In this document: one piece after another, positions 1-64,000 of the stretch
Layout: each line of letters begins with the position of its first letter
How positions within the stretch are numbered: position 1 is the stretch's first letter
From: Candidatus Zixiibacteriota bacterium
GTDB lineage: Bacteria > Zixibacteria > MSB-5A5 > GN15 > FEB-12
Direction: 5' to 3'
Assembly: GCA_040753875.1 (NCBI GenBank)
Contig: JBFMDV010000023.1
Location: forward strand, 1-64,000
Length of the DNA stretch: 64,000 nt
The notes under the pieces: generated by a model
What the model was told of the DNA's origin: nothing
The model's database searches: none
The model's input: the letters and a program-made list of their open reading frames with translations, nothing else
Translations under genes and position numbers: made by a program

Positions 1-66
1 CCGCACCCAGGCATCGATCACCCGTTGCTCCTCAGAAGACAGCGCGATTGGCTCGGCGATATTCAT
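1..66 (-). CDS. 5' end of a protein resembling an IS630-type transposase N-terminus (partial, runs off left edge)
   Basis: Only the first 22 codons are in the window, read leftwards from an ATG at 66. The peptide contains ALSSEEQRVIDAWVR, which resembles the N-terminal helix-turn-helix start of IS630-family transposases (typically L-S-x-E-E-R...L-x-x-W-x-R). No catalytic DDE region is visible, so the assignment rests on this short likeness and on the accessory character of the next 1.6 kb. It could equally be the start of another small DNA-binding or unrelated protein. Confidence 0.3.
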   Translation of the reverse strand, partial: MNIAEPIALSSEEQRVIDAWVR

Positions 67-110
67 CGCTGGCCAAAATATCAAAGTTCAAATCAAATGT
101 CAATACAATT

Positions 111-734
111 ATGAAACACTACACTAGGATGTCACGAAAGCTAGTTCCTGAATCCGGTGCGGGTGATCTGCATTCGCGATTAGTGATACTGTTTGTTGTA
201 GCCAGCGTTTGTGCCCTCACACTCGCGTGCCCAAAAGGGTACAGGTATTACCGCGTAACATCACCAGGTTTCCATGCTGTTAATGTGAAGCCTTGGACGA
301 CATTCAGGCGTCACTACGATGGATTTGATATTGAGACGCGGGCACAACTTGGACCTGCACTTGGGCAAATAACAATTGATGTAATTGTCAGCAATCAATC
401 TGTTGAGAGTCTCTCATATTGCATGGATAAGGTCATGCTAGAGGACCGATGCAAACAATCAATTAACTTCGAAGGTGCTGTGATTCACCACGGAACGAGG
501 ACATCAGGCTCACTTCAGGAGTCAGACATTTGTGCGAAGGCTGTTCCCGGGAAACATGTTGCGATTGGGTTAACCTTTTCATCACCCCAAGAGAATGGAA
601 TGGATACTGCACGTGACTCGTGCATTGCGCAACTGCTTGCGACTATCGGTACAGTTACGACTTTCCCCCAACACGAGGTGATCCTCATTGACAGTGTGAA
701 CTATTCGGGTTTGGTGAAAGGTGGATGGAGATAA
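111..734 (+). CDS. putative secreted lipoprotein of unknown function
   Basis: I do not recognise the family. An upstream in-frame ATG exists at 48, but starts at 111 or 129 are more likely because the first overlaps the oppositely oriented edge gene and lacks a sensible N-terminus. From 111 the protein has a charged n-region of about 20 residues, a hydrophobic stretch and LTLAC, a near-lipobox, so it is probably lipidated or at least exported. The mature part has several cysteines and alternating polar and hydrophobic segments suggesting a beta-rich fold. The gene is visibly more AT-rich than the operons to its right and sits beside transposase-related sequence, which suggests recent acquisition (inference). 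Confidence 0.5.
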   Translation: MKHYTRMSRKLVPESGAGDLHSRLVILFVVASVCALTLACPKGYRYYRVTSPGFHAVNVKPWTTFRRHYDGFDIETRAQLGPALGQITIDVIVSNQSVESLSYCMDKVMLEDRCKQSINFEGAVIHHGTRTSGSLQESDICAKAVPGKHVAIGLTFSSPQENGMDTARDSCIAQLLATIGTVTTFPQHEVILIDSVNYSGLVKGGWR

Positions 735-875
735 GGTCCAAGGTACATTCGACGTCAGACAGATTCAGAGATGGCACCCGGCAGACATCGATGCCAATGA
801 AGGGCTCTCTGGTGGGGGCGGTGGCGGTTTGCAGTGCCCCAGCCCAGCCTTGTCGGGGACGTACTACCTGCCATT

Positions 876-895
876 CCCACCCGCAAGCGGGTGGG
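876..895 (+). repeat. REP-like palindrome, copy 1 (upstream of RAYT)
   Basis: CCCACCCGCAAGCGGGTGGG: 9-bp perfect stem around a central AA, followed by GCACC. The same element with the same 3' tail recurs at 1595, and an inverted variant at 1549. Lies 78 bp before the RAYT start. Confidence 0.75.
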
Positions 896-973
896 GCACC
901 CCGCGGTTGGTGGCTGTTAACGTCGTGCAAGAGAGTGATTGACAACAACCGACCTGATGCTTAGTACTGGGGC

Positions 974-1498
974 ATGCCGAAACTTCGACACTATGACCAT
1001 CTGGGAACTGCTCGCTTCGTCACCTTCAGTTGTTATAATCGTCAGCAATTGCTTACGAATCTCGTGGCCAGAGAGACCGTTCTCGCAGAACTCTCCAGAT
1101 TACGCGGCGTGTATCGCATCCGCCTTCTTGGATATGTAATTATGCCGGAGCATGTACATCTGGTCCTTCTTCCGCCGGACGATCTCAGGCTCGGCCCGAC
1201 GATTGGCGTATTTAAGACTCGTTCTGCGCACACGATCCTGAGTTGGATGCGATCCGACCCACAGCATGCCTGGTGGATACAAAGGCGTGCTTCGGGGGGC
1301 GCCGCGGTGTGGGAACGGCGGTGCTATGATCACAACTGTAGGACGCCCGAGATTGTGATTGAGAAGATCAAGTACTGTCACGACAATCCGGTGAAGCGAG
1401 GACTGGCGGATCGACCAGAGGACTGGCAGTGGTCGAGCTGTCGTTGGTATCTGGGACAGCGTGAGGGAGTGCTGGAGATCGACGGGATAGAGTTGTAA
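974..1498 (+). CDS. REP-associated tyrosine transposase (RAYT, Y1 HUH family)
   Basis: This is a single-strand DNA nuclease/transposase of the IS200-like Y1 superfamily that is thought to mobilise REP palindromes. The HUH metal motif is H60-V-H62 within PEHVHLVLLP. The likely nucleophile is Tyr134 in KYCHDNPVKRGL, the family signature near the C-terminus, and WQWSSCRWY follows as usual. At 174 aa it is full length. It stands alone, flanked by one REP-like palindrome upstream and two downstream, which is the classic domesticated RAYT arrangement rather than a complete insertion sequence. No left or right IS end is apparent. Whether it is active cannot be judged from the sequence, but all key residues are present. 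Confidence 0.9.
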   Translation: MPKLRHYDHLGTARFVTFSCYNRQQLLTNLVARETVLAELSRLRGVYRIRLLGYVIMPEHVHLVLLPPDDLRLGPTIGVFKTRSAHTILSWMRSDPQHAWWIQRRASGGAAVWERRCYDHNCRTPEIVIEKIKYCHDNPVKRGLADRPEDWQWSSCRWYLGQREGVLEIDGIEL

Positions 1499-1548
1499 AA
1501 CACGCACGAATGAAAATATTATAATCCAACCAGCAAGAGCGTGGGTGG

Positions 1549-1568
1549 CCCACCTGCTTGCAGGTGGG
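1549..1568 (-). repeat. REP-like palindrome, copy 2 (inverted variant)
   Basis: CCCACCTGCTTGCAGGTGGG: 9-bp stem around central TT, preceded by GGTGG. Read on the minus strand it aligns with copies 1 and 3, with a compensatory C-G to T-A change in the stem. It forms an inverted pair with copy 3, 26 bp away. Confidence 0.7.
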
Positions 1569-1594
1569 GTTCAAGAGGATAATTGACGGTTAAA

Positions 1595-1614
1595 CCCACC
1601 CGCAAGCGGGTGGG
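1595..1614 (+). repeat. REP-like palindrome, copy 3
   Basis: Identical 20-bp core to copy 1 and the same GCACC tail. With copy 2 it makes a BIME-like head-to-head pair between the RAYT gene and the 3' end of the convergent wlbA-like gene, where it could also act as a transcription stop. Confidence 0.75.
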
Positions 1615-1646
1615 GCACCAATCACTCGCTCGGTGGCTTCAGACGC

Positions 1647-2597
1647 CTACTTCTTCACCAGCATCTCATGCGAATGCTCATTTGGGCCGGTGGCCTGTGC
1701 TTCGCGAATCTCATGCGCAAGTCTGACTGAGGGATACGCATCCTTCAAACCAAAGCCGTTGCCGGCAAGCGTTCGCTTGTAGACTTCGGTGTGAAGCTCG
1801 GTGAATCCCTCGGAGAACTCCGCCTCTGTCCCATCGATAGTGATTGAGCGGAAAGTCGTCTGTTCTTTCTTGAGCGCCTCCGCATGTAGATCGGTGCGGT
1901 CGATGGACAGAAACCACCGCACGCGTGCCCGCTCGAGTTCAAGATAGCCACCTGTACGAGTCGGAGTTGCCTGATGCACCTCACTGTGCTGGACATCGCC
2001 AAAGAACCAGATAAGCAGATCGAAAAAATGAATGCCTATGTTGGTAGCCAGCCCGCCGGAGCGGTCCGCTTGCCCTTTCCATGAAACCAGATACCAGGCG
2101 CCGCGAGAGGTGATGTAGGTCAGCACGACATCATGCTTTTTGCCCGATTTCTCGGCGCGCAGTTTGTCGTGCAGCGCGATTAAGGCAGGGTGGACGCGCA
2201 ACTGGAGAATGGTGTTTACCTTGCGGCCATGCTCTTTTTCGAGTTCCTCAAGCGCCTCGAGGTTCCACGGGTTCAGCGCCAGTGGTTTCTCGCAGATGGC
2301 ATCGGCACCGATGCGCAGCGCAAACCGTACATGGGCATCGTGCAGATAGTTCGGCGAACAGATCGAGACATAATGCGCTCGGTGCTCCTCACCCATGCGA
2401 CGGAGTTTCTCCAGGTGCCGATCGAACCGCTCGAACTCGGTGAAGAACTTGGCCTGGGGGAAGAAGCGGTCGAGAATCCCGACTGAATCGTTCGGGTCGA
2501 CAGCTGCGAGAAGGTTGTTACCGGTATCCTTGATGGCTTTCAGGTGGCGCGGGGCGACAAAGCCGCCAACACCAGTTATGGCAAAGTTTCTGGACAT
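1647..2597 (-). CDS. wlbA: Gfo/Idh/MocA-family oxidoreductase, WlbA/WbpB type
   Basis: Predicted to oxidise UDP-N-acetylglucosaminuronic acid at C3 with NAD+, the step before amination in the pathway to diacetylated mannuronic acid sugars found in some O-antigens. The Rossmann fold starts at residues 7-17 with a GVGGFVAPRH loop; the C-E-K-P motif of the family is at 102-105 and the catalytic-region histidine at 190 in GIHFFD. The stretches SVGILDRFFP, ERFDRHLEKLR and SICSPNYLHDAH are close to WlbA as I know it. Length 316 aa is normal. It is isolated: no aminotransferase or acetyltransferase partner lies nearby, so the rest of the sugar pathway must be elsewhere. Divergent from the HD-domain operon. 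Confidence 0.8.
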   Translation of the reverse strand: MSRNFAITGVGGFVAPRHLKAIKDTGNNLLAAVDPNDSVGILDRFFPQAKFFTEFERFDRHLEKLRRMGEEHRAHYVSICSPNYLHDAHVRFALRIGADAICEKPLALNPWNLEALEELEKEHGRKVNTILQLRVHPALIALHDKLRAEKSGKKHDVVLTYITSRGAWYLVSWKGQADRSGGLATNIGIHFFDLLIWFFGDVQHSEVHQATPTRTGGYLELERARVRWFLSIDRTDLHAEALKKEQTTFRSITIDGTEAEFSEGFTELHTEVYKRTLAGNGFGLKDAYPSVRLAHEIREAQATGPNEHSHEMLVKK

Positions 2598-2854
2598 CTG
2601 TGCTCCTCTGGTTCTGTATCGGCAAACCGGCAGGTGTCATTGGCACGCCGCTCGGAACGGTGTAAGCTATCGCTATGATAGGATTCGTCAAGGAGTTTGT
2701 TTTGAGGAGCGATCCATAGCTCGTGCATCCGTCGGAGAACGTCAGCACTCCGTACTCCGAAAGTGTGTCTGCCAAAAACCAGTTGACCCACAACGGCATA
2801 CGTCCTTATTTTGCCTCACGATTTGGTGCTTGAAATGACTGGAAGAGGATATCT

Positions 2855-3388
2855 ATGAAAGATTTCGTGCTGCGGCTGTTGCCGGAGATTCAGCAGATAA
2901 AGAACAAAGAACTCCAGACCCAGGTGATGGAATGCTGGCAGGATGCCATCAAATTCCGTGGCTGGACCGAAGAACTGCTTCGGAATATACCATTCACCTT
3001 GCTGGCGCAGAATGTCAAGATCACGTTTATCGACCATGTCCGGGCGGTCTGTAAGATGTGCATTGCTGTCGATGAGGTGCTTGATGAATGCCATGGCCCT
3101 CGCAAAGCACATGTTAACAGGGATTATCTCATAGCCGGAGCGCTTCTGGCCGATGTCGGCAAGTTGCTTGAGTTCGAGATAGTCGATGGCAAACCGGTGA
3201 AGTCGACCTATGGCCAGCATATTCGTCATCCGTTCAGCGGAGTCGGATTGGCGTTCAAGCATGGGTTACCATCGGAAGTGATGCATATCATCGCCACGCA
3301 TTCTAAAGAAGGGACCGGCGAAAAACGGAGCCCGGAGAGCATCATTTTCCACCATGCTGATTTCATTGATTTTGATCTGGTGCAGTGA
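2855..3388 (+). CDS. HD-domain protein with altered HD doublet
   Basis: Small (177 aa) cytoplasmic HD-fold protein. Conserved positions: His61 in IDHVRAV, then LLADVGK at 97-103 where the usual metal-binding His-Asp pair reads Ala99-Asp100, His125 in HPFSG, His149 in ATHSKEG and HHAD at 166-169. The remaining ligands are intact, so loss of a single histidine may weaken one metal site or mark a subfamily. Start at 2855 is preceded by GGAAGAGG. The next gene begins immediately after its stop, so it is the first gene of an operon with an aconitase-family enzyme and an MmgE/PrpD protein. Substrate unknown; HD proteins are usually phosphohydrolases. Confidence 0.75.
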   Translation: MKDFVLRLLPEIQQIKNKELQTQVMECWQDAIKFRGWTEELLRNIPFTLLAQNVKITFIDHVRAVCKMCIAVDEVLDECHGPRKAHVNRDYLIAGALLADVGKLLEFEIVDGKPVKSTYGQHIRHPFSGVGLAFKHGLPSEVMHIIATHSKEGTGEKRSPESIIFHHADFIDFDLVQ

Positions 3389-5371
3389 GTGCCTGAGATG
3401 TCACAGAACTTAGTCGAAAAGATCGCACAGAAATACGCCGTCGGTTTGGAACCGGGACATGAGGTTCATGCCGGTGATTACCTGTCGATTCAGCCGGCGC
3501 ACGTGATGACGCACGACAACACCGGCGCGGTGATTCCCAAGTTCAAGGAGATCGGCGCCACGAAGATTCACAATGTCCGCCAGCCGGCGTTCACGCTGGA
3601 TCACGATATTCAGAACACCGACGAGAAAAACGTTTCAAAATACGCCAAGATTCAGGCGTTCGCAAAAGAGAAGGGGGTCGATTTCTATCCGGCCGGACGA
3701 GGTATTGGGCACCAAATTATGTGTGAGGAAGGATACGCCTGGCCAGGAACGATGGTTGTCGCTTCCGACAGCCACTCCAACATGTACGGCGGACTCGGCT
3801 GCCTGGGCACACCGATAGTCAGAACTGACGCCGCTGCCATCTGGGCGACCGGTCGCACCTGGTGGCAGGTGCCGCCGGTGGCAAAAGTGGAACTGACCGG
3901 CAGACTCCGTCCGGGAGCAACCGGCAAGGACGTGATTATTACATTGTGTGGTGTTTTCAACAAGGATGAAGTCCTCAATCACGCGGTGGAGTTTGTGGGG
4001 GATGGTGTGGCGACACTTTCTGTCGATGATCGGCTGGCTATTGCCAACATGACTACCGAATGGGGGGCGCTGGCGGGTCTGTTTCCAATAGACACTGTCA
4101 CGATCAATTGGCTGCGCAGTCGGGTTGCGACAATAGCAAAGCGTGGATTGGCGGGAGTAGCATCGGATGCCGACGGGAACGGCATACACCCGCGCATGAA
4201 TGAAACGCGTCTCAGACAGCTTGAATCGAATATACCGAGAGCGGATTCAGTCGCTGTATACGTCAAGACACTCTTGCTCGACTTGGGCACGGTATCCCCA
4301 CATGTCTCTGGCCCTGACCATGTGAAGGTGATGACCTCGATTCCGGAGATCCGCAAAAAGCAGGTAAAGATTCAGAAAGCGTACCTGGTGTCCTGTGTCA
4401 ACAGCCGCGTGGAAGATCTGGCGGCAGCAGCAAAGACGATTCGAGGGAAGAAGGTGTCGCCGGGTGTTAAGTTCTATGTGGCTGCGGCCTCGAACGAAGT
4501 TCAGGCTGAGAGCGAACGGAGAGGTGACTGGCAGGTGCTGCTGGACGCCGGTGCAATCCCGCTTCCTCCCGGATGTGGCCCCTGTATCGGGTTGGGTACC
4601 GGACTTCTGGAGGACGGCGAAGTTGGAATCTCGGCCACCAACCGGAATTTCAAAGGGAGGATGGGCTCCCGGAGTGCGCAAACGTATTTAGCATCGCCGG
4701 AGGTCGTGGCAGCCTCGGCAGTGACGGGGATGATCGACCTGCCCGGGTTTGGTGATGAAGTTAAGGTAAAAGCATCGATCAAGGAACCAGTCTCTGCCAT
4801 AGCTTCGACCGGCAGAGTAAAAGTGCTGCCTGGGTTCTCGGAGACGATCGTTGGGGAGCTAATCTTCTGCCACCAGGATAATATCAACACCGACGGCATT
4901 TATCCCGGCAAGTACACTTATATGGATGACTTCACGCCGGAGCAGCAGGCGCAGGTGGTCATGGAAAACTACGATCCGGAGTTCATTCAGATCGTGAAGA
5001 AAGGTGACATTCTGGTCGGCGGATTCAACTTTGGCACCGGCAGTTCGCGCGAGCAGGCGGCGACATCGCTCAAATATCGCGGCATTCAACTGGTCGTGGC
5101 CGGGTCGTTCAACGAGACGTACAAGCGGAACGCGTTGAACAATGGATTTCTTGCTATCGAAGCGCCGGAGTTTGTGCTCGCGTTGAAAGGTCGTTTCGGT
5201 ACAGGGAAGCTTTCGGTCCGAACCGGCGTAATGGTGAGACTCGATTTTGTCAACTCGACACTTTCCGGCGAGAGGAAAACGTATCCTATCAGTCCGGTAG
5301 GTGCTGCGGCGCAGGAACTGATACTGGTCGGCGGATTGGAAAACTGGGTGAAAAGGAATCTTAACAAGTAA
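3389..5371 (+). CDS. aconitase-family hydratase, single-chain (aconitase / homoaconitase type)
   Basis: 660-residue [4Fe-4S] hydro-lyase with the large (cluster) domain and swivel domain in one chain. Cluster cysteines are Cys336 in SCVNSRVEDL and Cys396/Cys399 in GCGPCIGLG. ASDSHSNMYGGLG and the swivel-domain NFGTGSSREQAA loop are intact. Its length and sequence are nearer to single-chain homoaconitase/3-isopropylmalate-dehydratase relatives than to 750-900 residue AcnA or AcnB. A GTG at 3389 directly follows the upstream stop; an ATG at 3398 is an alternative start. The gene 16 bp downstream is an MmgE/PrpD protein. Aconitate hydratase in the TCA cycle is the simplest role; a role with 2-methylcitrate is possible from context. 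Confidence 0.85.
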   Translation: MPEMSQNLVEKIAQKYAVGLEPGHEVHAGDYLSIQPAHVMTHDNTGAVIPKFKEIGATKIHNVRQPAFTLDHDIQNTDEKNVSKYAKIQAFAKEKGVDFYPAGRGIGHQIMCEEGYAWPGTMVVASDSHSNMYGGLGCLGTPIVRTDAAAIWATGRTWWQVPPVAKVELTGRLRPGATGKDVIITLCGVFNKDEVLNHAVEFVGDGVATLSVDDRLAIANMTTEWGALAGLFPIDTVTINWLRSRVATIAKRGLAGVASDADGNGIHPRMNETRLRQLESNIPRADSVAVYVKTLLLDLGTVSPHVSGPDHVKVMTSIPEIRKKQVKIQKAYLVSCVNSRVEDLAAAAKTIRGKKVSPGVKFYVAAASNEVQAESERRGDWQVLLDAGAIPLPPGCGPCIGLGTGLLEDGEVGISATNRNFKGRMGSRSAQTYLASPEVVAASAVTGMIDLPGFGDEVKVKASIKEPVSAIASTGRVKVLPGFSETIVGELIFCHQDNINTDGIYPGKYTYMDDFTPEQQAQVVMENYDPEFIQIVKKGDILVGGFNFGTGSSREQAATSLKYRGIQLVVAGSFNETYKRNALNNGFLAIEAPEFVLALKGRFGTGKLSVRTGVMVRLDFVNSTLSGERKTYPISPVGAAAQELILVGGLENWVKRNLNK

Positions 5372-5386
5372 CGATACGGGCAATCA

Positions 5387-6760
5387 ATGACAACAGATAA
5401 ATCGATGTCGCGACAGATATCTGAGTTTGCAGTGGGGCTTTCGTATAAAGACCTTCCATCAGATGTAGTTCACGAGGTCAAGCGGTATATCTATGACTCG
5501 GTCGGCTGCGCGTACGGCGGATATCATACCAAAGACGTGCAAATCCTCCGCGACATCTATACCGATTTGGGGGGCAAGGAGGAAGCGACCCTCATTGGGT
5601 TCGGCGACAAAATGCCGGCGGTGAATGCCACACTTGTAAATTCGCTCATGGTGCGGGCGCTCGATTTCAATGACATCTACTGGAAAGAAGACCCATCGCA
5701 TCCCTCGGATATCATCCCGGCGGCTTGGGCGGTGGGGGAGATGGTGGATGCGTCTATGAAAGAGGTCATAGTTGCTATCGTTCTCGCCTATGAATTTGAA
5801 ATGCGACTCTGCGAATTCGCCGTGCCTGGAGTGCGAGAACGTAAATGGCATCACGCCACGTTGACGCAGTTCGTGTCGCCCATAGTGGCCGGAAAGCTCC
5901 TGGGGCTGACAGTTGACCAGATGGTGAACGCTATCGGCATCAACGGTTGCCACAACCATACTATCGGTTGCCCGACCGCCGGTAAGTTGACCATGATGAA
6001 AAATACAGTCGATCCGATGGCCACTCAGAGCGGGGTGTTCGCGGCACTCATGGCGCAGAAAGGGTACAGCGGCACCGAGGCAGTGTTCGACGGCAAAGAG
6101 GGGCTGATGGATGTGTTCGGCCCGAACTGGGCGAAAGACAAGCTGGTCGGCAATCTGGGTGACAAGTTCAAGATTCGTGAATGCAGCATGAAAGCATTCC
6201 CGACCGAGGCGCTCACGCACACGCATATCACCTGCACTTTGAAAGTGATTCGTGACAACAATATCAGCTATGACAACATCGAACAGGTGACGGTGACTAC
6301 AATCGCCCGGGCCTGCGACATTCTGTTCGACCCGCACAAGTATCGTCCGGAGTCGCGTGAGACGGCGGACCATTCGCTGCCGTACTGTATCGCGGCGGCG
6401 ATTGTGGATCGGAAGATAACCACGCAATCCTTCTCGGACGAGAAGCTCAAGGACCCGCGCATTTGGCAGGTGATCGACAAGATCAAAGGTGAGGCATCGA
6501 CCGAGTTTGAGAAGATGTTCCCGACCAAGCAGCCCTCGAAAGTGGTTGTGCGAACGAAGGACGGGCGGGAGTTTTCGGCCTATCTGGAGTATCCGAAAGG
6601 GGACCCGCGCGAGCCGATGAGCATGGAAGATCTGGAATCGAAGTTCAACGCGCTGTCCGATCCCCTTCTCAAACCTGAACGTCAGAAGGAAGTCAAAGAG
6701 AAGATATTCAACTGCGAGAAGCTGTCGGCGCGCGAGTTCATGAAGGGGCTGGTGGCGTAA
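5387..6760 (+). CDS. MmgE/PrpD family protein (2-methylcitrate dehydratase-like)
   Basis: 457-residue member of the PrpD superfamily, whose characterised members dehydrate 2-methylcitrate (or citrate) or decarboxylate cis-aconitate. N-terminal all-helical domain carries DSVGCAYGGYHT and ALDFNDIYWKEDPSHPSD, and KMMKN-like and KAFPTEALTH segments follow as in the family. It lies 15 bp after the aconitase-family gene and is probably cotranscribed. No methylcitrate synthase, methylisocitrate lyase or propionyl-CoA ligase is nearby, so a complete methylcitrate cycle is not shown by this locus. Substrate remains open between methylcitrate and related tricarboxylates. Confidence 0.8.
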   Translation: MTTDKSMSRQISEFAVGLSYKDLPSDVVHEVKRYIYDSVGCAYGGYHTKDVQILRDIYTDLGGKEEATLIGFGDKMPAVNATLVNSLMVRALDFNDIYWKEDPSHPSDIIPAAWAVGEMVDASMKEVIVAIVLAYEFEMRLCEFAVPGVRERKWHHATLTQFVSPIVAGKLLGLTVDQMVNAIGINGCHNHTIGCPTAGKLTMMKNTVDPMATQSGVFAALMAQKGYSGTEAVFDGKEGLMDVFGPNWAKDKLVGNLGDKFKIRECSMKAFPTEALTHTHITCTLKVIRDNNISYDNIEQVTVTTIARACDILFDPHKYRPESRETADHSLPYCIAAAIVDRKITTQSFSDEKLKDPRIWQVIDKIKGEASTEFEKMFPTKQPSKVVVRTKDGREFSAYLEYPKGDPREPMSMEDLESKFNALSDPLLKPERQKEVKEKIFNCEKLSAREFMKGLVA

Positions 6761-6770
6761 TGACAATATG

Positions 6771-6807
6771 CCGAGATTGCTTCGGCGAAGCGCCTCGCAA
6801 TGACTCG
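6771..6807. repeat. interspersed palindromic element (GAGATTGC...GCAATGACTC type)
   Basis: Inner arms GCTTCG and CGAAGC around a single G, outer arms GAGATTGC and GCAATGACTC. The GAGATTGCTTCG / CTCGCAATGAC pair is a widespread kind of extragenic palindrome in many bacterial genomes. It follows the prpD-like stop by 10 bp and may serve as a terminator. Only one copy in this window. Confidence 0.55.
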
Positions 6808-6848
6808 TAAGGTGAGTATCGAGAGATTTGATTGTTGGCAGGAAATAG

Positions 6849-6891
6849 TAGGTCGGGTTCCGAGTCCACTTCGGGCGAGAAATCCGACAAT
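6849..6891. repeat. 43-bp imperfect hairpin repeat, copy A
   Basis: Matches the element at 9500-9542 in 38 of 43 positions. The ends TAGGTCGGGTTCCGAGTC and GAGAAATCCGACAAT form an imperfect inverted repeat (GTCGGGTT against AACCCGAC in copy B). Located between the aconitase operon and hisS. Confidence 0.8.
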
Positions 6892-6903
6892 CGTTAGGGT
6901 CAA

Positions 6904-8343
6904 ATGGTCAAAGAGAAAACGCACAAAGTCAGACCGCAGGTCCTGAAGGGGTTTCGGGATTATCCGCCCGAAGAGCAGATCGCCCGCGAAAAGATGTTGG
7001 GTAAGGTCCGTGAAGCGGTCGAGTTGATGGGGTTTCTGCCGCTGCAGACGGCATCGCTTGAATTTGCCGAGACGTTGCTTGGCTCTCATTACACCAAGGA
7101 CTCACTGGCGGAACTATTTGGATTCCATGGTCCTGACGATGTGGAAATGGCGTTGCGTTACGAGTTTACGCTGTCGTTGGCTCGCTACGTCGCCAGCCAG
7201 TCGGATTTGGCCATGCCGTTTCGTCGGTATCAGTACGGTAATGTCTGGCGAGTAGACAAACCTGGGCCGGGTCGGTTCCGCGAGTTCATGCAGTTCGACA
7301 TCGACATTGTGGGTACCCAGAATCTTTTGGCCGATGCCGAAATCATCGCGGCGATGGTGACAATACTTGAGCATCTCGGTGTGGAACGATTCAAGGTCAG
7401 ATTCTCCGATCGCAAACTGTTAAATGGTGTCATCGTGTGGGCAGGTGTGCCGCATGAGCGGGCTCCGGATGTCATGCGGGTAATTGACAAACTGGAGAAG
7501 CAGGGAAAAGAAGCGGTGATGCTGGAACTTGGGCCAGGAAGAACGGATAAGTCGGGGGACAAGATCACAGGACTCAACTTGAGCGCGAACCAGATCGACA
7601 GGATTGGACAGTTTCTCGAACTGGCCTCTGCACACGAGGGGGACCCGCTGAAGAAGATTGAGCAATTGGCAGGCGGCGTGACGGCCTCAGCTGAGGGAGT
7701 CAGTGAGCTTACGCAGATCGCTTCGCACCTTCAGGCCATGGGCGTCTCGACAGATAAGACGACGATTGACCTCACTATCGTTCGTGGCCTTGGTTACTAC
7801 ACCGGCCCGGTATTCGAAACCACGCTGCTTGACCTGCCTGAATTCGGCTCGGTCTTTTCCGGCGGGCGGTATGACAATCTGGTGGAGCGATTCCTCAACA
7901 AGTCCATCCCTGCAGTCGGCACATCGATGGGGGTTGATCGGTTACTCGCCGCGTTGATTCAACTGAAGGCGCTGAAGCTGACGTCGTCGACCTCGCAGGT
8001 GCTGGTGACGGTGATGGACCGGGAACGGCTGGCGGATTACTTGGCCATTCTCAGAGAGCTGCGAGGGGCAGGAATTCCATCGGAAATCTACTCGGGCGAT
8101 ACCAAGAATCTGACCAAGCAGATCAAGTACGGTGATAAAGTGGGGATACCATTTGCCGTAATTGCCGGTTCCGATGAGTTTGCCTCGAATCAGGTCACGG
8201 TCAAAAATATGGCGGCCGGAGCGCAAAAGGCCCACGGCACCGCCAACCGGGAGCAGTGGCTGGCTGCGGAGGGGTTTCAGGAGCGGATTGCCAGGTCCGA
8301 CCTGGTCAGGTATCTCAAAGAACGGCTTACGCCTGCGTCATAA
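6904..8343 (+). CDS. hisS: histidyl-tRNA synthetase
   Basis: Charges tRNA-His with histidine in the cytoplasm; class II synthetase of 479 aa. Motif 1 region begins with VLKGFRDYPPEEQ, motif 2 is MPFRRYQYGNVWR...GRFREFMQFDIDIVG, the histidine-binding LGYYTGPVFE loop is present, and motif 3 is GTSMGVDRLLAAL. The C-terminal anticodon-binding domain follows, with QVLVTVMD and YSGDTKNLTKQIKYGDK. Upstream is a 143-bp repeat-bearing gap, so it probably starts a new transcript; the NapH-like ferredoxin gene is 37 bp downstream. Confidence 0.97.
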   Translation: MVKEKTHKVRPQVLKGFRDYPPEEQIAREKMLGKVREAVELMGFLPLQTASLEFAETLLGSHYTKDSLAELFGFHGPDDVEMALRYEFTLSLARYVASQSDLAMPFRRYQYGNVWRVDKPGPGRFREFMQFDIDIVGTQNLLADAEIIAAMVTILEHLGVERFKVRFSDRKLLNGVIVWAGVPHERAPDVMRVIDKLEKQGKEAVMLELGPGRTDKSGDKITGLNLSANQIDRIGQFLELASAHEGDPLKKIEQLAGGVTASAEGVSELTQIASHLQAMGVSTDKTTIDLTIVRGLGYYTGPVFETTLLDLPEFGSVFSGGRYDNLVERFLNKSIPAVGTSMGVDRLLAALIQLKALKLTSSTSQVLVTVMDRERLADYLAILRELRGAGIPSEIYSGDTKNLTKQIKYGDKVGIPFAVIAGSDEFASNQVTVKNMAAGAQKAHGTANREQWLAAEGFQERIARSDLVRYLKERLTPAS

Positions 8344-8380
8344 TCGACCATTCTTGACTATAATCAAGGCCGACAACCCC

Positions 8381-9472
8381 ATGACATCCGATATTCCCGG
8401 CATGGAATCGAAAGTCGCCACCCGGAGGCAAATACCGGTCGGGGTACAGTTGCGGAGAAGGCACGAACGGAACAGCGCTCAGCCATTTCGATTCTACGCT
8501 CAGTTGTTTTCGCTGGCGATCAATCTCTGGATAGGCGCGCAGTTCTATCTCTGGTACAGTTCACTTCAATCCGGAGTCGGTGGCCCGATAGTCTCCCGTC
8601 CGCCCGGGGTGGAGGGATGGCTACCCATCGGTTCGCTGGTGGGGTCACGGTACTTCTTCGCTACCGGCATTCTTAATACGATCCATCCGGCGGGACTGGT
8701 CATCCTGGTGGTGATCCTTCTGACAGCCTTCGTGTTCAAGAAGGGATTCTGTTCATGGGTCTGTCCGATTGGATTCATCTCGGAGATGCTCGGGGACCTT
8801 TCAGACAAACTATTCCGAAAGAGAATCAAACCACCCCGCTGGCTGGACTATCCGCTTCGCTCGCTCAAGTATCTTCTGCTGTTGTTCTTTGTCTACGCTG
8901 TGTTTATCAGCATGACTTCTGATTCCATCAAGGCGTTTCTCTATTCGGATTACAACGTGGTTTCGGATATCCTGATGCTTCGCTTTTTCACCGATATCAG
9001 CATGTTCGCACTGTCGGTAATAGCCGTGCTTTTCGCATCTTCGCTTATCGTGCGTGGCTTTTGGTGCCGCTACCTGTGCCCGTATGGTGCGTTGCTTGGG
9101 TTGGCGAATCTGATTTCCCCCACCCGGATCCGCCGCAACGCCTCTTCCTGCATTGATTGCGCCGCGTGCGCCAAAGTCTGCCCAGCGTTCATCAAGGTGG
9201 ACAGAGTAACTGAAGTGGTCTCGGATGAGTGTGTCGGTTGCATGGCGTGTGTGGATTCCTGCCCGGTGAAACAGACGCTTGAGATTCACATGGTGAGAAA
9301 GAACCGAACCGTCTCAAGCGTCAAATGGGCTGTGGTACTGGTCATCTTCTTCTGGGGCGCCCTGCTGGCGGCCAAGCTGTTTGGTCCGTGGGGCAATTCA
9401 ATCACCACAGAGCAGTATCGCGAGTACATACCCGGAGTCGAGAAGGGACAGTACACACACCCATCATACTAA
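8381..9472 (+). CDS. NapH-like membrane-bound [4Fe-4S] protein
   Basis: 363-residue integral membrane iron-sulfur protein of the NapH/YccM/NosR-C-terminal type, which passes electrons between quinol or flavin partners and periplasmic or cytoplasmic acceptors. Four or five hydrophobic segments are visible. Two CxxxCP motifs of the family are present (CSWVCPIGF, CRYLCPYGALLG), followed by a two-cluster ferredoxin module CIDCAACAKVCP and CVGCMACVDSCP. An upstream in-frame extension overlaps hisS and is not credible; ATG 8381 or ATG 8402 are the likely starts. No dedicated reductase is adjacent, so the partner is unknown. The operon neighbour hisS gives no functional hint. Confidence 0.85.
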   Translation: MTSDIPGMESKVATRRQIPVGVQLRRRHERNSAQPFRFYAQLFSLAINLWIGAQFYLWYSSLQSGVGGPIVSRPPGVEGWLPIGSLVGSRYFFATGILNTIHPAGLVILVVILLTAFVFKKGFCSWVCPIGFISEMLGDLSDKLFRKRIKPPRWLDYPLRSLKYLLLLFFVYAVFISMTSDSIKAFLYSDYNVVSDILMLRFFTDISMFALSVIAVLFASSLIVRGFWCRYLCPYGALLGLANLISPTRIRRNASSCIDCAACAKVCPAFIKVDRVTEVVSDECVGCMACVDSCPVKQTLEIHMVRKNRTVSSVKWAVVLVIFFWGALLAAKLFGPWGNSITTEQYREYIPGVEKGQYTHPSY

Positions 9473-9499
9473 CCAACGAACATGCTCACGCGGTAGCCA

Positions 9500-9542
9500 T
9501 AGGTCGGGTTCCGAGTCAGCTTCGGATGAGAAACCCGACAAT
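9500..9542. repeat. 43-bp imperfect hairpin repeat, copy B
   Basis: Second copy of the element at 6849. The arms GTCGGGTT and AACCCGAC are perfectly complementary here, with CGAGTC...CTTCGGATGAG between. Sits between the NapH-like gene and the methyltransferase gene, as the only sequence feature of that gap. Confidence 0.8.
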
Positions 9543-9565
9543 GATCATAGATAGTAGCCGCCGGT

Positions 9566-10327
9566 ATGCACAAGCAGTCCTTCTTTGAGCAATACGCGCA
9601 CGAATACGATGCGCTCACGAACGCCTCCACACGGGTCGATAAACATCGTCAGGAGGTAGCGGCGCTGATTGAGCGGTTCAATCCAACCCGCGTGCTCGAT
9701 GCCGGCTGCGCCACCGGATTGACCAGTTCGCTGTTTGCGGAGGCCGGCGTTGCCACCGTGGGTCTTGATCGGTCGCGTGCGATGCTGACGGTGGCACGCC
9801 GTAAGTTCGCCGGAGCAAGCTTGCCGCTTCGCTTTCAATATGGGAGGTTTGAGGCATTACCCAGGAGTCTCGACGTGCGTTTCGATCTGATCGTCTGTCT
9901 GGCGAACAGTATCACCGGCGTGAATTCGATAGCGAATCTGAAGCGCAGTCTGATGAACTTCAAGCGAGCGCTCAAACCGGGTGGAGCGCTCGTCATCCAG
10001 CTGCGAAATATCAATGCCATCAAACAGGGAGAGATCGTGCCGGTCCGTGCCACTCAGCACGACGGTATCCTTTATCTCAGATATATGGAGCGGATCGGCT
10101 CCCGCACGATCCTTCACATCGTTCGGGCAGACCTGAGCAGCCGTCCGGTAACATTCGAACCGTTCCGTAATGAGAGTGAGAACTTCTCGTTTGCACAGAT
10201 CCGGTCGGCGTTACGAGCGATAGGCTGGCGTCATATCACGGCTTACTCCGATCTGACACTAAAGAGTCGATTCGTCCGACACTCGGTCGACTTGGTCTTC
10301 GTGGCGTACCCCCCGACGGCGCGTTAA
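9566..10327 (+). CDS. SAM-dependent class I methyltransferase, substrate unknown
   Basis: 253 aa with the class I methyltransferase core: motif I VLDAGCATGLTSSLFAEAG near residues 44-62, the acidic motif II VGLDRS (ends the second strand), FDLIVCLANS (motif IV) and LKPGGALVIQLRN (motif VI region). The N-terminal FFEQYAHEYDALT resembles the start of ubiquinone/menaquinone or small-molecule methyltransferases. No neighbour suggests the acceptor: it follows a repeat and precedes a membrane protein gene 43 bp on. General assignment is secure, the substrate is not. Confidence 0.85.
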   Translation: MHKQSFFEQYAHEYDALTNASTRVDKHRQEVAALIERFNPTRVLDAGCATGLTSSLFAEAGVATVGLDRSRAMLTVARRKFAGASLPLRFQYGRFEALPRSLDVRFDLIVCLANSITGVNSIANLKRSLMNFKRALKPGGALVIQLRNINAIKQGEIVPVRATQHDGILYLRYMERIGSRTILHIVRADLSSRPVTFEPFRNESENFSFAQIRSALRAIGWRHITAYSDLTLKSRFVRHSVDLVFVAYPPTAR

Positions 10328-10370
10328 TCGTTGCTTTCAACAGCAGTTTCCGTATCTTCCCGCCTTCAAT

Positions 10371-11849
10371 ATGAAGCTACTTTACGCCATTCTCGCGCTG
10401 GTTCCTCTTTACGGAGGGGGAACACCTGCTCAACCGGCCCCACGCACCGTCAGCCGGTCGGTATCGGTAGAAGCATTCCGCCCGGTCGGCAACACCAGAA
10501 TCTGGACATTCGTGAGTCGGGACTCAGCCGTCGGCCAGCTTACCTCGACCATCGTTGAGCGGACTGTCCTCGACGGTCACGATGCTGTGAAGATATCCGA
10601 AAAGTTGAGTTTCGACTACCGGAAGATTGGTTCGGAGTTGACGATCAGCACCGAAGGGGACCATTTCGTTGCGCCGCAAGGGGCGTACCTTGGTGACGAT
10701 CTGTCGGTATCGATAGCGGGCCAGACGGAGGCGCTGAGCATCCGTCGACAGGGGGACAGTGTTGTTACGACCTTCACACGCGCCGGCTCGAAAGTTTCGC
10801 AGGCGCGGTATTTTCCGTCGTACGGGCTGGCCTGGGATAACAACTTTCTCGACCAACTGGAAATTCTGCTGGCCCTGCGGGACCTGACGGTCGGCGATGT
10901 TGTTATCGACACCGTATTCGCCGCTCAACCGATGGTGACGTCGCCGGTACACGCCCGTGTGGATCGCTTTGGGTTTGTCCGGCTATTTGAAGGGCGGTCC
11001 GATTCCTGTTTCATAATCACGCTGATTGAGCCGCAGCAATGGGTGCTGTTTTTCACGCCAGACAAGCGACTGGTGAAAGTGGAAATGCCGGGCCAGAGCA
11101 CCAAGGTATACCTCGATCTCGTTCGTCAAACTACGCAGCCGAAACCGCAAGCGGCCAGGTTGAACCTCGCGTTACTTTCTCGAATGATCCCTTCGTACCT
11201 GGGGTATTTCATCATAACCGTTCTGGCGCTGGCCTTCTACGTGCGTGGCGGTTACCGGTGGGGAGTTTCGTATATCGCGCTGATCGTTGGAGCCATACTG
11301 GCCGTGTCGGTCCCCTGGGTGCAGGAACCGATGCAGATGTGGCTGATCACCAAGTGGCTTATTCCACAGGTGACCAAGGGGGGCTCCCTCTACTTCTGGG
11401 GGTTGCTGCCCGGACTGGCGGCGGGTCTGTTCCAGACGATCCTCCTTCTGGTTGCCTTGTTTGCCGTGGTGCGGTGGCGCCGTCCTTCGACCTCCCGGAT
11501 CGCCGTGATTGGGGCCTTCTGCGGCGCCGGAATTGGTCTGCTGGAGGCAGGCTACCTCGGATATGCCACTCATGCAACGACCGTCTTCTCGTTCCAGTTG
11601 CTGGAGCGCGGTTCCCTGATCCTCTTCCACGTGACCGCGGGGCTTGTCGTCGGTGATGCGCTGACAATGGACGATAGCAGTTTGCTCAAAGTGCTCGGGA
11701 TCACAGTGCTGGTGAATACATTCTTCCGGTACCTGCCGGTTTTCGTCCAGCAGAAAGCGCTTTCCATTGAGATCACGTATTTCCTCATGTCTTTCGCCTG
11801 CCTGGCTATGGTGGCAGCGACGCTGCTGTATCGGCGAAAAGCCGAATAG
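10371..11849 (+). CDS. exported domain fused to a YhfC/PrsW-like multi-spanning membrane domain
   Basis: 492 aa. A signal peptide (about residues 1-20) leads into a roughly 240-residue beta-rich extracytoplasmic domain with no family I recognise. From about residue 270 come seven or so membrane segments. In these, GAFCGAGIGLLEAGYLG followed by a second segment with ERGSLILFHVTAGLVVG recalls the Gly-rich/Glu and Arg...His motifs of YhfC/PrsW-type glutamic intramembrane proteases. If so, Glu in LLEAGY and His in ILFHVTAG would be the key residues. The family link is by eye and moderate; the domain could also be a non-catalytic relative. No partner genes are evident. Confidence 0.5.
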   Translation: MKLLYAILALVPLYGGGTPAQPAPRTVSRSVSVEAFRPVGNTRIWTFVSRDSAVGQLTSTIVERTVLDGHDAVKISEKLSFDYRKIGSELTISTEGDHFVAPQGAYLGDDLSVSIAGQTEALSIRRQGDSVVTTFTRAGSKVSQARYFPSYGLAWDNNFLDQLEILLALRDLTVGDVVIDTVFAAQPMVTSPVHARVDRFGFVRLFEGRSDSCFIITLIEPQQWVLFFTPDKRLVKVEMPGQSTKVYLDLVRQTTQPKPQAARLNLALLSRMIPSYLGYFIITVLALAFYVRGGYRWGVSYIALIVGAILAVSVPWVQEPMQMWLITKWLIPQVTKGGSLYFWGLLPGLAAGLFQTILLLVALFAVVRWRRPSTSRIAVIGAFCGAGIGLLEAGYLGYATHATTVFSFQLLERGSLILFHVTAGLVVGDALTMDDSSLLKVLGITVLVNTFFRYLPVFVQQKALSIEITYFLMSFACLAMVAATLLYRRKAE

Positions 11850-11859
11850 TCCTTTGATG

Positions 11860-11888
11860 TTGACGGGAATGTCGGCGCTCGCTATTAT
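11860..11888 (+). promoter_or_regulatory. sigma-70-type promoter for the ROK kinase gene
   Basis: TTGACG (11860-11865), 17-bp spacer, TATTAT (11883-11888). Lies 81 bp before the ATG at 11970, after the end of the preceding gene. Confidence 0.6.
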
Positions 11889-11969
11889 CGGGCCTGTCCG
11901 AGCGGTTGTGCGGCCATGAAGTTGTTGGCCGGTGTGGTCATTTCATGCGATAGGGAGTTCGCGAAGTAG

Positions 11970-12941
11970 ATGTCGCTAAAAGTAGCCTTTGCCGGTGTGG
12001 ATATCGGCGGCACGAATATCAAGTATGGGCTCGTGGATCCAAAGGGAAAGGTCCTGTTTCGCGAGCAACGCCCCACCATGGTGGAAAAAGGGGCTGAACC
12101 GCTCATGCATCTCGTCACGAACATTGCGGAGCGTCTGTTGTATTATGCCGCAGACGAGGAGTTCGAGATCAAGAGTCTGGGAGTAGGGACTCCGGGAGCG
12201 GTCGACACGCGGATTGGCAAGGTGATCAGCCTGAGCCCGAATATCAATGGCTGGCAGGGGATGGAGATAGGACGGATTCTTCGCGAACGTCTCAATCTCC
12301 CCGTTCATGTCGATAACGATGTCAACGCCATGGCGCTCGCCGAATCCAAGTTTGGCGCCGGGGTCGGTTACAATTCGGTAATCTGTGTGGCAGTAGGTAC
12401 GGGCGTAGGTGGCGGTATCGTAATCGATGGCAAGATATGGCGCGGCGCGAACTACACGGCCGGTGAAATTGGGCACCTTTCTATCGATTTCGATGGCCCC
12501 AAATGCAGGTGCGGTAGCCGGGGATGTCTTGAAGTGTACTGCTCATCCGAGGCGATGATTGAACGCGTTAAGATACTGCTTAACAATCAGTTAACGCCGA
12601 CGCTTGAAGAAGTACTTGATGGCAATCTTGAAAACCTCAGCATCAAGAAGTTGTTTGCCGCGGTTAAGCGTGGGGATGAGATCGCCCAGCAAGTGGTGGA
12701 TGAAACTGCCGGGTATCTGGGAGCCGGTCTGGCCGGGGTGGTGAACCTTTTGAACCCGGAGATCGTAATAATCGGTGGCGGTATTGCCGATGGCGGCGGT
12801 GGGTTTATTGAAGCCATAACGGCGGAGATACGCAAGCGGGCGTTTGGCTCGGCTGTCGAGAAACTGCGTGTCGCCAAGGCTACGCTGGGTAACGATGCCG
12901 GGTTTATCGGCGCCAGCATTCTGGGTGAATACAAGAACTGA
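11970..12941 (+). CDS. ROK-family sugar kinase (glucokinase-like)
   Basis: 323-residue ROK protein, predicted to phosphorylate glucose or a related hexose with ATP. The phosphate loop DIGGTNIKYG is at 11-20, the catalytic aspartate lies in HVDNDVNAMAL (Asp116 or Asp118), VGTGVGGGIV binds ATP, and the zinc site is His169 plus CRCGSRGC (Cys179, Cys181, Cys186). No N-terminal helix-turn-helix is present, so it is an enzyme rather than a ROK repressor. GGGAG lies 14 bp before the ATG. It is followed 18 bp later by a small membrane-protein gene and is probably cotranscribed with it. Glucose is the commonest substrate for this class; others (N-acetylmannosamine, fructose) are not excluded. Confidence 0.88.
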   Translation: MSLKVAFAGVDIGGTNIKYGLVDPKGKVLFREQRPTMVEKGAEPLMHLVTNIAERLLYYAADEEFEIKSLGVGTPGAVDTRIGKVISLSPNINGWQGMEIGRILRERLNLPVHVDNDVNAMALAESKFGAGVGYNSVICVAVGTGVGGGIVIDGKIWRGANYTAGEIGHLSIDFDGPKCRCGSRGCLEVYCSSEAMIERVKILLNNQLTPTLEEVLDGNLENLSIKKLFAAVKRGDEIAQQVVDETAGYLGAGLAGVVNLLNPEIVIIGGGIADGGGGFIEAITAEIRKRAFGSAVEKLRVAKATLGNDAGFIGASILGEYKN

Positions 12942-12959
12942 GTTGCGGAGGATCGCATC

Positions 12960-13334
12960 ATGGGACCGGAGACGCCGAGCTTGCCACTTACATTCAATCT
13001 GACCAAATGGCATGGCTACGGCCTTGCCGGGATCTATCTGCTGTATGCCGGGGTGAAGATCATCCTGTCGTTTCTCGACAGAACGTACGCCGACATGGGA
13101 CAGTCATTCCTGTTTCTGATCGTCGGTATCATCCTCATATCGGTTGTCTTCGCGTACCGCGATCTGAAAGCGTGGGGTTGGTATGGTCTGGTAGTTATGA
13201 ACGCGGTCGTCATTCTCCTTAGTTTGTTCGGACTTAGCCATTATGAATATATCGTGATGATGGTATTGTCGCTGGCATCGCTGGCGCTTTTGTTTGCCGC
13301 TCCGACCAAACGGTTCGTGTTCAAGAGCCGATAA
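12960..13334 (+). CDS. small membrane protein with about four transmembrane segments
   Basis: 124 aa, unrecognised. Four hydrophobic segments are visible: GLAGIYLLYAGVKIILSFL, FLFLIVGIILISVVFAY, WYGLVVMNAVVILLSLFGL and IVMMVLSLASLALLFAA, with a basic C-terminus KRFVFKSR, giving an inner-membrane topology. TGCGGAGGATCGC just upstream provides a ribosome site (GGAGG). Placed 18 bp after the ROK kinase gene and before the tRNA-Phe promoter, so probably the last gene of that transcript. Function unknown. Confidence 0.7.
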   Translation: MGPETPSLPLTFNLTKWHGYGLAGIYLLYAGVKIILSFLDRTYADMGQSFLFLIVGIILISVVFAYRDLKAWGWYGLVVMNAVVILLSLFGLSHYEYIVMMVLSLASLALLFAAPTKRFVFKSR

Positions 13335-13340
13335 AACCAT

Positions 13341-13368
13341 TTGACATCGCCGAAAATCCGGATAATTT
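13341..13368 (+). promoter_or_regulatory. promoter of tRNA-Phe
   Basis: TTGACA (13341-13346), 16-bp spacer, TAATTT (13363-13368). A start about 7 bp after the -10 box would give a leader of roughly 20 nt before the tRNA. Confidence 0.6.
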
Positions 13369-13397
13369 TCCGGTTCCCGACAAGCAAAGTCTGTTCT

Positions 13398-13470
<73 letters not shown>

Positions 13471-13519
13471 TTTTCTTTGTCTCACCTGCCGCGCAATAAT
13501 GCCGTGGAATCTCAGTGCC

Positions 13520-13651
13520 TTACCTGAGGGCTGTGCTCTTTGGTGCTCGGTTGAATCGATGAAACTGAAAGAGAATGACACCGAGCAGGACCGCCACCAA
13601 AGCGACGGCGACGACTGCGATCAAGATCAGAAGGATGAGCCAGATTGACAT
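13520..13651 (-). CDS. 43-residue single-span membrane peptide
   Basis: A short gene read leftwards from ATG at 13651. It has a good ribosome site, AAAGGAG with 7 nt to the ATG. The product is MSIWLILLILIAVV followed by a long run of V, A and L residues (one membrane helix, residues 3-27) and a basic, hydrophilic tail QFHRFNRAPKSTALR. The pattern of a strong Shine-Dalgarno, a clean hydrophobic helix and a positively charged tail is what real small membrane proteins show. It lies between tRNA-Phe and the divergently transcribed cytochrome operon; a link to that operon is only positional. Confidence 0.5.
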   Translation of the reverse strand: MSIWLILLILIAVVAVALVAVLLGVILFQFHRFNRAPKSTALR

Positions 13652-13737
13652 TCAACCGCTCCTTTGTCTTAAGGTACCAGTCAGCCTGCCCGTTTGGGAG
13701 AGGCTCTGTATCGTGAACTGATCTGTGTCGGTCGCTA

Positions 13738-13777
13738 TACACTCGAAAGTGGATAGTGTACTCCCGAGTGTACTTTC
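13738..13777. promoter_or_regulatory. operator-like inverted and direct repeats upstream of the cytochrome operon
   Basis: TACACTCG (13738-13745) is inverted as CGAGTGTA (13765-13772), and AGTGTACT occurs twice as a direct repeat (13755-13762 and 13767-13774), with GAAAGT/ACTTTC also inverted. The cluster ends 23 bp before the -35 box at 13801, where an activator would bind. Confidence 0.35.
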
Positions 13778-13800
13778 ACGCCTTATGAGAATAAAACAAG

Positions 13801-13828
13801 TTGACTGTTTAGGCCATTATTGTATAGT
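13801..13828 (+). promoter_or_regulatory. promoter of the octahaem cytochrome operon
   Basis: TTGACT (13801-13806), 16-bp spacer, TATAGT (13823-13828). Predicted start about 13835, some 42 nt before the cytochrome ATG. A repeat cluster that may be an operator lies just upstream. Confidence 0.6.
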
Positions 13829-13876
13829 TTCCAATGTACGGGATTTAGAAACTAACGCAAGACAAATAAAACCGGA

Positions 13877-14617
13877 ATGAATCGACTCCCTCGGCAACTG
13901 ACTCCGCTACTGGTGATCTTTGTGGTCGCTATAGGCAGTCTGTTCGTCGCACGTCATCTGCTCGTCCCAAGGACTTTCGGCGAATACGGTCACTATCGCG
14001 CCGCCGCGGTAGGGGAGATCGCCGGACAGGAGTTCACCTATGCGGGATCGCTCGCGTGCGCAGATTGTCATAGCGATGTCTACGACCTCAAGCAAAACTC
14101 ATTTCATGCCGGCGTGGCATGCGAGGTCTGTCATGGACCGGCCAAAAGACATGTCGACGCCCCGGATGAGTTCGTCCCGGAGAAGCCGAAAGGCCGTGGG
14201 TTCTGCCCCTTGTGTCACGGTTATAACCCATCGCGCCCCTCCGGTTTTCCGCAGATTTTGCCCGATGTTCATAATGCCGGAAAAGCGTGTATGACCTGTC
14301 ACGAGCCGCATAATCCGACGCTACCGCACCCACCGGAGGAATGCAGCGCTTGCCATCGCGAGATAGCCAGCAAAAAGATGGTCTCGCGGCACACGAACGT
14401 AGCATGTACCGTTTGTCATACCGTTCCCCCCGAACATTATCAAAACCCGCGACTGGCGCTGGCCAAGAAACCTCTCAGCAAGGCGGTGTGTGGCCAGTGT
14501 CATGCGAGCGACGCTTCGAGTTCAAGAGAAATCCCACGGGTCGATATGACCGCGCACGGCGGTCGGTACCAATGCTGGGATTGCCATTACCCCCATTATC
14601 CGGAGGCAATACAATGA
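13877..14617 (+). CDS. membrane-anchored octahaem c-type cytochrome
   Basis: 246 aa with an N-terminal anchor or uncleaved signal (LLVIFVVAIGSLFVA, residues 11-25) and eight CxxCH haem sites: starts at residues 61, 82, 110, 138, 156, 177, 205 and 233. All are plain CxxCH, with many additional histidines available as distal ligands. It is a small electron-carrier cytochrome facing the periplasm, too short to be a multihaem nitrite or sulfite reductase. The downstream gene overlaps its stop by four bases (ATGA), and a Tat ferredoxin plus NrfD protein follow, so it should be the periplasmic electron exit or entry point of a quinone-linked membrane complex. Confidence 0.9.
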   Translation: MNRLPRQLTPLLVIFVVAIGSLFVARHLLVPRTFGEYGHYRAAAVGEIAGQEFTYAGSLACADCHSDVYDLKQNSFHAGVACEVCHGPAKRHVDAPDEFVPEKPKGRGFCPLCHGYNPSRPSGFPQILPDVHNAGKACMTCHEPHNPTLPHPPEECSACHREIASKKMVSRHTNVACTVCHTVPPEHYQNPRLALAKKPLSKAVCGQCHASDASSSREIPRVDMTAHGGRYQCWDCHYPHYPEAIQ

Positions 14618-15387
14618 AGAAACTCGGTACGGATATGCCCCGGCGAGAATTCCTTGAGAATTGCTCGCGCGCCTTGCCCCCCTGGCTGCTTGTTTTTTCG
14701 GTGGTCGGTTCGGCCGAGTCCCTGGTAGCAGACGAAGAAGGCCAATATGATGCCTCAAAGCACAACTATGCCATGGGCGTCGATATTCATCGATGTATCG
14801 GGTGTGGTCGTTGTGCCGATGCCTGTAAGAAGGAGAATAAGGTCCCGCTGGAGCCCACTTTCTTCCGAACCTGGGTCGAGCGATACATAATTCCGACGAG
14901 CGGGGAGGCAAGAGTCGACAGCCCCAACGGCGGTATTGACGGATTCCCTGAACCACAGGAGGATATCGATGTCCTCCGGACCTTCTTCGTCCCCAAGCTG
15001 TGTAACCACTGTGCCAATCCACCGTGCGTGCAGGTCTGTCCTGTCGGGGCGACGTTTGAGTCGCGCGACGGCGTCGTTCTGGTAGATGATTCCTATTGCG
15101 TCGGTTGCCGGTATTGTATCCAGGCATGCCCCTATGGCGCTCGGTACCTGCATCCGGAAAAGAAAGTCGCCGATAAGTGCACATTCTGTTACCATCGGAT
15201 CACAAAAGGACTGGCGCCGGCATGCGTCGAGGTATGTCCGACCCAGGCGCGAATTTTCGGAGAATCCGGCCAACAGAGCAGCCCGCTCCGACATTTCTTG
15301 CGCTTCAATGATGTGAGCGTGCTCAAACCCTGGCTTAATACCTCGCCGAAAGTGTACTATGCAAACGCAGATGGGGAAGTGAGGTAA
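14614..15387 (+). CDS. Tat-exported four-cluster ferredoxin subunit (DmsB/NrfC/DsrO type)
   Basis: 257-residue iron-sulfur subunit. The start at 14614 overlaps the cytochrome stop and is preceded by CGGAGG. The N-terminus has a twin-arginine signal, PRREFLENC, then a hydrophobic stretch ending near AES, so the mature protein lies in the periplasm. Cysteine groups: CIGCGRCADAC, CNHCANPPCVQVC, CVGCRYCIQAC and CTFC...CVEVC, sixteen cysteines for four [4Fe-4S] clusters, with the insert between first and second groups typical of the family. It should carry electrons between the NrfD-type quinone subunit and the octahaem cytochrome. No molybdopterin catalytic subunit is encoded here. Confidence 0.92.
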   Translation: MKKLGTDMPRREFLENCSRALPPWLLVFSVVGSAESLVADEEGQYDASKHNYAMGVDIHRCIGCGRCADACKKENKVPLEPTFFRTWVERYIIPTSGEARVDSPNGGIDGFPEPQEDIDVLRTFFVPKLCNHCANPPCVQVCPVGATFESRDGVVLVDDSYCVGCRYCIQACPYGARYLHPEKKVADKCTFCYHRITKGLAPACVEVCPTQARIFGESGQQSSPLRHFLRFNDVSVLKPWLNTSPKVYYANADGEVR

Positions 15388-15390
15388 CCC

Positions 15391-16599
15391 GTGTTATTCG
15401 CATCGATTGCGGCGGTCCAGAACCTTCCCGAAGCGACCGGCTACATGTATCCGAATGAATTTGAGCTCCATTGGGGCTTGCTTATTGTCGTTTACCCTTA
15501 TTTGACCGGTCTGGTCGCCGGGGCCTTTATTCTGGCGTCTCTGGAACGGGTATTTAACGTAAAAGCTCTTCAGCCGGTGTATCGCCTGTCCCTTTTGACG
15601 GCCCTGTCGTTTATGCTGGCGGCCCCGCTTCCCCTTCTGGCCCACCTGGGTCACCCGGAGAGAGCTCTGGAAATGTTCCTGACACCACACACGCAGTCGG
15701 CCATGGCCATGTTTGGCTTTGTATACGCCTGGTATCTTGCGGTGGTATTATTGCTGGAAATCTGGTTTGACTACCGTAAGGCGATCGTAATGTGGTCCCG
15801 TGAATCGAAAGGTGTCAGGAAGTTCATCTACAAAGTGTTGAGTCTCGGAGCTACAGATACCACAGACGCCGCCGTCAATTTCGATGACAAAATCGGTCGG
15901 GTCATCACCATTATCGGTATCCCCTCGGCTTTCTTGCTGCACGGCTATGTCGGTTTCATCTTCGGCTCGGTCAAGGCGAACCCGTGGTGGAGCTCCGTGC
16001 TTATGCCGATCGTGTTTCTCTTTTCAGCGATTGTCTCGGGCATCGCTTTGGTGCTGCTCGTCTACATGGTTACAACGATGCTTCGCTGGAAGCAGATAAG
16101 CATGACCTGTCTCAACAAGCTGGGGGAATTGCTATTGTATGCCCTTATTGTCGATTTCGCTCTCGAGTTGCTCGATTTCATACATCGCTTATATGAATCG
16201 GAAGAATCCATCAATATCCTCCGCGAGATGATCTCAGGGCGGTTATTCATCAGCCTCATCGTCACACAGATTCTACTCGGAACCGCAATCCCCATGCTCT
16301 CATTGGCCTGGGCCCGCTTCGGTCGTCTGCCCGATGAAATGCGTAAAATCTTGTTCCTGATCGCTGCTTTCCTTGTTCAAGTTGGTATCTTCAGCACGCG
16401 CTGGAATGTCGTGATCGGAGGACAGCTCTTCTCGAAGAGTCTGCGAGGATTAACCGTGTACAAGTTAGAGCTCATGGGCCTTGAGGGTCTGTTCATGGCT
16501 ATGGCGCTGCTGGCGCTTCCGTTTGTCATCCTCTTTGTCCTCACGAAGTTGTTGCCACCCTGGGCACCATCTGAAGCATCAGTCTCAACCGAGACCTAA
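15391..16599 (+). CDS. NrfD/PsrC-family quinone-interacting membrane subunit
   Basis: 402 aa, about nine to ten membrane segments. PLPLLAHLGHPERALEMFLTPHTQSAMAMFGF contains the conserved H-LGHPERA region of NrfD/PsrC/DsrP proteins, and RWNVVIGGQLFSKS near the C-terminus matches the family's W-N-V-V-I-G-G-Q signature. The chain starts with GTG at 15391, three bases after the ferredoxin stop. NrfD-type subunits exchange electrons with menaquinone in the membrane and may couple this to proton transfer. Third gene of the octahaem cytochrome operon and apparently the last, as the next gene is on the opposite strand. Confidence 0.9.
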   Translation: MLFASIAAVQNLPEATGYMYPNEFELHWGLLIVVYPYLTGLVAGAFILASLERVFNVKALQPVYRLSLLTALSFMLAAPLPLLAHLGHPERALEMFLTPHTQSAMAMFGFVYAWYLAVVLLLEIWFDYRKAIVMWSRESKGVRKFIYKVLSLGATDTTDAAVNFDDKIGRVITIIGIPSAFLLHGYVGFIFGSVKANPWWSSVLMPIVFLFSAIVSGIALVLLVYMVTTMLRWKQISMTCLNKLGELLLYALIVDFALELLDFIHRLYESEESINILREMISGRLFISLIVTQILLGTAIPMLSLAWARFGRLPDEMRKILFLIAAFLVQVGIFSTRWNVVIGGQLFSKSLRGLTVYKLELMGLEGLFMAMALLALPFVILFVLTKLLPPWAPSEASVSTET

Positions 16600-16686
16600 A
16601 TCTCCCAGGATACTTTTCCGTATTTGGGGGAATTTAATGTGGTGAGTGCCTTGGCGCCGAAATTGGCAATACCGGTGTTCTGAAAT

Positions 16687-17130
16687 TCAGTGCGCTTGCG
16701 AACTCGACGACGAACAGTTTCCGCACGTCCCGCCACCACACGCCTTGATCTCGCTGGTGATCATGTCGACGCGAATATCGGCTTCCATGCGAATCCCCTT
16801 TTCCGTACCTATCACGGAGATAACGATGCACTGGTCAGAAGGTCGAGAAGGAACAAGGCCCAGAAACGCCGAAAGTCCCTGTTGGAGTGCCGCCAGGTGC
16901 TTACGGGTGAGAAACTCCCATGTTTCGCTTAGAGTAGGCATAGCGGCCAGCACGGCTTCCGGCTTCGCCTCAAGGACTTCCTGGGCAGGTCTATTTGCCA
17001 CCAACTTGCGTAACAAAGAGGGGTTTCCTACTGACCCACCACAGGTGAGTTTCGAAAGCGAGTAATGCACCACGCGGTCCTGCTGGTCCAGCGTGACAGT
17101 CAGTTGTTCTGTGACATCCTGGCACGGCAT
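16687..17130 (-). CDS. cysteine-containing protein with NifU/IscU-like features
   Basis: 147 aa, uncertain family. The N-terminal half (VVHYSLSKLTCGGSVGNPSLLRKL, then QEVLEAKPEAV and FLTRKHLAALQQGLSAFLG) resembles the order of the IscU/NifU N-terminal scaffold: a cysteine after a substrate-like strand, a helix, and a KH-x-x-AL helix before a final cysteine (here SDQC). The C-terminus carries a CGGGTCGNC cluster followed by serines and a histidine, which could bind a metal. The start ATG lies only a few bases from a strong -10 box, so translation may be leaderless. A reading frame on the other strand (16646-17065) looks like its shadow. Role, perhaps in iron-sulfur or metal handling, is a guess. 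Confidence 0.5.
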   Translation of the reverse strand: MPCQDVTEQLTVTLDQQDRVVHYSLSKLTCGGSVGNPSLLRKLVANRPAQEVLEAKPEAVLAAMPTLSETWEFLTRKHLAALQQGLSAFLGLVPSRPSDQCIVISVIGTEKGIRMEADIRVDMITSEIKACGGGTCGNCSSSSSQAH

Positions 17131-17135
17131 CCTTA

Positions 17136-17165
17136 AATATACTGTCGCTCACCCAAGTCCGTCAA
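17136..17165 (-). promoter_or_regulatory. promoter of the NifU-like gene, nearly abutting its start codon
   Basis: On the minus strand TTGACG (17165-17160), 18-bp spacer, TATATT (17141-17136). The ATG at 17130 is 5 bp past the -10 box, where transcription itself would begin. Confidence 0.5.
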
Positions 17166-17348
17166 GGTATCTTCCGAAAGGGACTGCTATTACTACAGTG
17201 AATACCTTAGGGGCAAGTCACGATGGCTGCCCGGCACCTAACAAGTTGTTCTTTTGTGGTTTTCTTTTTACACGGGGAGTGTATATTGGTGTTGTACGTA
17301 GACTGGACCGTCCGGTTTATTCGGACGATATAGCTGATAAGGGAAAGG

Positions 17349-18566
17349 ATGACGTCTATGATTACCGATGTCAATCACCGCGTTCATACCGATAAATGGG
17401 GCATTGCCGAGCACGTTATCCGATTGGAGACATCGATCATCCGCGAGATACTAAAGATCTCGTCGCAGCCGGGCGTGATCTCCTTTGCGGGAGGGCTGCC
17501 TGCCCCGGAGTTGTTTCCGATCTCTGATCTCAAGAAGATCATGGTGGAGGTGCTGGACAAGTATGGTCCCGCCAGCTTGCAGTACGCGCTCTCTCGCGGC
17601 ATCACGCCGCTTCGGGAGCTGATCGCAAAGCGTGCGACAGAGCGCGGGACACCATCGGATGTGGACAATATTCTCGTCACGGCGGGCGCGCAGCAAGGGA
17701 TCGAGCTTCTGGCACGGGCGTTCGTGGACCGGGGCGATTACGTCCTGGTCGAGAACCCTACCTACGTCGGCGCGCTGCAGGCGTTCAATTACTACCAGGC
17801 GCGCTACGTGACAGTGGCTATGGATGACGAGGGGATGATCACCGACCAGGTCGAGCAGATGCTCATCAAGTACAAACCGAAACTTATCTACACGGTCTCG
17901 AATTTCCAGAATCCGACAGGGATCAGCATGTCGGAAAGCCGGCGCCGGGAGCTGGTCGAGCTGGCGATCAAATACGAAGTGCCCATCATGGATGATAATC
18001 CGTATGGCGACATTCGGTTCATGGGACAGCGCATTCCTACCGTTAAGTCGATGGGGGGGGATTCCGTGATCGCACTGCGGACTTTCAGCAAATTGGTCTG
18101 TCCGGGCTTCCGGATAGGCTGGATGAACGGCCCCAAACCGATCATGCATCAATTCGAGAAAGTGAAGCAGTGCTCTGACCTTCACACCAATTCGTTCAAT
18201 CAATATGTGCTCTATGAGTATGTTGTCCGCGGCCTGCTGGAGCCACACATCGAGAAGATCAAAGCCGACTATCTGATGAAGCGGAATCTAATGCTCAAGA
18301 CGCTGGAGGAGAGCTTCCCTTCGGAAGTCACCTGGACCCGCCCCGAAGGAGGGCTGTTCCTCTGGTTGACCCTTCCGTCTAAAATGTCGGCCAAGGAACT
18401 GTTCCCGAAGGCGGTGGCCCAGAAGGTGGCCTATGTGTACGGGTCGCCGTTTTTTGCCAACGGCGGCGGCGACAACACTATGCGCCTCAATTATTCCACG
18501 GCGTCTCCGAGCGAGATCGTGGAAGGGATCAATCGGCTGGCCAAGCTGATCAAGGAGAATCTCTGA
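17349..18566 (+). CDS. PLP-dependent aminotransferase, 2-aminoadipate aminotransferase (LysN)-like
   Basis: 405-residue fold-type I aminotransferase. The Schiff-base lysine is Lys248 in LRTFSKLVCPGFRIGW; VSNFQNPTGISMS and MDDNPYGDIRF are the PLP-contacting segments, and FAGGLPAPELFP near the N-terminus is typical of the LysN/MocR-like branch. These enzymes take 2-aminoadipate, leucine, aromatic or other amino acids with 2-oxoglutarate. GGGAAAGG precedes the ATG at 17349; an ATG at 17358 is an alternative. It is monocistronic by context, ending in an intrinsic terminator before the DapF-like gene. The exact substrate is open. Confidence 0.85.
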   Translation: MTSMITDVNHRVHTDKWGIAEHVIRLETSIIREILKISSQPGVISFAGGLPAPELFPISDLKKIMVEVLDKYGPASLQYALSRGITPLRELIAKRATERGTPSDVDNILVTAGAQQGIELLARAFVDRGDYVLVENPTYVGALQAFNYYQARYVTVAMDDEGMITDQVEQMLIKYKPKLIYTVSNFQNPTGISMSESRRRELVELAIKYEVPIMDDNPYGDIRFMGQRIPTVKSMGGDSVIALRTFSKLVCPGFRIGWMNGPKPIMHQFEKVKQCSDLHTNSFNQYVLYEYVVRGLLEPHIEKIKADYLMKRNLMLKTLEESFPSEVTWTRPEGGLFLWLTLPSKMSAKELFPKAVAQKVAYVYGSPFFANGGGDNTMRLNYSTASPSEIVEGINRLAKLIKENL

Positions 18567-18606
18567 TCGGTTACCTGCGCACAGAAAATCCGTGGGTCAG
18601 TATGAC

Positions 18607-18633
18607 AAAAACCCGCCTCAGGGCGGGTTTTTT
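18607..18633 (+). terminator. intrinsic terminator after the LysN-like gene
   Basis: AACCCGCC (18610-18617), loop TCAG, GGCGGGTT (18622-18629) running into six T residues to 18633. Confidence 0.9.
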
Positions 18634-18672
18634 CATTGCCCATTGAGCTGTCCCGAATAGATTAGCAGGGCG

Positions 18673-19524
18673 ATGAAGATGCTGTTTTTCAAATATCACG
18701 CACTCGGCAACAGTTTCCTTGTAGTCGAATCGGGTCCATCCCGGCGGACCCGGACCGAGTTGTCCCGACTGGCCCGGACGATCTGTGATCCGCAGCGAGG
18801 GATCGGCGCCGACGGCGTGCTCCATCTGTCTGCACACAAGGGAGTAGATCGCAGGGTGGATGTATACAACGCCGACGGCAGCTGGGCGGAGAGGTCGGGG
18901 AACGGGCTTCGGATCGCCGCCTTGTACCTGGCGATGCGCGCTCCAACAAAGCGCCAATTCACATTCCACATGGGGGGCGAGCGATGTGTGGCTGAGCTCA
19001 CGAATAGAATCTCGGGCGGGCAGTTAGTTCGTGCCGATTTGGGGAAGCCGGACTTTGTTGCTCGCAACGTGCCGATGCGGGCGGATCGGAAATACGTTAT
19101 CAACAGCCCGATCAAAGTGGGCGGCACGAGGCTCGACCTCACCTGTTTGTCCGTCGGCAACCCGCACTGTGTGTTGTTCGTTGATGGTTTCGACTTCGAC
19201 TGGAAAAAGCTGGGGCGCGAACTAGAGACGGCATCGATCTTCCCAAAAGGGACAAACGTAGAATTTGTCCGACCGATCTCCCGTCGAAAGCTGCAGGTCA
19301 GGGACTGGGAGCGGGGTGTCGGTGCGACGGGATCGTCCGGTACCGGCGCCGCCGCAGCCACCTGTGCGGCAGTCATGCTTGGCCTGGCCGAAAGAAACTG
19401 CGAAGTGCAGTTCGAATCCGGCTCGCTCCGGGTGTACTGGCGTCAGGATACCGGCAGCATAGAACTCTCGGGTCCGGTGCAGTTCATCGCACAGGGCGAG
19501 TTTCAATTGCCGCCGAAACTCTGA
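18673..19524 (+). CDS. diaminopimelate epimerase (DapF) homologue with both active-site cysteines replaced by serine
   Basis: 283 aa, normal length and fold of DapF, which interconverts LL- and meso-diaminopimelate with two cysteine bases. Here the first site reads YNADGSWAERSGNGLR, so Ser75 replaces cysteine in the C-G-N-G motif; the second reads ERGVGATGSSGTG, so Ser222 replaces cysteine in A-C-G-T-G. In addition the N-terminal GND motif reads GNS (12-14). Other substrate-contact elements, such as GNPHCV (162-167) and ERG (213-215), are kept. The enzyme therefore should not work by the usual thiol mechanism and may act on another substrate or have lost activity. The PabA/TrpG gene starts 9 bp downstream. 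Confidence 0.85.
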   Translation: MKMLFFKYHALGNSFLVVESGPSRRTRTELSRLARTICDPQRGIGADGVLHLSAHKGVDRRVDVYNADGSWAERSGNGLRIAALYLAMRAPTKRQFTFHMGGERCVAELTNRISGGQLVRADLGKPDFVARNVPMRADRKYVINSPIKVGGTRLDLTCLSVGNPHCVLFVDGFDFDWKKLGRELETASIFPKGTNVEFVRPISRRKLQVRDWERGVGATGSSGTGAAAATCAAVMLGLAERNCEVQFESGSLRVYWRQDTGSIELSGPVQFIAQGEFQLPPKL

Positions 19525-19533
19525 TGGCACTCC

Positions 19534-20127
19534 ATGGTATTCGTTCTGGACAATTACGACTCATTCACGTTCAACCTCGTGCAGTATTTTTCTACGCTTG
19601 GGGTAGAGGTGAAAGTGGCACTTAATGACCAAGTATCCATCGAGGATGTGCAACGTGTGAGTCCGAGCGCAATTGTGTTGTCACCGGGCCCGGGGCGTCC
19701 CGAGAATGCGGGTATCATGAATGCGCTGATCAGGACGTTGGCGGGCTCCTGTCCCATTCTCGGCGTCTGCCTCGGACACCAGGCGATCGCCCAGGTATAC
19801 GGCTCAACTATCGTATATGCATCGGCCATCATGCACGGAAAGGTGTCGACTGTCAGGCACGACAATTCACGCCTTTACCAGGGGGTTGCCAATCCGTTCA
19901 GCGCGACACGGTATCATTCGCTGGCGGTCGACAGGAAAACTCTGGCCCCAGAATTACGGATTACCGCCTGGAGTGATGATGGGACTATAATGGGAATCGA
20001 ACATCTGACAATGCCGGTGTTTGGCGTTCAATATCATCCGGAATCGATCATGACACCGGACGGCATGACTATTCTGCAAAACTTCTGCAAGATAGCAGCC
20101 TCGCATCGCGCCGGTACTGCCGCGTGA
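19534..20127 (+). CDS. pabA: anthranilate / aminodeoxychorismate synthase glutaminase subunit
   Basis: 197-residue class I glutamine amidotransferase. It releases ammonia from glutamine for the chorismate-using partner in tryptophan (TrpG) or folate (PabA) synthesis. Triad: Cys79 in GVCLGHQAIAQ, His168 and Glu170 in VQYHPESIMT; the N-terminal VLDNYDSFTFNLVQY and SPGPGRPENAG are signature segments. Neither partner (TrpE or PabB) lies nearby, so the choice between TrpG and PabA is open, and one protein may serve both. Follows the DapF-like gene by 9 bp. Its use of chorismate fits the shikimate operon 3 kb downstream. Confidence 0.9.
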   Translation: MVFVLDNYDSFTFNLVQYFSTLGVEVKVALNDQVSIEDVQRVSPSAIVLSPGPGRPENAGIMNALIRTLAGSCPILGVCLGHQAIAQVYGSTIVYASAIMHGKVSTVRHDNSRLYQGVANPFSATRYHSLAVDRKTLAPELRITAWSDDGTIMGIEHLTMPVFGVQYHPESIMTPDGMTILQNFCKIAASHRAGTAA

Positions 20128-20160
20128 TGAGACAACAACCGGCGTACGAGAGATGTGACC

Positions 20161-21486
20161 ATGCGCCCTCGTGCTGAAACCATAAGTGAGGGTGCAGGTA
20201 AGCACGCGGTGCCCCGAACGGGGTGGCATGCCTGGCTGGACGAATACCTCTTTCATGTGCGCCTGTTTACGCGCAACGCCCGGTTGTACCTGCTGGCGGC
20301 GTTCCTGGTTGGGATCAATTTCGAGGTATTTCAACTACTTCTGAACCTGTACCTGAGGGAGCTTGGCTTTACAGACACGCGAATCGGACTCGTGAACTCC
20401 TTCCGCGCCGTTGGGATGGCGTTCAGCGCGATCCCCGTGGCGATGGCGCTGGCACGGATACGATTGAAACCAATGCTTCTGGCGGCTGTTGGGCTGTTCG
20501 CACTCTGCAGCTACTTTGTGGTCAGTACATCGATCTTTCCCGTCGTGCTCGCTTTCTCCGCATTGGCGGGCACGGCCTTCACTGTCACGCGTGTGGCCGC
20601 GGCGCCGTTTTACATGCGCCATTCAACGCCCAGAGAGCGCACGCACCTGTTTTCGTTCTCGTTCGGGGTGATGCTGCTGGCGGCCATGGTCGGTTCTCTG
20701 ACGGCCGGCAAGGCGGCGGAATTGATCGCCGAGTGGTCCGGTAGTCTGCTTTTGGGGTATCGCTACACGCTGTACGCGACGATCGCCATTAGCTTGCTGA
20801 GTATTATACCATTCTCATTGATCCGCGAGCACAGTGTCTCGAACGACGAGAATCGCCTGTCGTTCTCTCGGGAACAATGGCGGCGGCGCAGGGGATTTCT
20901 CTTCAGGATCGGTTTCGCCAATTTCCTCATAGGTCTGGGGGCCGGATTGATCATTCCTTTCCTGAATCTTTATTTCCGGGACCGTTTTGACCTGGAGCCT
21001 GACACGATCGGCTTGTTCTATTTCTGTGTTACGTGCGCCATGTTTGCCGGGACCGTGGCGGCACCGATGCTTACCAGGCGATTCGGTCTGGTGCGTGCTA
21101 TCGTACTCACGCAGCTGGCTTCGATACCGTTTATGCTGGTGCTTTCGTACACATACTATCTGCCGGTGGCATTCGGAGCATTCGTTATCCGTGGTGGGCT
21201 CATGAATATCGGCGTACCGCTGGGAACCAATTTCGGCATGGAGATGTGCGAGCGACGCGAGCAGGGGCTGGTCAACGCGCTCCTGATGGTCAGTTGGACC
21301 TCCGCCTGGATGATATCGGCCGCGATCGGCGGGCGACTTATCGACTTGTACGGCTACTCGCTTACCTTCAATATTACGATCGCTCTCTATATTGTCTCGT
21401 CGGTTTTCTACTACTGGTCTTTTCGGAACGCGGAACGTCGCAACGGTCGCCACGGCTGGGCAATCACGGAAGGGGAGTCGGCATAG
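20161..21486 (+). CDS. major facilitator superfamily transporter
   Basis: About 441 aa with some twelve hydrophobic segments in two halves separated by a charged loop (REHSVSNDENRLSFSREQWRRRRG). GFTDTRIGLVNSFRAVGMAFSAIPVAMALARIRLKP carries the loop 2-3 pattern of MFS proteins. GTG at 20155 is an alternative start two codons upstream. Substrate unknown; several MFS drug or metabolite exporters share this look. No co-regulated partner is obvious; it lies between pabA and argS. Confidence 0.8.
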   Translation: MRPRAETISEGAGKHAVPRTGWHAWLDEYLFHVRLFTRNARLYLLAAFLVGINFEVFQLLLNLYLRELGFTDTRIGLVNSFRAVGMAFSAIPVAMALARIRLKPMLLAAVGLFALCSYFVVSTSIFPVVLAFSALAGTAFTVTRVAAAPFYMRHSTPRERTHLFSFSFGVMLLAAMVGSLTAGKAAELIAEWSGSLLLGYRYTLYATIAISLLSIIPFSLIREHSVSNDENRLSFSREQWRRRRGFLFRIGFANFLIGLGAGLIIPFLNLYFRDRFDLEPDTIGLFYFCVTCAMFAGTVAAPMLTRRFGLVRAIVLTQLASIPFMLVLSYTYYLPVAFGAFVIRGGLMNIGVPLGTNFGMEMCERREQGLVNALLMVSWTSAWMISAAIGGRLIDLYGYSLTFNITIALYIVSSVFYYWSFRNAERRNGRHGWAITEGESA

Positions 21487-21523
21487 CTGGACCACTAACA
21501 GTGCCTGTAATGGTCAACATTCC

Positions 21524-21540
21524 AATTGCCGAAGGCAATT
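21524..21540. repeat. short hairpin between the MFS gene and argS
   Basis: AATTGCC-GAA-GGCAATT, 7-bp perfect stem with a 3-nt loop. It has no T-run on either side, so a terminator role is doubtful; it is the only structured element in this 97-bp gap. Confidence 0.4.
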
Positions 21541-21583
21541 CGGATAACCATATTTGTTGCTGAAGTGTGATACAGAATCAGGT

Positions 21584-23386
21584 ATGTCAGTCAAAGAGAA
21601 ATACAAAAGAGAGTTCGCTGCCGCGACGGCCGATGCCTTCCGTCGCACCTATAGGGACATAGGTGTTCAGTTTGGCAACACTGGTCCGTTTAATGAGGCG
21701 GAAATCCTCGCTGCTATCGAACACCCGAAGGACCCACAAATGGGTTGGTTGGCAGTTCCAGTACATCGATTCTCGGGATTGCTGGGGCAGAGTCCGGTCA
21801 AGATCGCGGCATCCGTTCAGTCGAATTATCAGTTCTCAAAAGGGACAGCTTTTGCAACGCTTGCGGTCAACGCTTTTGTCAATGCCCGCGTCCCCGTTAA
21901 TGAACTGGCAACGAGAGTGCTCTCAGAAGCATTGTCGCAAGGGCAATCCTACGGCTCTCTCGATATCGGCGCTGGCAAGCGGTGTCTGGTCGAGTATTCG
22001 TCACCAAATATCGCCAAGCCATTTGGGGTAGGGCATCTTCGGTCTACTGTGATTGGCAATTCACTCCGTCGGATATTCAAGAAGCTTGGCTATAACGTCA
22101 CTGGTATCAATTACCCGGGGGATTGGGGGACCCAGTTCGGCAAAATGATCGTAGCCTATCGACGCTGGGGGAAACCGGGGATGCTCGAGGGGGAGAAGGC
22201 GATAGCAAACCTGCTTGACCTGTACGTGCGGTTTCATGCCGAAGTAGAGACCGATAGGTCGTTGGACGAAGAGGCGAGAACCGAGTTCAAGCGATTGGAA
22301 GAGGGTGTTCCCGAGGCAGTACGACTGTGGGAGCAGTTCAAGACCATCTCCAACGCCGAATTCGACCGAATCTATGGGCGGCTCGGTGTGGAGTTCGATC
22401 TTGTGTACGGGGAATCGTTCCTCAATGACAAGATGGAGACCGTGATCGACAGGCTATCCAAGGCGGGGTTGACCAAAATGTCCGATGGCGCGTTGATTGT
22501 CGATCTGCATGAGCCGAATCTGCCGCCCGCCCTTCTGCGCAAGGCAGACGGCGCCACGCTCTACCTGACGCGTGACCTGGCCGGAGCATACTATCGCTGG
22601 GATCGATTCCGTTTCGATGAATCCTTGTATGTGGTCGGATCCTCGCAGGCGGATCATTTCAAGCAGATGATCGCCGTTATTTCGCGATTGGAAGAGGCTG
22701 AGAAGACACTCCCCGCCGAGAGAATCTCCGCGCGTATCAGGCATGTTGATTTTGGGTGGGTCAAGTTCGGCGACAAGACGATGTCCACCCGGCGAGGGAA
22801 TATCATCTTTCTTGAAGACGTGCTGGATCAGGCGGTGACTCTGGCCCGGAGTAAGATAAGAGAGAAGAATCCCAGCTTGGCGCATTTTGAAGAAACCGCC
22901 CAGATGATCGGCGTGGGCGCGGTCATTTTCTCCCAGTTGTCGGTGAGGCGCCACAAGGATGTCAATTTTGTCTGGGAGGAAGTGCTCAATTTCGAAGGGG
23001 AGACCGGACCGTACCTTCAGTACACGCACGCCCGGCTCTGCTCTCTGGCGCGACTCTATGGCAAACCGATCGCCGCCGATGTCGATTGCAGACTGCTTGA
23101 CAAATTCGAAGAGCAACGAATTTTGGAGCTGTTGGCGGATTTCCCGGAAACAGTCGAACTCGCCGCAAAGAACTATGATCCACACCATGTATCGGTGTAC
23201 CTGCTGCGCCTGGCCGGCGCCTTCAACAAATTCTACCAGCGAAAGGACAGCCAGGGCAGAATTGACAAGATTATTTCGGAGAATGTCAAGTTGACCGCCG
23301 CACGGATGGCACTGGTGAAGGCGGTGCAAACTGTCCTTCACGAGGGGCTGTATCTGCTTGGTCTGAAAGCACCGGAGGAGATGTGA
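21584..23386 (+). CDS. argS: arginyl-tRNA synthetase
   Basis: 600-residue class I synthetase that charges tRNA-Arg. The N-terminal tRNA-contact domain is followed by SSPNIAKPFGVGHLRSTVIGN; the HIGH motif here reads Gly148-Val-Gly-His151, so its first histidine is glycine. The second signature reads KTMSTRRGN (398-406), the usual MSxRxG form for ArgRS. The C-terminal DALR anticodon-binding domain ends near LYLLGLKAPEEM, with QYTHARLCSLAR before it. The start at 21584 (ATG) fits family length better than an upstream TTG at 21554. The DAHP synthase gene follows after 28 bp. Confidence 0.95.
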   Translation: MSVKEKYKREFAAATADAFRRTYRDIGVQFGNTGPFNEAEILAAIEHPKDPQMGWLAVPVHRFSGLLGQSPVKIAASVQSNYQFSKGTAFATLAVNAFVNARVPVNELATRVLSEALSQGQSYGSLDIGAGKRCLVEYSSPNIAKPFGVGHLRSTVIGNSLRRIFKKLGYNVTGINYPGDWGTQFGKMIVAYRRWGKPGMLEGEKAIANLLDLYVRFHAEVETDRSLDEEARTEFKRLEEGVPEAVRLWEQFKTISNAEFDRIYGRLGVEFDLVYGESFLNDKMETVIDRLSKAGLTKMSDGALIVDLHEPNLPPALLRKADGATLYLTRDLAGAYYRWDRFRFDESLYVVGSSQADHFKQMIAVISRLEEAEKTLPAERISARIRHVDFGWVKFGDKTMSTRRGNIIFLEDVLDQAVTLARSKIREKNPSLAHFEETAQMIGVGAVIFSQLSVRRHKDVNFVWEEVLNFEGETGPYLQYTHARLCSLARLYGKPIAADVDCRLLDKFEEQRILELLADFPETVELAAKNYDPHHVSVYLLRLAGAFNKFYQRKDSQGRIDKIISENVKLTAARMALVKAVQTVLHEGLYLLGLKAPEEM

Positions 23387-23414
23387 TCGTGCGTTCCGTC
23401 GTTTGGAGTACATT

Positions 23415-24431
23415 GTGCTGATTGTCATGGGAAGAAACGCTACGCCGGAAATGGTGGCGGCGGTGTGCGAGGTGATACGGGAGATGGGGTTGTCGGCTCA
23501 CGCGATTCCGGGCATGCATCGAACTGCCATAGGCGTGACCGGGAACAAGTCGCAGGTGGATTCGGACAGAGTCCTTACTCTCCCCGGTGTGGAAGATATC
23601 GTTCATATCACCCAACCGTATAAACTGGTGAGCCGCGAGTTCTCTGGTGCAGATACTATTGTGAGTGTCGGCGACGTGAGGATCGGCGGCTCCAATTTCG
23701 TCGTTATGGCCGGTCCCTGTTCGGTAGAGAGTCGCGAGCAGTGCTTTGTCGTGGCAGAACAAGTGGCCAAAGCCGGAATCAAGGTGTTCAGGGGAGGGGC
23801 TTTTAAGCCGCGCACGTCACCATACAGTTTTCAGGGACTTGGTATGCAGGGGCTGGAGATATTGAGCGAGGTGCGCTCGCGATTTGGCCTTTTGATCGTC
23901 ACCGAAGCCGTGGATACCGAGACACTCGATGCCGTCGCGGAGCACTCAGATATCGTACAGATCGGCGCTCGCAACATGCAAAACTACTCGCTGCTGAAAA
24001 AGGCGGGGCGATGTACCAAGGCGGTGCTCCTGAAACGAGGCCTGTCCGCCACGATCGAGGAGTTCCTCATGGCGGCAGAGTACATTCTGTCCGAAGGGAA
24101 TGCGCGCGTTATCCTCTGTGAGCGTGGTGTGAGGACCTTTGCCGATCACGCTCGCAACACCCTCGACCTCTCGGCCGTGCCGTATGTCAAACGGACCAGC
24201 CATCTGCCGATCATCACCGACCCGAGTCATGGCACGGGCCGGAAGGACAAGGTGATTCCGCTGTCGCGCGCATCGATTGCGGTTGGCGCCGATGGCCTCC
24301 TCATTGAAGTACACCACGAGCCGTCACGCGCCCTGTCAGATGGTCCACAAGCGATCACGCCGACTGATCTCCGCCAGCTCATGACCGAGCTCAGGGCGCT
24401 GGCGCCGGTGCTTGGCCGAGTTGTCACATGA
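23415..24431 (+). CDS. aroF: 3-deoxy-7-phosphoheptulonate (DAHP) synthase, type I-beta with ferredoxin-like domain
   Basis: First step of the shikimate pathway: phosphoenolpyruvate plus erythrose 4-phosphate to DAHP. The N-terminal 70-odd residues are a ferredoxin-like regulatory domain ending in QPYKLVSREF, as in the Thermotoga enzyme, where it gives feedback control by aromatic amino acids. The catalytic barrel contains AGPCSVESREQ, KVFRGGAFKPRTSPYSFQG, QIGARNMQNYSLLK, CERGVRTF and DPSHGTGRKD. GTG at 23415 is chosen because GGAG lies 6 nt before it and the length matches relatives; a TTG at 23403 would add four residues. Overlaps aroA by the four bases ATGA. Confidence 0.95.
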   Translation: MLIVMGRNATPEMVAAVCEVIREMGLSAHAIPGMHRTAIGVTGNKSQVDSDRVLTLPGVEDIVHITQPYKLVSREFSGADTIVSVGDVRIGGSNFVVMAGPCSVESREQCFVVAEQVAKAGIKVFRGGAFKPRTSPYSFQGLGMQGLEILSEVRSRFGLLIVTEAVDTETLDAVAEHSDIVQIGARNMQNYSLLKKAGRCTKAVLLKRGLSATIEEFLMAAEYILSEGNARVILCERGVRTFADHARNTLDLSAVPYVKRTSHLPIITDPSHGTGRKDKVIPLSRASIAVGADGLLIEVHHEPSRALSDGPQAITPTDLRQLMTELRALAPVLGRVVT

Positions 24432-25771
24432 AGCGGACCATCAAACCGGCCCGCAAGTTCGGTGGGACGCTGTCTGTCCCAGGCGATAAGTCGATTGCCC
24501 ATCGGGCAGCGCTACTGTCTATCCTGTCAAACGGACCAATAGTCGCCCGTAACTTCCCGGATAATGCTGACTGCCGCAGCTCACTTAACGCCGCAGCCAT
24601 GTTCGGTGTACGGGTTGAACAGGCAGGCAGCACGGTTACCCTGCATCCCCCCGCCAAGTTGAGCCTGCCTCCTGATGCCATCATCGACTGCGGCAACTCC
24701 GGCACGACCGCACGGTTGCTTGCGGGATTGATAGCAGGGTCAGGATTGGAAGCCACGCTGACTGGTGACGAATCGCTCAGACGCAGACCCATGAAGCGAG
24801 TGATCGATCCTCTCACTGCCATGGGAGCCAGTTTAGCTGGCACCGAGAACCGCCTGCCGTTGAAAGTGGTCGGCAGCAAACTACTGCCGTTTGAATACAC
24901 GCTCAAGGTGCCATCGGCACAGGTGAAATCGGCGTTGCTGCTGGCCGGCCTTGCCTCCAAATGCTCCGTAGTAGTGAGAGAAGAAACACCGACACGGGAT
25001 CACACGGAGAATGTGATCGAGGCTATCGGTGAGGGGATTACCGTTCGTGAGATCAAGCCAGTCGTCGAACCGGATCCAGTGGACCCGAGGAGAAAACGAA
25101 CCCGCATGCCGGAGTCGTTCAAGCGCGAGGTTGCGCTATCGGCTCAGACGCGCATTGACGGAGGCGATATCGACATTCCGGGGGACATATCCACCGCGTC
25201 GTTCTTCCTGGCGGCAGCGGCAATTTCCGGCAAGAGCATAACAGTGACCAACGTCGGACTCAACCCGCTCCGCACGGAGTTCCTGGACCATCTGAAGGCC
25301 ATTGGCTGTACTGTTGCCATCACGGATAAAACAGTGGTGTCCGGTGAAGCGAGAGGCAACGTGACCGTTGTCGGCAGCCAGTTGAAAAGTCGAAAACTTC
25401 ACGGTGACACGATTGTTGGCTTGATCGATGAAATTCCGATGGTTGCCGTCATGGCTGCATTTGCCGATGGCACAACCATTATTCGCGACGCCGCAGAATT
25501 ACGTGTGAAGGAATCTGATAGACTCATGGCAGTGTCGGAGAATCTTCGTCGAATGGGGGTCAAGTGCGGCTTACTCGCGGACGGCCTGGTGATCGAAGGG
25601 CGGAAAGAGATAACCGGCGCGGACATTCAATCGTACGGCGACCACCGCATTGCCATGGCGTTCTCGATAGCGGCTCTTTTCGCAGTCGGACCGTCGACAA
25701 TTGATGAAGACAACGTTGTGGCTGTCTCCTGCCCTCAGTTTTACGACTTGCTGAGCAGCATTGCGTCATGA
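24428..25771 (+). CDS. aroA: 5-enolpyruvylshikimate-3-phosphate synthase
   Basis: Joins phosphoenolpyruvate to shikimate 3-phosphate. 447 aa. GDKSIAHRAALLS binds substrate, CGNSGTTARLLAGL is the PEP-site loop, RRRPMKRVIDPL is the RRPM motif, and VKESDRL plus SYGDHRIAMAFSIAAL complete the second domain. A somewhat longer insert with basic residues (EPDPVDPRRKRTRMPESFKRE) lies in the middle. Starts inside the DAHP synthase stop and ends inside the aroE start, indicating translational coupling throughout. Confidence 0.97.
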   Translation: MKRTIKPARKFGGTLSVPGDKSIAHRAALLSILSNGPIVARNFPDNADCRSSLNAAAMFGVRVEQAGSTVTLHPPAKLSLPPDAIIDCGNSGTTARLLAGLIAGSGLEATLTGDESLRRRPMKRVIDPLTAMGASLAGTENRLPLKVVGSKLLPFEYTLKVPSAQVKSALLLAGLASKCSVVVREETPTRDHTENVIEAIGEGITVREIKPVVEPDPVDPRRKRTRMPESFKREVALSAQTRIDGGDIDIPGDISTASFFLAAAAISGKSITVTNVGLNPLRTEFLDHLKAIGCTVAITDKTVVSGEARGNVTVVGSQLKSRKLHGDTIVGLIDEIPMVAVMAAFADGTTIIRDAAELRVKESDRLMAVSENLRRMGVKCGLLADGLVIEGRKEITGADIQSYGDHRIAMAFSIAALFAVGPSTIDEDNVVAVSCPQFYDLLSSIAS

Positions 25772-26616
25772 GCGAATCAATTCGCCTGGGTTTGATCGGG
25801 GAGAACATCGCCTATTCCAGATCGCCTGATATCTTCCAGGCGATCTTCAGCGTGACAGGGAGATCCGGAGAATTCAAAATCTACTCGGTCTTGCAAGCTG
25901 ACTTGCCACACACGATAGAGACGCTTCGAACTTTGCCGCTCGACGGCCTGGCCGTGACGGTGCCGTTCAAACGAACAGTGATCTCGCTCCTCGATGAACT
26001 GGACGCGGTTTCGACCTTACTTCAGGCAGTGAACTGTATCCGATTCGATGGGAGTTTCACTCGTGGATTCAACACCGATGTTGACGGCTTCGCCGCAGGC
26101 TTACAGCCGCTCCGAGCCAAAGTTACCGGCTGTCGGGCGCTGATACTGGGCGCGGGGGGAGCTGCCTCTGCAGCGATCTACAGCCTGATTCATGAGTTCG
26201 GTGTTCGTGAGATCGTGGTGGCGGCCAGACCGGGGAGAAACCTCGATCTCCTAACAAACCAGTTTGCTGCCTATCCAGACGTGGCGTTCAACACCTTCAC
26301 GCTTGACTCGTTAGAATCCGGCGATTATGCGACCTGCGGACTGATAGTGAATTGCACTCCGTTGGGCGGTTGGCATTTTCCTGAAATCTGCCCATTGCCG
26401 GCTTCCTTTATATGGCCGTCAGATGCCGTCTACTATGACATGAACTACAACGACAACGGTATCGGGGTCCAGATCGCAAGAGAGGCAGGTTTGATCGCCA
26501 TCGACGGGTCTTCGATGCTCGTCGCCCAGGCGATCCGGTCGTATGAAATATGGACAGGGGTACAGTCACCGTTTGAGCCTGTCTATGAAGCTTGCTTTGG
26601 TCGATCCAGTCGATAG
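25768..26616 (+). CDS. aroE: shikimate dehydrogenase
   Basis: Reduces 3-dehydroshikimate to shikimate with NADPH. 282 aa. The substrate-side start GENIAYSRSPDIFQAIF, the catalytic lysine in VTVPFKRTV, FNTDVDGFAAGL, the nucleotide loop LGAGGAASAAIYSL and NCTPLGGWHF are all present. ATG overlaps the aroA stop by ATGA. The SKSP motif of classical AroE reads SRSP here, a conservative change. Confidence 0.93.
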   Translation: MSESIRLGLIGENIAYSRSPDIFQAIFSVTGRSGEFKIYSVLQADLPHTIETLRTLPLDGLAVTVPFKRTVISLLDELDAVSTLLQAVNCIRFDGSFTRGFNTDVDGFAAGLQPLRAKVTGCRALILGAGGAASAAIYSLIHEFGVREIVVAARPGRNLDLLTNQFAAYPDVAFNTFTLDSLESGDYATCGLIVNCTPLGGWHFPEICPLPASFIWPSDAVYYDMNYNDNGIGVQIAREAGLIAIDGSSMLVAQAIRSYEIWTGVQSPFEPVYEACFGRSSR

Positions 26617-26627
26617 GTGTTGCGATA

Positions 26628-27203
26628 ATGAATCGTGCTTCTGCATGCTCACTCTTTCTCGTCGGTTTTTCCGGGTCGGGAAAGACGACCGTCGGGAAAA
26701 TGCTGGCACATAGGTGCAAAATCCCCTTTATCGACACAGATACGCAAATAGCACGTCGCGCCGGCAAGAGCATAAAGGACATATTTGCGGAGCACGGGGA
26801 GTCTTATTTTCGCAAACTCGAGTCAACAGTGATTCGCGATTTGACGACATCGAAAGTCCGAAAAATAGTGGCCCTTGGTGGGGGAGCATACCAGAACAGA
26901 GTAAATCGACAGTTGATCGACCGTGCCGGTATCATCATATATCTCTCCTGTTCGGTTCGTGAGCTATATCGGCGACTCAGCCGGCACACCGACAGACCGT
27001 TGCTGAGAGCTGCCCAAAAGGGCGGCAGTGAACCACGGCACGTGCAAATGCATCGCATAAAGAAGTTGCTCTCCACTCGGATTCATGCCTACCATATGGC
27101 CAACATCCGCGTATCTACAACCGGTAAGACAGTCAAAGAAATCGTGGTTCAGATCGAAAGAAAGTTGAAAGCACTCGATGCCGCGCGTTCTGGTCAGGCT
27201 TGA
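26628..27203 (+). CDS. aroK: shikimate kinase
   Basis: Phosphorylates shikimate at O3. 191 aa from ATG 26628; an in-frame TTG at 26592 would overlap aroE and add a non-homologous tail. P-loop GFSGSGKTTVGK, the DTD motif in FIDTDTQIARRAGKSIKDIFAEHG, the FRKLES arginine and the VALGGGAYQN Walker-B-like loop are all present, plus the LID region RHTDRPLLR. The 3' end overlaps aroB by 26 bp. Confidence 0.93.
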   Translation: MNRASACSLFLVGFSGSGKTTVGKMLAHRCKIPFIDTDTQIARRAGKSIKDIFAEHGESYFRKLESTVIRDLTTSKVRKIVALGGGAYQNRVNRQLIDRAGIIIYLSCSVRELYRRLSRHTDRPLLRAAQKGGSEPRHVQMHRIKKLLSTRIHAYHMANIRVSTTGKTVKEIVVQIERKLKALDAARSGQA

Positions 27204-28308
27204 TGATCGCTCTTATCCCATAGAGATCGGCAGAGCACACGTATCCGTTCTGCGGAAGCTGCTTCGCCGGCATGTGGGTTACGGACGAGTGTTTGCGTTG
27301 TGTGATGCCAAGTGGTACGCGCTCCACGGGGTGCGGTTCTTCGGGCAACTTTCGAAGACTCGGCTGCAAACGGAAGTATATGTTCTCCCAGACGGCGAGC
27401 GAACAAAGAGCGCACAGGTGCTGGCTCACGTGTATGACTACCTGCTGTCATCACGTATAGCACGGGATGATTTTATCCTGGCCTGCGGCGGCGGAGTGGT
27501 TTCGGACCTGGCCGGTTACGCCGCGGCTACGACACTGCGCGGACTGTCGTGGGGCGTGGTCCCAACCACGCTGGTTGGCATGGTGGACGCCGCAATTGGC
27601 GGCAAAACAGGAATCAATCATCGAAGCGGCAAAAATCTCATCGGTGCAATCTGGCAGCCGAAGTTTGTCTGGACCAACCTCGATTATCTTCACACCTTGC
27701 CCAAGCGACATCTTGTCGCCGGCATGGGTGAGATTCTCAAGACAGCGGGTCTGGCAGGGGGACCCTTGCTGGTTCGTTTCGCGCGTTTTCTTGACCGTGG
27801 CATCGAGTTGGGGAGCCCGGAAATGGTCGACCTCGTTGTTCGAACAACTGTCTACAAAGCTGGTCTGTTGGCCAAGGACGAACGAGACCTGGGCAAGCGG
27901 ATGTTTCTCAATTATGGCCATACGTTTGGTCACGCGATCGAACGAGCGCTCGGTTATGGTGCCCTGCTGCATGGAGAAGCAGTGATCCTGGGTATTGCTG
28001 CTGCGCTCGAACTCGCGGAAACGGCGCTCAAAACAAAACCGTCGTTGCTGAGTGGATACGCTGAATCAGTTGATCGGATGGTCGCCCTTGTGCCGCGCCG
28101 TCAGATCGAACTTCACGATGTTATACAGGCCATGTCGCTGGACAAAAAGCGCGCCGCGCAAAAACTCCGCTTTATTCTACTAAAAGCACCGGGCAGACCG
28201 GTGATAGTCGATGCCGTATCTGCATCGCAGGTGTCTCATGCTCTAAGACAGATGCTCTCTCGATATCAGGACATTGGAGGAACGGATGGCAAAGGTACTG
28301 GTCGTTAA
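27178..28308 (+). CDS. aroB: 3-dehydroquinate synthase
   Basis: Cyclises DAHP to 3-dehydroquinate using NAD and a divalent metal. 376 aa. VLPDGERTKS, the NAD loop CGGGVVSDLAGYAAAT, LRGLSWGVVPTTLVGMVDAAIGGKTGIN, the metal-region AGMGEILKTAGL and NYGHTFGHAIER are intact. Starts 26 bp inside aroK and ends 23 bp inside aroQ. Confidence 0.97.
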   Translation: MPRVLVRLDDRSYPIEIGRAHVSVLRKLLRRHVGYGRVFALCDAKWYALHGVRFFGQLSKTRLQTEVYVLPDGERTKSAQVLAHVYDYLLSSRIARDDFILACGGGVVSDLAGYAAATTLRGLSWGVVPTTLVGMVDAAIGGKTGINHRSGKNLIGAIWQPKFVWTNLDYLHTLPKRHLVAGMGEILKTAGLAGGPLLVRFARFLDRGIELGSPEMVDLVVRTTVYKAGLLAKDERDLGKRMFLNYGHTFGHAIERALGYGALLHGEAVILGIAAALELAETALKTKPSLLSGYAESVDRMVALVPRRQIELHDVIQAMSLDKKRAAQKLRFILLKAPGRPVIVDAVSASQVSHALRQMLSRYQDIGGTDGKGTGR

Positions 28309-28726
28309 TGGTCCAAATCTCAATCTTTTGGGGAAGCGCCAGCCCGAAGTCTACGGCACGCAACCATTGGACGAACTCAACAGGCGGTTGAACGATCTGG
28401 CGAAAGAGATCAACCTTGAACTGCAGTTCTTTCAGTCCAACTCTGAGGGGGCGATCATAGACTTCATTCAGCGTGAAGCAACTGGGTCAATGGGGATGAT
28501 CATCAATCCGGGATCGCTGACCCATTACAGCTATGCGATTCGCGACGCCATCGAAGCGGTCAATATCGAGACCATTGAAGTGCACTTATCCAATATCTAC
28601 TCACGCGAGGAATTCCGGCGGCATTCCACGATCGCGGCTGTCTGCCGGGGCCAGGTAACCGGTTTCGGATTCTATGGCTACGCCATGGCACTTTCCTATT
28701 TTTCTGACACCCTTCGCGACAAATAG
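28286..28726 (+). CDS. aroQ: type II 3-dehydroquinate dehydratase
   Basis: Dehydrates 3-dehydroquinate to 3-dehydroshikimate. 146 aa, the usual size for this dodecameric enzyme. VNGPNLNLLGKRQPEVYG carries the active-site arginine and tyrosine loop; NPGSLTHYSYAIRDAI, EVHLSNIYSREEFRRHS and VCRGQVTGFGFYGY complete the family pattern. GGAGG lies 5 nt before the ATG at 28286, which is inside aroB. Last gene of the shikimate operon; no terminator is obvious in the 94 bp before the MATE gene. Confidence 0.97.
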   Translation: MAKVLVVNGPNLNLLGKRQPEVYGTQPLDELNRRLNDLAKEINLELQFFQSNSEGAIIDFIQREATGSMGMIINPGSLTHYSYAIRDAIEAVNIETIEVHLSNIYSREEFRRHSTIAAVCRGQVTGFGFYGYAMALSYFSDTLRDK

Positions 28727-28820
28727 TTCGCTACCATGTTAGTGTCTCAGTAGATACGGGCATAGAATCACCACTGCCGGTCGAATCACTCACGGCGAAA
28801 TCGCGTTCCGATGAGCAATC

Positions 28821-30176
28821 ATGCATACCTCGGCCACAACTAAGATCACCTCCGGTCCGATCGGGCGAACGGTCCTCTCACTCGCCGTACCTGTGGTGCT
28901 TGGGATGTTCATGGAAATCGCGCTCTCGGTCGTGAACTTCTTCTGGGTCGGCAAACTCGGTCCGTCGGCGCAGGATGCAGTCACCAGTTCCATGGTCATC
29001 ACCTGGACAGTCTTCTGCGGTTTCACGATGATCAACATTGGCCTGACCGCGATCGTTTCGCGCCATGTGGGGGCGAAGGAGCCAGAACAAGCAGCCTTTC
29101 ACGCCCGCCAGGGCCTGCTCATGGCGTTGGCGCTTGGACTCGTGTTTACCGTACTTGGCTTTATACTGGCGCCGGTTATCCTCAGATTCATGCACACGAG
29201 CGACACAACGCTCGTGCACGCACTTCCGTATTTGCGGATCTTCTTTCTGACGGCGGTCTTTTTTGCCTTGTACGACACGTCCGCGTCCATTTTCAGAGCA
29301 TCCGGGGACACCAAAACGCCAACTGTGGTGGGAGCCAGTTTGATCGCATTCCAGATGATCCTCGATCCGTTGCTGATTTTCGGGATTGGGCCATTTCCAA
29401 AACTCGGCGTCGCGGGTGCCGCTGTGGCCACCCTTGTCGCCATTTCACTGGCAGCTCTGGTGTTATTGTGGTTTCTAATGAAAGGAAAACTCGGATACGC
29501 GATAGGCACGCCATTCAGGACCCGTCCTGATCTTTCCGCAATGAGAAAAATCGCACGCATCGGTCTGCCTATAACCATCCAGCAACTGACGTTCACTGCG
29601 GTCTACTGGTTTCTCATCAATATCGTCCATCACTATGGCGAGTCGGCGGGTGCCGCCATGGGGATCGGCAATCGCATGGAATCAATCTCGTATCTGACCT
29701 GCTACGGCTTTTCAGTTGCCGCCTCGACCATGGTGGGTCAGAACCTTGGCGCCGGGAACGCCGATCGCGCCGCACGCTGCGCCTGGAGTTCCGCGGGATT
29801 GGCGGTGGCATTCACGTTCGTCATTTCAATACTCTTCCTGACAATACCACACTTCATCGCGCGGATTTTCACCAGTGACCCGGAGGTCATGGCGATCGCC
29901 GTCGATTACCTTCGGATTCTGGGACTGTCGCAGTTCACCATGGCCATAGAGATTGTCCTGGAGGGTTCATTCAGTGGGGCCGGGGACACCGTTTCTCCCA
30001 TGGTAGTGATGATCCCCGGTGCGATCGCACGGGTTCCACTTGCGTACTACCTGTGCTTTGGACTGGATTGGGGGATCAACGGCGTCTGGTGGACCCTTAC
30101 AATAACCACAACGGTGAAAGCGGCAGCGTTGGCGCTGTGGTTCAAGCGCGGCCGGTGGCAAGCCAAGAAGCTTTGA
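28821..30176 (+). CDS. MATE-family efflux transporter
   Basis: 451 aa with twelve predicted membrane segments arranged as two six-helix halves, as in NorM-type multidrug and toxin exporters driven by Na+ or H+. Recognisable pieces are LAVPVVLGMFMEIALSVVNFFWVGKLG (helix 1), IFRASGDTKTPT, DPLLIFGIGPFPKLGVAGAAVATL and LEGSFSGAGDTVSPM. Substrate unknown. The upstream 94 bp contains no clear promoter, so readthrough from the aro operon is possible. Confidence 0.92.
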   Translation: MHTSATTKITSGPIGRTVLSLAVPVVLGMFMEIALSVVNFFWVGKLGPSAQDAVTSSMVITWTVFCGFTMINIGLTAIVSRHVGAKEPEQAAFHARQGLLMALALGLVFTVLGFILAPVILRFMHTSDTTLVHALPYLRIFFLTAVFFALYDTSASIFRASGDTKTPTVVGASLIAFQMILDPLLIFGIGPFPKLGVAGAAVATLVAISLAALVLLWFLMKGKLGYAIGTPFRTRPDLSAMRKIARIGLPITIQQLTFTAVYWFLINIVHHYGESAGAAMGIGNRMESISYLTCYGFSVAASTMVGQNLGAGNADRAARCAWSSAGLAVAFTFVISILFLTIPHFIARIFTSDPEVMAIAVDYLRILGLSQFTMAIEIVLEGSFSGAGDTVSPMVVMIPGAIARVPLAYYLCFGLDWGINGVWWTLTITTTVKAAALALWFKRGRWQAKKL

Positions 30177-30186
30177 CAATATCTTG

Positions 30187-30215
30187 TTGACCGTCGTGGT
30201 CGAATCGTCTTATTT
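30187..30215 (+). promoter_or_regulatory. promoter for the FAH-hydrolase/M1/LptD gene string
   Basis: TTGACC (30187-30192), 17-bp spacer, TTATTT (30210-30215). Confidence 0.45.
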
Positions 30216-30240
30216 CATTGCAAGAATATGAGTTGCACGA

Positions 30241-30267
30241 GAGCGCGAGCGGTATTGGCGCGCGCTC
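30241..30267 (+). other. leader hairpin upstream of the FAH-hydrolase gene
   Basis: GAGCGCG (30241-30247) pairs with CGCGCTC (30261-30267) around a 13-nt loop. It falls between the predicted promoter and the AGGAGGT-like ribosome site (GGAGG at 30279-30283) of the ATG at 30288. Confidence 0.4.
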
Positions 30268-30287
30268 GGTCTACTGCCGGAGGTAGC

Positions 30288-31058
30288 ATGCCGTTGAAAT
30301 ACATTCGTTTCGCACATATGAGACTTGGAGGGGAGCACTTTGGTGCGATAGATGATCAAACAGTGACAATGTTGGATAACGCTCCTTGGCTTGGCGGGAA
30401 ACCGACCGGGGAGAAATTATCCGTGGACAGCATCAAGCTGCTTGCACCGGTAGCGCCATCGAAGATTGTCTGTGTGGGATTGAATTATCATGCACACGTG
30501 GCGGCGTCGTTATCCGCTGACAAACCGCCCGAAGAGCCACTCCTGTTTCTCAAACCACCGTCGTCGATCATCGGCCCTGGTGACAAGATCGTACATCCAC
30601 CCCAGTCTCAACGGGTAGACTACGAAGCGGAATTGGGCGTCGTAATCGGCTGCAAGGCGACCAAAGTCTCAGTCCGACAAGCAGAAAGCTGCATCTTCGG
30701 ATATACCTGCATCAACGATGTCACGGCGCGAGACCTTCAGAAAAAGGACGGCCAGTGGTCGCGGGCCAAAGGGTTCGATACATTTTGTCCGATCGGGCCC
30801 TGGATAGTGACCGACTTGAATTATCGAGACGTGCTGGTCGAAGGGATTCTGAATGATACGGTGATGCAGTCGGGTCGAACGTCGATGATGATCTTCGACG
30901 TGCCGTTTCTTATAAGCTATATTTCACAGGCTATGACTCTGTACCCCGGGGACCTGATCTCAACTGGTACACCATCGGGAATCGCCCCCATGAAACCAAG
31001 TGACAAGATCCAGGTCCGCATAGAAGGGATAGGGACCCTTGAGAACATTGTCGCATAG
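30288..31058 (+). CDS. fumarylacetoacetate hydrolase family protein
   Basis: 256-residue FAH-domain enzyme; family members hydrolyse or decarboxylate acylpyruvates and related oxo-acids (fumarylpyruvate, 5-oxopent-3-ene dioate) or oxaloacetate. Core segments: KIVCVGLNYHAHV, LLFLKPPSSIIGPGD, the metal-binding DYEAELGVVIG with two glutamates, NDVTARDLQKKDGQW with aspartate, GFDTFCPIGPW and GDLISTGTPSGIAP. ATG 30288 preceded by GGAGG is a better start than ATG 30228, which would add twenty arginine/alanine-rich residues. The M1-like peptidase gene begins 20 bp before its end. Substrate cannot be fixed; oxaloacetate tautomerase/decarboxylase is a common role. Confidence 0.9.
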   Translation: MPLKYIRFAHMRLGGEHFGAIDDQTVTMLDNAPWLGGKPTGEKLSVDSIKLLAPVAPSKIVCVGLNYHAHVAASLSADKPPEEPLLFLKPPSSIIGPGDKIVHPPQSQRVDYEAELGVVIGCKATKVSVRQAESCIFGYTCINDVTARDLQKKDGQWSRAKGFDTFCPIGPWIVTDLNYRDVLVEGILNDTVMQSGRTSMMIFDVPFLISYISQAMTLYPGDLISTGTPSGIAPMKPSDKIQVRIEGIGTLENIVA

Positions 31059-32847
31059 TCTTGGACTGGTTTTGCTCATGGCGGCCGGGCCAGTCACGGC
31101 ATTTGACAAGTTGACAATCGATGCCACGTTGAATCCATCGGCTCAGACCATCAACGGGCGAGTGACGGTTGAATTCTCAGTCCCTGATTCTAATTGGGAA
31201 GAGGTGCTTTTCCGACTCTACTCCAATTTTCCGTGTGACAGTCCGTCGACGCGGACCGACTTACCCGACAACAAACCGTGCGGGACGGAAATACACGGCG
31301 TCACCGTCAACGGCGCGGACGTACGCAATGAAGCGAAGATCGAGGGGACCGATCTGGACGTACCGATTCCAAAAGCGAATCACAGTAGCGGCCCGCTTGA
31401 GATAACAATTGATTTTGCCACGCACATTTCAGACACGGGCATGGATTACGGCCGTCAGGCGGACGGCTATTTCCTCTATGGTTGGTTTCCAATGCCGGCG
31501 CCCCGACGCGGTAACGAGTGGCTGAAGATACAGTACGGTCCGGAATCCGAACTGGTCGGTGATTGCTTCGACATTACGGCCATAATCCATGTGCCCGATT
31601 CACTCGAACTCGTGAGCCCTGGCATAGCTCATATAGATTCGACTGATGGAATCAGAGCGTACACCTGTAATCTACAAGAGTCCCATGACTTCCCCGTCTG
31701 CATTCTCCCGAAAGGGTATGAATCAGGCACGCGTACGTTGGACCACATTCAACTGACAATTCGTTATCGGCCTGAAGACAGTGTTGTTTTGGACACGGTG
31801 GCCGAGCAGATCGGTCACACCATGGCGTTCATGTCGGAAAACGTCGGACCGTATCCATTCGGTGAACTGGTGGTCGTTATCGGGGGACCGTGGATTCGTG
31901 GCGGGTTGGAACTGCCGCGACTGATTCTCCTTGAGCGACCGCGCTCCCGTTTCGCTCCGGCGCTGTATCGTTCACTGGTGGTTCATGAGACGATCCATGA
32001 GTGGTTCTATGGAATCCTCAACTCCAACCAGGCCCTTGATCCCTGGATGGATGAGGCAGCCACGGAATATTTCACGGAACGGGTGATCCGAGACATATCG
32101 GGCGGTGAGGGAGACCGCTTCTCCTATTGGGGAATCAGTGCATCATTCCAGGACATGCGTCGGCTGGCTGCTCGCTCAGTATGGACGTTGGTCCCCGTCA
32201 CGCTCCGGTCCGAACAGTATGCGGAGCCATTCGAGTATTTCAATGCTGTGTATGATAAGGGATGCCTGGTGGTGCAGACTTTGGTCAACCACCTGAACGA
32301 CACCGACCGCCGTCGATTCTGGCACGACTACTATCAGCAATTCTCTTTTCGTTCGCCGACGCCATTGGATTTCGTGACCCTTCTCGCCCAGTATCCGCCG
32401 TATAGTTCGGTTTCGCATGTACAGCATATTTTGAACAGTAACGAACCGATCGATTACCAGGTTGAAGACATATCGATTCGTGAAACCTCCCGTAATGACA
32501 CTATCCTCTCTGATTCGGCAGCCGAGCGAGTCTCGCAGTATACGACCAAAGTCACCTGCGTGTTCTATCACCCGCTGCCGCTGCCGGTGGCGTTGCGGGT
32601 CGAATATCTCGATGGTACTGCCCGGGACACCACAATCGTGCCGGACCCCGGCTACCATACGTATAGCTTCGTGGGCTCGAGCCCGGGGCAAACGGCAATA
32701 CTTGATCCGTACTATCAGATAAGTCTTGATGTCAATCTGTTGAACAACTCATTGAGTCGCCAAGGTGGCAGAGGTGTGGCACTCCGCTTGATGTCCGGGC
32801 TCACATTTCTCCTTCAATCATTGTTTCAGTCGGTGTGGGGATTCTGA
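31039..32847 (+). CDS. exported M1-like zinc metallopeptidase
   Basis: 602 aa. A signal peptide (about residues 1-21, ending VTA) directs export. N-terminal beta domain of about 220 residues, then the catalytic domain with HETIHEWF (His316, Glu317, His320) and third zinc ligand Glu339 in WMDEAATEYF, the thermolysin-like HExxH-18-E pattern of family M1. The substrate-anchoring GAMEN motif reads GGLELP, a known kind of drift in the non-aminopeptidase branch. C-terminal about 120 residues form a beta-rich domain. Starts with TTG inside the FAH gene; GGGA lies just upstream. The following gene overlaps its stop. Confidence 0.82.
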   Translation: MRTLSHSLGLVLLMAAGPVTAFDKLTIDATLNPSAQTINGRVTVEFSVPDSNWEEVLFRLYSNFPCDSPSTRTDLPDNKPCGTEIHGVTVNGADVRNEAKIEGTDLDVPIPKANHSSGPLEITIDFATHISDTGMDYGRQADGYFLYGWFPMPAPRRGNEWLKIQYGPESELVGDCFDITAIIHVPDSLELVSPGIAHIDSTDGIRAYTCNLQESHDFPVCILPKGYESGTRTLDHIQLTIRYRPEDSVVLDTVAEQIGHTMAFMSENVGPYPFGELVVVIGGPWIRGGLELPRLILLERPRSRFAPALYRSLVVHETIHEWFYGILNSNQALDPWMDEAATEYFTERVIRDISGGEGDRFSYWGISASFQDMRRLAARSVWTLVPVTLRSEQYAEPFEYFNAVYDKGCLVVQTLVNHLNDTDRRRFWHDYYQQFSFRSPTPLDFVTLLAQYPPYSSVSHVQHILNSNEPIDYQVEDISIRETSRNDTILSDSAAERVSQYTTKVTCVFYHPLPLPVALRVEYLDGTARDTTIVPDPGYHTYSFVGSSPGQTAILDPYYQISLDVNLLNNSLSRQGGRGVALRLMSGLTFLLQSLFQSVWGF

Positions 32848-33749
32848 TGGTGACAGTTATACGCGCCGGGGTCTCCACGTTCCGTCGAAACCTGCCGATC
32901 TGGTACGGGCTCTATGTGGGAAAACTGGCCTTGTCGCTTCTGGTAGCGGTACCGGTACTCGTGCTGATCCATGCCGTGGTCGACCGATCGGTTTTCGCTC
33001 AGGCGGTTTCGCGAGAGTGGTCGCTGGGTGTCATTTCGGAGCTGGTGGCGGCCAAAGAAAACTTGCTGAGCAGCTTTATGCTGATGACGCTGGCACTTGC
33101 GGCCGCGGCATTTCTGTTGAAACAGTTTCTAAATGGCGGAATCTATACCTCTCTCGTGTCGTCCGGAAAACCGGGAATACGGCGCTTTTTCGCCGAATGC
33201 GGGGGACGATTCACCGACCATATTCGCATCTCGCTTATTATGGCCCCGATCTACCTGGCGTTGGCGGTGGTTGCGCTGGTGGTTGTATCGTTAGTGCCGG
33301 ATCGCATTTTCGGCCTTTGGGGAAACGCCTATCTTCATACTATGATTCTCAAAGTAGCGATCACTTATGTCATTATTCTGCTCGGCAGCCTGTTCTCGGA
33401 TGTCGTGCGTCTGCATGCCACCGTGCAGTCAGGGATTCCAGTCGGTACGTGGTTCAAGCTGTCCTTGAACTATGTGGGTAGGCATGGTGTACAAACGTGT
33501 GTCGTGTATCTTGTCTATTTTGCGCCGATGGTCATCTGCTGGCTCTTATGTGAACGGCTCGCTCTGGTTGCCACAAGCCGAATTCAGAGCCTGAGCGGCG
33601 TTGTTCTTGAACTGCTGCTGTTTCAGATTTGCTCGCTCTTTCGAACAGGTCAAGCGCTCCTGTCTATAGCCACGCTGGCGCCTTTGGTTGCAACACACGC
33701 CGAACGAGCAGTGACAGCAACAGCCGACTCGGGGATCCCGCATGACTGA
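32847..33749 (+). CDS. multi-spanning membrane protein of unknown function
   Basis: 300 aa with about six hydrophobic segments (near residues 20-45, 75-95, 125-155, 170-190, 215-240 and 250-275). I do not recognise a family; the general look is that of membrane proteins with a DUF4013- or GlpM-like paired-helix layout, but no motif proves this. ATG 32847 overlaps the peptidase stop (TGATG), and its own end overlaps the AlaX gene by 8 bp, so it belongs to the same translationally coupled string. Confidence 0.65.
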   Translation: MVTVIRAGVSTFRRNLPIWYGLYVGKLALSLLVAVPVLVLIHAVVDRSVFAQAVSREWSLGVISELVAAKENLLSSFMLMTLALAAAAFLLKQFLNGGIYTSLVSSGKPGIRRFFAECGGRFTDHIRISLIMAPIYLALAVVALVVVSLVPDRIFGLWGNAYLHTMILKVAITYVIILLGSLFSDVVRLHATVQSGIPVGTWFKLSLNYVGRHGVQTCVVYLVYFAPMVICWLLCERLALVATSRIQSLSGVVLELLLFQICSLFRTGQALLSIATLAPLVATHAERAVTATADSGIPHD

Positions 33750-34932
33750 GCGTCTGTACTATCGCCAGCCTGGGCTTTTGGAGTTCGATGCTGTCATCGC
33801 GGACATCGGCAACAGCGGCGATCTGTTCTATACCGTCCTCGACCGGTCGGCGTTCTATCCCACATCGGGCGGTCAGCTTCACGATACAGGCAGAATAGGC
33901 GATATCGACATTGTTGAGGTGATCGAATCCATAGATGGCGATGTCTGGCACTTGTCGAAAAGCTCGCCCGGGGAGAAGGGTAATCGGGTGCATGGGGAGA
34001 TCAACGGCGACCGCCGCTGGAGAAACAGGCAGCTGCACACGGCTCAGCATATTTTGAGCCAGGCGTTTATCCGACGCCATGGCTGGGAGACGGTTTCAGT
34101 ACACTTGGGCGAGGAGTACGGTGCCATCGAATTGGCGAGTGCGGCGCTCGATCAGCAAAGCCTGGTCGAGACCGAACAACTTGCCGCAAGTGTCATCAGG
34201 CAAAACCTGGCAGTAGAGATCCTTTTCATTGACTCAAACGACATCGCCTCGACGCCGCTTCGCAAAATTCCGGATCGTCAAGGGACTATTCGTGTCATAA
34301 AGATCGGCGAATTCGACTGGTCTGCCTGTGGTGGCACGCACTGCGTCAGTACAGCCGAAGTCAGTCTTATCAAGATCGTTGGTTTAGAAACTATTAGGGG
34401 GCATTCCTTAGTGCGGTTTTTGGCCGGCGCGCAAGCGCTTGAGGATTACAGCGCCCGGTTCGGCATCACTGATGAGCTGGCACGGTCGCTCACCTGTCAT
34501 TTCGCCGATCTGCCGGCGAGATTCGACAAGATGTCAGCCGAGAATCGTGAGCTTCGCAAGCAACTGTCCGACGCCCGGAAACGCCTGCTGCCGATACTGG
34601 CCGATGAGATCGCACAAATCGCCATTGCATACCCCGAACCAAGAGTTGTATCGTCAGTCCAATCTTCAATGGATGGCGCTACCGCCTCACAGCTTGCCCA
34701 ACTCGTTGCTGACAAAGTGTCGGGTGCAGCGCTCGTGCTGGTCGATGGGCGCCTGGTATTGGCCGTGCCGGACGCTAGGAAATGGCATGCCGGTGAGTTA
34801 ATCAAAGCGATCGCATCATCACTGGGTCTGCGTGGCGGCGGCTCCAATCGCGTGGCGCAGATGGGGGGACTTGACGCCAGCAGATTGCCCGAGATCGAGA
34901 AACTGTTGAGGGAGAGGCTGACGCGTGCGTAG
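33742..34932 (+). CDS. stand-alone alanyl-tRNA editing protein (AlaX-type, with DHHA1 domain)
   Basis: 396 aa. Homologous to the editing and C-terminal parts of AlaRS without the aminoacylation domain; hydrolyses Ser- or Gly-tRNA-Ala. Zinc/active-site motifs H99-TAQ-H103 and Cys196-GGT-H200 are intact, and SAFYPTSGGQLHDTG is the N-terminal signature. A coiled-coil segment (about 260-290) and a DHHA1 domain ending GGGSNRVAQMGG complete the long AlaX form. The last 8 bp overlap the LptD start. Its place between envelope genes has no clear functional meaning. Confidence 0.9.
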   Translation: MTERLYYRQPGLLEFDAVIADIGNSGDLFYTVLDRSAFYPTSGGQLHDTGRIGDIDIVEVIESIDGDVWHLSKSSPGEKGNRVHGEINGDRRWRNRQLHTAQHILSQAFIRRHGWETVSVHLGEEYGAIELASAALDQQSLVETEQLAASVIRQNLAVEILFIDSNDIASTPLRKIPDRQGTIRVIKIGEFDWSACGGTHCVSTAEVSLIKIVGLETIRGHSLVRFLAGAQALEDYSARFGITDELARSLTCHFADLPARFDKMSAENRELRKQLSDARKRLLPILADEIAQIAIAYPEPRVVSSVQSSMDGATASQLAQLVADKVSGAALVLVDGRLVLAVPDARKWHAGELIKAIASSLGLRGGGSNRVAQMGGLDASRLPEIEKLLRERLTRA

Positions 34933-37900
34933 GCTGAGCCTGTTTGGTCTGGTCGTTCTCTCCGCCTGGGCGGCTTCGGCTTATGCCCAGCGCTCCGACC
35001 GGCTCGATCTGCAGCATGCCGACTTGCTTGAGGTTGTCCTCTCTTCAGCGCAAGATACGACCTTCGTTATCGGTGCGGTCGTCTTTCAGTCCGACAACGG
35101 CCTGATCTACTGTGATTCGGCGGTCTGGCTCAAGGGAAAGCGGGTGCGGCTTATCGGTTCGGTCATTATCGATGACCCCGCGTATCGGTTAACCGCCGAT
35201 TCGGTGGATTACAATCTGGTCAACGGGGACGCTGTCGCCCGGGGTAAATATGTTGAGCTGTGGTCGCGCGACGATTCACTGTTCGCGGTGGGACACCATG
35301 CTTTCTACAACAAACAGAAGAAGTATTTCAACATGGAGGAGCGGCCTACCTTGTATCTCAAGTACCCGGACAGCGCTTCGATGGTCGAAGTAACGGCCGA
35401 TTTCATCGAATACGACGCAAAGGTGGAGCGGGCAGAGGCCACCGGCTCGGTCGTGATCGTATCGAAGGATGTAACCGCAGAGTCCGGGTGTGCCGTGATG
35501 TATCCCAAGACCAATGCCCTCGATCTGACAGAATCACCGGTGGCGCGGCGCGGTAAGTCTGAGATAAGCGGCCAACTCATCGCCATAACGTCCGTGAACA
35601 ACAGCATCGCGCAAATAGATGTCCTCGATTCGGCCAAGGGAACATTCGTGGAACCATCCGAGGGAACCAGTGACTCGTACGATAACTCCGTCCTCAAAGG
35701 GAAGCGGATCATCATGGATTTCGATGATGGTCTGCTTAGCCGCATCACGTGCTATGGCGAGGCGTACTCGTGGTACTATCCGGCGTCGCGCGACAATAAA
35801 GAAACGAACGAGAACAGCGTATCCGGCGACACGATTAAGTTTGCGGTCAAGGAGGAACGACTGCAGTCGGTGACGGTGGTCGGCGGAGCCGTGGGGACAT
35901 ATATTGCATCGAAGACTACAGCCGCAGACACGGCCTTGGTGACCAAAGCAGACACGATTGACTACAGCAGCCATTATATCAGATATGACTTGAAGGATTC
36001 TTTAATTACGCTCCTGCGACAGGCTCACGTAACATCAGGGAGCGTTGCTCTCGATGCTCACCGCATCGTTTTTGACACTAAGAAGCGGGTGATCGAAGCG
36101 TTCTCAGCCGATGTGAAGAGCGACAGCATACCGACTGATACGACACTCACTGCCCATCTCCAACCGAACATAATACCGGTATCGCTGAAGGATAAGAGCG
36201 AGACGATCCTCGGCGATTACCTCGACTATTCCATAGACACGGAAAAGGGGCGGATCGTCCAGTCCAAGTCTAAATACGAGACCGGATTCTATTATGGCGA
36301 GAAGGTGTTTCGGGCGCGGAAGGACATCTTCTACGTGGACGAAGGGCGCTACACCACCTGCGACGCCGATGAACCGCATTTTCATTTTTATTCCACGCAC
36401 ATGAAACTGATGGAAGGGAACAAGTTGATCGCCAAACCGGTAGTGCTCAATATCGGTCGACTTCCGATCCTGGCGTTGCCGTACTACGTGTTCCCGTTGA
36501 AGAAGGGGAGGCATTCTGGTTTCCTGCCGTTTCAACTTGGCAATATCGAGCGCGGCGAGCGGTATGTCCGAAATGTCGGGTATTACTGGGCCGCCTCTGA
36601 TTATTGGGATACACAGGGAGCGCTGGACTATTACGAGCGGTCCAGCACGATCAATCTCTATGGCCGATTCAACTATCGGAAGTTGTACAATTTTGACGGG
36701 ACGGTCTCAGGGAACTACACCAGAACCAGCGATTACAGTACGACAATCGGCACCGATACGCGTCGCACCCGGTGGACCATACAGGCCCGGCATAACCAGG
36801 ACATAACGCCGTCGCTGAAGATTAGCGCCGACGGTCAGTACCAATCTGATGCATCGTACTACAAGGACTATTCGCTCGACCTCAACCAGCGCTTGAACCG
36901 GACCACCCGATCTCAGGTGAATTTCACGAAGCGGTTCTCACGGAGCGTTTCGCTCTCCGGTAAATTCTCACATGACCTGAATCTGGATGAACAGAGCAGA
37001 GTGGATTACCTGCCGAGTGCGGGGCTCTCGGTACCCGCCATCAAGCCGTTCGGCAGCGGCTCCCGCGATGCCGAAGGAGTGTTGAAAACCAGATGGTACC
37101 ACGCCCTCACCATGACCTGGCGTCCCACCATGACCAACTACTCTTCACGCGTCACCCGCTACCAGTATACAACACCGGACTCCACCGAATCGGTCAGTTA
37201 TCGGAGTCGGAAGGAATACACCAAGTACGATCACGCCGTCGGTCTGTCATTCCCGCTGACCATCGCCAAGTACTTCATCTTCAACCCCTCCGTCAGCTAT
37301 AGCGAGAACTGGACCAAAGTGAATCGGACGGATCAGTCCGATTCGCTGGGAATCAACCCGTCCAGACTCTACCGCACCTACCTGTATAGCGGTGGGGCGT
37401 CGCTCTCCACCAAGCTGTACGGAACGGTTTCACCGAACCTGTTTGGCCTTACCGGCCTCCGGCAGGTTCTCTCGCCGTCTGTGTCCTATGGATTTTCACC
37501 GAAAGTCGATCCTGAACCGGTCGTTCGTGCCTACGTCGGAGGGTATGGAAGCACAGCGCGTTCCTCCAGTATGACCTTGTCCCTTAATCAGGTGTATCAG
37601 GCAAAGGTCAGACGGGACGAAGAAGAGAGGTCACTTGACCTGCTCTCGATAACCAGCAGCACCAACTATAATCTGGAGACAACGGGGCGGAAGTTCTCGG
37701 ATCTGAACACGACTTTCAATTCGAATGTCCTGCCCAATGTACGACTCAACGGGTCAATGGTACATTCGCTGTATAAACCCGGCACCAATGATCTGGATCT
37801 GTGGTCGCCATATCTGATGAGCTTTGGCGTCAGCACGACATTCGGCCTCGCCGGGAGGTCGTTCTTGTTCGACGATGCCGGCAGCGGTCCGGTTCAGCGC

Positions 37901-38290
37901 GATACCGCGACCACTCCCGGGCAAACTCCGACGGTATTGCCGACGCACCAGGGAAGAAGCGGTTGGAACCTGAGCGCCACTTACTCTTACAACGAGTCCG
38001 GCCGGGGTTCGCAATTCGTCAAGTCCAGTTATATCCAATTCAGCCTCGCCTTCAAGCTGACATCATCCACCGACATTTCCTACTCTCAGTATTACGATTT
38101 CACCGGCAAGGGAACGATCAACAACCAGGTCTCCATTACCAAGCAGTTGCACTGCTGGCGCGGTGAACTCTGGTGGGTTCCGATCGGCTCAAATCGCGGT
38201 TATGGTTTCCGCCTTTATGTAATTGCTATACCGGCGCTCAAAATCGACAACACGCAGAGCCCGACCAGCGGCAGCCTGCTCTACCGATGA
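34925..38290 (+). CDS. lptD: LPS-assembly outer membrane protein LptD/OstA
   Basis: 1121 aa, longer than the roughly 780-residue proteobacterial protein. Starts with GTG and a signal peptide ending near AYAQ. Residues about 30-460 hold repeated OstA-type beta-jellyroll segments (recurrent patterns such as LTADSVDYNLVNGDAVARGKYVEL, TADFIEYDAKVERAEATGSV and DTIDYSSHYIRYDLKDS); the middle (VDEGRYTTCDADEPHFHFY, ILALPYYVFPLKKGRHSGFLP) is the conserved entry to the barrel; the remainder is an amphipathic beta-strand barrel ending in an aromatic-rich strand. It inserts lipopolysaccharide or a related glycolipid into the outer leaflet. Evidence for a diderm envelope. Confidence 0.88.
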   Translation: MRRLSLFGLVVLSAWAASAYAQRSDRLDLQHADLLEVVLSSAQDTTFVIGAVVFQSDNGLIYCDSAVWLKGKRVRLIGSVIIDDPAYRLTADSVDYNLVNGDAVARGKYVELWSRDDSLFAVGHHAFYNKQKKYFNMEERPTLYLKYPDSASMVEVTADFIEYDAKVERAEATGSVVIVSKDVTAESGCAVMYPKTNALDLTESPVARRGKSEISGQLIAITSVNNSIAQIDVLDSAKGTFVEPSEGTSDSYDNSVLKGKRIIMDFDDGLLSRITCYGEAYSWYYPASRDNKETNENSVSGDTIKFAVKEERLQSVTVVGGAVGTYIASKTTAADTALVTKADTIDYSSHYIRYDLKDSLITLLRQAHVTSGSVALDAHRIVFDTKKRVIEAFSADVKSDSIPTDTTLTAHLQPNIIPVSLKDKSETILGDYLDYSIDTEKGRIVQSKSKYETGFYYGEKVFRARKDIFYVDEGRYTTCDADEPHFHFYSTHMKLMEGNKLIAKPVVLNIGRLPILALPYYVFPLKKGRHSGFLPFQLGNIERGERYVRNVGYYWAASDYWDTQGALDYYERSSTINLYGRFNYRKLYNFDGTVSGNYTRTSDYSTTIGTDTRRTRWTIQARHNQDITPSLKISADGQYQSDASYYKDYSLDLNQRLNRTTRSQVNFTKRFSRSVSLSGKFSHDLNLDEQSRVDYLPSAGLSVPAIKPFGSGSRDAEGVLKTRWYHALTMTWRPTMTNYSSRVTRYQYTTPDSTESVSYRSRKEYTKYDHAVGLSFPLTIAKYFIFNPSVSYSENWTKVNRTDQSDSLGINPSRLYRTYLYSGGASLSTKLYGTVSPNLFGLTGLRQVLSPSVSYGFSPKVDPEPVVRAYVGGYGSTARSSSMTLSLNQVYQAKVRRDEEERSLDLLSITSSTNYNLETTGRKFSDLNTTFNSNVLPNVRLNGSMVHSLYKPGTNDLDLWSPYLMSFGVSTTFGLAGRSFLFDDAGSGPVQRDTATTPGQTPTVLPTHQGRSGWNLSATYSYNESGRGSQFVKSSYIQFSLAFKLTSSTDISYSQYYDFTGKGTINNQVSITKQLHCWRGELWWVPIGSNRGYGFRLYVIAIPALKIDNTQSPTSGSLLYR

Positions 38291-38343
38291 TCGGTACTAT
38301 AGTCTCGCGTGAACACGGGCACAGTTGTCCACCTGTTTTTTTC

Positions 38344-38371
38344 TTGACTGTCTCGTGTTCGATCGTACCAT
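38344..38371 (+). promoter_or_regulatory. promoter of the HU gene
   Basis: TTGACT (38344-38349), 16-bp spacer, TACCAT (38366-38371), 55 bp before the ATG. GGAAAGGGAA provides a ribosome site. Confidence 0.5.
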
Positions 38372-38425
38372 GCCGTATGCACTGATGATGAATCCAGAGT
38401 CAATCGAACAGGAAAGGGAATTCCT

Positions 38426-38701
38426 ATGACCAAGGATGACATGATAGCCATGATCGCGACCGGCGCCGGTCTTACGCGAAGACAGGCAACACAGGCGCTT
38501 GAGACGTTCATGAGCGGGGTGACAGCACAGTTGAAGTCCGGAAGAAAAGTCAGCTTTTCCGGGTTTGGCACCTTCGCGGTGTCCAAACGCAAGGCCCGGA
38601 CAGGGCGCAATCCGCGCACCGGAGCCCCCATCACCATCCCGGCGTCCAAGGTGCCGGTCTTCCGGGCAGGTACTCGCCTCAAAGAAGCTATCCGAAAATA
38701 G
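38426..38701 (+). CDS. hup: HU/IHF-family nucleoid protein
   Basis: 91-residue histone-like protein that bends DNA nonspecifically. FSGFGTFAVSKRKARTGRNPRTGAPITIPASKVPVFRAG is the conserved beta-arm with the RNPRTG tip and intercalating proline. Helical dimerisation half precedes it. It sits on its own, between LptD and FtsK, with its own promoter and a downstream hairpin terminator. Confidence 0.96.
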   Translation: MTKDDMIAMIATGAGLTRRQATQALETFMSGVTAQLKSGRKVSFSGFGTFAVSKRKARTGRNPRTGAPITIPASKVPVFRAGTRLKEAIRK

Positions 38702-38721
38702 GTTCACGTATAGTTGGTCTC

Positions 38722-38755
38722 GGGCGGGCAGCACATGCGGCCCGCCCATTTGTTT
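38722..38755 (+). terminator. terminator after HU gene
   Basis: GGGCGGGC (38722-38729) pairs with GCCCGCCC (38740-38747); ATTTGTTT follows, a loose T-run. Confidence 0.65.
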
Positions 38756-38805
38756 ACAGTTTTAATTGCATTTTCGCCGTTCTGACGCCACTTTTGGTAC
38801 CTGCT

Positions 38806-41109
38806 ATGGCGCGAAAGAAATCTCATAAGGGAAGAAAGACGGTAGCGGCGGTACTGGCGCTGCTGGCCCTGTTTATCCTGATCTCGTTGGTCACCCACCG
38901 GGCATCGGATGATGCCTATATTCGCGGCGAGGCGGACTACAACACCAGCCCATATGAATTCAGGTTTGGCAATGAGGCGGGGATGTTCGGGGCCTATTTG
39001 TCATACTTGTTATACTTCTTGATAGGCTGGCTCTCGATATTCATTCCGCTGGGGCTGGGTTCGCTGTCATTGCGGCTATTCTCGGAGAAGCTGGCGGAGC
39101 GACTCCCCATACGAGTTTCACTGCTCTTTGCGGTGGGCATTATGGGTACTATGATCGTCGACGTCTCGGTCGTAGCAGACGGGACCTCGGGGGAAGGGGA
39201 TGCGCTGTTCGGCGGTTACACGATTGAGCTCCTTACTCGCATTGCGGTGAAACTCGTCGGTACTATGGGCGCCTACGTGGTTCTGGGAGGAACGATCGGT
39301 GTACTCCTCGTTCTGTACACCTATTTCACCCCCATTTTCCTCGGACAGCTGCGCCAGGCGGGCGTATCGCCGCTCAAACGTTTGGGACAATTGATTTTTT
39401 CGGGCCTTAAGTCGCTTCTCAGTTTTCGCTGGTTGTTCCGGCGGTCCCGATCGAGAGGCGAACTGCCCGAATCAGCCGCACAGGAGTTCGACAGCTTATT
39501 GAACAACGAAATTGCGGCCTCTCGCGCCGAGGTTTCCGAAGCGGCTTTTGAAGCCCAGAAAGAACTGGACATAACCGGGTCCGAGAAGGTCGCGCGCCGG
39601 AAGACAACCATGAAAAAGGCCGCCGAACCGGTGCAGATCTCTTCGCTGAATTTCAAATACCCAACCATGGATCTGCTTGAGGAGAATACAAGCGACGGCA
39701 CAGCCGTAAGTACTGATGAATTAAACGCTACGGCCAGGATGCTTAAAGAAACGCTTGAGACATTCGGCGTATCGATTGAGGGAAATATCGACCGCTATCC
39801 GGGACCTATCATAACGCGATACGAGTTCAAGCCTGGGGTCGGTGTGAAGGTCAACCAGATCGTTAACCTCTCCGACGATCTCGCCCTAGCGCTCAAGGCC
39901 AAACGAATTCGAATCATAGCCCCCATTCCAGGTAAAGCGGCGGTTGGGGTCGAAATCCCCAATCGCATGCCGCAGAAAGTATTTCTGCGCGACATACTGA
40001 GTGCAGACGAATTCAAGAACGCTTCCATCCGCCTGCCGCTGGCGCTCGGCAAGACGATTTCCGGAAAGCCGTTCGTGACGGATCTCACCCGCATGCCGCA
40101 TCTGCTGATCGCCGGCGCGACCGGGTCGGGGAAATCGGTCTGCATGAACGCGCTGATCACATCTTTGTTGTATCGGCTTCATCCGCTGCAGGTGCGGTTC
40201 ATATTTGTCGATCCCAAGATGCTCGAACTCTCGGTCTACTCCGGCATTCCACACTTAGGGAGACCGGTGGTGACAACACCCAAGCAGGCCGAGAAGGTGT
40301 TTGCCGACACGGTCGCCGAGATGGAGAATCGCTACCGCAAGCTGGCGTCGGCCGGCGTCCGGAATATCGAGGATTTCAACCGTAAGCAACAGGCTGAAGA
40401 AACCAAGCTGCCGTATATCGTGCTGTTTGTCGATGAGTTGGCGGACCTGATGATGTCGTCGACTTCGTCCAAAACCGAACTTCTCATCACACGTCTGGCA
40501 CAAATGGCGCGGGCAGTCGGCATTCATTTGATACTGGCGACCCAGCGCCCCTCGGTTGATGTCATTACCGGTCTCATCAAAGCGAACTTCCCGGCGCGTA
40601 TAGCGTTTCAGGTTGCCTCAAAAGTGGATTCGCGGACGATCATCGATGCCAACGGCGCCGAGAAATTGCTGGGCTCCGGTGATATGCTGTTTCTGTCGGC
40701 TGGGCAGCCTGAACCGATGCGTCTGCATGGTGCGTTCTTGTCCAGCGACGAGACCGACAGAATTGTCACGTTCATTCGCGATCAGGGGATTGGGATGATG
40801 CCGCTCGAGGGGATCTCACAGTCCGCGGCTGACAACGGGGACACCGAAGTTGACCTGGGGGACCCGTTGTTCCGCGAGGCATGTGAAGTAGTCGTACGCC
40901 ACAAGCAGGGCTCGGTATCGCTCTTGCAGAGACGACTTGGCATCGGATACCAGCGCGCCGCCCGTCTGATCGACAAGCTTGAGGAAGCGGGCATTGTGTC
41001 GCCGTTCGACGGCTCCAAAGCACGCGAAGTCATAGTCGATCGGAGCTATCTGGAGACCTTGTTCGGCAGCGCTCCGGCTGCTGCTCGGACGGAATCCGAA
41101 CAGAACTGA
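38806..41109 (+). CDS. ftsK: DNA translocase FtsK/SpoIIIE
   Basis: 767 aa; pumps DNA at the division septum to resolve chromosome dimers. N-terminal membrane segments (about 18-40, 65-90, 105-125, 145-175), a short linker, then the motor: Walker A GATGSGKS (437-444), Walker B VLFVDELADLM, and the RecA-like ATQRPSVDVITGLIKANFP. The C-terminal gamma winged helix is intact (SVSLLQRRLGIGYQRAARLIDKLEEAGIV). The start at ATG 38806 is preferred to an upstream TTG at 38794. Linker is much shorter than in E. coli FtsK, as in most other bacteria. Confidence 0.95.
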   Translation: MARKKSHKGRKTVAAVLALLALFILISLVTHRASDDAYIRGEADYNTSPYEFRFGNEAGMFGAYLSYLLYFLIGWLSIFIPLGLGSLSLRLFSEKLAERLPIRVSLLFAVGIMGTMIVDVSVVADGTSGEGDALFGGYTIELLTRIAVKLVGTMGAYVVLGGTIGVLLVLYTYFTPIFLGQLRQAGVSPLKRLGQLIFSGLKSLLSFRWLFRRSRSRGELPESAAQEFDSLLNNEIAASRAEVSEAAFEAQKELDITGSEKVARRKTTMKKAAEPVQISSLNFKYPTMDLLEENTSDGTAVSTDELNATARMLKETLETFGVSIEGNIDRYPGPIITRYEFKPGVGVKVNQIVNLSDDLALALKAKRIRIIAPIPGKAAVGVEIPNRMPQKVFLRDILSADEFKNASIRLPLALGKTISGKPFVTDLTRMPHLLIAGATGSGKSVCMNALITSLLYRLHPLQVRFIFVDPKMLELSVYSGIPHLGRPVVTTPKQAEKVFADTVAEMENRYRKLASAGVRNIEDFNRKQQAEETKLPYIVLFVDELADLMMSSTSSKTELLITRLAQMARAVGIHLILATQRPSVDVITGLIKANFPARIAFQVASKVDSRTIIDANGAEKLLGSGDMLFLSAGQPEPMRLHGAFLSSDETDRIVTFIRDQGIGMMPLEGISQSAADNGDTEVDLGDPLFREACEVVVRHKQGSVSLLQRRLGIGYQRAARLIDKLEEAGIVSPFDGSKAREVIVDRSYLETLFGSAPAAARTESEQN

Positions 41110-41136
41110 GGCCGGTTCCAATCCGTATAACTCAAG

Positions 41137-41745
41137 ATGAGAATCCTCCTCACGATTACATTCTTGTGCCTCGGGCTGGCTGCTCCGTCGTCCGTCGTGG
41201 CCGATCAATTCACCGAAATCAAGGCAAGGCTGGCGGAGTCGAACTGCACGCGATTCGAGTTCCGAAGCATTCTGTTTTCATCGATCTTCAAACAGACCGA
41301 CACGTCCCGTGGAACGGCCTATATTGCCAGAGACGGACGGTACCGGATTAACCTTGGTCCGGATCAGTATGTCAACGATGGTTCGTATCTGTACTCATAC
41401 AGCCCATCCAGTAACCAGGTGGTGATGCAGAAAGCGGATTCGACGACTGCATTCAGCAAGGAGGTTTCGTACCTGACACGGCTTGACGAATTCTTCAAAA
41501 CCATTATACTTAAGGCCAATTCTGAATATCGGTTGATTAAATTAACCGATCGAATGCAGAATCTTCCCGATTCGATGAATCTCGTCATCAATAAGAAGGC
41601 ACGGACAATCGAACGGATCGAGTATTTCGACATAAACGATGAGAAGGTACGGATCGAATTTTTGAAGCAAACGACCGGCAGCGAATGCGATGACAAGCAG
41701 TTGGCGCCGGATTTTCCGGATTCCGCAGAACGCGTAAAGCTGTAG
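41137..41745 (+). CDS. lolA: outer-membrane lipoprotein carrier protein LolA
   Basis: 202 aa with a signal peptide (about 1-22, ending VVA). Periplasmic chaperone carrying lipoproteins from the LolCDE complex to the outer membrane. The beta-half-barrel pattern is present: GTAYIARDGRYRINLGPDQYVNDGSYLYSYSPSSNQV matches the family's order of strands that hold the lipid. Sequence is divergent, so the assignment relies on pattern and on neighbours: FtsK is next to LolA in many genomes. RimO follows after 4 bp. Confidence 0.8.
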   Translation: MRILLTITFLCLGLAAPSSVVADQFTEIKARLAESNCTRFEFRSILFSSIFKQTDTSRGTAYIARDGRYRINLGPDQYVNDGSYLYSYSPSSNQVVMQKADSTTAFSKEVSYLTRLDEFFKTIILKANSEYRLIKLTDRMQNLPDSMNLVINKKARTIERIEYFDINDEKVRIEFLKQTTGSECDDKQLAPDFPDSAERVKL

Positions 41746-41749
41746 CGAT

Positions 41750-43072
41750 ATGAAGTTTTTCGTGCATAAGCTGGGGTGTCCTAAGAATGACGTCGACGCC
41801 GACTACATCTCGGCGAGGCTCATTGACGAAGGGCATGAACCGGCCGGTTCGCCGGAAGAGGCGGAGTCAATCATCGTCAACACGTGCGGTTTCATCCTGC
41901 CCGCCAAGCAGGAGTCCGTCAACGAGCTTCTCCGGCTCGGCCGCCTAAAGAAAAGCGGACAACTGAGAACGCTGTATGCTGCCGGCTGCCTGGCTCAACG
42001 GAACGGCGACGAACTTCTGAAGGGGATGCCCGAACTGGACGGCTCGTTCGGTCTCGGAGCACTGGATTCGATTGCCCAGGCAGTGTCGAGTTCCCGGCGC
42101 ACCGACACAACGGTCAAGATGGAGTCGCGCAAACTCGGATACCTGAGCTGGAAGAACCGATTCATCGCCGACTCACTTCCATATTCGTATCTCAAAATTT
42201 CGGACGGCTGTGACCGTGGCTGTACTTACTGTGCCATACCGCTTATGCGTGGGAAATTCCGAAGTCGCCCGATGGAAGGGGTTGTTCGTGAAGCGGAGTA
42301 TCTGGCGCGAAACGGCAAAAAGGAACTCATTCTGGTATCCCAGGAAGCCACCATGTATGGCTACGGCTTGCCTGGACGGCCAACAATCGTCGACCTCTTG
42401 AAAGAGCTGGAGCAAATAGACGGGGTGGAGTGGATTCGGCTCATGTACCTTCACCCGGCAATGCTCGATGATAAAGTCATCAATTACCTGCTTTCTGGAA
42501 CGAAGACGTTGCCATATTTCGATCTGCCCCTGCAGCATGTCAACAGCGCGCTCCTCAGGAACATGCACAGGCAGATCGACAGGCCAGGCATCCAGCGATT
42601 ACTCTCGAACATTCGTGACAAAGGTGCGCCTGCAACCATCCGGACCACCTTCATAGTCGGGTTCCCCGGCGAGACAGAGGTGCAATTCGAGGAGCTTCGC
42701 GACTTTATTGCCGATCAGCAGTTCGATCGTTTGGGTGTGTTTACATACTCCCGGGAAGATGACACACCGGCGGCTCAACTCGCTGGGCAGGTCCCTGAAG
42801 AAACGAAAGTACGAAGAATGGACGAATTGATGACGGTCCAGAGGGACATTGCGTTCGCCAATAATCAGGCACTTATCGGAAGCGAGTTAGCCGTTGTGAT
42901 CGACTCCGTTACAGCAGAAGGCGCCGGCACGGGGCGTACGAAGGCGGATTGCCCCGACATCGACCAGGAAGTTACGGTGCGGGGTCACGATCTCAAGACA
43001 GGCGATATCGTGAAGGTAAAGATCGACAGGGTCGAGGGATATGATCTTGTGGGAACTGTTATTGCGGGGTGA
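41750..43072 (+). CDS. rimO: ribosomal protein S12 methylthiotransferase RimO
   Basis: 440-residue radical-SAM enzyme that methylthiolates an aspartate of ribosomal protein S12. N-terminal MTTase domain cluster cysteines Cys10 (KLGCPKND), Cys46 (NTCGF) and Cys80 (AAGCLAQ). Radical-SAM cluster C154-DRG-C158-TY-C161. The C-terminal TRAM domain spans about 375-440. KLGCPKND and DLPLQHVNSALLRNMHR distinguish it from MiaB. Cotranscribed with lolA and the lytic transglycosylase gene by close spacing. Confidence 0.96.
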   Translation: MKFFVHKLGCPKNDVDADYISARLIDEGHEPAGSPEEAESIIVNTCGFILPAKQESVNELLRLGRLKKSGQLRTLYAAGCLAQRNGDELLKGMPELDGSFGLGALDSIAQAVSSSRRTDTTVKMESRKLGYLSWKNRFIADSLPYSYLKISDGCDRGCTYCAIPLMRGKFRSRPMEGVVREAEYLARNGKKELILVSQEATMYGYGLPGRPTIVDLLKELEQIDGVEWIRLMYLHPAMLDDKVINYLLSGTKTLPYFDLPLQHVNSALLRNMHRQIDRPGIQRLLSNIRDKGAPATIRTTFIVGFPGETEVQFEELRDFIADQQFDRLGVFTYSREDDTPAAQLAGQVPEETKVRRMDELMTVQRDIAFANNQALIGSELAVVIDSVTAEGAGTGRTKADCPDIDQEVTVRGHDLKTGDIVKVKIDRVEGYDLVGTVIAG

Positions 43073-43075
43073 GCC

Positions 43076-43720
43076 ATGATACACTTTGAGAAACTGGGCA
43101 TCTATCTGTCCAAGCCGGTAGCATTCATTCTGTTGCTCATTTATCTGGTCCAGTCGTCCCTGGCGCTATATCTGGTGAAGAACAAGTTCGATCTGGAGAA
43201 ACAGGTATCCTTTCAACAGAAGAAGATTACCGAGCTGGAAGAAAAATTGCAGTTGTACAAAGCGATCGAGGATTTTCAGATCGGGTTTACACCCGATGAA
43301 GTGGGGAACCTTACCAATGTCATTTATAGCGAGAGCAAGAAGTACAGCTACGACCCGCTGTTCATCGTGTCGATAATCATCGCCGAATCCTCGTTCAAGA
43401 AACACCAGGTATCCGAAAAGGGCGCCTCCGGGTTGATGCAGCTCAAACCGTCGACCGGCGCCGATGCCGCTACGCGTGCAGGTGTGCCGTGGGTCGGAGC
43501 CCCCACGCTGTTCGAGTCGGAAGCGAACATCAAGCTGGGCACCTATTATCTGTTCGAGCAGATTCTGAAACACCGGGACCTGAAAAAGGCGCTTATCGCG
43601 TATAATATCGGCGAGACAAAACTGCGCGGCATCATGAGACAGAACCTGCCGCTTCCCCGTCAGTATGTTGAGAAGGTGATGCAGACGTACAAGATGCTAA
43701 AGGAGACCTACCGGGCGTGA
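43076..43720 (+). CDS. membrane-anchored lytic transglycosylase (SLT domain)
   Basis: 214 aa: one N-terminal anchor (about 14-33), a coiled coil (about 38-64), then the SLT domain cutting murein to anhydromuropeptides. Catalytic Glu104 in IIIAESSFKKHQVSEKGASGLMQLKP (conserved ES, GLMQ), with YYLFEQIL and ALIAYNIGETKLRG in the C-terminal half. Start ATG at 43076 is 3 bp after the rimO stop; it ends with a 4-bp overlap onto the bamD start. Anhydromuropeptides it releases could feed the recycling genes at 52.7-56.4 kb. Confidence 0.9.
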   Translation: MIHFEKLGIYLSKPVAFILLLIYLVQSSLALYLVKNKFDLEKQVSFQQKKITELEEKLQLYKAIEDFQIGFTPDEVGNLTNVIYSESKKYSYDPLFIVSIIIAESSFKKHQVSEKGASGLMQLKPSTGADAATRAGVPWVGAPTLFESEANIKLGTYYLFEQILKHRDLKKALIAYNIGETKLRGIMRQNLPLPRQYVEKVMQTYKMLKETYRA

Positions 43721-44652
43721 CGAAACTCAGCCATTCGATTCAGGTACTGCTTCTCGTGGGGGCAGCGATGATTATGTTCGCCGGGTGCGGCGGTAAGACA
43801 ACGCTTGTCAGTCAACAACCGGACGAGTTATTCAAAATCGGCAAAGAGAAGTATGATCACAAGAAGTATCTCGGCGCAATTGAGGCATTTCAGTCGGTCA
43901 TCTACAATTTCCCGGGCAATTCGATTGTCGATACGGCTCAGTACTATCTGGCACTCTCGTATTATGGGAACAAGGACTATGCGCTCGGCGGGGTGGAGTT
44001 CAATCGCCTGCTGGTCAATTACCCGGCCTCCGTGTACGCGCCGCACGCGCAATTCATGAAGGCCGTGTGCGCGTTCGAGTCGACGCCCAGGAGTTCAGGT
44101 CTTGACCAGACTGAACTCGAGGATGCCATAAGGCAATTCGAGGAGTTTCTGGTCGATCGCCCGGAATCAGTGCTGGCACCTGACGTGAAAAAATACCTGG
44201 TTCTTGCTCGCACTCGCATGGCCCAGAAATACTATAACAGCGGAGTCGTGTATTCCAATACCGGCGCGGCCGACGCCGCCAAGCGATATTATCAGAAAGT
44301 GGCGGATGATTACACCGACACCGAATACGCACCCTTGGCGATTTTCAATATCGCGCGTGAAGAGTACAAGCAGCGACATTTCGACGAAGCCCGGCAGAAG
44401 TTCGAGGGGTTCCAGAAGGCATTTCCAGACCATGCGTTGACGCCAAAAGCGGCCGACTTGGCGGTCACCAGCGCCTTCAAGAGCGGCGAAGAGTCCTTTC
44501 GAAAGGGGGACATGGCGGCGGCGCGCGAGAAGTTTGAACGATTCGTGAAGGACTATTCCCAGGATAAGCGCGTCAAGAAAGCCGACGAATACCTGCAGAA
44601 GATTGGCGAACGGGTGCTCAGTGACTCAACCGGCGTCAAAACTGACTCCTGA
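43717..44652 (+). CDS. bamD: outer-membrane assembly lipoprotein BamD (TPR family)
   Basis: 311 aa. Signal with lipobox FAGC (Cys25 or so) makes it a lipoprotein; tetratricopeptide repeats follow, with QPDELFKIGKEKYDHKKYLGAIEAFQSVIYNFPGNSIVDTAQYYLALSYYG typical of BamD/YfiO. The scaffold for the BAM complex, which inserts beta-barrels such as LptD. It begins with GTG overlapping the transglycosylase stop. NadD overlaps its end. Extra C-terminal repeats (SGEESFRKGDMAAAREKFERF) make it longer than E. coli BamD; a general CpoB/YbgF-like periplasmic TPR protein is an alternative. Confidence 0.82.
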   Translation: MTKLSHSIQVLLLVGAAMIMFAGCGGKTTLVSQQPDELFKIGKEKYDHKKYLGAIEAFQSVIYNFPGNSIVDTAQYYLALSYYGNKDYALGGVEFNRLLVNYPASVYAPHAQFMKAVCAFESTPRSSGLDQTELEDAIRQFEEFLVDRPESVLAPDVKKYLVLARTRMAQKYYNSGVVYSNTGAADAAKRYYQKVADDYTDTEYAPLAIFNIAREEYKQRHFDEARQKFEGFQKAFPDHALTPKAADLAVTSAFKSGEESFRKGDMAAAREKFERFVKDYSQDKRVKKADEYLQKIGERVLSDSTGVKTDS

Positions 44653-45247
44653 AACCGGCGGCAGCTGGGGTTTGTTCGGAGGGGCGTTCGACCCGGTCCA
44701 TTTGGGGCATCTGGCGCTCGCCCGCGACATGACGAAATCGCAGCACCTTTCAGGTATTCTGTTTATCCCGTCGTTTGACCCTCCACATCGCAAGGAGCCC
44801 TGCTTTGCCCCGTTCGATCAGCGACTCGATATGCTGCAAGTTGCTCTGGCTGAGCACCCGGCGTATGACGTCAGCACTGTCGAAGCGGAAATGGCTGAAC
44901 CGAGCTACACGCTCAACGTGGTGCGCACACTCAAAAAGCGATACCCGGCGACCCGGTTTCATCTTATTCTGGGTGCTGACAACCTGGCCAAGTTCAGCAG
45001 TTGGTATCGACCCGATGAGATACTCAAGGAGATAGATCTGCTGGTGGGGGCACGTCCGGGGTTCGACAAACCATTACCGCTCCCGGCGCCGATTGAACGC
45101 GTAACATATGTGTCCGCAAGTCTTGTCGATGTCTCCTCGAGCCAGATTCGCAAGTTCGTTGCGGCAGGCGCCTCGCTTGGTCAACTCACGGCACTGGTTC
45201 CGGGAGTAGTAGCGGAGATGATCATTACACGCGGTTTATATCGATGA
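44621..45247 (+). CDS. nadD: nicotinate-nucleotide adenylyltransferase
   Basis: About 208 aa. Forms deamido-NAD from nicotinate mononucleotide and ATP. GLFGGAFDPVHLGHL is the nucleotidyltransferase H-x-G-H motif, LLFIPSFDPPHRKE-like substrate loop (ILFIPSFDPPHRKE), FHLILGADNLAKFSSWYRPDEIL and the C-terminal ISSSQIRKF-type SSSQIRKFVAAG complete the family. The start is uncertain: GTG 44621 within bamD is preferred over TTG 44603. Overlaps polA by 4 bp (ATGA). Confidence 0.92.
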   Translation: MTQPASKLTPETGGSWGLFGGAFDPVHLGHLALARDMTKSQHLSGILFIPSFDPPHRKEPCFAPFDQRLDMLQVALAEHPAYDVSTVEAEMAEPSYTLNVVRTLKKRYPATRFHLILGADNLAKFSSWYRPDEILKEIDLLVGARPGFDKPLPLPAPIERVTYVSASLVDVSSSQIRKFVAAGASLGQLTALVPGVVAEMIITRGLYR

Positions 45248-47967
45248 CAACAGGTAAAAAGAGACGCATATATCTTATCGATGGTTCCGCGGTGTTCTAT
45301 CGTGCCTATTTTGCACTGATTCGCAACCCGCTCATCAACTCCAAAGGAGAGGACACCTCGGCGACCTTTGGATTCGTGAATTCGCTGCTGAAGATCCTCC
45401 GCGACGAGAACCCTGACGCCGTGGCAGTCGTATTCGATTCAAAGCACCCCACTTTCCGTCATGAACGTTATCCTGAATACAAGTCGACTCGGGCCAAAAT
45501 GCCCGAGGAGTTGGTAGCGCAATTGCCGCGGATCCATGCGGCGGTGGAGGCGCTCAACCTGCCCAAGTTTGAACTGAAAGGGTTCGAGGCCGACGATATC
45601 ATCGGTACCCTGGCACGAGCGGCCGAAAGGGCCGGCTATGAGGTCTGGTGCGTGACCGGTGACAAGGATTATTTCCAATTGGTGTCGGACCAGATCAAGA
45701 TATACAATCCAAAGAAGGTCTCAGAAGCTCCGGAGCGGATGGGGAGAGACGAGGTGAAGGCCAAGTTCGGTGTTTATCCCGAATTGGTGATCGACAAACT
45801 CGCCTTGATGGGGGACAGCTCCGATAACGTCCCAGGCGTGCCGGGTGTGGGTCCCAAGTCGGCGGACATTCTGCTGGAACAGTTTGGCAGCCTGGAGGCG
45901 ATCCTGTCACGGCATGCTGAAATCAAGGCCAAAGGTCTTCGCGAGAAGATCGCGGCTAATATCGAATCCGCCATGCTTTCAAAAGAACTTGTCACAATTG
46001 ATACCAACGTGCCCATACCGTTCGATCTGGCTGCGCTGGATCGCAAACCGATCAATTATGAGGCCACGAAGAAGCTGTTTCTTGAACTGGAGTTTTCGAA
46101 TCTGCTCAAACAGATCGGCGTGGAAAGCGCCTCAATTGCGAGCGAGCAAGGCGTGTCCACTGCGGAAGCGGATTACAGGACGGTGACTTCACTCGACGAA
46201 TTGCGTCAATTGATCGAGGCGCTTTCGGCCGCTCGTGAAATTGCTGTAGACACGGAAACAACTTCTGTTGACGCGCTCCAGGCTAAGCTTGTGGGCGTCT
46301 CTTTGTCAAGCAAAGCCGGGAGCGGATACTATATCCCGCTGGGCCATACTCAAGATTCCAGCCAGAATCTGCCGGTCGCGGAGGCAATCTCCCTGTTGAA
46401 AAAGCTGCTTGAGAACCCTGATGTCCAAAAAGTGGGACAGAATGTTAAATACGACTATGAAGTGCTCCACAGACACGGAATTGATATTACTCCCGTCTCT
46501 TTCGACACCATGCTGGCATCGTACGTTCTGAATCCGTCTGGACGGCAACACTCTCTTGACTTCCTGGCACTTAAGCATCTGGACCACCAGATGCAGCCGA
46601 TCACCGACTTGATCGGGAGCGGCAAGGGGCAAAAAACCTTCGATTCGGTCGGCGTAAAGGCGGCCACGTACTACTCAAGCGAAGATGCCGATTACACATT
46701 TCGCCTTCGCGGAATCCTCGCGCCGCAGATCGATCAGTTTGAGTTGAATAACCTGTATTACAATGTCGAACTGCCGCTCATCAAGGTGCTGGCGACCATG
46801 GAAGAAGCAGGTGTCAGGGTGGACGAGTCGTTTCTGGCCACGCTGTCTGGTGAGATGGAAAACCGGCTGCACGAACTGACCAGAGAGATATTCAAAATCG
46901 CCGGTGGTGAGTTCAATATCAATTCCACCCAACAGCTTTCACACATTCTGTTTGATAAACTCGGACTCAAACCAAGAGGGAAGACTGCCAAGAAGACAGG
47001 TTACTCGACCGATGTCTCCGTGCTTGAAGAACTGGCCAAGCTGCATCCGTTTCCGGCTCTTATCCTCCAGTATCGGCAGGTGGGCAAACTTAAAAACACG
47101 TACGTCGATGCCATACCGCGCATGATCAACTCCGAAACCGGACGCGTGCACACGTCGTTCAATCAAACGATCGCTGCCACCGGACGGCTGTCCTCGACCG
47201 ACCCAAATCTGCAGAACATTCCGGTCCGGACGGAAGAAGGGCGGGAGATTCGCAAGGCGTTCATTCCACGCGACACTGAGCACGTGTTGTTGTCGGCCGA
47301 CTATTCGCAGGTAGAGCTCAGGATCCTGGCCCACTATGCCGATGACCGCGGCCTGATTGAGGCGTTCAAGCGGGGTGAAGATATTCACTCGCGGACGGCG
47401 GCGGAGGTCTTTGGCGTGGATATTGAAGAAGTCACTTCCGCTCAGCGCCGGGTCGCCAAGACCTGCAACTTCGCCATCATCTACGGGGTCACGGCGTACG
47501 GCCTGACCCAGCAAACGCAGATGACGGTGAGTGAAGCGCAGCAGTTCATCGACACGTACCTGGCGCGGTATCCGGGGATAAAAACGTACATGGAGTCCAC
47601 TAAGGAGTCTGCCCGCGAAAAGGGGTACGTAACCACCATGTTCAACCGCCGGCGGTATCTACCGGAGATCAACGATAAGAACTTTGCCGTCAGGCAGTTC
47701 GCGGAGCGGACGGCCATCAATACACCTATTCAGGGGACAGCAGCTGACATTATCAAGGTGGCAATGCTGCATATCCACGAAAAACTTGCGAAACTACACA
47801 CAAAAATGGTTTTGCAGGTGCACGACGAGTTGGTGTTCGACGTCTATAAGGGTGAACTCGATGAAGTTCGCGAGCTGGTCCGCGATGGCATGGAAAAGGC
47901 GGTCAAGCTCAAAGTCCCGCTGGTGGCGGACATCAGTGTCGGGGACAACTGGCTCGAAGCGAAATAA
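45244..47967 (+). CDS. polA: DNA polymerase I with active proofreading domain
   Basis: 907 aa, complete three-domain enzyme. The 5'-3' exonuclease spans 1-290 (IDGSAVFYRAYFAL, FEADDIIGTLARAAE, VTGDKDYFQLVSD, MGDSSDNVPGVPGVGPKSA). The 3'-5' exonuclease retains DTETTSVD (Asp, Glu), GQNVKYDYEVL and ADYTFRL, so proofreading residues are intact, unlike Bacillus or Thermus. Polymerase motif A is DYSQVELRILAHYADD, motif B RRVAKTCNFAIIYGVTAYGL, motif C LQVHDELVFDV. Starts inside the nadD stop. Replacement of Okazaki primers and repair. Confidence 0.98.
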   Translation: MTTGKKRRIYLIDGSAVFYRAYFALIRNPLINSKGEDTSATFGFVNSLLKILRDENPDAVAVVFDSKHPTFRHERYPEYKSTRAKMPEELVAQLPRIHAAVEALNLPKFELKGFEADDIIGTLARAAERAGYEVWCVTGDKDYFQLVSDQIKIYNPKKVSEAPERMGRDEVKAKFGVYPELVIDKLALMGDSSDNVPGVPGVGPKSADILLEQFGSLEAILSRHAEIKAKGLREKIAANIESAMLSKELVTIDTNVPIPFDLAALDRKPINYEATKKLFLELEFSNLLKQIGVESASIASEQGVSTAEADYRTVTSLDELRQLIEALSAAREIAVDTETTSVDALQAKLVGVSLSSKAGSGYYIPLGHTQDSSQNLPVAEAISLLKKLLENPDVQKVGQNVKYDYEVLHRHGIDITPVSFDTMLASYVLNPSGRQHSLDFLALKHLDHQMQPITDLIGSGKGQKTFDSVGVKAATYYSSEDADYTFRLRGILAPQIDQFELNNLYYNVELPLIKVLATMEEAGVRVDESFLATLSGEMENRLHELTREIFKIAGGEFNINSTQQLSHILFDKLGLKPRGKTAKKTGYSTDVSVLEELAKLHPFPALILQYRQVGKLKNTYVDAIPRMINSETGRVHTSFNQTIAATGRLSSTDPNLQNIPVRTEEGREIRKAFIPRDTEHVLLSADYSQVELRILAHYADDRGLIEAFKRGEDIHSRTAAEVFGVDIEEVTSAQRRVAKTCNFAIIYGVTAYGLTQQTQMTVSEAQQFIDTYLARYPGIKTYMESTKESAREKGYVTTMFNRRRYLPEINDKNFAVRQFAERTAINTPIQGTAADIIKVAMLHIHEKLAKLHTKMVLQVHDELVFDVYKGELDEVRELVRDGMEKAVKLKVPLVADISVGDNWLEAK

Positions 47968-47992
47968 AGGAGCAGTAGTAAGGGGGTGAAGC

Positions 47993-48610
47993 ATGATACG
48001 ATTCTGGATAACCATCGCGCTGTGCGCAGCGGCTGTGGCTGTCTCCGCTCAGGATAATTGGCGGAGCGACACGTCTCTCCGTGTCATTCCCCAGCTGGAA
48101 CCCAAGAACCAGCTGGCAGTTGGCATTGGATTCCCAATTGATGAAGTCAAGAGTACCGTACAGGTCGCGGCGCAGTACTTTCGCTATCTTGCAGATATCT
48201 TCGCTCTCAAAGCAGAGCTTGGATACGTTCCGAATACCAGTTATGACCGTGGCGCGCACGCCAGCACTGTCTCGCTCGGCGTCGGATTTCGACTGCAAAT
48301 GCCGACCCGTATCATCGGGATGTTCCTGGATGGCAGCGTCGAAACAAGCAGCATTTTCGCAGTTGAAAGAGGTCGAGAATTTAGGGCGAGTCGAACCGGT
48401 GTCGGCTTGGCTCTCGGCTGGTCGGCGGGTCCTGTTAAGCGATATCGGCTTGATTTTGGTATTAGCGGCAGTCTCAACCACGTCGGTTATACCTACCATG
48501 TCGACATGATCCCTGAGTCGGGGCCAAGCTACGATATGCCGAGTACGGACAATTCTAGTGATCTCTACAACAGAGCATACTGGTTTGTCCGTCTGCGGCG
48601 AGGCATTTGA
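47993..48610 (+). CDS. exported beta-rich protein, possible outer membrane beta-barrel
   Basis: 205 aa, unrecognised. Signal peptide (about 1-20, ending VSA-QDN). The mature chain shows alternating hydrophobic and polar residues in strand-sized blocks (QLAVGIGFPI, VQVAAQYFRYL, ALKAELGYV, ASTVSLGVGFRLQM, RIIGMFLDGSVET, GVGLALGWSAG, YRLDFGISGSL) and a terminal aromatic-rich strand AYWFVRLRRGI. This fits an 8-10-strand outer membrane barrel. GGGGTG precedes the ATG. It lies 25 bp after polA. Function unknown. Confidence 0.6.
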   Translation: MIRFWITIALCAAAVAVSAQDNWRSDTSLRVIPQLEPKNQLAVGIGFPIDEVKSTVQVAAQYFRYLADIFALKAELGYVPNTSYDRGAHASTVSLGVGFRLQMPTRIIGMFLDGSVETSSIFAVERGREFRASRTGVGLALGWSAGPVKRYRLDFGISGSLNHVGYTYHVDMIPESGPSYDMPSTDNSSDLYNRAYWFVRLRRGI

Positions 48611-48697
48611 CTGCTGAGCCAGGGGCAAATTCACTGTCCTGACTGCATGCTGCGGATTGACCTTGTTGAGCAACGAAACAATCACTTAGATTCAACC

Positions 48698-49291
48698 ATG
48701 CTCCTCGGTATCACCGGACAGATCGGCAGCGGGAAATCATCGGTCGCGGCTGTCTTCGCGCACCTTGGCACTTATGTCATTGATGCGGACCGGATCGGCC
48801 GAAATGTTGTCGAGCGTGATCCGAAGCTGCAGAAACGACTCGTCCGAGCGTTTGGCCCGGAAATTCTGCGGGGCGGGAAATCACTCGATCGAAAGCGACT
48901 GGCGGCATTGGCATTTGCATCGCCGGCTGCCAAAAAGAGACTCGATGAACTGGTGCATCCATATCTCCTGCGTGAACTTCGACAAGAAACCAAGCGGTCA
49001 CTGAAAGCCGGTTTGGTGGTCGTGATTGATGCCGCGTTGTTACTCGACTGGGGTATGGACAAGGAGGTTGACCGTGTTATCCTCGTGCATGCATCGCGCC
49101 GTCTGCGCATGGCCCGTCTGGTCGCGCGCGGCATAGCTCTTGCAGATGCCAGAGCGCGTGAACAGGCACAGTTGCCGTACGAAACCTATCTCCAACGCTC
49201 CCATCACGTTATTTTCAACAGCGGCACCAAGGCTGAACTCAGAAGAAAAGCCACGCGTCTTTGGCACCGCCTGATCAGCCAATCCCGTTGA
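48698..49291 (+). CDS. coaE: dephospho-CoA kinase
   Basis: 197 aa from ATG 48698. Last step of coenzyme A synthesis: phosphorylates the 3'-OH of dephospho-CoA. P-loop GITGQIGSGKSSV, substrate region VIDADRIGRNVVERDP, the CoA-domain LVHPYLLREL and the LID VILVHASRRLRMARLVARG are present. An upstream ATG at 48647 would add a non-conserved 17 residues. Independent unit or continuation of the polA string. Confidence 0.93.
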   Translation: MLLGITGQIGSGKSSVAAVFAHLGTYVIDADRIGRNVVERDPKLQKRLVRAFGPEILRGGKSLDRKRLAALAFASPAAKKRLDELVHPYLLRELRQETKRSLKAGLVVVIDAALLLDWGMDKEVDRVILVHASRRLRMARLVARGIALADARAREQAQLPYETYLQRSHHVIFNSGTKAELRRKATRLWHRLISQSR

Positions 49292-49322
49292 CAGAACGTC
49301 AGTTATTGAGCTAATTGAGTCG

Positions 49323-51386
49323 ATGAAGGGTGGACGAACCACCCAATGTTGCTTACTAGCGAGGCAGGAATCGGTGCCATTGGTTGACTCGATTACAAAC
49401 GCGACAATCCGCGACTACACCATAGCCGAGCTTGAAGAGCGGGCGAACTACATGCGGGGGCTCAACGAGATAGCCCTCTGTTCCGCCGGCTCCGGCCATT
49501 CCGGGGGCACGCTCTCGGTCATGGATATTGCGGCGGCGTTGTATCTCAGGGTGGCTCGCCACAATCCCCGGGATCCGTTTTGGGGGGACCGTGACCGGAT
49601 CGTCTGGTCGGCAAATCATAAAGCGCCGGCGCTCTATGTGGCGCTCGCCGTTTCGGGCTATTTCCACGAAAAAGAGCTGATGAAACTCCGGATGCTGGGT
49701 TCCCCATTTCAGGGTCATCCGCACTGGCGTGATCTACCGGGCGTAGAAATCTCCGGCGGTTCGCTGGGGCAGGGGTTTTCCGTTGCGGTTGGATTTGCCC
49801 TCGCGGCCAAACTTGACGGCAAAGCGCATCGAGTGTTCGTCATTTCTACCGACGGCGAGCAGCAGGAGGGCTCGGTCTGGGAAGCGGCCATGAGCGCGTC
49901 ACACTACCATCTCGACAATCTGATCCTTATTATCGACTGCAACAGCCTTCAGATCGACGGCGCCGTCAAGGATGTTATGAATATCGAGCCCTTGGCAGCC
50001 AAGTATCAGGCGTTCGGATGGCATGTTGAAGAGATCGACGGGCACAACATGTCGCAGATTGTCGAAGCGCTGGAAACCGCCCGCAACAAGAACGGGACTG
50101 GCAGGCCGGTCGTTATCATATGCCACACGGTGAAGGGGAAGGGAGTCTCCTTCATGGAGAACGTTGTCGCCTGGCATGGGAAACCGCCGAACCGGCAACA
50201 GATAGACCAAATACTGGCTGAACTTCACCTTGCCGATTCGCTTCATGTCGAACGCCTTCTCGATTTTGGAAAGCAGTATCAACTTCTGGTAGAGAATGAG
50301 CTTGCCTCAGACCTTCCTGCATATTCCAGGGACTTCTGGTGGAATAGTTCGGACTACATGAAAGTGGAAATGGACCCCACCAGAATGGGATTCGGACGAG
50401 CACTCGATAAGTGCGGTGATAATGAGAGGATCGTCTGCCTCGGTGCCGACATCTCGGACTCGATCTGTATCAGCGATTTTTACAGGAATCACCCGGGACG
50501 AAAGCGACGTTTCATTTCCATCGGCGTTGCTGAGCAGAACGCGACGACCATAGCGGCCGGACTGGCCAAAGAAGGAAAACTGCCGGTGTTTGGCACATAC
50601 GGCGTCTTTGCGTCGGCGCGCAACCTTGACCAGGTACGAATTTCCGTCTGTTATGCCAATCTGAACGTTCTTATCGCCGGAGCACACGGCGGGATTTCGG
50701 TTGGTCCGGACGGCGCCACGCACCAGGAGCTTGAGGCATTGTTCCAAATGTGCGGACTCCCGAACATGCACGTGGGGGTGCCGTGCGACGCCATCGAAAC
50801 TGAAAAAATGACTAAGGCACTGTTGTTCGATATCGAGGGACCCAAGTACCTTCGGTTTGCCCGCGAAGCAACTCCGGTCATCACGCGACCGGATAGCCCG
50901 TTCCGCTTTGGCGAAGCGAATATCTATCGCTTCCGCAAAGAGACATCGCATTTTGTCGATGCTTTCGATCTGTACCTGTCGTCAGAGTATCAGGACGAAC
51001 ATGAAACGCTGACTATCATTGCCTGTGGACCGGAGGTGGCCGAGGCGCTGCGCGCAGCCTATATTCTCAAAACCGATCGGAACATCGAAACGCGTATCAT
51101 AAATGTGCATACGGTCAAACCGCTCGATCGTCACGCCATACTCAGAGCGGCAGGCGAGACTCAGGTGATTGTCACGGCCGAGGAGCATCAGGTGGGAGGC
51201 TTGGGCAACCAGATAGCTGCCGTTATCCTCGGGGAAAATTCATTGAGGACTAAGCCGCAATTCGGCATGATTGGCGTACAGGACCGCTTCGGTGAATCCG
51301 GCCAACCGTGGCAGTTGATCAAGCGCTTCGGTGTCGCGGCCGAGCATATCGCCCAGAAAGCAATTGAACTTTTGAGTATACAATAG
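49323..51386 (+). CDS. tkt: transketolase (full-length single chain)
   Basis: Up to 687 aa. Moves two-carbon ketol units between sugar phosphates, supplying erythrose 4-phosphate for the DAHP synthase encoded here. Thiamine diphosphate-binding domain I has SAGSGHSGGTLSVMDIAA, the GDGEQQEG-type motif STDGEQQEGSVWEAAM and NSLQIDG; the pyrimidine domain has ISIGVAEQNATTIAAGLA with the catalytic glutamate, and HGGISVGPDGATHQ; a C-terminal domain follows. It has the character of the split (N- and C-subunit) transketolases joined into one chain. The start is uncertain: a GTG at 49374 just after AGGAA would give 670 aa without the cysteine-rich N-tail. Confidence 0.9.
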   Translation: MKGGRTTQCCLLARQESVPLVDSITNATIRDYTIAELEERANYMRGLNEIALCSAGSGHSGGTLSVMDIAAALYLRVARHNPRDPFWGDRDRIVWSANHKAPALYVALAVSGYFHEKELMKLRMLGSPFQGHPHWRDLPGVEISGGSLGQGFSVAVGFALAAKLDGKAHRVFVISTDGEQQEGSVWEAAMSASHYHLDNLILIIDCNSLQIDGAVKDVMNIEPLAAKYQAFGWHVEEIDGHNMSQIVEALETARNKNGTGRPVVIICHTVKGKGVSFMENVVAWHGKPPNRQQIDQILAELHLADSLHVERLLDFGKQYQLLVENELASDLPAYSRDFWWNSSDYMKVEMDPTRMGFGRALDKCGDNERIVCLGADISDSICISDFYRNHPGRKRRFISIGVAEQNATTIAAGLAKEGKLPVFGTYGVFASARNLDQVRISVCYANLNVLIAGAHGGISVGPDGATHQELEALFQMCGLPNMHVGVPCDAIETEKMTKALLFDIEGPKYLRFAREATPVITRPDSPFRFGEANIYRFRKETSHFVDAFDLYLSSEYQDEHETLTIIACGPEVAEALRAAYILKTDRNIETRIINVHTVKPLDRHAILRAAGETQVIVTAEEHQVGGLGNQIAAVILGENSLRTKPQFGMIGVQDRFGESGQPWQLIKRFGVAAEHIAQKAIELLSIQ

Positions 51387-51397
51387 GGAACAGGTCC

Positions 51398-52570
51398 ATG
51401 AAATACACTGAACGGATCATGAAGCTTGAATCTGAGGGCGCCTATGTCGTGCTTGCCAAAGCCAAGGCGATGGAGCGCCAGGGGAAGTCGATCATTCACC
51501 TCCAGATTGGCGAACCGGATTTCGAAACCCCTCGGAACATCATTGATGCGGCCGTCAAAGCAATGCAAAGCGGTCAAACACATTACGCACCATCGGCGGG
51601 AATACCGGAAGCTCGCGAAGCAGCGGCAGAATACTTGAGCAAGACGCGCGGCATCAGTGTGAAGCCCGAGCAGGTAGTCGTCATGCCCGGAGCGAAGCCG
51701 TTCATATTCTGTGGGGTGATGTCGTTGGTCAACGAAGGAGATGAGGTGATCGTGCCGAACCCCGGCTATCCGCCGTATCGGGCGGTGGTTAAGTTCGTCG
51801 GTGGGAAGCCGGTCCCGGTCCGGTTGCGCGAGGAGAATGACTTTCGATTCAAAATCGACGAGTTTCGCAGGCTCATCACACCAAAGACACGAATGGTGAT
51901 TCTCAATTCTCCCTGCAATCCTACTGGCGGAGTACTGACCAGTGAGGACCTTGAGGCCATTTACGCCGAGGCAAAGAAACACGACTTCTGGATCCTGTCC
52001 GATGAGATCTACTCCCGAATGATTTACGAGGGGGAATTCCATTCCATTGCCTCGATCCCGGGCGCCATGGAGCGGACTATCTGTATCGACGGCATGTCAA
52101 AGACGTACGCCATGACCGGGTGGCGGCTTGGGTTTGCCGCGATGCCCGAAAAGCTGGCACAGTATTTCTTTACGCTGGCGATCAACAATTTCTCGACCAC
52201 GGCGACATTCTCGCAATGGGGCATGGTGGAAGGCCTTAGGGGTCCCCAGGGCGCTGTTGACAATATGATCTCGGAGTTTCGCCGTCGCCGCGAGGTCATT
52301 GTCGATGGGTTAAATGCCATTGAGGGGATCACCTGCAAGAAACCACAAGGGGCGTTCTATGTGTTCCCCAATATCACCGGAACCGCTCTGAAGTCACAGC
52401 AGTTTGCCGATATGATGCTGGAAGAGGCCGGTGTGGCGTGCCTTTCCGGCACCGCCTTCGGCGAGTACGGTGAGGGGTACATTCGGTTCTCATACGCTAA
52501 TTCAATTGAAAATATCAAAGAGGCGCTAGCGAGGATCAAACGGGTACTTGCGGGGGTGAAGCAGCACTGA
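51398..52570 (+). CDS. pyridoxal-phosphate aminotransferase, aspartate/aromatic aminotransferase family
   Basis: 390 aa, class I/II fold-type I. Schiff-base Lys235 in GMSKTYAMTGWRLGF, NSPCNPTGGVL for PLP, SDEIYSRMIYEG, and the C-terminal arginine region GYIRFSYANSIENIKEA. It may use aspartate, aromatic amino acids or alanine; enzymes of this kind often supply the last transamination of phenylalanine and tyrosine synthesis. It starts 11 bp after the transketolase stop with GGAACAGG upstream, so the two are probably one transcript. A strong intrinsic terminator follows. Confidence 0.88.
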   Translation: MKYTERIMKLESEGAYVVLAKAKAMERQGKSIIHLQIGEPDFETPRNIIDAAVKAMQSGQTHYAPSAGIPEAREAAAEYLSKTRGISVKPEQVVVMPGAKPFIFCGVMSLVNEGDEVIVPNPGYPPYRAVVKFVGGKPVPVRLREENDFRFKIDEFRRLITPKTRMVILNSPCNPTGGVLTSEDLEAIYAEAKKHDFWILSDEIYSRMIYEGEFHSIASIPGAMERTICIDGMSKTYAMTGWRLGFAAMPEKLAQYFFTLAINNFSTTATFSQWGMVEGLRGPQGAVDNMISEFRRRREVIVDGLNAIEGITCKKPQGAFYVFPNITGTALKSQQFADMMLEEAGVACLSGTAFGEYGEGYIRFSYANSIENIKEALARIKRVLAGVKQH

Positions 52571-52596
52571 ACGCCATACGCAGATTGGGCTTTCAA

Positions 52597-52631
52597 GGCC
52601 GGGCGCCAGTGCCCGGCCGTTTCCTTTTTTG
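52597..52631 (+). terminator. intrinsic terminator after the aminotransferase gene
   Basis: GGCCGGGC (52597-52604) and GCCCGGCC (52611-52618) make an 8-bp GC stem around a 6-nt loop, followed by GTTTCC and a run of T residues. Confidence 0.9.
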
Positions 52632-52667
52632 TTGCCGCTTTGACCAACAGTTCCTAAGATAGACTTT

Positions 52668-53459
52668 ATGAAATATGCCTACGTAACGACCAACCTGATC
52701 GACCTATGGGCCGAGCCGCGCTACAATTCCGAGCGTGCCAGCCAGCTTCTGTTTGCCGAATTGGTGACCTGGGCGGACGAGCAGGATGGCTTCGCGCGGG
52801 TACGGCAGGTTGACGGCTACACCGGTTGGGTGGATGCTCGTTTCCTTCAGGGAATCGACTGCGAGGCGTACGAGAAGTACGGGAGGGCAGCGACCTGGGT
52901 TGTCTCGGCAGTGCAAACGCCAATAATGGGCGTACGGAAGGGCGTTCCAATGGCGCCGCATTATCTCTACCATGGTACGAGAATTCTCATCAAACGCTCG
53001 CGGTCCCTGTGGTCGAAAGGCCTTTTGCCGGATGAAGCGGTGTTTCTCGTGAAGTCGACGGCTGTAGCACCTTCGCCGGTCAAATCTGTTGGTCTCGTAG
53101 CAAAGATCGTTAGAGAGTCACACAAATTCCTTGGTGTCCCGTACCTGTGGGGCGGTGTCAGCCCCGCCGGATTCGACTGTTCTGGATTTGTGCGTGCAGT
53201 GTTCGGTCGATTCGGAGTCTACCTCCCGCGCGACACCAAGGACCAGATCAACGCCGGCTCACCGGTGACTCGCGACGAAGTCAGGGCAGGCGACCTCCTC
53301 TTTTTCAAACGCCACGTGGGAATTGCCCTCGACAATAAGCGTCTGATCCACGCCTCACTCGCGGGCGGCGGCGTGCGGATCAATTCCCTCGATGCGAATG
53401 ACCCGGACTATCGCGCCGACCTGGGTCGGGATTTCAACCAGGCACGGAGAGTCCTGTAA
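52668..53459 (+). CDS. SH3b / NlpC-P60 cell-wall peptidase, YkfC-like
   Basis: 263 aa: two bacterial SH3-like segments (about 1-65 and 75-130), then an NlpC/P60 domain with Cys171 (GFDCSGFVRAVF), His216 (RHVGIAL) and His228 (LIHASL). It resembles YkfC, the gamma-D-glutamyl-L-diamino acid endopeptidase that trims muropeptides. No signal peptide is visible, so it should act in the cytoplasm, as YkfC does. The stop overlaps by one base with the next ATG of a dipeptide epimerase, which is the expected recycling partner. Confidence 0.85.
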   Translation: MKYAYVTTNLIDLWAEPRYNSERASQLLFAELVTWADEQDGFARVRQVDGYTGWVDARFLQGIDCEAYEKYGRAATWVVSAVQTPIMGVRKGVPMAPHYLYHGTRILIKRSRSLWSKGLLPDEAVFLVKSTAVAPSPVKSVGLVAKIVRESHKFLGVPYLWGGVSPAGFDCSGFVRAVFGRFGVYLPRDTKDQINAGSPVTRDEVRAGDLLFFKRHVGIALDNKRLIHASLAGGGVRINSLDANDPDYRADLGRDFNQARRVL

Positions 53460-54487
53460 TGGAAATCAACGTCGCCCGAGTGGCGCTGCCACTGAAGAAG
53501 CGATTTGCCGTTGCGAAGGGTTCGGCAGAGGTCAAGACCAACGTTCTCACGATCCTTAACAACCGGTACAGCGGCGAAGCTTCCGGCTCAGTCTACTACG
53601 GCCCCCCGGTTGAGTTGATCGAGGTCGATATCCGTAAGGGTATCGAGTTTATCAAATGGCTGCCGCGTATCGATGTCTCCACCCTGAATTCAATCACGTG
53701 TCTCGACATTTTGCCAATCGCCCGTTCCGCCTTGATGGGGATGGTACTTAATGCGATATCGGGAGAAAGCGGACGATACCCTTGGGAAATTCTGGGGCTC
53801 GGCACGCCGGTTGGCATACGAAGTTCCCTGACGATCGGCATCGACACACACGAAGTCATGAAGAAGGCCATTCTCGAAAGCCCGCATGCCATCATCAAGT
53901 TGAAGTTGGGTCATGAACAGGACTGTGAACTGCTCGACGTCATCAAGGCTGTGACCGACAAAGAGATTCGGGTTGATGCCAACGGCGGTTGGACGTGCGC
54001 GAAGGCCGAAGAAATGATCTACTATCTGGGAAAGGCCGGTGTGACGATCGTGGAACAGCCGACCGAGCCGGAGTATTCGTCGGAATGGCCGCATTTGAAA
54101 AAAGCCTCACCGTCAGTCGAGCTGATAATCGATGAAGGACTGAATCGACTTGAAGACTACGATCAGTTCAAGGACTCCATCGATGGCGTCAATATCAAGA
54201 TGGAAAAGTGCGGCGGGATTCTGGAAGGTATCAGGATTGCCCGCCAGGCCAGAACCGACAAGAAGAAGGTAATGCTCGGCTGCATGGTGGAATCATCGAT
54301 AGGGATTGCCCAGTCGGTGTACATGTCGTCGCTCGCGGACTATTGCGATCTCGATGGCCCACTCCTTCTTGAGAACGATATCGCCAGCGGCATCGTGTAT
54401 CAACGTGAGTATATCAAAGTGGATCGCGAAATCATCGGCGGACCAAAACTCAAACGCGACCTGTTTGACAAATATGTCCAGACATAG
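53459..54487 (+). CDS. dipeptide (L-Ala-D/L-Glu) epimerase, enolase superfamily
   Basis: 342 aa, muconate-lactonising subgroup. Converts L-Ala-D-Glu from recycled murein into L-Ala-L-Glu that peptidases can use. Catalytic lysine in IKLKLG (147, 149), metal ligands Asp173 (RVDANGGW), Glu199 (VEQP) and Asp225 (IIDEG), second catalytic lysine Lys247 in VNIKMEKCGG, and the DLDGP dipeptide-binding DxD near the C-terminus, a sign of this specificity. Overlaps the upstream peptidase and downstream amidase genes. Specificity for Ala-Glu is inferred from context and the DxD; other dipeptides are possible. Confidence 0.88.
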   Translation: MEINVARVALPLKKRFAVAKGSAEVKTNVLTILNNRYSGEASGSVYYGPPVELIEVDIRKGIEFIKWLPRIDVSTLNSITCLDILPIARSALMGMVLNAISGESGRYPWEILGLGTPVGIRSSLTIGIDTHEVMKKAILESPHAIIKLKLGHEQDCELLDVIKAVTDKEIRVDANGGWTCAKAEEMIYYLGKAGVTIVEQPTEPEYSSEWPHLKKASPSVELIIDEGLNRLEDYDQFKDSIDGVNIKMEKCGGILEGIRIARQARTDKKKVMLGCMVESSIGIAQSVYMSSLADYCDLDGPLLLENDIASGIVYQREYIKVDREIIGGPKLKRDLFDKYVQT

Positions 54488-56354
54488 CCGTTATAAGATT
54501 ATCACATCATCGGTAGTTCTTGTGGTCGCTCAGCTCTTAGCCGGGCGGTTAATGGCTGAGCCGCAGGCCATCACGATCATCTATCCGAAACCGGACCAGA
54601 CCGTGGCGGCGGTCGATTCGACGTTTATCCTCGGGCATCTGCCAGAATCTATGCTGGAACAGATCAAAGAGATCGGCCTTCTGGTGAATGGAATCGCCAC
54701 GCCAGTCCATCCTGACGGCGGCTTTATCGCATACGTGCTGCTACAGCCGGGGGATTTTGTTTTCCAGGTAGAGGCATTCCACAAGAAAGACCTTGCCGGC
54801 AAAAAGCGCCCGACCGGCCAGCCGCTTGCATTTGGCTCTGTTATCGTCAAAGTCCTCAAGCCGCTCAGATCGTTGCCGATGGACACACTTCAAATTGCCG
54901 GCGAATATGCTGCTCCGAAAGGTGACCTTGCGCTATCAACTGGGGATCGACTGGAAGTGGGGTTCCACGGCACTCCCGGTGGGATCGCCTGGTTCTCGAT
55001 ACCCAAGGTTGTCGATTCGGTGCCGATGGCTGAACGAGAGCCGCAAATCCAGCCATACTGGGGCGAGGCCCTCTTTGGTGCCGGCGCGGTCCCTGAATCG
55101 CTGCTCGTGCGCGGCATTTATTCCGGACATTATGACATACCATGTTCGGTGAGCACTGATGCAGGCCGCATTATATATCATCTGGCGTCGTCACGAAAGG
55201 GCCAGGCTGCCGTTACGGGCGAGAGCGATTATAAAATATCCCTCAACAGCAAGCAGTTTCCTGTTACAGTACGTTTTGTCGATTCCATTACCACCGTTCG
55301 GTTGGAACCTTCACAAGGATACTTCGCTATTTTTCAACCCAAAGGGGTAGAGGCGCTGGCCGTAGGAGCGGAGGGGGATTGGTATCGCCTGCAATTTTCA
55401 GGAGTATGCCACGGTTGGGTTGAGAAGAAAGCCGTAGAGCTTTTGCCTCAAGGAATTTTGCCGCCACACTCCTATGTGCGGTCGGTCAGGACATTCGGCT
55501 TTCCGGATAGTGTCGTGATTGAGTTCCCCTTGTCCGGTGTCCATCCGTTTCGCGTGATAGAGGATGATCTGAGAACGCTCCGTGTCCAGTTGTTCGGCGT
55601 GACCTCCAACACCGACTGGATTCGTTATGACTTCGCCGATACGCTCATTGACATTGCGACCTGGTCACAGCCGGACGACGGCCTGTATGAGTTCTGTATT
55701 AAACTCACCCAGGATTTGTGGGGATACGATTGCTACTATCGCGGTAACACGTTCTGCCTGGAACTCCGAAAGCCACCTGCAGATCTCGAAACTTTGCGCG
55801 GAAAGCGTATTGTGCTGGATCCGGGTCACTCCAAGGACCCGGGCGCAACCGGGCCGACAGCTTATACTGAAGCAGAAGCAAACCTAGCCTTGGCAAAAGT
55901 AGTCAGGGATGTCCTGGTAGCGCACGGGGCGACCGTAGTGCTAACGCGCGATGACGACAGAAATCTGCCTTTGGCTGATCGGCCGGTGGTAGCTAAAGCG
56001 AACCACGCCGACATCTTCGTCTCCATTCACAACAACGCGCTTCCCGATGGCGTGAATCCGTTCGTCAACAATGGCGTCTCCACCTATTACTATCATCCGC
56101 ATTCCATCGATCTGGCCAGAGCTGTCCAACAGGAGATGATCAAGGTCACCGGGCTTCGAGATTACGGGCTCTATCACGGCAACCTGGCAGTGAACCGGCC
56201 AACTCAATACCCTGCTATCCTCGTCGAATGTGCGTTCATCATTCTGCCGGAACAGGAGGCGCTGCTCAAGACGGACAAATACCGGCGAGCGGTAGCGCGT
56301 GGGATCACCGACGGCATCGAAGCTTTCTTGAAGGGGTATGGCAATGGGCGATGA
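54474..56354 (+). CDS. N-acetylmuramoyl-L-alanine amidase (Amidase_3), exported
   Basis: 626 aa from ATG 54474 (14 bp inside the epimerase gene); upstream in-frame codons overlap the epimerase gene and are not part. Signal peptide about 1-26 (ending LMA). A long N-terminal beta-rich region (about 30-440) resembling AMIN/SH3-like wall-binding domains precedes the zinc amidase domain: IVLDPGHSKDPGA (His), TEAEANLALAKV (Glu), VSIHNNALPDG (His) and ILVECAFIILPEQEALL (catalytic Glu). It cuts the amide between murein glycan and peptide outside the cytoplasm, releasing peptides for the two preceding gene products. The long N-terminal part is unusual. Confidence 0.9.
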   Translation: MSRHSRYKIITSSVVLVVAQLLAGRLMAEPQAITIIYPKPDQTVAAVDSTFILGHLPESMLEQIKEIGLLVNGIATPVHPDGGFIAYVLLQPGDFVFQVEAFHKKDLAGKKRPTGQPLAFGSVIVKVLKPLRSLPMDTLQIAGEYAAPKGDLALSTGDRLEVGFHGTPGGIAWFSIPKVVDSVPMAEREPQIQPYWGEALFGAGAVPESLLVRGIYSGHYDIPCSVSTDAGRIIYHLASSRKGQAAVTGESDYKISLNSKQFPVTVRFVDSITTVRLEPSQGYFAIFQPKGVEALAVGAEGDWYRLQFSGVCHGWVEKKAVELLPQGILPPHSYVRSVRTFGFPDSVVIEFPLSGVHPFRVIEDDLRTLRVQLFGVTSNTDWIRYDFADTLIDIATWSQPDDGLYEFCIKLTQDLWGYDCYYRGNTFCLELRKPPADLETLRGKRIVLDPGHSKDPGATGPTAYTEAEANLALAKVVRDVLVAHGATVVLTRDDDRNLPLADRPVVAKANHADIFVSIHNNALPDGVNPFVNNGVSTYYYHPHSIDLARAVQQEMIKVTGLRDYGLYHGNLAVNRPTQYPAILVECAFIILPEQEALLKTDKYRRAVARGITDGIEAFLKGYGNGR

Positions 56355-56595
56355 ACAAGGCGGAGCACCAAAGCCGACCCAGCCGTACTGGCTGGTGTAT
56401 CTCGCAGCTCTTCTATCCGGCTTGTTGATGCTCGCTCAGGCAATGCACTATTATCCCGCCACCAAGATCACCGCCAAACTTGGAGTAGCGTTGATTTATT
56501 CTGCGATTGCTCTGTTTATCGGTAACGGCCGCCCGGCCGGCTTCATCGCTACGACGATCATCTGGGTGGCAGTGATAGTCAGTCTTCTGGTCTAA
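56344..56595 (+). CDS. small membrane protein, three predicted helices
   Basis: 83 aa, unrecognised. Hydrophobic segments WLVYLAALLSGLLMLAQAM, KLGVALIYSAIALFIG and AGFIATTIIWVAVIVSLLV. ATG 56344 is 7 nt after GGGG and is preferred to an in-frame ATG at 56338. It starts 11 bp inside the amidase gene, in a second frame, so is coupled to it. Last gene of the muropeptide group; function unknown. Confidence 0.65.
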   Translation: MGDEQGGAPKPTQPYWLVYLAALLSGLLMLAQAMHYYPATKITAKLGVALIYSAIALFIGNGRPAGFIATTIIWVAVIVSLLV

Positions 56596-56618
56596 AATCG
56601 AGAACTTTTGTCAAAGCC

Positions 56619-56650
56619 AAGGCCCGGTGCCAGTGTCGGCATCGGGCCTT
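56619..56650. terminator. hairpin between convergent genes, possible bidirectional terminator
   Basis: AAGGCCCGGTGCC (56619-56631) pairs with GGCATCGGGCCTT (56638-56650), one mismatch, loop AGTGTC. No T-run on either side, so termination would be weak or factor-aided. Lies between the + strand membrane gene and the minus-strand gene ending at 56678. Confidence 0.5.
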
Positions 56651-56677
56651 TGAATTAGCTGCCGCAATCGAGGCTGC

Positions 56678-57316
56678 TTACTTCGGCTTTGGTCCCTTGT
56701 TGCGGTCGGCAAAATTCCGGGCTTTGGGTGCATCGGATTTCTTCTTCGACTCCGCCACATACTGGATCGTCTCGTCATGCAGCAGCACATAGCTCCTGGA
56801 CTTCGCGCGCAGAGCGATAACATCGTCAGGCGACGCGTGGCAGTGATTCGAAATGAAGCGCAGGTTTACCAGGTTGACGATATCGTCGTCGTCGAGTACA
56901 ACTTTCTTCCACTCAGATTTCGACCGCTTCTTGAAATGGCCATATGCCTTACCGAACGGCGGCCCCGGATCCGTTTTAACCGGTACGTAAAAGATCGCCG
57001 GGCTAAGTTGGAACAGCAGGGTAATGTCCAGGTAGGACTTGCCTGCCTTCCGCAGATCGATGACCGCTTGCGGAGTAACGCCAGCCCGTTGCGATAGGTA
57101 GAAAATGACTGCCAGTTCTTCGTCCGAGATCTTCTGCTCCCGGACTGCAACAACTTCCCGCTCCGGCATTTTGAAATAATCGCTTATGGCCAGATGGAAC
57201 GACTTTAAGTGCCCGTCACTGATCGACAGTCCGGCAGAAATATCGGCCGACTGACCGGACGCCGGTACCAGCAGCAAAAACGCCGCTACCGCCGCCAACA
57301 ATGCTGTCTTGCGCAT
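56678..57316 (-). CDS. exported protein of unknown function
   Basis: 212 aa from ATG 57316 (an upstream ATG would add a non-signal 26-residue tail). GGGAG lies 7 nt before the ATG and a perfect TATAAT is about 65 bp upstream. Signal peptide about 1-23 (ending ASG-QSA). The mature chain has a helical region HLAISDYFKMPEREVVAVREQKISDEELAVIFYLSQRAGV with an acidic turn, repeated once as DDDDIVNLVNLRFISNHCHASPDDVIALRAKSRSY, and a lysine-rich tail. The two related segments suggest an internal duplication. No family recognised. Confidence 0.65.
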   Translation of the reverse strand: MRKTALLAAVAAFLLLVPASGQSADISAGLSISDGHLKSFHLAISDYFKMPEREVVAVREQKISDEELAVIFYLSQRAGVTPQAVIDLRKAGKSYLDITLLFQLSPAIFYVPVKTDPGPPFGKAYGHFKKRSKSEWKKVVLDDDDIVNLVNLRFISNHCHASPDDVIALRAKSRSYVLLHDETIQYVAESKKKSDAPKARNFADRNKGPKPK

Positions 57317-57380
57317 ATTGGCTCCCTTCGTGAACTCACTGTCCTTATTATCGGCTCCTATCGTTGGGTAGTTAAAACAT

Positions 57381-57386
57381 ATTATA
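57381..57386 (-). promoter_or_regulatory. -10 box of the gene at 56678-57316
   Basis: Perfect TATAAT on the minus strand; no good -35 is visible 16-18 bp further up. Gives a leader of about 58 nt. Confidence 0.4.
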
Positions 57387-57535
57387 CAGACCAACTCGGA
57401 TCCGGACTCCTTTCAAAACCAGTTGAATAGAAACACGTGTCAGAACGTGAATGGAATACTTGAGAATAGAGGCGTACTGCACTGTGGCGCAGCTGGATAG
57501 CTCATACAACGTATCATCAGAACAGCAAATAAGTC

Positions 57536-57564
57536 TTGACAAGATAGGTGCCAGTATCTATTTT
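57536..57564 (+). promoter_or_regulatory. consensus-like promoter in the 57.5-kb gap
   Basis: TTGACA (57536-57541), 17-bp spacer, TATTTT (57559-57564). No coding sequence follows; the only + strand target is the hairpin-rich stretch to 57690. Confidence 0.45.
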
Positions 57565-57570
57565 GAAATT

Positions 57571-57695
57571 AGAAGGTCTGGCCCAATGGGCATTAAACCG
57601 AGCCCGCCACGAAGTGTGGCATTCACGGCCGGACGTTCGACTACAATCTTCAAAGGTTTGAAACCCCTCGGCATCGGCCGAGGGGATTTTATATC
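57571..57695 (+). ncRNA. candidate small RNA, about 120 nt, undescribed
   Basis: Predicted start about 7 nt after the -10 box. Three hairpins are visible: GCCC-AAT-GGGC, GCCAC-GAAGT-GTGGC, and the terminator stem CCCCTCGGC...GCCGAGGGG running into ATTTTATAT. No match to tmRNA, 6S, SRP or RNase P RNA is seen by eye. The same terminator hairpin is placed to serve hemY on the other strand, so this transcript may not exist. Confidence 0.25.
57664..57690. terminator. bidirectional terminator hairpin downstream of hemY
   Basis: CCCCTCGGC (57664-57672) and GCCGAGGGG (57677-57685) pair around a short ATCG loop; T-run ATTTTATAT on the + side, GGTTTCAAA on the minus side. It lies about 20 bp past the hemY stop at 57706. 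Confidence 0.75.
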
Positions 57696-57705
57696 AGGTA
57701 GTCTG

Positions 57706-59082
57706 TTACGGCCAAACGACTTGTGCAACGCGGTGAGACTGCTTGATACAATCGTTCAAGCCGATCCCATAATAAGCATTTCCGGTGATATGCAGGTTAC
57801 CGATCAACGCCAGTTCGGTTTCGATTTGCTTCATGATTCCGCTGTGACCGATATGAAACTGAGGTATCCCATGTCGCCATCGGTAGATACGCGTGATCTC
57901 GGGCGTGCCGGAAATCCCGACTATGGCATCGAGGTCGCGCCGGACCAATTCCACCAACTCGGAGTGAGAAAGGCCAGCCGATTCGTGGTCACCATCGCCT
58001 CCAACCATCGTCCGAAACTGTACTTTCCCTAACGGCGCCCGGTCGGCGAAAATCGATGATGTCCAGATCGAGCCGAGGATCCGCCTTCTCTCTTTTTTTG
58101 GTACCAGAAATCCAAAGCCGTTGAGGTCGGCACGCACGGCACCCACAGGGTACCCCATGCAAACGACTGCAATCGGCGCGTACGGGATCGATGCGAGAGC
58201 AGCGGATAGCTGTGCGGAAAGACTCTTAACGATTTCGGCTCCAGCGTGCGACGGTACCGCGAGAATGACAGTAGTTGCCGTCACCAGGCTGCCGTCTGCA
58301 AGTGCCACCAGGTACTGGGAATCACGTTTGGCAATACTTCTTACACCGAGCCCGGTTTGTATCTCGGTTGCGTACTTTTGCCTGAGCGCGTCGATGATCG
58401 CATCTAATCCACCATGGAACGATGTCAGCCAGCCGCCGGGTCCGGATGGTCCGCCGGTCGTACGCCCTGCTGCTTTGTGTCGACGTCCTCTGACAATCAT
58501 TGCCTTCAATAGCGACCCATACTCCGATTCCATCTCTTTCATAATGGGAAAACAGGATTGGAGCGAAAGCCGCTCCGCATCCCCGCCGTAGATACCGGAC
58601 ACCATCGGCTGTATCAGATAGTCGGCGGCCTGTCTGCCGATACGGCGCACCCCAAAGCTGTAAACGGACTCATCGTCACCGTTCGGTGGCCTGGAACCGA
58701 ACGGCTCCATCATAACTCGCAGCTTGCCGGAAAGAGGGAGGATATCTGAAGTCAGGAATTTGCCTGGGCTCATAGGAACAGACCGTAGCCTTCCTTCGCG
58801 CAGGATGAATCGGTTGCTCACATTGGCGTTGGCCGGTTCAAGTTGTTTCGTCAAACCCAGATCGTTACAGAGCTGGAGCGTCAACGGCTCGCGATCAAGG
58901 AAGCCGTTGGGACCCCAATCAAAGCTGTAACCGTCGATATGGTCAGTTCCGATCGTGCCCCCGAGCCGATTCTCGGATTCATAGAGGCAAACCGTCAGTT
59001 CAGGCTTGCGCTGCCGAATGAAGTGCAGAGCGGACAGACCTGAGATGCCGCCGCCTGCAATCAAAACATCAATGAGTGACAC
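57706..59082 (-). CDS. hemY: protoporphyrinogen oxidase (HemY/HemG FAD type)
   Basis: 458-residue FAD-dependent oxidase of the monoamine-oxidase fold that takes six electrons from protoporphyrinogen IX. FAD motif VLIAGGGISGLSALHFIRQ at about 5-24, ESENRLGG, the SVYSFGVRRIGRQAADYLIQPMVSGIYGGDAE central signature, and C-terminal ITGNAYYGIGLNDCIKQ. It overlaps the hemH end by 14 bp. HemY in Gram-positives acts on coproporphyrinogen; here the upstream HemN and absence of ChdC indicate the protoporphyrin route. It is the last gene of the haem operon. Confidence 0.92.
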   Translation of the reverse strand: MSLIDVLIAGGGISGLSALHFIRQRKPELTVCLYESENRLGGTIGTDHIDGYSFDWGPNGFLDREPLTLQLCNDLGLTKQLEPANANVSNRFILREGRLRSVPMSPGKFLTSDILPLSGKLRVMMEPFGSRPPNGDDESVYSFGVRRIGRQAADYLIQPMVSGIYGGDAERLSLQSCFPIMKEMESEYGSLLKAMIVRGRRHKAAGRTTGGPSGPGGWLTSFHGGLDAIIDALRQKYATEIQTGLGVRSIAKRDSQYLVALADGSLVTATTVILAVPSHAGAEIVKSLSAQLSAALASIPYAPIAVVCMGYPVGAVRADLNGFGFLVPKKERRRILGSIWTSSIFADRAPLGKVQFRTMVGGDGDHESAGLSHSELVELVRRDLDAIVGISGTPEITRIYRWRHGIPQFHIGHSGIMKQIETELALIGNLHITGNAYYGIGLNDCIKQSHRVAQVVWP

Positions 59083-60025
59083 GTGCCGAAACCCTTTCCC
59101 TGATCAGGTTAGCAAGCACCTGTGCGAATCGGTGATCGTCGTTGAACATTGGCATCCGCCGAATGCGAGGAGCGAGCGCGGGCCCGACCATCTCTCTCAG
59201 CTCGATGTCGAGTTCATATAGCGTCTCGATATGGTCACAAACGAAACTGATCGGCACTATGAACAGCCCGCCAGGACGCGAGGAAAGCAGGCGGCGCACT
59301 TCGCTGACCGTTTCCGGCTGGACCCATCTGACCGGGCCGGTCCGACTTTGAAACGCGACGTGGAAATCTCGGCCGCCCGCGGTGAGTTTGGCACTGCGCT
59401 TGATCTGTTCGACATACGGATCGCCATCCTGCACGAACTTTTCCGGCAACGAGTGAGCGGAGAATAACAGAGTCTCTCCCGGTCTGATATTCGCGTCGAT
59501 GAAGTCGCGAAGAAGCGATATATACATCGGATTGTCATGGTAGTCCCGTACGAACACGGAGGTGATTCCGCGGTAACCCGCCAACTGGCGCCCCGCTTCT
59601 TCGAACGATGATCCGGTTGTGGCGCGGCTATACTGCGGATACATGGGGATGAATATGAGCCGTCGAAATCCTTCGTGAAACGCGCGGTGTACAGCTTCTC
59701 CGATGGTCGGTTCGAAATAACGCATGCCGACAAAACACCGGAACCCGGGAAGTTCGGATCGCAGCAGTTCTTCGACCCGCCTCCGTTGTGCATCAGTCCA
59801 TGCGAATAGGGGCGAGCCACCGCCTATCATCGCATAATGACTCGCGACTTTGCCTTTTCGAGCACTCGATATGAACCACGCGAGCGGCTTTTGCAGAAAG
59901 GGTCCACCCGGCAGCCGAATGATCGACCGGTCTGAGAATATATTAAAGAGATACCGTCGTACGTTGTGGGTATTGTCGGGTCCTCCCATGGCCAGCAGGA
60001 TGGCGCATGTCTTTTCGTCACGCAT
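59069..60025 (-). CDS. hemH: ferrochelatase
   Basis: 318 aa. Inserts Fe2+ into protoporphyrin IX. Catalytic histidine in FSAHSLPEKFV and the acidic face SFVCDHIETLYELDIE with metal-path glutamates; the N-terminal LLAMGGPDNTHNVRRYLFNIFSD is the family start, and YGTSGSS-like TTGSSFEEA lies near the porphyrin pocket. No [2Fe-2S] extension is present. Nine bases follow the hemN stop. The oxidase gene overlaps its end. Confidence 0.95.
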   Translation of the reverse strand: MRDEKTCAILLAMGGPDNTHNVRRYLFNIFSDRSIIRLPGGPFLQKPLAWFISSARKGKVASHYAMIGGGSPLFAWTDAQRRRVEELLRSELPGFRCFVGMRYFEPTIGEAVHRAFHEGFRRLIFIPMYPQYSRATTGSSFEEAGRQLAGYRGITSVFVRDYHDNPMYISLLRDFIDANIRPGETLLFSAHSLPEKFVQDGDPYVEQIKRSAKLTAGGRDFHVAFQSRTGPVRWVQPETVSEVRRLLSSRPGGLFIVPISFVCDHIETLYELDIELREMVGPALAPRIRRMPMFNDDHRFAQVLANLIRERVSARVTH

Positions 60026-60034
60026 AACAATCGC

Positions 60035-61432
60035 TCAGATCGTCCGGGAGAACGTGGAGCCGGGAGTTGTTTCCTGGCTTTGGAGGTACGCATCAAATGT
60101 CATGGCTATATTTCGCACAAACGTGCGTCCCAGCGCCGTAATGCGCAGGCCGTCGTCGCCGATAACCAACAGGTCGTCATCCACGAACTCCGCCAGCGCG
60201 GATTGCTCGTGAACGAAGTACTCGATGAAGTTCACACCGAACCTTGTTTGCAGGCCGGAGAACGGTAGTTGGAAATTGCACATGAGTGTTGAAATAACAA
60301 ACTGGCGGATTTGATCATCCCGGGAAAGGCGTATGCCGCGATATACCGCAGTCTTGTCTCGGTCGATGGCCGTCTGATAGCTGTCGAGCCGCGACAAATT
60401 CTGATAGAATCCATTGTCGACATAACCGATTGACGACATGCCAAGGCCGATCATCTCCGGCGCGGCCTGGACAGTGTACCCCATGAAGTTTCGATGCAAC
60501 CTGCCGTCGACCTGGGCGATGGCCAGTTCATCGTTGGGAAGTGCAAAGTGGTCCATGCCGATCTGCCGGTAGCCGCCGCCGGTGAACCGCTCGACAGCAG
60601 TGGAGATGAGTCGGTATTTTGTCTCGGTACTCGGCAAGTCCTCGTAGCGGATCATTGACTGATGCGGCATCGCTTTCGGCAGATACGCGAACGAGTACAC
60701 GGCAACGCGATCGGGTTTCAGTCGCAAAGACAGTTCCAGGGTGTTTTCAAATGTCTCCGCAGTCTGACACGGCAGGCCGTAGATGAGATCGATGTTAATA
60801 CCTTTGAATCCGCGTGTGCGGCAATGCGCGATCAGATCTGCCACAAGCTCAAAGCTCTGGACGCGTCCGACGGCCTTTTGCACCGATTGATCGAAGTCCT
60901 GGACGCCCAATGAAATGCGGTTGAAACCGTTTTCCGAAAGAAAGTCGATCTGGTCGAATGACGTAACCCGCGGGTCGACTTCGATTGACTTTTCGCAGCC
61001 GTCCTCAAAGCGAAACTCCTCAGACAGACTCTGTAGAATGCGGGCAAAGCGAGCCGGATCGATAAACGTGGGAGTGCCACCACCGAAATGAAGCTGATTG
61101 ATGGTACGCCGGTCGCCGAGCAGGGAAACAACGTGGCGTGTCTCACGCAACAAGGCGCTGGAGTAACTGTCCACGCGCGAGGTGCTGTTGGTGATTACCG
61201 TGTTGCACCCGCAGTAATAACAGCGCCGTTGACAAAACGGAATATGGCAATAGATAGCCAACGGGTCAGTGGCTCGCTCTGATGCCGCTCGCAACGCCTC
61301 TTCATAATGTATCCTGCCAATCTCCTCTTTCCAGACCGGAACTGTCGGATAGCTGGTGTACCGCGGCCCGGAACGATCGTACTTGCGAAGCAGTTCAACG
61401 GGCACAGTCGTGCCGGCTGTCTCTGGACTCAT
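60035..61432 (-). CDS. hemN: oxygen-independent coproporphyrinogen III dehydrogenase
   Basis: 465-residue radical-SAM enzyme that decarboxylates two propionates of coproporphyrinogen III without oxygen. [4Fe-4S] site C67-QRR-C71-YY-C74 (with a nearby Cys76) in HIPFCQRRCYYCGCN, which is the true HemN signature that separates it from HemW. HFGGGTPTF, VQDFDQSVQKAVGR, MDHFALPNDELA and the C-terminal trip-wire-like domain LTCNFQLPF-type STLMCNFQLPFSGLQ are present. Overlaps hemE by 4 bp. Its presence fits an organism able to live without oxygen. Confidence 0.95.
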   Translation of the reverse strand: MSPETAGTTVPVELLRKYDRSGPRYTSYPTVPVWKEEIGRIHYEEALRAASERATDPLAIYCHIPFCQRRCYYCGCNTVITNSTSRVDSYSSALLRETRHVVSLLGDRRTINQLHFGGGTPTFIDPARFARILQSLSEEFRFEDGCEKSIEVDPRVTSFDQIDFLSENGFNRISLGVQDFDQSVQKAVGRVQSFELVADLIAHCRTRGFKGINIDLIYGLPCQTAETFENTLELSLRLKPDRVAVYSFAYLPKAMPHQSMIRYEDLPSTETKYRLISTAVERFTGGGYRQIGMDHFALPNDELAIAQVDGRLHRNFMGYTVQAAPEMIGLGMSSIGYVDNGFYQNLSRLDSYQTAIDRDKTAVYRGIRLSRDDQIRQFVISTLMCNFQLPFSGLQTRFGVNFIEYFVHEQSALAEFVDDDLLVIGDDGLRITALGRTFVRNIAMTFDAYLQSQETTPGSTFSRTI

Positions 61433-62460
61433 GTCGGCCTCCGATAATTGTGCACTGTCTGCACCAGAGCCTCGACCGATGCCAGCGGTGTTTCCGGCAG
61501 TATCCCATGGCCGAGGTTGAACACCAGTCGTTCATGACAATCCAAACTGTCGAGGATTTCTTCGGTATGTTGGACCACTCGTTCAGGTGTGCCGAATAGC
61601 ACCGCCGGGTCAAGGTTTCCCTGAATCGCTTTTCCCGACAAGGCCGAGGCAGCTTCGCTCAAGTCCATGCGATAATCAACACCTACGACCTCGCACTCGA
61701 TGTCCTGTACGACATCGATATAGGGAGCGAGGTTGTTGACAAACAGGATCCTGGGGGTTCCCGGCCGCTTGAGCTCCCGGAAAATCTTGTTGATCGGTCT
61801 GGCGGACCAGTTGCAGTAGTCGTCCTTGGAGAGTATCCCGCCCCAACTATCGAATATCTGAACCGCGTCGGCGCCGGCATCAATCTGCGCCCGCAGGTAG
61901 TCGACCGTGACATCGACAAGCAATGTCATCAACTCCTCGGAGGCGTCCGGATAGCGGTGCAGAAACTGCTTGGCTTTGTCGAACGAGTGCGATCCTTTGC
62001 CGTTGATAAGATAACAGGCCAGCGTGAATGGGGAACCGGCGAACCCAATGACCGGAGTCGAGGGGAGTGCCAATTTAATCCGGCGAATCCCCTCGGGTAC
62101 GAACCAGAGTTCTTTGTTGACATCAAACCGCCGAAGTTCGGCTACGTCGGCTGGGTTTTTAATAGTCTTCTGAAGCTGCGGTCCACCATCGGGGAACACA
62201 ACCGGGATTCCCATTGGTTCGACTATGGTGAGTATATCTGAGAACAAGATCGCGGCATCAAGTCCAAATCTCTCCACGGGCTGGCGGACCACCTCAGCGA
62301 TCAGTTCGGGGGTTCGGCACAGTTCCAGAAACGAGACTCGTTCGCGAACAGCACGGTAATCCGGCAGATACCGTCCCGCCTGACGCATGATCCAAACCGG
62401 AATCGGCCCATCGTTTTCACCACGGCAGGCCTTAAGGAACGGGCTGTTGCTTATGTCCAT
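61429..62460 (-). CDS. hemE: uroporphyrinogen decarboxylase
   Basis: 343 aa. Removes four acetate carboxylates of uroporphyrinogen III. IPVWIMRQAGRYLPDYRAVR with the two arginines, FSDILTIVEPMG with the catalytic aspartate, GFAGSPFTLACYLI, FDSWGGIL and NLGHGILPETP are all present. The start overlaps hemL by 10 bp, so translation is coupled. Middle of the haem operon. Confidence 0.97.
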   Translation of the reverse strand: MDISNSPFLKACRGENDGPIPVWIMRQAGRYLPDYRAVRERVSFLELCRTPELIAEVVRQPVERFGLDAAILFSDILTIVEPMGIPVVFPDGGPQLQKTIKNPADVAELRRFDVNKELWFVPEGIRRIKLALPSTPVIGFAGSPFTLACYLINGKGSHSFDKAKQFLHRYPDASEELMTLLVDVTVDYLRAQIDAGADAVQIFDSWGGILSKDDYCNWSARPINKIFRELKRPGTPRILFVNNLAPYIDVVQDIECEVVGVDYRMDLSEAASALSGKAIQGNLDPAVLFGTPERVVQHTEEILDSLDCHERLVFNLGHGILPETPLASVEALVQTVHNYRRPT

Positions 62461-63758
62461 GAATGTGCTTCCTTGCCGATCGCGGAAGCGAGGACCTCGA
62501 CCGCTTGATCGAGCATTTCGTTAGTATGCGCGGCTGACAGGAAACAGACCTCGTAGCCCGAAGGAGGCAAATATAGCCCGGCATCGAGAATCCTTTCGTG
62601 CACCCGGTTGTAGTGTGAGATACCGTCACTACTGATAGTGTCAGCAGACAAGGGGAGCTCGCGCTGAAACACGATCCAGAAAATGGATGCCACGCCGGCA
62701 ATGTTCACGGCTCGCCCGCTCAGCCGCTGCATGAGCGAACCCACAAAACGGCGATTGCGCTCTTCCAGCTGGGCGTGAATCTTCCCGTCAGCGAGTTTTG
62801 TGAGTGTCGCCAACCCGGCCGCCATGGCTACCGGATTGCCCGAAAGCGTTCCAGCCTGATAGACCGGTCCAAGCGGGGAGAGCATATCCATAATATCTGT
62901 GCGGCCACCGAAGGCGCCGACCGGCATCCCGCCGCCGATGATCTTACCGTACGTTAGAAGGTCAGGTCGAATACCGTAATATGCTGCTGCGCCACCCATC
63001 CCGAGACGGAATCCGGTGATGACTTCGTCGAAAATCAACAGTGCCCCGTGTTTTTCCGTAAGTGCCCGAAGCAGGCGAACGTAGTCATGCCGCTGAATAA
63101 GCAAGCCGTTATTTGCCGGGACCCCTTCGATTATAACGGCCGCCAATTGGTCGCCATGCTGGTCGAAGAAGGTCTGGAGTGCCTCCTCATCGGCAAGCGG
63201 CAGGACTGCAGTGTGGCTGGTGATAGCGTCCGGAACGCCCGCCGATGACGGCTGCCCAAAGGTGGCCAGACCCGAGCCGGCCTTTACCAACAGGTGATCG
63301 CTGTGACCATGATAGCAGCCCTCAAATTTTAGTACGAGGTCTCGCCTGGTGAACCCCCTGGCCAGTCTAATAGCCGACATCACGGCCTCGGTACCTGACG
63401 ACACGAAACGAATCTTTTCTACCGGATCGATCTGTCTGACGATGAAGTCGGCGAGTTCGTATTCAAGCTCAGTCGAAGCGCCAAAAGTCATGCCCCGCTC
63501 GACTTGGGATTTGACAGCGGCAACGACATCCGGATCGCCATGTCCCAGAATGAGCGGTCCCCAGGAACTGCAGAAATCGATATAGCGGTTACCATCGATG
63601 TCATACAGGTACGCCCCCTCGCCCCGGTCGATCACGCGCGGCGTGCCCCCAACCGATTTGAACGCCCGAACCGGAGAGTTTACTCCGCCGGGGATGACCC
63701 GAGATGCGAGGCTGGTCAATTCTCTCGACCGCCCAGTGTTCAGTTTAGCGCCAATCAT
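62451..63758 (-). CDS. hemL: glutamate-1-semialdehyde 2,1-aminomutase
   Basis: 435 aa, PLP-dependent. Makes 5-aminolevulinate in the C5 pathway, so a glutamyl-tRNA reductase (HemA) is expected elsewhere or upstream. Schiff-base lysine in TYGKIIGGGMPVGAFGGR; YHGHSDHLLVKAGSGLATFG, FDEVITGFRLGMGG and GTLSGNPVAMAAGLA are family signatures. Overlaps hemB by 14 bp at its start and hemE by 10 bp at its end. The position between hemB and hemE is a common arrangement. Confidence 0.97.
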   Translation of the reverse strand: MIGAKLNTGRSRELTSLASRVIPGGVNSPVRAFKSVGGTPRVIDRGEGAYLYDIDGNRYIDFCSSWGPLILGHGDPDVVAAVKSQVERGMTFGASTELEYELADFIVRQIDPVEKIRFVSSGTEAVMSAIRLARGFTRRDLVLKFEGCYHGHSDHLLVKAGSGLATFGQPSSAGVPDAITSHTAVLPLADEEALQTFFDQHGDQLAAVIIEGVPANNGLLIQRHDYVRLLRALTEKHGALLIFDEVITGFRLGMGGAAAYYGIRPDLLTYGKIIGGGMPVGAFGGRTDIMDMLSPLGPVYQAGTLSGNPVAMAAGLATLTKLADGKIHAQLEERNRRFVGSLMQRLSGRAVNIAGVASIFWIVFQRELPLSADTISSDGISHYNRVHERILDAGLYLPPSGYEVCFLSAAHTNEMLDQAVEVLASAIGKEAHSWT

Positions 63759-64000
63759 GTTTGAGAATGTCCCTCAAATGATAGGTGAGAATGATCGAGG
63801 CACCGGCGCGCATGATGGCGGTGAGATTCTCGATCACCATGATCTTCTCATCGGCCAGCCCGGCCTGGGCAAGTAATTTAACGGCTGTGTACTCTCCTGA
63901 AACGTTGTAGGCTGCGACCGGTAATCTGCTGTGAGCCTTGAAATCGGCAATGATATCCAGATAGGGGAGAGCCGGCTTAACCATGACGATGTCCGCCCCT
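63745..64000 (-). CDS. hemB: porphobilinogen synthase, C-terminal part (runs off right edge)
   Basis: About 85 residues of the 3' end. The window edge encodes GADIVMVKPALPYLDIIADFKAHSRLPVAAYNVSGEY, a hallmark of porphobilinogen synthase with the second active-site lysine region and the flexible YxVSGEY loop; ENLTAIMRAGASIILTYH is the C-terminal signature. It condenses two 5-aminolevulinates. The start lies outside the window. hemL begins 14 bp before its stop. Confidence 0.95.
   Translation of the reverse strand, partial: GADIVMVKPALPYLDIIADFKAHSRLPVAAYNVSGEYTAVKLLAQAGLADEKIMVIENLTAIMRAGASIILTYHLRDILKHDWR

Follow-up and report, generated by a model that had tools for sequence, protein, structure and literature searches.

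The 64,000-nucleotide stretch analysed here (the window) carries at positions 13877-16599 three contiguous genes, all on the (+) strand, encoding an anchored octahaem cytochrome, a Tat-type ferredoxin and an NrfD protein. The genes and the features located within them were as follows:

13877..14617, +, octahaem c-type cytochrome, membrane-anchored (246 aa; eight CxxCH motifs; Cytochrome_C7, E 4.3e-12; eight-haem orthologues in relatives)
13898..13963, +, N-terminal transmembrane anchor, cytochrome residues 8-29 (helix H8-29 in the AF2 model; hydrophobic stretch kept in octahaem relatives)
14057..14314, +, first tetrahaem module, residues 61-146 (aligns without gaps to the second module; nearer to the tetrahaem relatives)
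14342..14599, +, second tetrahaem module and duplicated copy, residues 156-241 (CxxCH motifs spaced like those of the first)
14614..15387, +, Tat-type periplasmic ferredoxin, four [4Fe-4S] clusters expected (257 aa; Fer4_11, E 1.2e-28; 16 invariant cluster Cys)
15391..16599, +, NrfD-family integral membrane quinol-interacting subunit (402 aa; PF03916, E 7.5e-40; ActC-like AF2 model)
15643..15645, +, His85 of NrfD, candidate TMH2 proton/quinone residue (invariant in 35 rows; 18 residues before Ser103)
15697..15699, +, Ser103 of NrfD, candidate conserved quinone-pocket serine (invariant in 35 rows; matches the published serine)
16399..16401, +, Arg337 of NrfD, candidate TMH8 gate arginine (invariant in 35 rows; helix 315-348; putative assignment)

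A sequence-only reading of this DNA had described eight CxxCH sites in 246 residues behind an N-terminal anchor, a Tat-signal four-cluster ferredoxin and a ten-helix NrfD protein, all in one overlapping unit. The cytochrome and the ferredoxin were as described, and the NrfD assignment stood, although the AF2 model contained nine long helices instead of ten. The overlap was true of the cytochrome and ferredoxin genes, which share 4 nt (ATGA), but not of the ferredoxin and NrfD genes, which lie 3 nt apart.

The octahaem cytochrome stands alone in the window, since no other frame of more than 80 codons within the 64 kb held more than one CxxCH motif. A promoter scan returned 4 sites, against 3.0 expected by chance, and nothing is claimed from it. 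Four NrfD genes, that of the trio included, were present in the window's genome; as their surroundings read in translation, the second (L002) appears to adjoin a molybdopterin-type enzyme, the third to sit in an alternative-complex-III-type locus on C27 (L003, L067), and the fourth to adjoin a 13-haem cytochrome (L004, L068).

The three subunits

All 16 Cys of the cytochrome were used in its eight CxxCH motifs, whereas shuffling its residues 20,000 times produced 0.074 CxxCH on average and never more than 2. Ligands were compared in an alignment of 92 octahaem cytochromes, which omitted seven duplicate-record loci and L162 (from the same genome as L111). In 91 of the 92 proteins the first CxxCH came after a hydrophobic stretch, the motif His of all eight CxxCH was invariant, and exactly eight non-motif His were invariant as well (H77, H92, H132, H145, H172, H187, H227 and H240; 92/92 each), with no ninth non-motif His above 75%. 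The non-motif His sets of the two cytochrome halves lay in register. Thirty four-motif cytochromes were also found, two of which, L051 (broken frame) and L165 (a run of X from N), were not counted as tetrahaem; four non-motif His were kept in 27-28 of the other 28. The extra invariant His, eight in all and one per haem, argue that the haems of the octahaem cytochrome are all bis-His and serve electron transfer, and that none is an open catalytic haem. Its AF2 model had a pTM of 0.56, and a fold search with this model gave partial matches only and none at E 0.001, a result that excludes no family.

The ferredoxin begins with a Tat-like 'PRREFLENC', its 16 cluster Cys were all invariant in 27 rows, and an RRx[FLVIM] motif was found upstream of cluster 1 in 121 of the 129 ferredoxin sequences tested. 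The ferredoxin alignment (27 rows) and the NrfD alignment (35 rows) were chosen subsets of the 80 named loci described below.

The NrfD protein scored 137.9 bits with the PF03916 profile (cut-off 25.8), which places it in that family. Its AF2 model (pLDDT 78, pTM 0.82; low confidence at residues 12-28 and 347-359) had nine helices of at least 20 residues, and the nearest fold was ActC of alternative complex III (Z 30.5-32.1 over 355-366 residues), PsrC being matched at Z 18.3 over 242 residues. Sequence searches against solved structures, with the single sequence and with a profile, retrieved no NrfD relative; the fold search alone found one. In the available text of a survey of NrfD complexes (PMC8076601), quinone-binding NrfD-like members are described as having Asp, Glu or His in TMH2 (Ser in SreC) and a pocket Ser, 18 residues apart in NrfD (His74-Ser92) and DsrP1 (Asp106-Ser124), and a gate Arg is described for NrfD-like subunits. 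H85 and S103 were invariant in the 35 rows with that same spacing of 18, and are assigned to these positions by motif and spacing; going by the motif, R337 of the eighth long helix is a candidate for the gate arginine.

Conservation of the trio and origin of the eight haems

Among the best 80 of at least 576 named relatives, the ferredoxin gene adjoined the NrfD gene in 79 loci, and the cytochrome gene upstream was an intact eight-haem one in 63 and a four-haem one in 13, while in the other 4 the cytochrome was cut off, broken or absent. The trio is thus kept together in relatives, a check proposed with the sequence-only reading, and a conserved catalytic subunit, which would have spoken against that reading, was not a recurring neighbour of the octahaem loci.

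NrfD orthologues were detected in 12/54 genomes of the window's family and in 31/132 of its phylum, where identities were mostly 71-78% (64% in G063, and 44% in G098 for the better-scoring of its two matches); among 34 aligned relatives, identity to the window protein was 56-76%. A single NrfD match was present in 33 of 35 whole genomes and two matches in the other 2, one of the second matches being only 29% identical. Among the matches listed, trio records were titled with many phylum names, which are record labels, and mostly represent environmental genomes. No trio NrfD match was found in viral contigs; 5 matches in plasmid records were haloarchaeal NrfDs at 30-35% identity. In L202 the ferredoxin was absent between a tetrahaem cytochrome and NrfD. 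The sequence immediately before the NrfD gene of L057, the expected place of its cytochrome and ferredoxin genes, is a run of N.

The two halves of the window cytochrome aligned without gaps (32% identity over 87 residues, E 6e-19), and its CxxCH motifs were spaced 21-28-28, 18, 21-28-28, a pattern found exactly in 49 of the 92 octahaem cytochromes, the others deviating at one interval at least, mostly the last. Tetrahaem relatives came from Acidobacteria and Bacteroidota records, plus the phylum of G146 (36/297 genomes matched); mean identity to the Acidobacteria and Bacteroidota ones was 0.40 for the first half of the cytochrome vs 0.31 for the second. A tetrahaem module duplicated in tandem makes up the octahaem cytochrome.

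In an NrfD tree of 50 chosen rows, all 29 octahaem NrfDs formed one clade (support 100/99), which was recovered in 100% of 200 bootstrap trees with the tetrahaem clades outside it, and one change of haem state sufficed. A 121-row tree, built without about half of the Zixibacteria loci and without rows shorter than 330 aa, agreed once truncated or N-masked cytochromes were set aside, L051 and L165 being excluded from the count of haem-state changes. The single octahaem clade indicates that the duplication to eight haems happened once, and then spread.

Surroundings of the trio and candidate electron receivers

The annotated neighbour clusters of relatives held no enzyme family that recurred next to the octahaem trio. 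In a neighbour census that counted L050, L051, L065 and L071 as octahaem and set apart five loci (three without cytochrome, one with a 9-haem and one with a 2-haem cytochrome), an ORF with at least nine haems lay within 7 kb in 42/87 octahaem loci, a sample biased to close relatives in which some loci end at contig ends, vs 0/13 tetrahaem loci. A Rieske or cytochrome b gene was within the same distance in 23/87 octahaem loci vs 0/13 tetrahaem, and 17/87 octahaem loci had both. The order in Ignavibacteria-like loci was DUF2339, octahaem cytochrome, ferredoxin, NrfD, Rieske, cytochrome b, 9-haem cytochrome and NapC-type 6-haem cytochrome. At the genome level, a cytochrome b gene was present in 27/31 trio genomes vs 50/101 others (Fisher p 1.5e-4), and a NapC-type long cytochrome in 15/31 vs 17/101 (p 7e-4), both statistics ignoring shared ancestry.

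A long multihaem cytochrome was found within 7 kb in none of the 12 loci of the window's own family, so the acceptor is not indicated by linkage there, whereas 14/20 loci from the rest of the phylum had one. In the window's genome, Rieske, cytochrome b and 9-haem genes adjoin nuo-like genes on another contig, a cluster of 11-, 8- and 13-haem cytochromes is located on C4, and a further, large group of cytochrome genes, among them one for an 11-haem/cytochrome-b fusion and one for a 42-haem protein, lies 18-41 kb past the window end. Receivers for electrons therefore exist in this genome, but are unlinked to the trio. Two small cytochromes of the C23 cluster had no match in solved structures, and no nanowire is claimed for this reason.

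Relation to described complexes and proposed role

The complexes with which the trio had been compared in the sequence-only reading (Dsr(J)OP, Hmc, Nhc and Ohc) proved an incomplete set, the nearest published one being CbcSTU (Cbc4) of Geobacter, which, according to the accessible text of PMC11434368, is made up of exactly three subunits, and which is assigned in print as a menaquinol oxidoreductase. By the published descriptions, as far as they were available, Cbc4 likewise consists of three contiguous genes (multihaem cytochrome, ferredoxin and NrfD-type protein) with no catalytic gene, the membrane protein at the CbcU position being NrfD-type although the papers label it a b-type cytochrome. 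CbcS-2 of G. metallireducens is described in the available part of PMC10989804 as a four-haem periplasmic protein, accompanied by a 4Fe-4S CbcT, with transcripts up in direct interspecies electron transfer. Three subunits are therefore not new; what is new relative to Cbc4 is the octahaem cytochrome, CbcS having four haems in these descriptions vs eight in the window protein, as throughout the alignment of 92 octahaem cytochromes. The 28 tetrahaem relatives, in clades separate from the octahaem ones, share the architecture so described for CbcSTU. Neither a CbcU-type nor an octahaem-trio class appears in Table 1 of the 2021 survey (PMC8076601), and a literature search, mostly among papers outside subscription and in the text they make available, found no description of an octahaem-ferredoxin-NrfD trio.

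Other complexes were less close. SirCD is a pair of ferredoxin and NrfD that can stand in for CymA, according to the part of PMC11434368 available, and SirCD and NrfCD modules resemble the trio in these two subunits and in their periplasmic electron output, but the trio adds a dedicated, fused-repeat octahaem cytochrome. The DsrJOP half of DsrMKJOP has the same cytochrome-ferredoxin-NrfD order, and DsrO and DsrP were among the best NCBIfam matches, both below their cut-offs (DsrO equivalog 178.4 vs 200; DsrP 47.4 vs 350); its cytochrome has three haems vs eight, and DsrM and DsrK were absent beside the window operon and did not recur at octahaem loci. Ohc of Desulfovibrio also has three subunits (octahaem cytochrome, Fe-S protein and membrane protein), but its membrane subunit OhcC is described as a haem-b protein in the available text of PMC4641369, whereas that of the window is a PF03916 NrfD with an ActC-like fold, and the trio is consequently not an Ohc complex. 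Alternative complex III, a quinol:cytochrome c type complex, is approached in the NrfD fold; no ActB fusion, ActD, ActE or ActF was present among the window frames, and the genome has its separate locus of that type on C27.

The trio is probably an octahaem version of a complex of the CbcSTU (Cbc4) type, working as a minimal menaquinol:multihaem-cytochrome-c oxidoreductase. A quinol-to-cytochrome role without a catalytic subunit is supported because the trio is conserved alone, there is a second His per haem and the quinone-site residues are present, in keeping with the minimal three-subunit quinone-to-cytochrome conduit proposed earlier from the letters of the DNA. That proposal had the conduit feeding an extracellular or soluble acceptor, which is plausible from the gene neighbours of relatives; the acceptor is inferred, as are the activity, the assembly of the complex, quinol as donor, the direction and any proton translocation. 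NrfD would bind quinol near the periplasmic face, and the Tat-exported ferredoxin would relay electrons from quinol, over its four clusters, to the anchored octahaem cytochrome. The latter would serve as a short wire, with its first module docked on the complex and the second, duplicated module as the output end, from which soluble or very long multihaem cytochromes would carry electrons to periplasmic or extracellular acceptors.

The module should be physically reversible, and Qrc, an NrfD complex with multihaem input, was shown to reduce menaquinone electrogenically (available text of PMC6303296). The trio could thus work as a cytochrome:menaquinone reductase like Qrc or Nhc, supplying the quinone pool with electrons drawn from donors in the periplasm or outside the cell, although this is unlikely: the annotated neighbour clusters include no recurring family of periplasmic hydrogenases or formate dehydrogenases, and Cbc4, the nearest published architecture, is assigned the opposite direction. 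It seems improbable that the trio forms the quinol-oxidising part of a reductase, for instance one for nitrite or oxyanions, with its catalytic protein encoded elsewhere, in the way NrfBCD serves NrfA. NrfCD-type modules can hand electrons to soluble periplasmic proteins, according to the same partial source (PMC6303296), and other NrfD complexes of the genome adjoin a molybdopterin-type enzyme or a 13-haem cytochrome. However, the best PF02335 (NrfA) score in the genome was 22.2 bits vs a cut-off of 24.1, which also sets the trio apart from NrfABCD, and no recurring enzyme lies next to the trio in relatives.

In the octahaem reductases ONR, OTR and MccA one haem lacks a protein distal ligand, and the eight invariant non-motif His leave no such haem here. 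Although octahaem nitrite reductases were matched weakly and locally, both in sequence and in fold, it is very hard to credit that the cytochrome is itself a small reductase akin to the octahaem nitrite, tetrathionate or sulfite reductases, given the second His conserved at every haem in 92/92 sequences, its length of 246 aa vs about 500, its TIGR04315 score of 16.7 vs a cut-off of 375, and eight haems explained by duplication of a tetrahaem carrier.

If the trio is, as proposed, a quinol exit to multihaem wires, it would serve to mark extracellular or periplasmic respiration in phyla that have no cultured member, and would offer a clean test of what four haems added by duplication do to such a complex. 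A speculative and rather doubtful extension is that the octahaem trio and the neighbouring Rieske/cytochrome b/9-haem unit form a single respiratory machine with two heads, each oxidising menaquinol (by NrfD and by a Q-cycle, respectively) and discharging into a shared wire of very long multihaem cytochromes; if true, many mostly uncultivated phyla would have in common a distinct respiratory system that has no name yet.

Downstream of the genes in one distant tetrahaem clade (L191-L193) lay an HdrD/DsrK-like protein, recalling DsrMK, whose domains are CCG and NarI-like, plus a 7-haem cytochrome, so that the module has been joined to an enzyme at least in that clade. Such a neighbour did not recur at octahaem loci.

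Variation of the unit among relatives

In the neighbour survey, a gene for a DUF2339 membrane protein adjoined the three-gene unit in 7 of the 13 loci with a tetrahaem cytochrome, and in 7/87 of the octahaem loci; L103 and L148 are examples of loci with this gene next to the unit, and L199 had it there in addition to the surveyed set. Downstream of the tetrahaem unit in L191-L193 lay genes for a CCG/NarI-like fusion protein and for a 7-haem cytochrome, the domains having been tested in L191; this arrangement is similar to that of DsrMKJOP. In genome G288 (L188/L202), NrfD was found immediately after the tetrahaem cytochrome, without an intervening ferredoxin.

Genome G098 carried both an octahaem unit (L065) and a divergent unit consisting of a 9-haem cytochrome, ferredoxin and NrfD (L064, contig C62), whose NrfD clustered with the tetrahaem forms in the tree. 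Two NrfD copies, each with 64% identity to that of the window, were present in G160, the genome of locus L137, whose record is labelled Rokuibacteriota.

Other genes of the window

Two reading frames upstream and downstream of the operon were recorded in the window:

8162-9472, + strand, NapH/NosR-like membrane ferredoxin with Fer4_5 domains
16687-17130, - strand, 147-aa frame with CGGGTCGNC close to its end

The ferredoxin gene is located 4.4 kb upstream of the operon, with unrelated genes in between, and its start is probably internal to the listed frame. The 147-aa frame, for which no Pfam match was found, adjoins the operon downstream on the opposite strand. A gene run at 57706-63758 (- strand), judged by eye, may encode haem biosynthesis (candidate hemG, H, N, E and L types).

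Multihaem cytochromes on the same contig

A multihaem cytochrome cluster (L216, L217) was located 18-41 kb past the window end, at 82012-104714 of the same contig (G000:C23), and comprised:

an 11-haem/cytochrome-b fusion
6-, 7- and 12-haem proteins
a 1066-aa protein with 42 CxxCH motifs

What the first reader, a model, noticed from the sequence alone, without database searches (positions are those of the whole stretch)
18673..19524. DapF homologue with both catalytic cysteines changed to serine
Seen: the first active-site motif reads AERSGNG (Ser75, codon TCG at 18895) and the second ATGSSGTG (Ser222, codon TCC at 19336), where DapF has Cys in both. The N-terminal GND reads GNS. Known: diaminopimelate epimerase uses those two cysteines as acid and base; Cys-to-Ser mutants lose normal racemisation. 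Both changes are single-base-type Cys/Ser substitutions in an otherwise well kept fold with GNPHC and ERG intact. Inference: this branch either works on another substrate with serine chemistry, is a binding protein, or is a relict beside a real DapF elsewhere.
Basis: partly seen in the sequence, partly recalled or inferred. Interest (0 to 1): 0.72.

Follow-up and report, generated by a model that had tools for sequence, protein, structure and literature searches.

The report
DapF enzyme with serine catalytic pair
An entire order of uncultured Zixibacteria keeps, under strong selection, a cell-wall/lysine enzyme (DAP epimerase, DapF) in which both catalytic cysteines are serines, in genomes that lack the usual genes for making the enzyme's substrate, so what it does is an open and testable question.

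Summary
ORF 18673-19524 encodes a DapF homologue (TIGR00652, 209.8 bits, cutoff 114.7) with Ser75 (TCG) and Ser222 (TCC) where characterised DapFs have catalytic Cys. The genome is Candidatus Zixibacteria, and this is its only DapF. Ser/Ser is no error or isolated decay: 61 of 63 DapFs from the same order are Ser/Ser, with dN/dS about 0.09-0.19. Across the phylum (96 proteins) all four combinations occur (66 SS, 17 CS, 3 SC, 10 CC), and no residue other than Ser or Cys is seen at either position. The residues that bind the DAP distal end and amine are invariant in the order. The AlphaFold model (pLDDT 93.7) fits closed, inhibitor-bound Anabaena DapF best (Z 39.7). The genomes lack DapB (0/129 by DapB_C; DapB_N 0/20 above cutoff), DAP dehydrogenase (0/129), LysX above cutoff (0/20) and DapA (1/20), yet 19 of 20 have a MurE with the DAP-type DNPR motif. 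A canonical DAP-synthesis role is therefore unlikely. My best reading: a DapF descendant that still binds, and probably slowly protonates/deprotonates, salvaged DAP or a close analogue through Ser hydroxyls. A non-catalytic role and a new reaction remain open. New variant of a known kind.

The parts
18673..19524 (+). DapF homologue, 283 aa, Ser/Ser variant
   Evidence: TIGR00652 209.8 bits, PF01678, fold Z 39.7 to 9mro; only PF01678 locus in the genome
18895..18897 (+). Ser75 codon (TCG), position of the first catalytic Cys
   Evidence: aligned to catalytic Cys
19336..19338 (+). Ser222 codon (TCC), position of the second catalytic Cys
   Evidence: aligned to catalytic Cys
18883..18906 (+). Order signature WAE[K/R]SGNG (Trp71 to Gly78): Trp71 and Lys/Arg74 beside Ser75; hydrophobic residue or Thr at 74 in the other families
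   Evidence: K/R at 74 in 61 of 63 order members, M/L/F/I/V/W/T elsewhere in the phylum
19309..19314 (+). Glu213-Arg214, distal amino-acid recognition residues (with Asn66, Asn163, Asn195)
   Evidence: invariant in f1-f4; roles from Anabaena DapF structures, PMC12039745
17349..18566 (+). LysN/aminoadipate-type aminotransferase, conserved upstream neighbour of DapF in most families
   Evidence: best PDB sequence matches 1x0m, 3aov, 2egy; synteny
19534..20127 (+). TrpG/PabA-type glutamine amidotransferase, start of the tryptophan/aromatic block
20155..21486 (+). MFS transporter, recurrent downstream neighbour of DapF (cluster c2, in 12 of the compared loci)
   Evidence: PF07690; synteny; no PDB sequence relative
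52668..53456 (+). SH3 + NlpC/P60 putative murein-peptide endopeptidase; same kind as one in the murein-salvage cluster of family f16
   Evidence: PF00877 89.3 bits, SH3_16

Best explanation
Shown: a vertically inherited DapF whose two catalytic cysteines have become serines, kept by purifying selection in an order of Zixibacteria that has neither DapA nor DapB nor DAP dehydrogenase in almost all genomes tested but has a MurE with the DAP-type motif. Inferred: the protein still closes around a DAP-like bis-amino acid, the distal end held by Asn66, Asn163, Asn195, Glu213 and Arg214, the proximal alpha-carbon placed between Ser75 and Ser222. The two hydroxyls, at the N-termini of two helices and in this order flanked by Lys/Arg74, act as a weak acid/base pair, giving a slow epimerisation or alpha-proton exchange. 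A low flux would suffice because DAP is probably obtained ready-made from other bacteria's murein rather than synthesised. The substrate (salvaged LL- or meso-DAP, or the thioether analogue lanthionine) and the activity itself are inferences.
For: Sole DapF in the genome. Ser/Ser in 61 of 63 order members, also in f5 and f19. Only Ser or Cys ever occurs at 75 and 222 in 96 proteins, and two members nested in the Ser/Ser clade carry Cys at one site (G085 Cys/Ser, G004 Ser/Cys), as expected if a proton-carrying side chain is required. dN/dS 0.09-0.19 in close pairs of the order. N13, G48, N66, N163, N195, E213, R214 invariant in the order. Model in a DapF fold, best fit to closed aziDAP-bound 9mro. 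DapB_C 0/129, DapB_N 0/20 above cutoff, Ddh 0/129, DapA family 1/20, LysX 0/20 above cutoff, controls positive each time; MurE with DNPR in 19 of 20. LysA of f6 and f16 lies in a cluster with alanine racemase, LD-carboxypeptidase, a putative L-Ala-D/L-Glu epimerase and (f16) NlpC/P60 and PBP4, pointing to murein salvage. A natural catalytic Ser is known in the same fold: Ser/Cys hydroxyproline epimerase and Ser/Thr dehydratase (PMC4113996).
Against: Cys-to-Ser mutants of this enzyme class are reported to have strongly reduced activity (PMC11602996; PMC12039745); no natural Ser/Ser epimerase is known to me. Family f17 lacks DapF: no match in its four genomes (all over 90% complete), and in G122 the aminotransferase is followed directly by ArgS, so the function is dispensable there. 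The salvage cluster was seen only in f6 and f16; in the window's own genome only one NlpC/P60 gene was seen. No activity or substrate was or could be measured.
Confidence: 0.42

Rival explanations
1. Non-catalytic role: the protein has lost epimerase chemistry and is kept as a ligand-binding sensor or as a partner protein, as E. coli DapF is for the RNA pyrophosphohydrolase RppH.
For: E. coli DapF with both catalytic Cys changed to Ala still binds and stimulates RppH (PMC4227774). The DAP-making genes are missing. Losing one or both Cys in many families looks like relaxed demand for catalysis.
Against: If the two positions were free, Ala, Gly or Thr should appear among 96 proteins; only Ser and Cys do. 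The pocket residues are invariant, more than a partner surface alone would need. The presence of RppH in Zixibacteria was not tested.
Confidence: 0.27
2. New reaction: the Ser/Ser enzyme is a lyase or dehydratase (one-base elimination) on a DAP-like amino acid with a beta leaving group, such as lanthionine, cystathionine or a hydroxylated DAP.
For: In the same fold, the natural Ser/Thr member of the proline racemase superfamily is a dehydratase (PMC4113996). Cys-to-Ser glutamate racemases perform elimination (PMC8142540). The order has its own active-site signature: Trp71, Lys/Arg74, Ser221, Tyr8.
Against: No genome context for such a pathway was found; neighbours are an aminotransferase, an MFS transporter and aromatic/ArgS genes. 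All-Cys, mixed and all-Ser proteins share the same pocket and often the same locus, which suggests a shared ligand.
Confidence: 0.16
3. Lanthionine-type wall: Zixibacteria replace DAP in peptidoglycan by lanthionine and the DapF homologue makes the meso isomer from LL-lanthionine.
For: Fusobacterium nucleatum lacks the DAP pathway and uses lanthionine (PMC11602996). Anabaena and Arabidopsis DapF epimerise lanthionine as fast as DAP, attributed to Gly instead of Gln44 (PMC12039745); the window protein has Gly48 and Glu73-Arg214. Several cysteine-synthase/CBS paralogues are present.
Against: The F. nucleatum DapF homologue turned out to be a histidine racemase. The Zixibacteria paralogues match ordinary cysteine synthase and CBS structures and cannot be told from a lanthionine synthase by sequence here. 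LysA in f6, f7 and f16 points to DAP. A slow Ser/Ser enzyme fits a bulk wall precursor poorly.
Confidence: 0.12
4. Ordinary DapF misread: sequencing error, or isolated decay beside a normal DapF.
For: None found.
Against: No second PF01678 locus; Ser/Ser in dozens of independently assembled genomes; purifying selection.
Confidence: 0.01

Closest known systems
Diaminopimelate epimerase DapF (TIGR00652; structures 9mro, 3ejx, 2q9h C73S mutant, 2q9j C217S mutant)
   Same: Fold, length, about 34-36% identity over the whole chain to 9mro and 3ejx, DAP distal-site residues, SGNG/GTG positions of the catalytic pair
   Different: Both catalytic thiols are hydroxyls; Trp71 and Lys/Arg74 beside the first; the genome lacks DapA, DapB and Ddh
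Fusobacterium nucleatum HisR (FN1732), a DapF homologue in a DAP-pathway-less bacterium
   Same: DapF-like fold in a Gram-negative that cannot make DAP or lysine (PMC11602996)
   Different: HisR keeps both Cys and racemises histidine; only 15% identity in the structural alignment (9cr6); the Zixibacteria protein keeps the DAP distal-site residues
Proline racemase superfamily Ser/Cys and Ser/Thr enzymes (4-hydroxyproline 2-epimerase B9JQV3, trans-3-hydroxyproline dehydratase B9K4G4)
   Same: Natural use of Ser in place of a catalytic Cys in this fold (PMC4113996)
   Different: Only distantly related (about 11-16% identity in structure); one Ser, not a Ser/Ser epimerase; proline-type substrates
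E. coli DapF as RppH activator
   Same: A second role of DapF that does not need the catalytic Cys (PMC4227774)
   Different: E. coli DapF is also an active Cys/Cys epimerase; RppH in Zixibacteria untested

Membership tests
DapF (diaminopimelate epimerase) as a sequence family | Score above the TIGR00652 equivalog cutoff and PF01678 gathering score over the whole length | tested here: met
   209.8 bits vs 114.65; 144.6 vs 34.7
DapF (diaminopimelate epimerase) as a sequence family | Two-domain DapF fold | tested here: met
   AlphaFold pLDDT 93.7; 9mro Z 39.7, rmsd 1.6 over 272 residues
DapF as the classical two-cysteine epimerase | Two catalytic Cys (H. influenzae Cys73/Cys217) | tested here: not met
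   Ser75 and Ser222
DapF as the classical two-cysteine epimerase | Residues binding the DAP amine and distal end (Asn13, Asn66, Asn163, Asn195, Glu213, Arg214) | tested here: met
   All present, invariant in the order; roles from PMC12039745
DapF as the classical two-cysteine epimerase | Set in a genome that makes DAP (DapA, DapB) | tested here: not met
   DapA family 1/20, not in G000; DapB_C 0/129; DapB_N 0/20 above cutoff
DapF as the classical two-cysteine epimerase | Epimerises LL-DAP to meso-DAP | not testable with these tools
   Needs purified protein
Lanthionine epimerase / lanthionine-type wall | Lanthionine synthase in the genome | tested here: inconclusive
   Cysteine-synthase/CBS-like paralogues present, sequence does not separate them from a lanthionine synthase
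Histidine racemase (HisR/CntK) | Closer in structure or sequence to HisR/CntK than to DapF | tested here: not met
   9cr6 Z 26.0 and CntK 6jiw Z 25.4 vs DapF 9mro Z 39.7

The most novel reading that the evidence does not exclude
The Ser/Ser protein is a working enzyme that moves the alpha-proton of a DAP-like bis-amino acid with two serine hydroxyls (the first natural all-serine member of the cofactor-independent racemases that I know of), serving an unrecognised wall or amino-acid route in a phylum without the DAP pathway.
Probability: 0.25. Interest if true: 0.85.

Novelty: new variant of a known kind. Interest (0 to 1): 0.62.

Why it matters
The two-thiol mechanism is the textbook explanation of cofactor-independent racemases. 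A natural clade that replaced both thiols, together with close relatives holding all four Cys/Ser combinations on the same scaffold, is a ready experiment on how much of the chemistry needs sulfur. The missing DapA/DapB/Ddh across the phylum, next to a conserved DAP-type MurE, also raises the question of where Zixibacteria get the cross-linking residue of their wall: murein salvage, as reported for Fidelibacter (PMC11652737), or an unknown route.

Tried and rejected
Second DapF elsewhere in the genome: none. DAP dehydrogenase bypass: none in 129 genomes. LysW/aminoadipate route: LysX model 0/20 above cutoff; I take the sub-cutoff hits to be general ATP-grasp proteins. LysA-like hit in the window's genome (C9): a polyamine-type decarboxylase beside spermidine synthase, not LysA. 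DapL-like hits: none over cutoff, mostly general aminotransferases. Lanthionine synthase by sequence: not separable from cysteine synthase. MFS neighbour as a known muropeptide permease: no PDB relative by sequence. Compensating cysteine: Cys38 is invariant in the order but also present in most Cys/Ser and three Cys/Cys relatives, so not specific. Literature searches for Zixibacteria with diaminopimelate or lysine biosynthesis gave nothing that looked relevant from titles and abstracts. A search with four joined E. coli proteins was insensitive for DapA and DapB and was replaced by family models.

Full report
What was checked. The ORF 18673-19524 (+) translates to 283 aa with Ser75 in AERSGNG (TCG, 18895) and Ser222 in ATGSSGTG (TCC, 19336). 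It is DapF by TIGR00652 (209.8 bits, cutoff 114.65) and PF01678, and the alignment to Arabidopsis and Anabaena DapF places the serines opposite the catalytic cysteines.

Where it is. The window is contig C23 of a 3.29 Mb genome listed as 100% complete. The named relatives found by sequence are Candidatus Zixibacteria (GN15) MAGs. PF01678 finds one place only in the genome (two half-domains of the same ORF), so there is no normal DapF elsewhere.

Conservation. I collected 96 DapF proteins of the phylum and read positions 75 and 222. In the window's order (families f1-f4) 61 of 63 are Ser/Ser, one Cys/Ser (G085), one Ser/Cys (G004). In the rest of the phylum f5 and f19 are Ser/Ser; f9, f10, f12, f13 and f14 Cys/Ser; f7 Ser/Cys; f6, f8, f15 and f16 Cys/Cys; f18 has one Cys/Cys and one Cys/Ser. 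Totals: 66 SS, 17 CS, 3 SC, 10 CC. No other residue occurs at either site. The ML tree needs 10 changes for all state labels (103 rows including outgroups; shuffled mean 32.8), so the states are clustered but changed repeatedly, and the Cys in G085 and G004 is nested inside Ser/Ser clades. dN/dS in the closest pairs is 0.07-0.19, and 0.09-0.19 in the closest pairs of the order. Serine codons have turned over synonymously. This is a maintained gene.

Pocket. Asn13, Gly48, Asn66, Asn163, Asn195, Glu213 and Arg214 are invariant in the order. In Anabaena DapF the equivalents of Asn66, Glu213, Arg214, Asn163 and Asn195 hold the distal amino acid, and Gly in place of Gln44 goes with tolerance of lanthionine (PMC12039745). 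The order has its own signature beside Ser75: Trp71 and Lys/Arg74 (61 of 63), where other families have mostly Glu or Pro and a hydrophobic residue or Thr. Whether Lys/Arg74 helps the serine is not known. The AlphaFold model (pLDDT 93.7) matches DapF structures best, first the closed inhibitor-bound 9mro (Z 39.7, rmsd 1.6 over 272 residues), well above histidine racemases (Z about 25-26).

Pathway context. DapB C-domain: 0 of 129 genomes; DapB N-domain: 0 of 20 above cutoff. DAP dehydrogenase: 0 of 129. DapA family: 1 of 20 (G007 only). LysX: 0 of 20 above cutoff. Positive controls rang each time. MurE was found in 19 of the 20 (the exception is 81% complete) and all 19 carry the DNPR motif, typical of DAP-adding MurE (own knowledge). 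True LysA is above cutoff only in f6, f7 and f16. In f6 and f16 it lies beside alanine racemase, an LD-carboxypeptidase (Peptidase_S66) and an enolase-superfamily protein resembling L-Ala-D/L-Glu epimerase, and in f16 also PBP4, NlpC/P60+SH3 and a C39-like peptidase (families were scanned in one of the two loci and read across by position and sequence start). That looks like use of murein peptides. The window has a related NlpC/P60+SH3 gene at 52668-53456. Fidelibacter, of another phylum, is a cultured precedent for dependence on exogenous muropeptides (PMC11652737).

Neighbourhood. DapF usually follows a LysN/aminoadipate-type aminotransferase (17349-18566) and precedes an MFS transporter, ArgS and AroA, with trp genes inserted in some genomes. 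The aminotransferase is broad in its relatives and does not name a substrate. In G122 (f17) the aminotransferase is followed directly by ArgS, with DapF and the transporter missing, and no f17 genome has a DapF match.

How it may work. Shown: conserved Ser/Ser, conserved pocket, selection, missing DAP synthesis. Inferred: a DAP-like ligand bound between two serines that act as weak acid and base, at a low rate adequate for a salvage economy. Precedent for natural catalytic Ser in the fold exists in the proline racemase superfamily (PMC4113996). Against it, engineered Cys-to-Ser mutants in this class lose most activity (PMC11602996). Rivals are a non-catalytic role (E. coli DapF without its cysteines still activates RppH, PMC4227774), a one-base elimination (precedents), and a lanthionine wall.

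Verdict. A true, clade-wide variant of DapF in a phylum with an unexplained source of its wall cross-linker. Family membership by sequence and fold is met; the defining catalytic feature is not. I found no paper on Zixibacteria DAP metabolism in the open library, which is not proof that none exists.

Noticed in passing
L143-L149 and other MurE loci (e.g. G000:C25:90530-91900): MurE motif GKGHE reads GKGAE or GKGSE in the seven f1-f4 genomes checked and GKGHE in the other families checked: a possible correlated change near the DAP site.
   Followed up: partly
L281 (G047) and L282 (G116): LysA inside an apparent murein-peptide salvage cluster (alanine racemase, LD-carboxypeptidase, putative L-Ala-D/L-Glu epimerase; in L282 also NlpC/P60 and PBP4) in Zixibacteria families with Cys/Cys DapF.
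   Followed up: partly
L250 (G122, family f17): The conserved aminotransferase-DapF-MFS-ArgS locus lacks DapF and the MFS gene; none of the four f17 genomes has any DapF match.
   Followed up: partly
L122 and L124 (uncultured Clostridia MAGs named Lapin): DapF homologues with Ala instead of the first catalytic Cys (AGNA) and Ser at the second, with carbamoyl-phosphate synthase-like ORFs close by in L122.
   Followed up: no
L120 (Acidobacteria MAG), L117 (Terriglobia MAG), L121, L123, L125, L126: Sporadic DapF homologues outside Zixibacteria with Ser at one or both catalytic positions.
   Followed up: no
window 13877-16599: Cluster of a multihaem cytochrome-like protein (CxxCH repeats), a TtrB/DsrO-like iron-sulfur protein and an NrfD/DsrP-like membrane protein: a possible respiratory complex.
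   Followed up: no
L286:8074-9279 (G109, family f14): LL-DAP aminotransferase-like protein (462 bits, below the 593 cutoff) in a genome without DapA or DapB matches.
   Followed up: no
G004 C252 and C80 (L071, L072): Two different DapF copies in one MAG, both Ser/Cys; may be two strains or a duplication.
   Followed up: no
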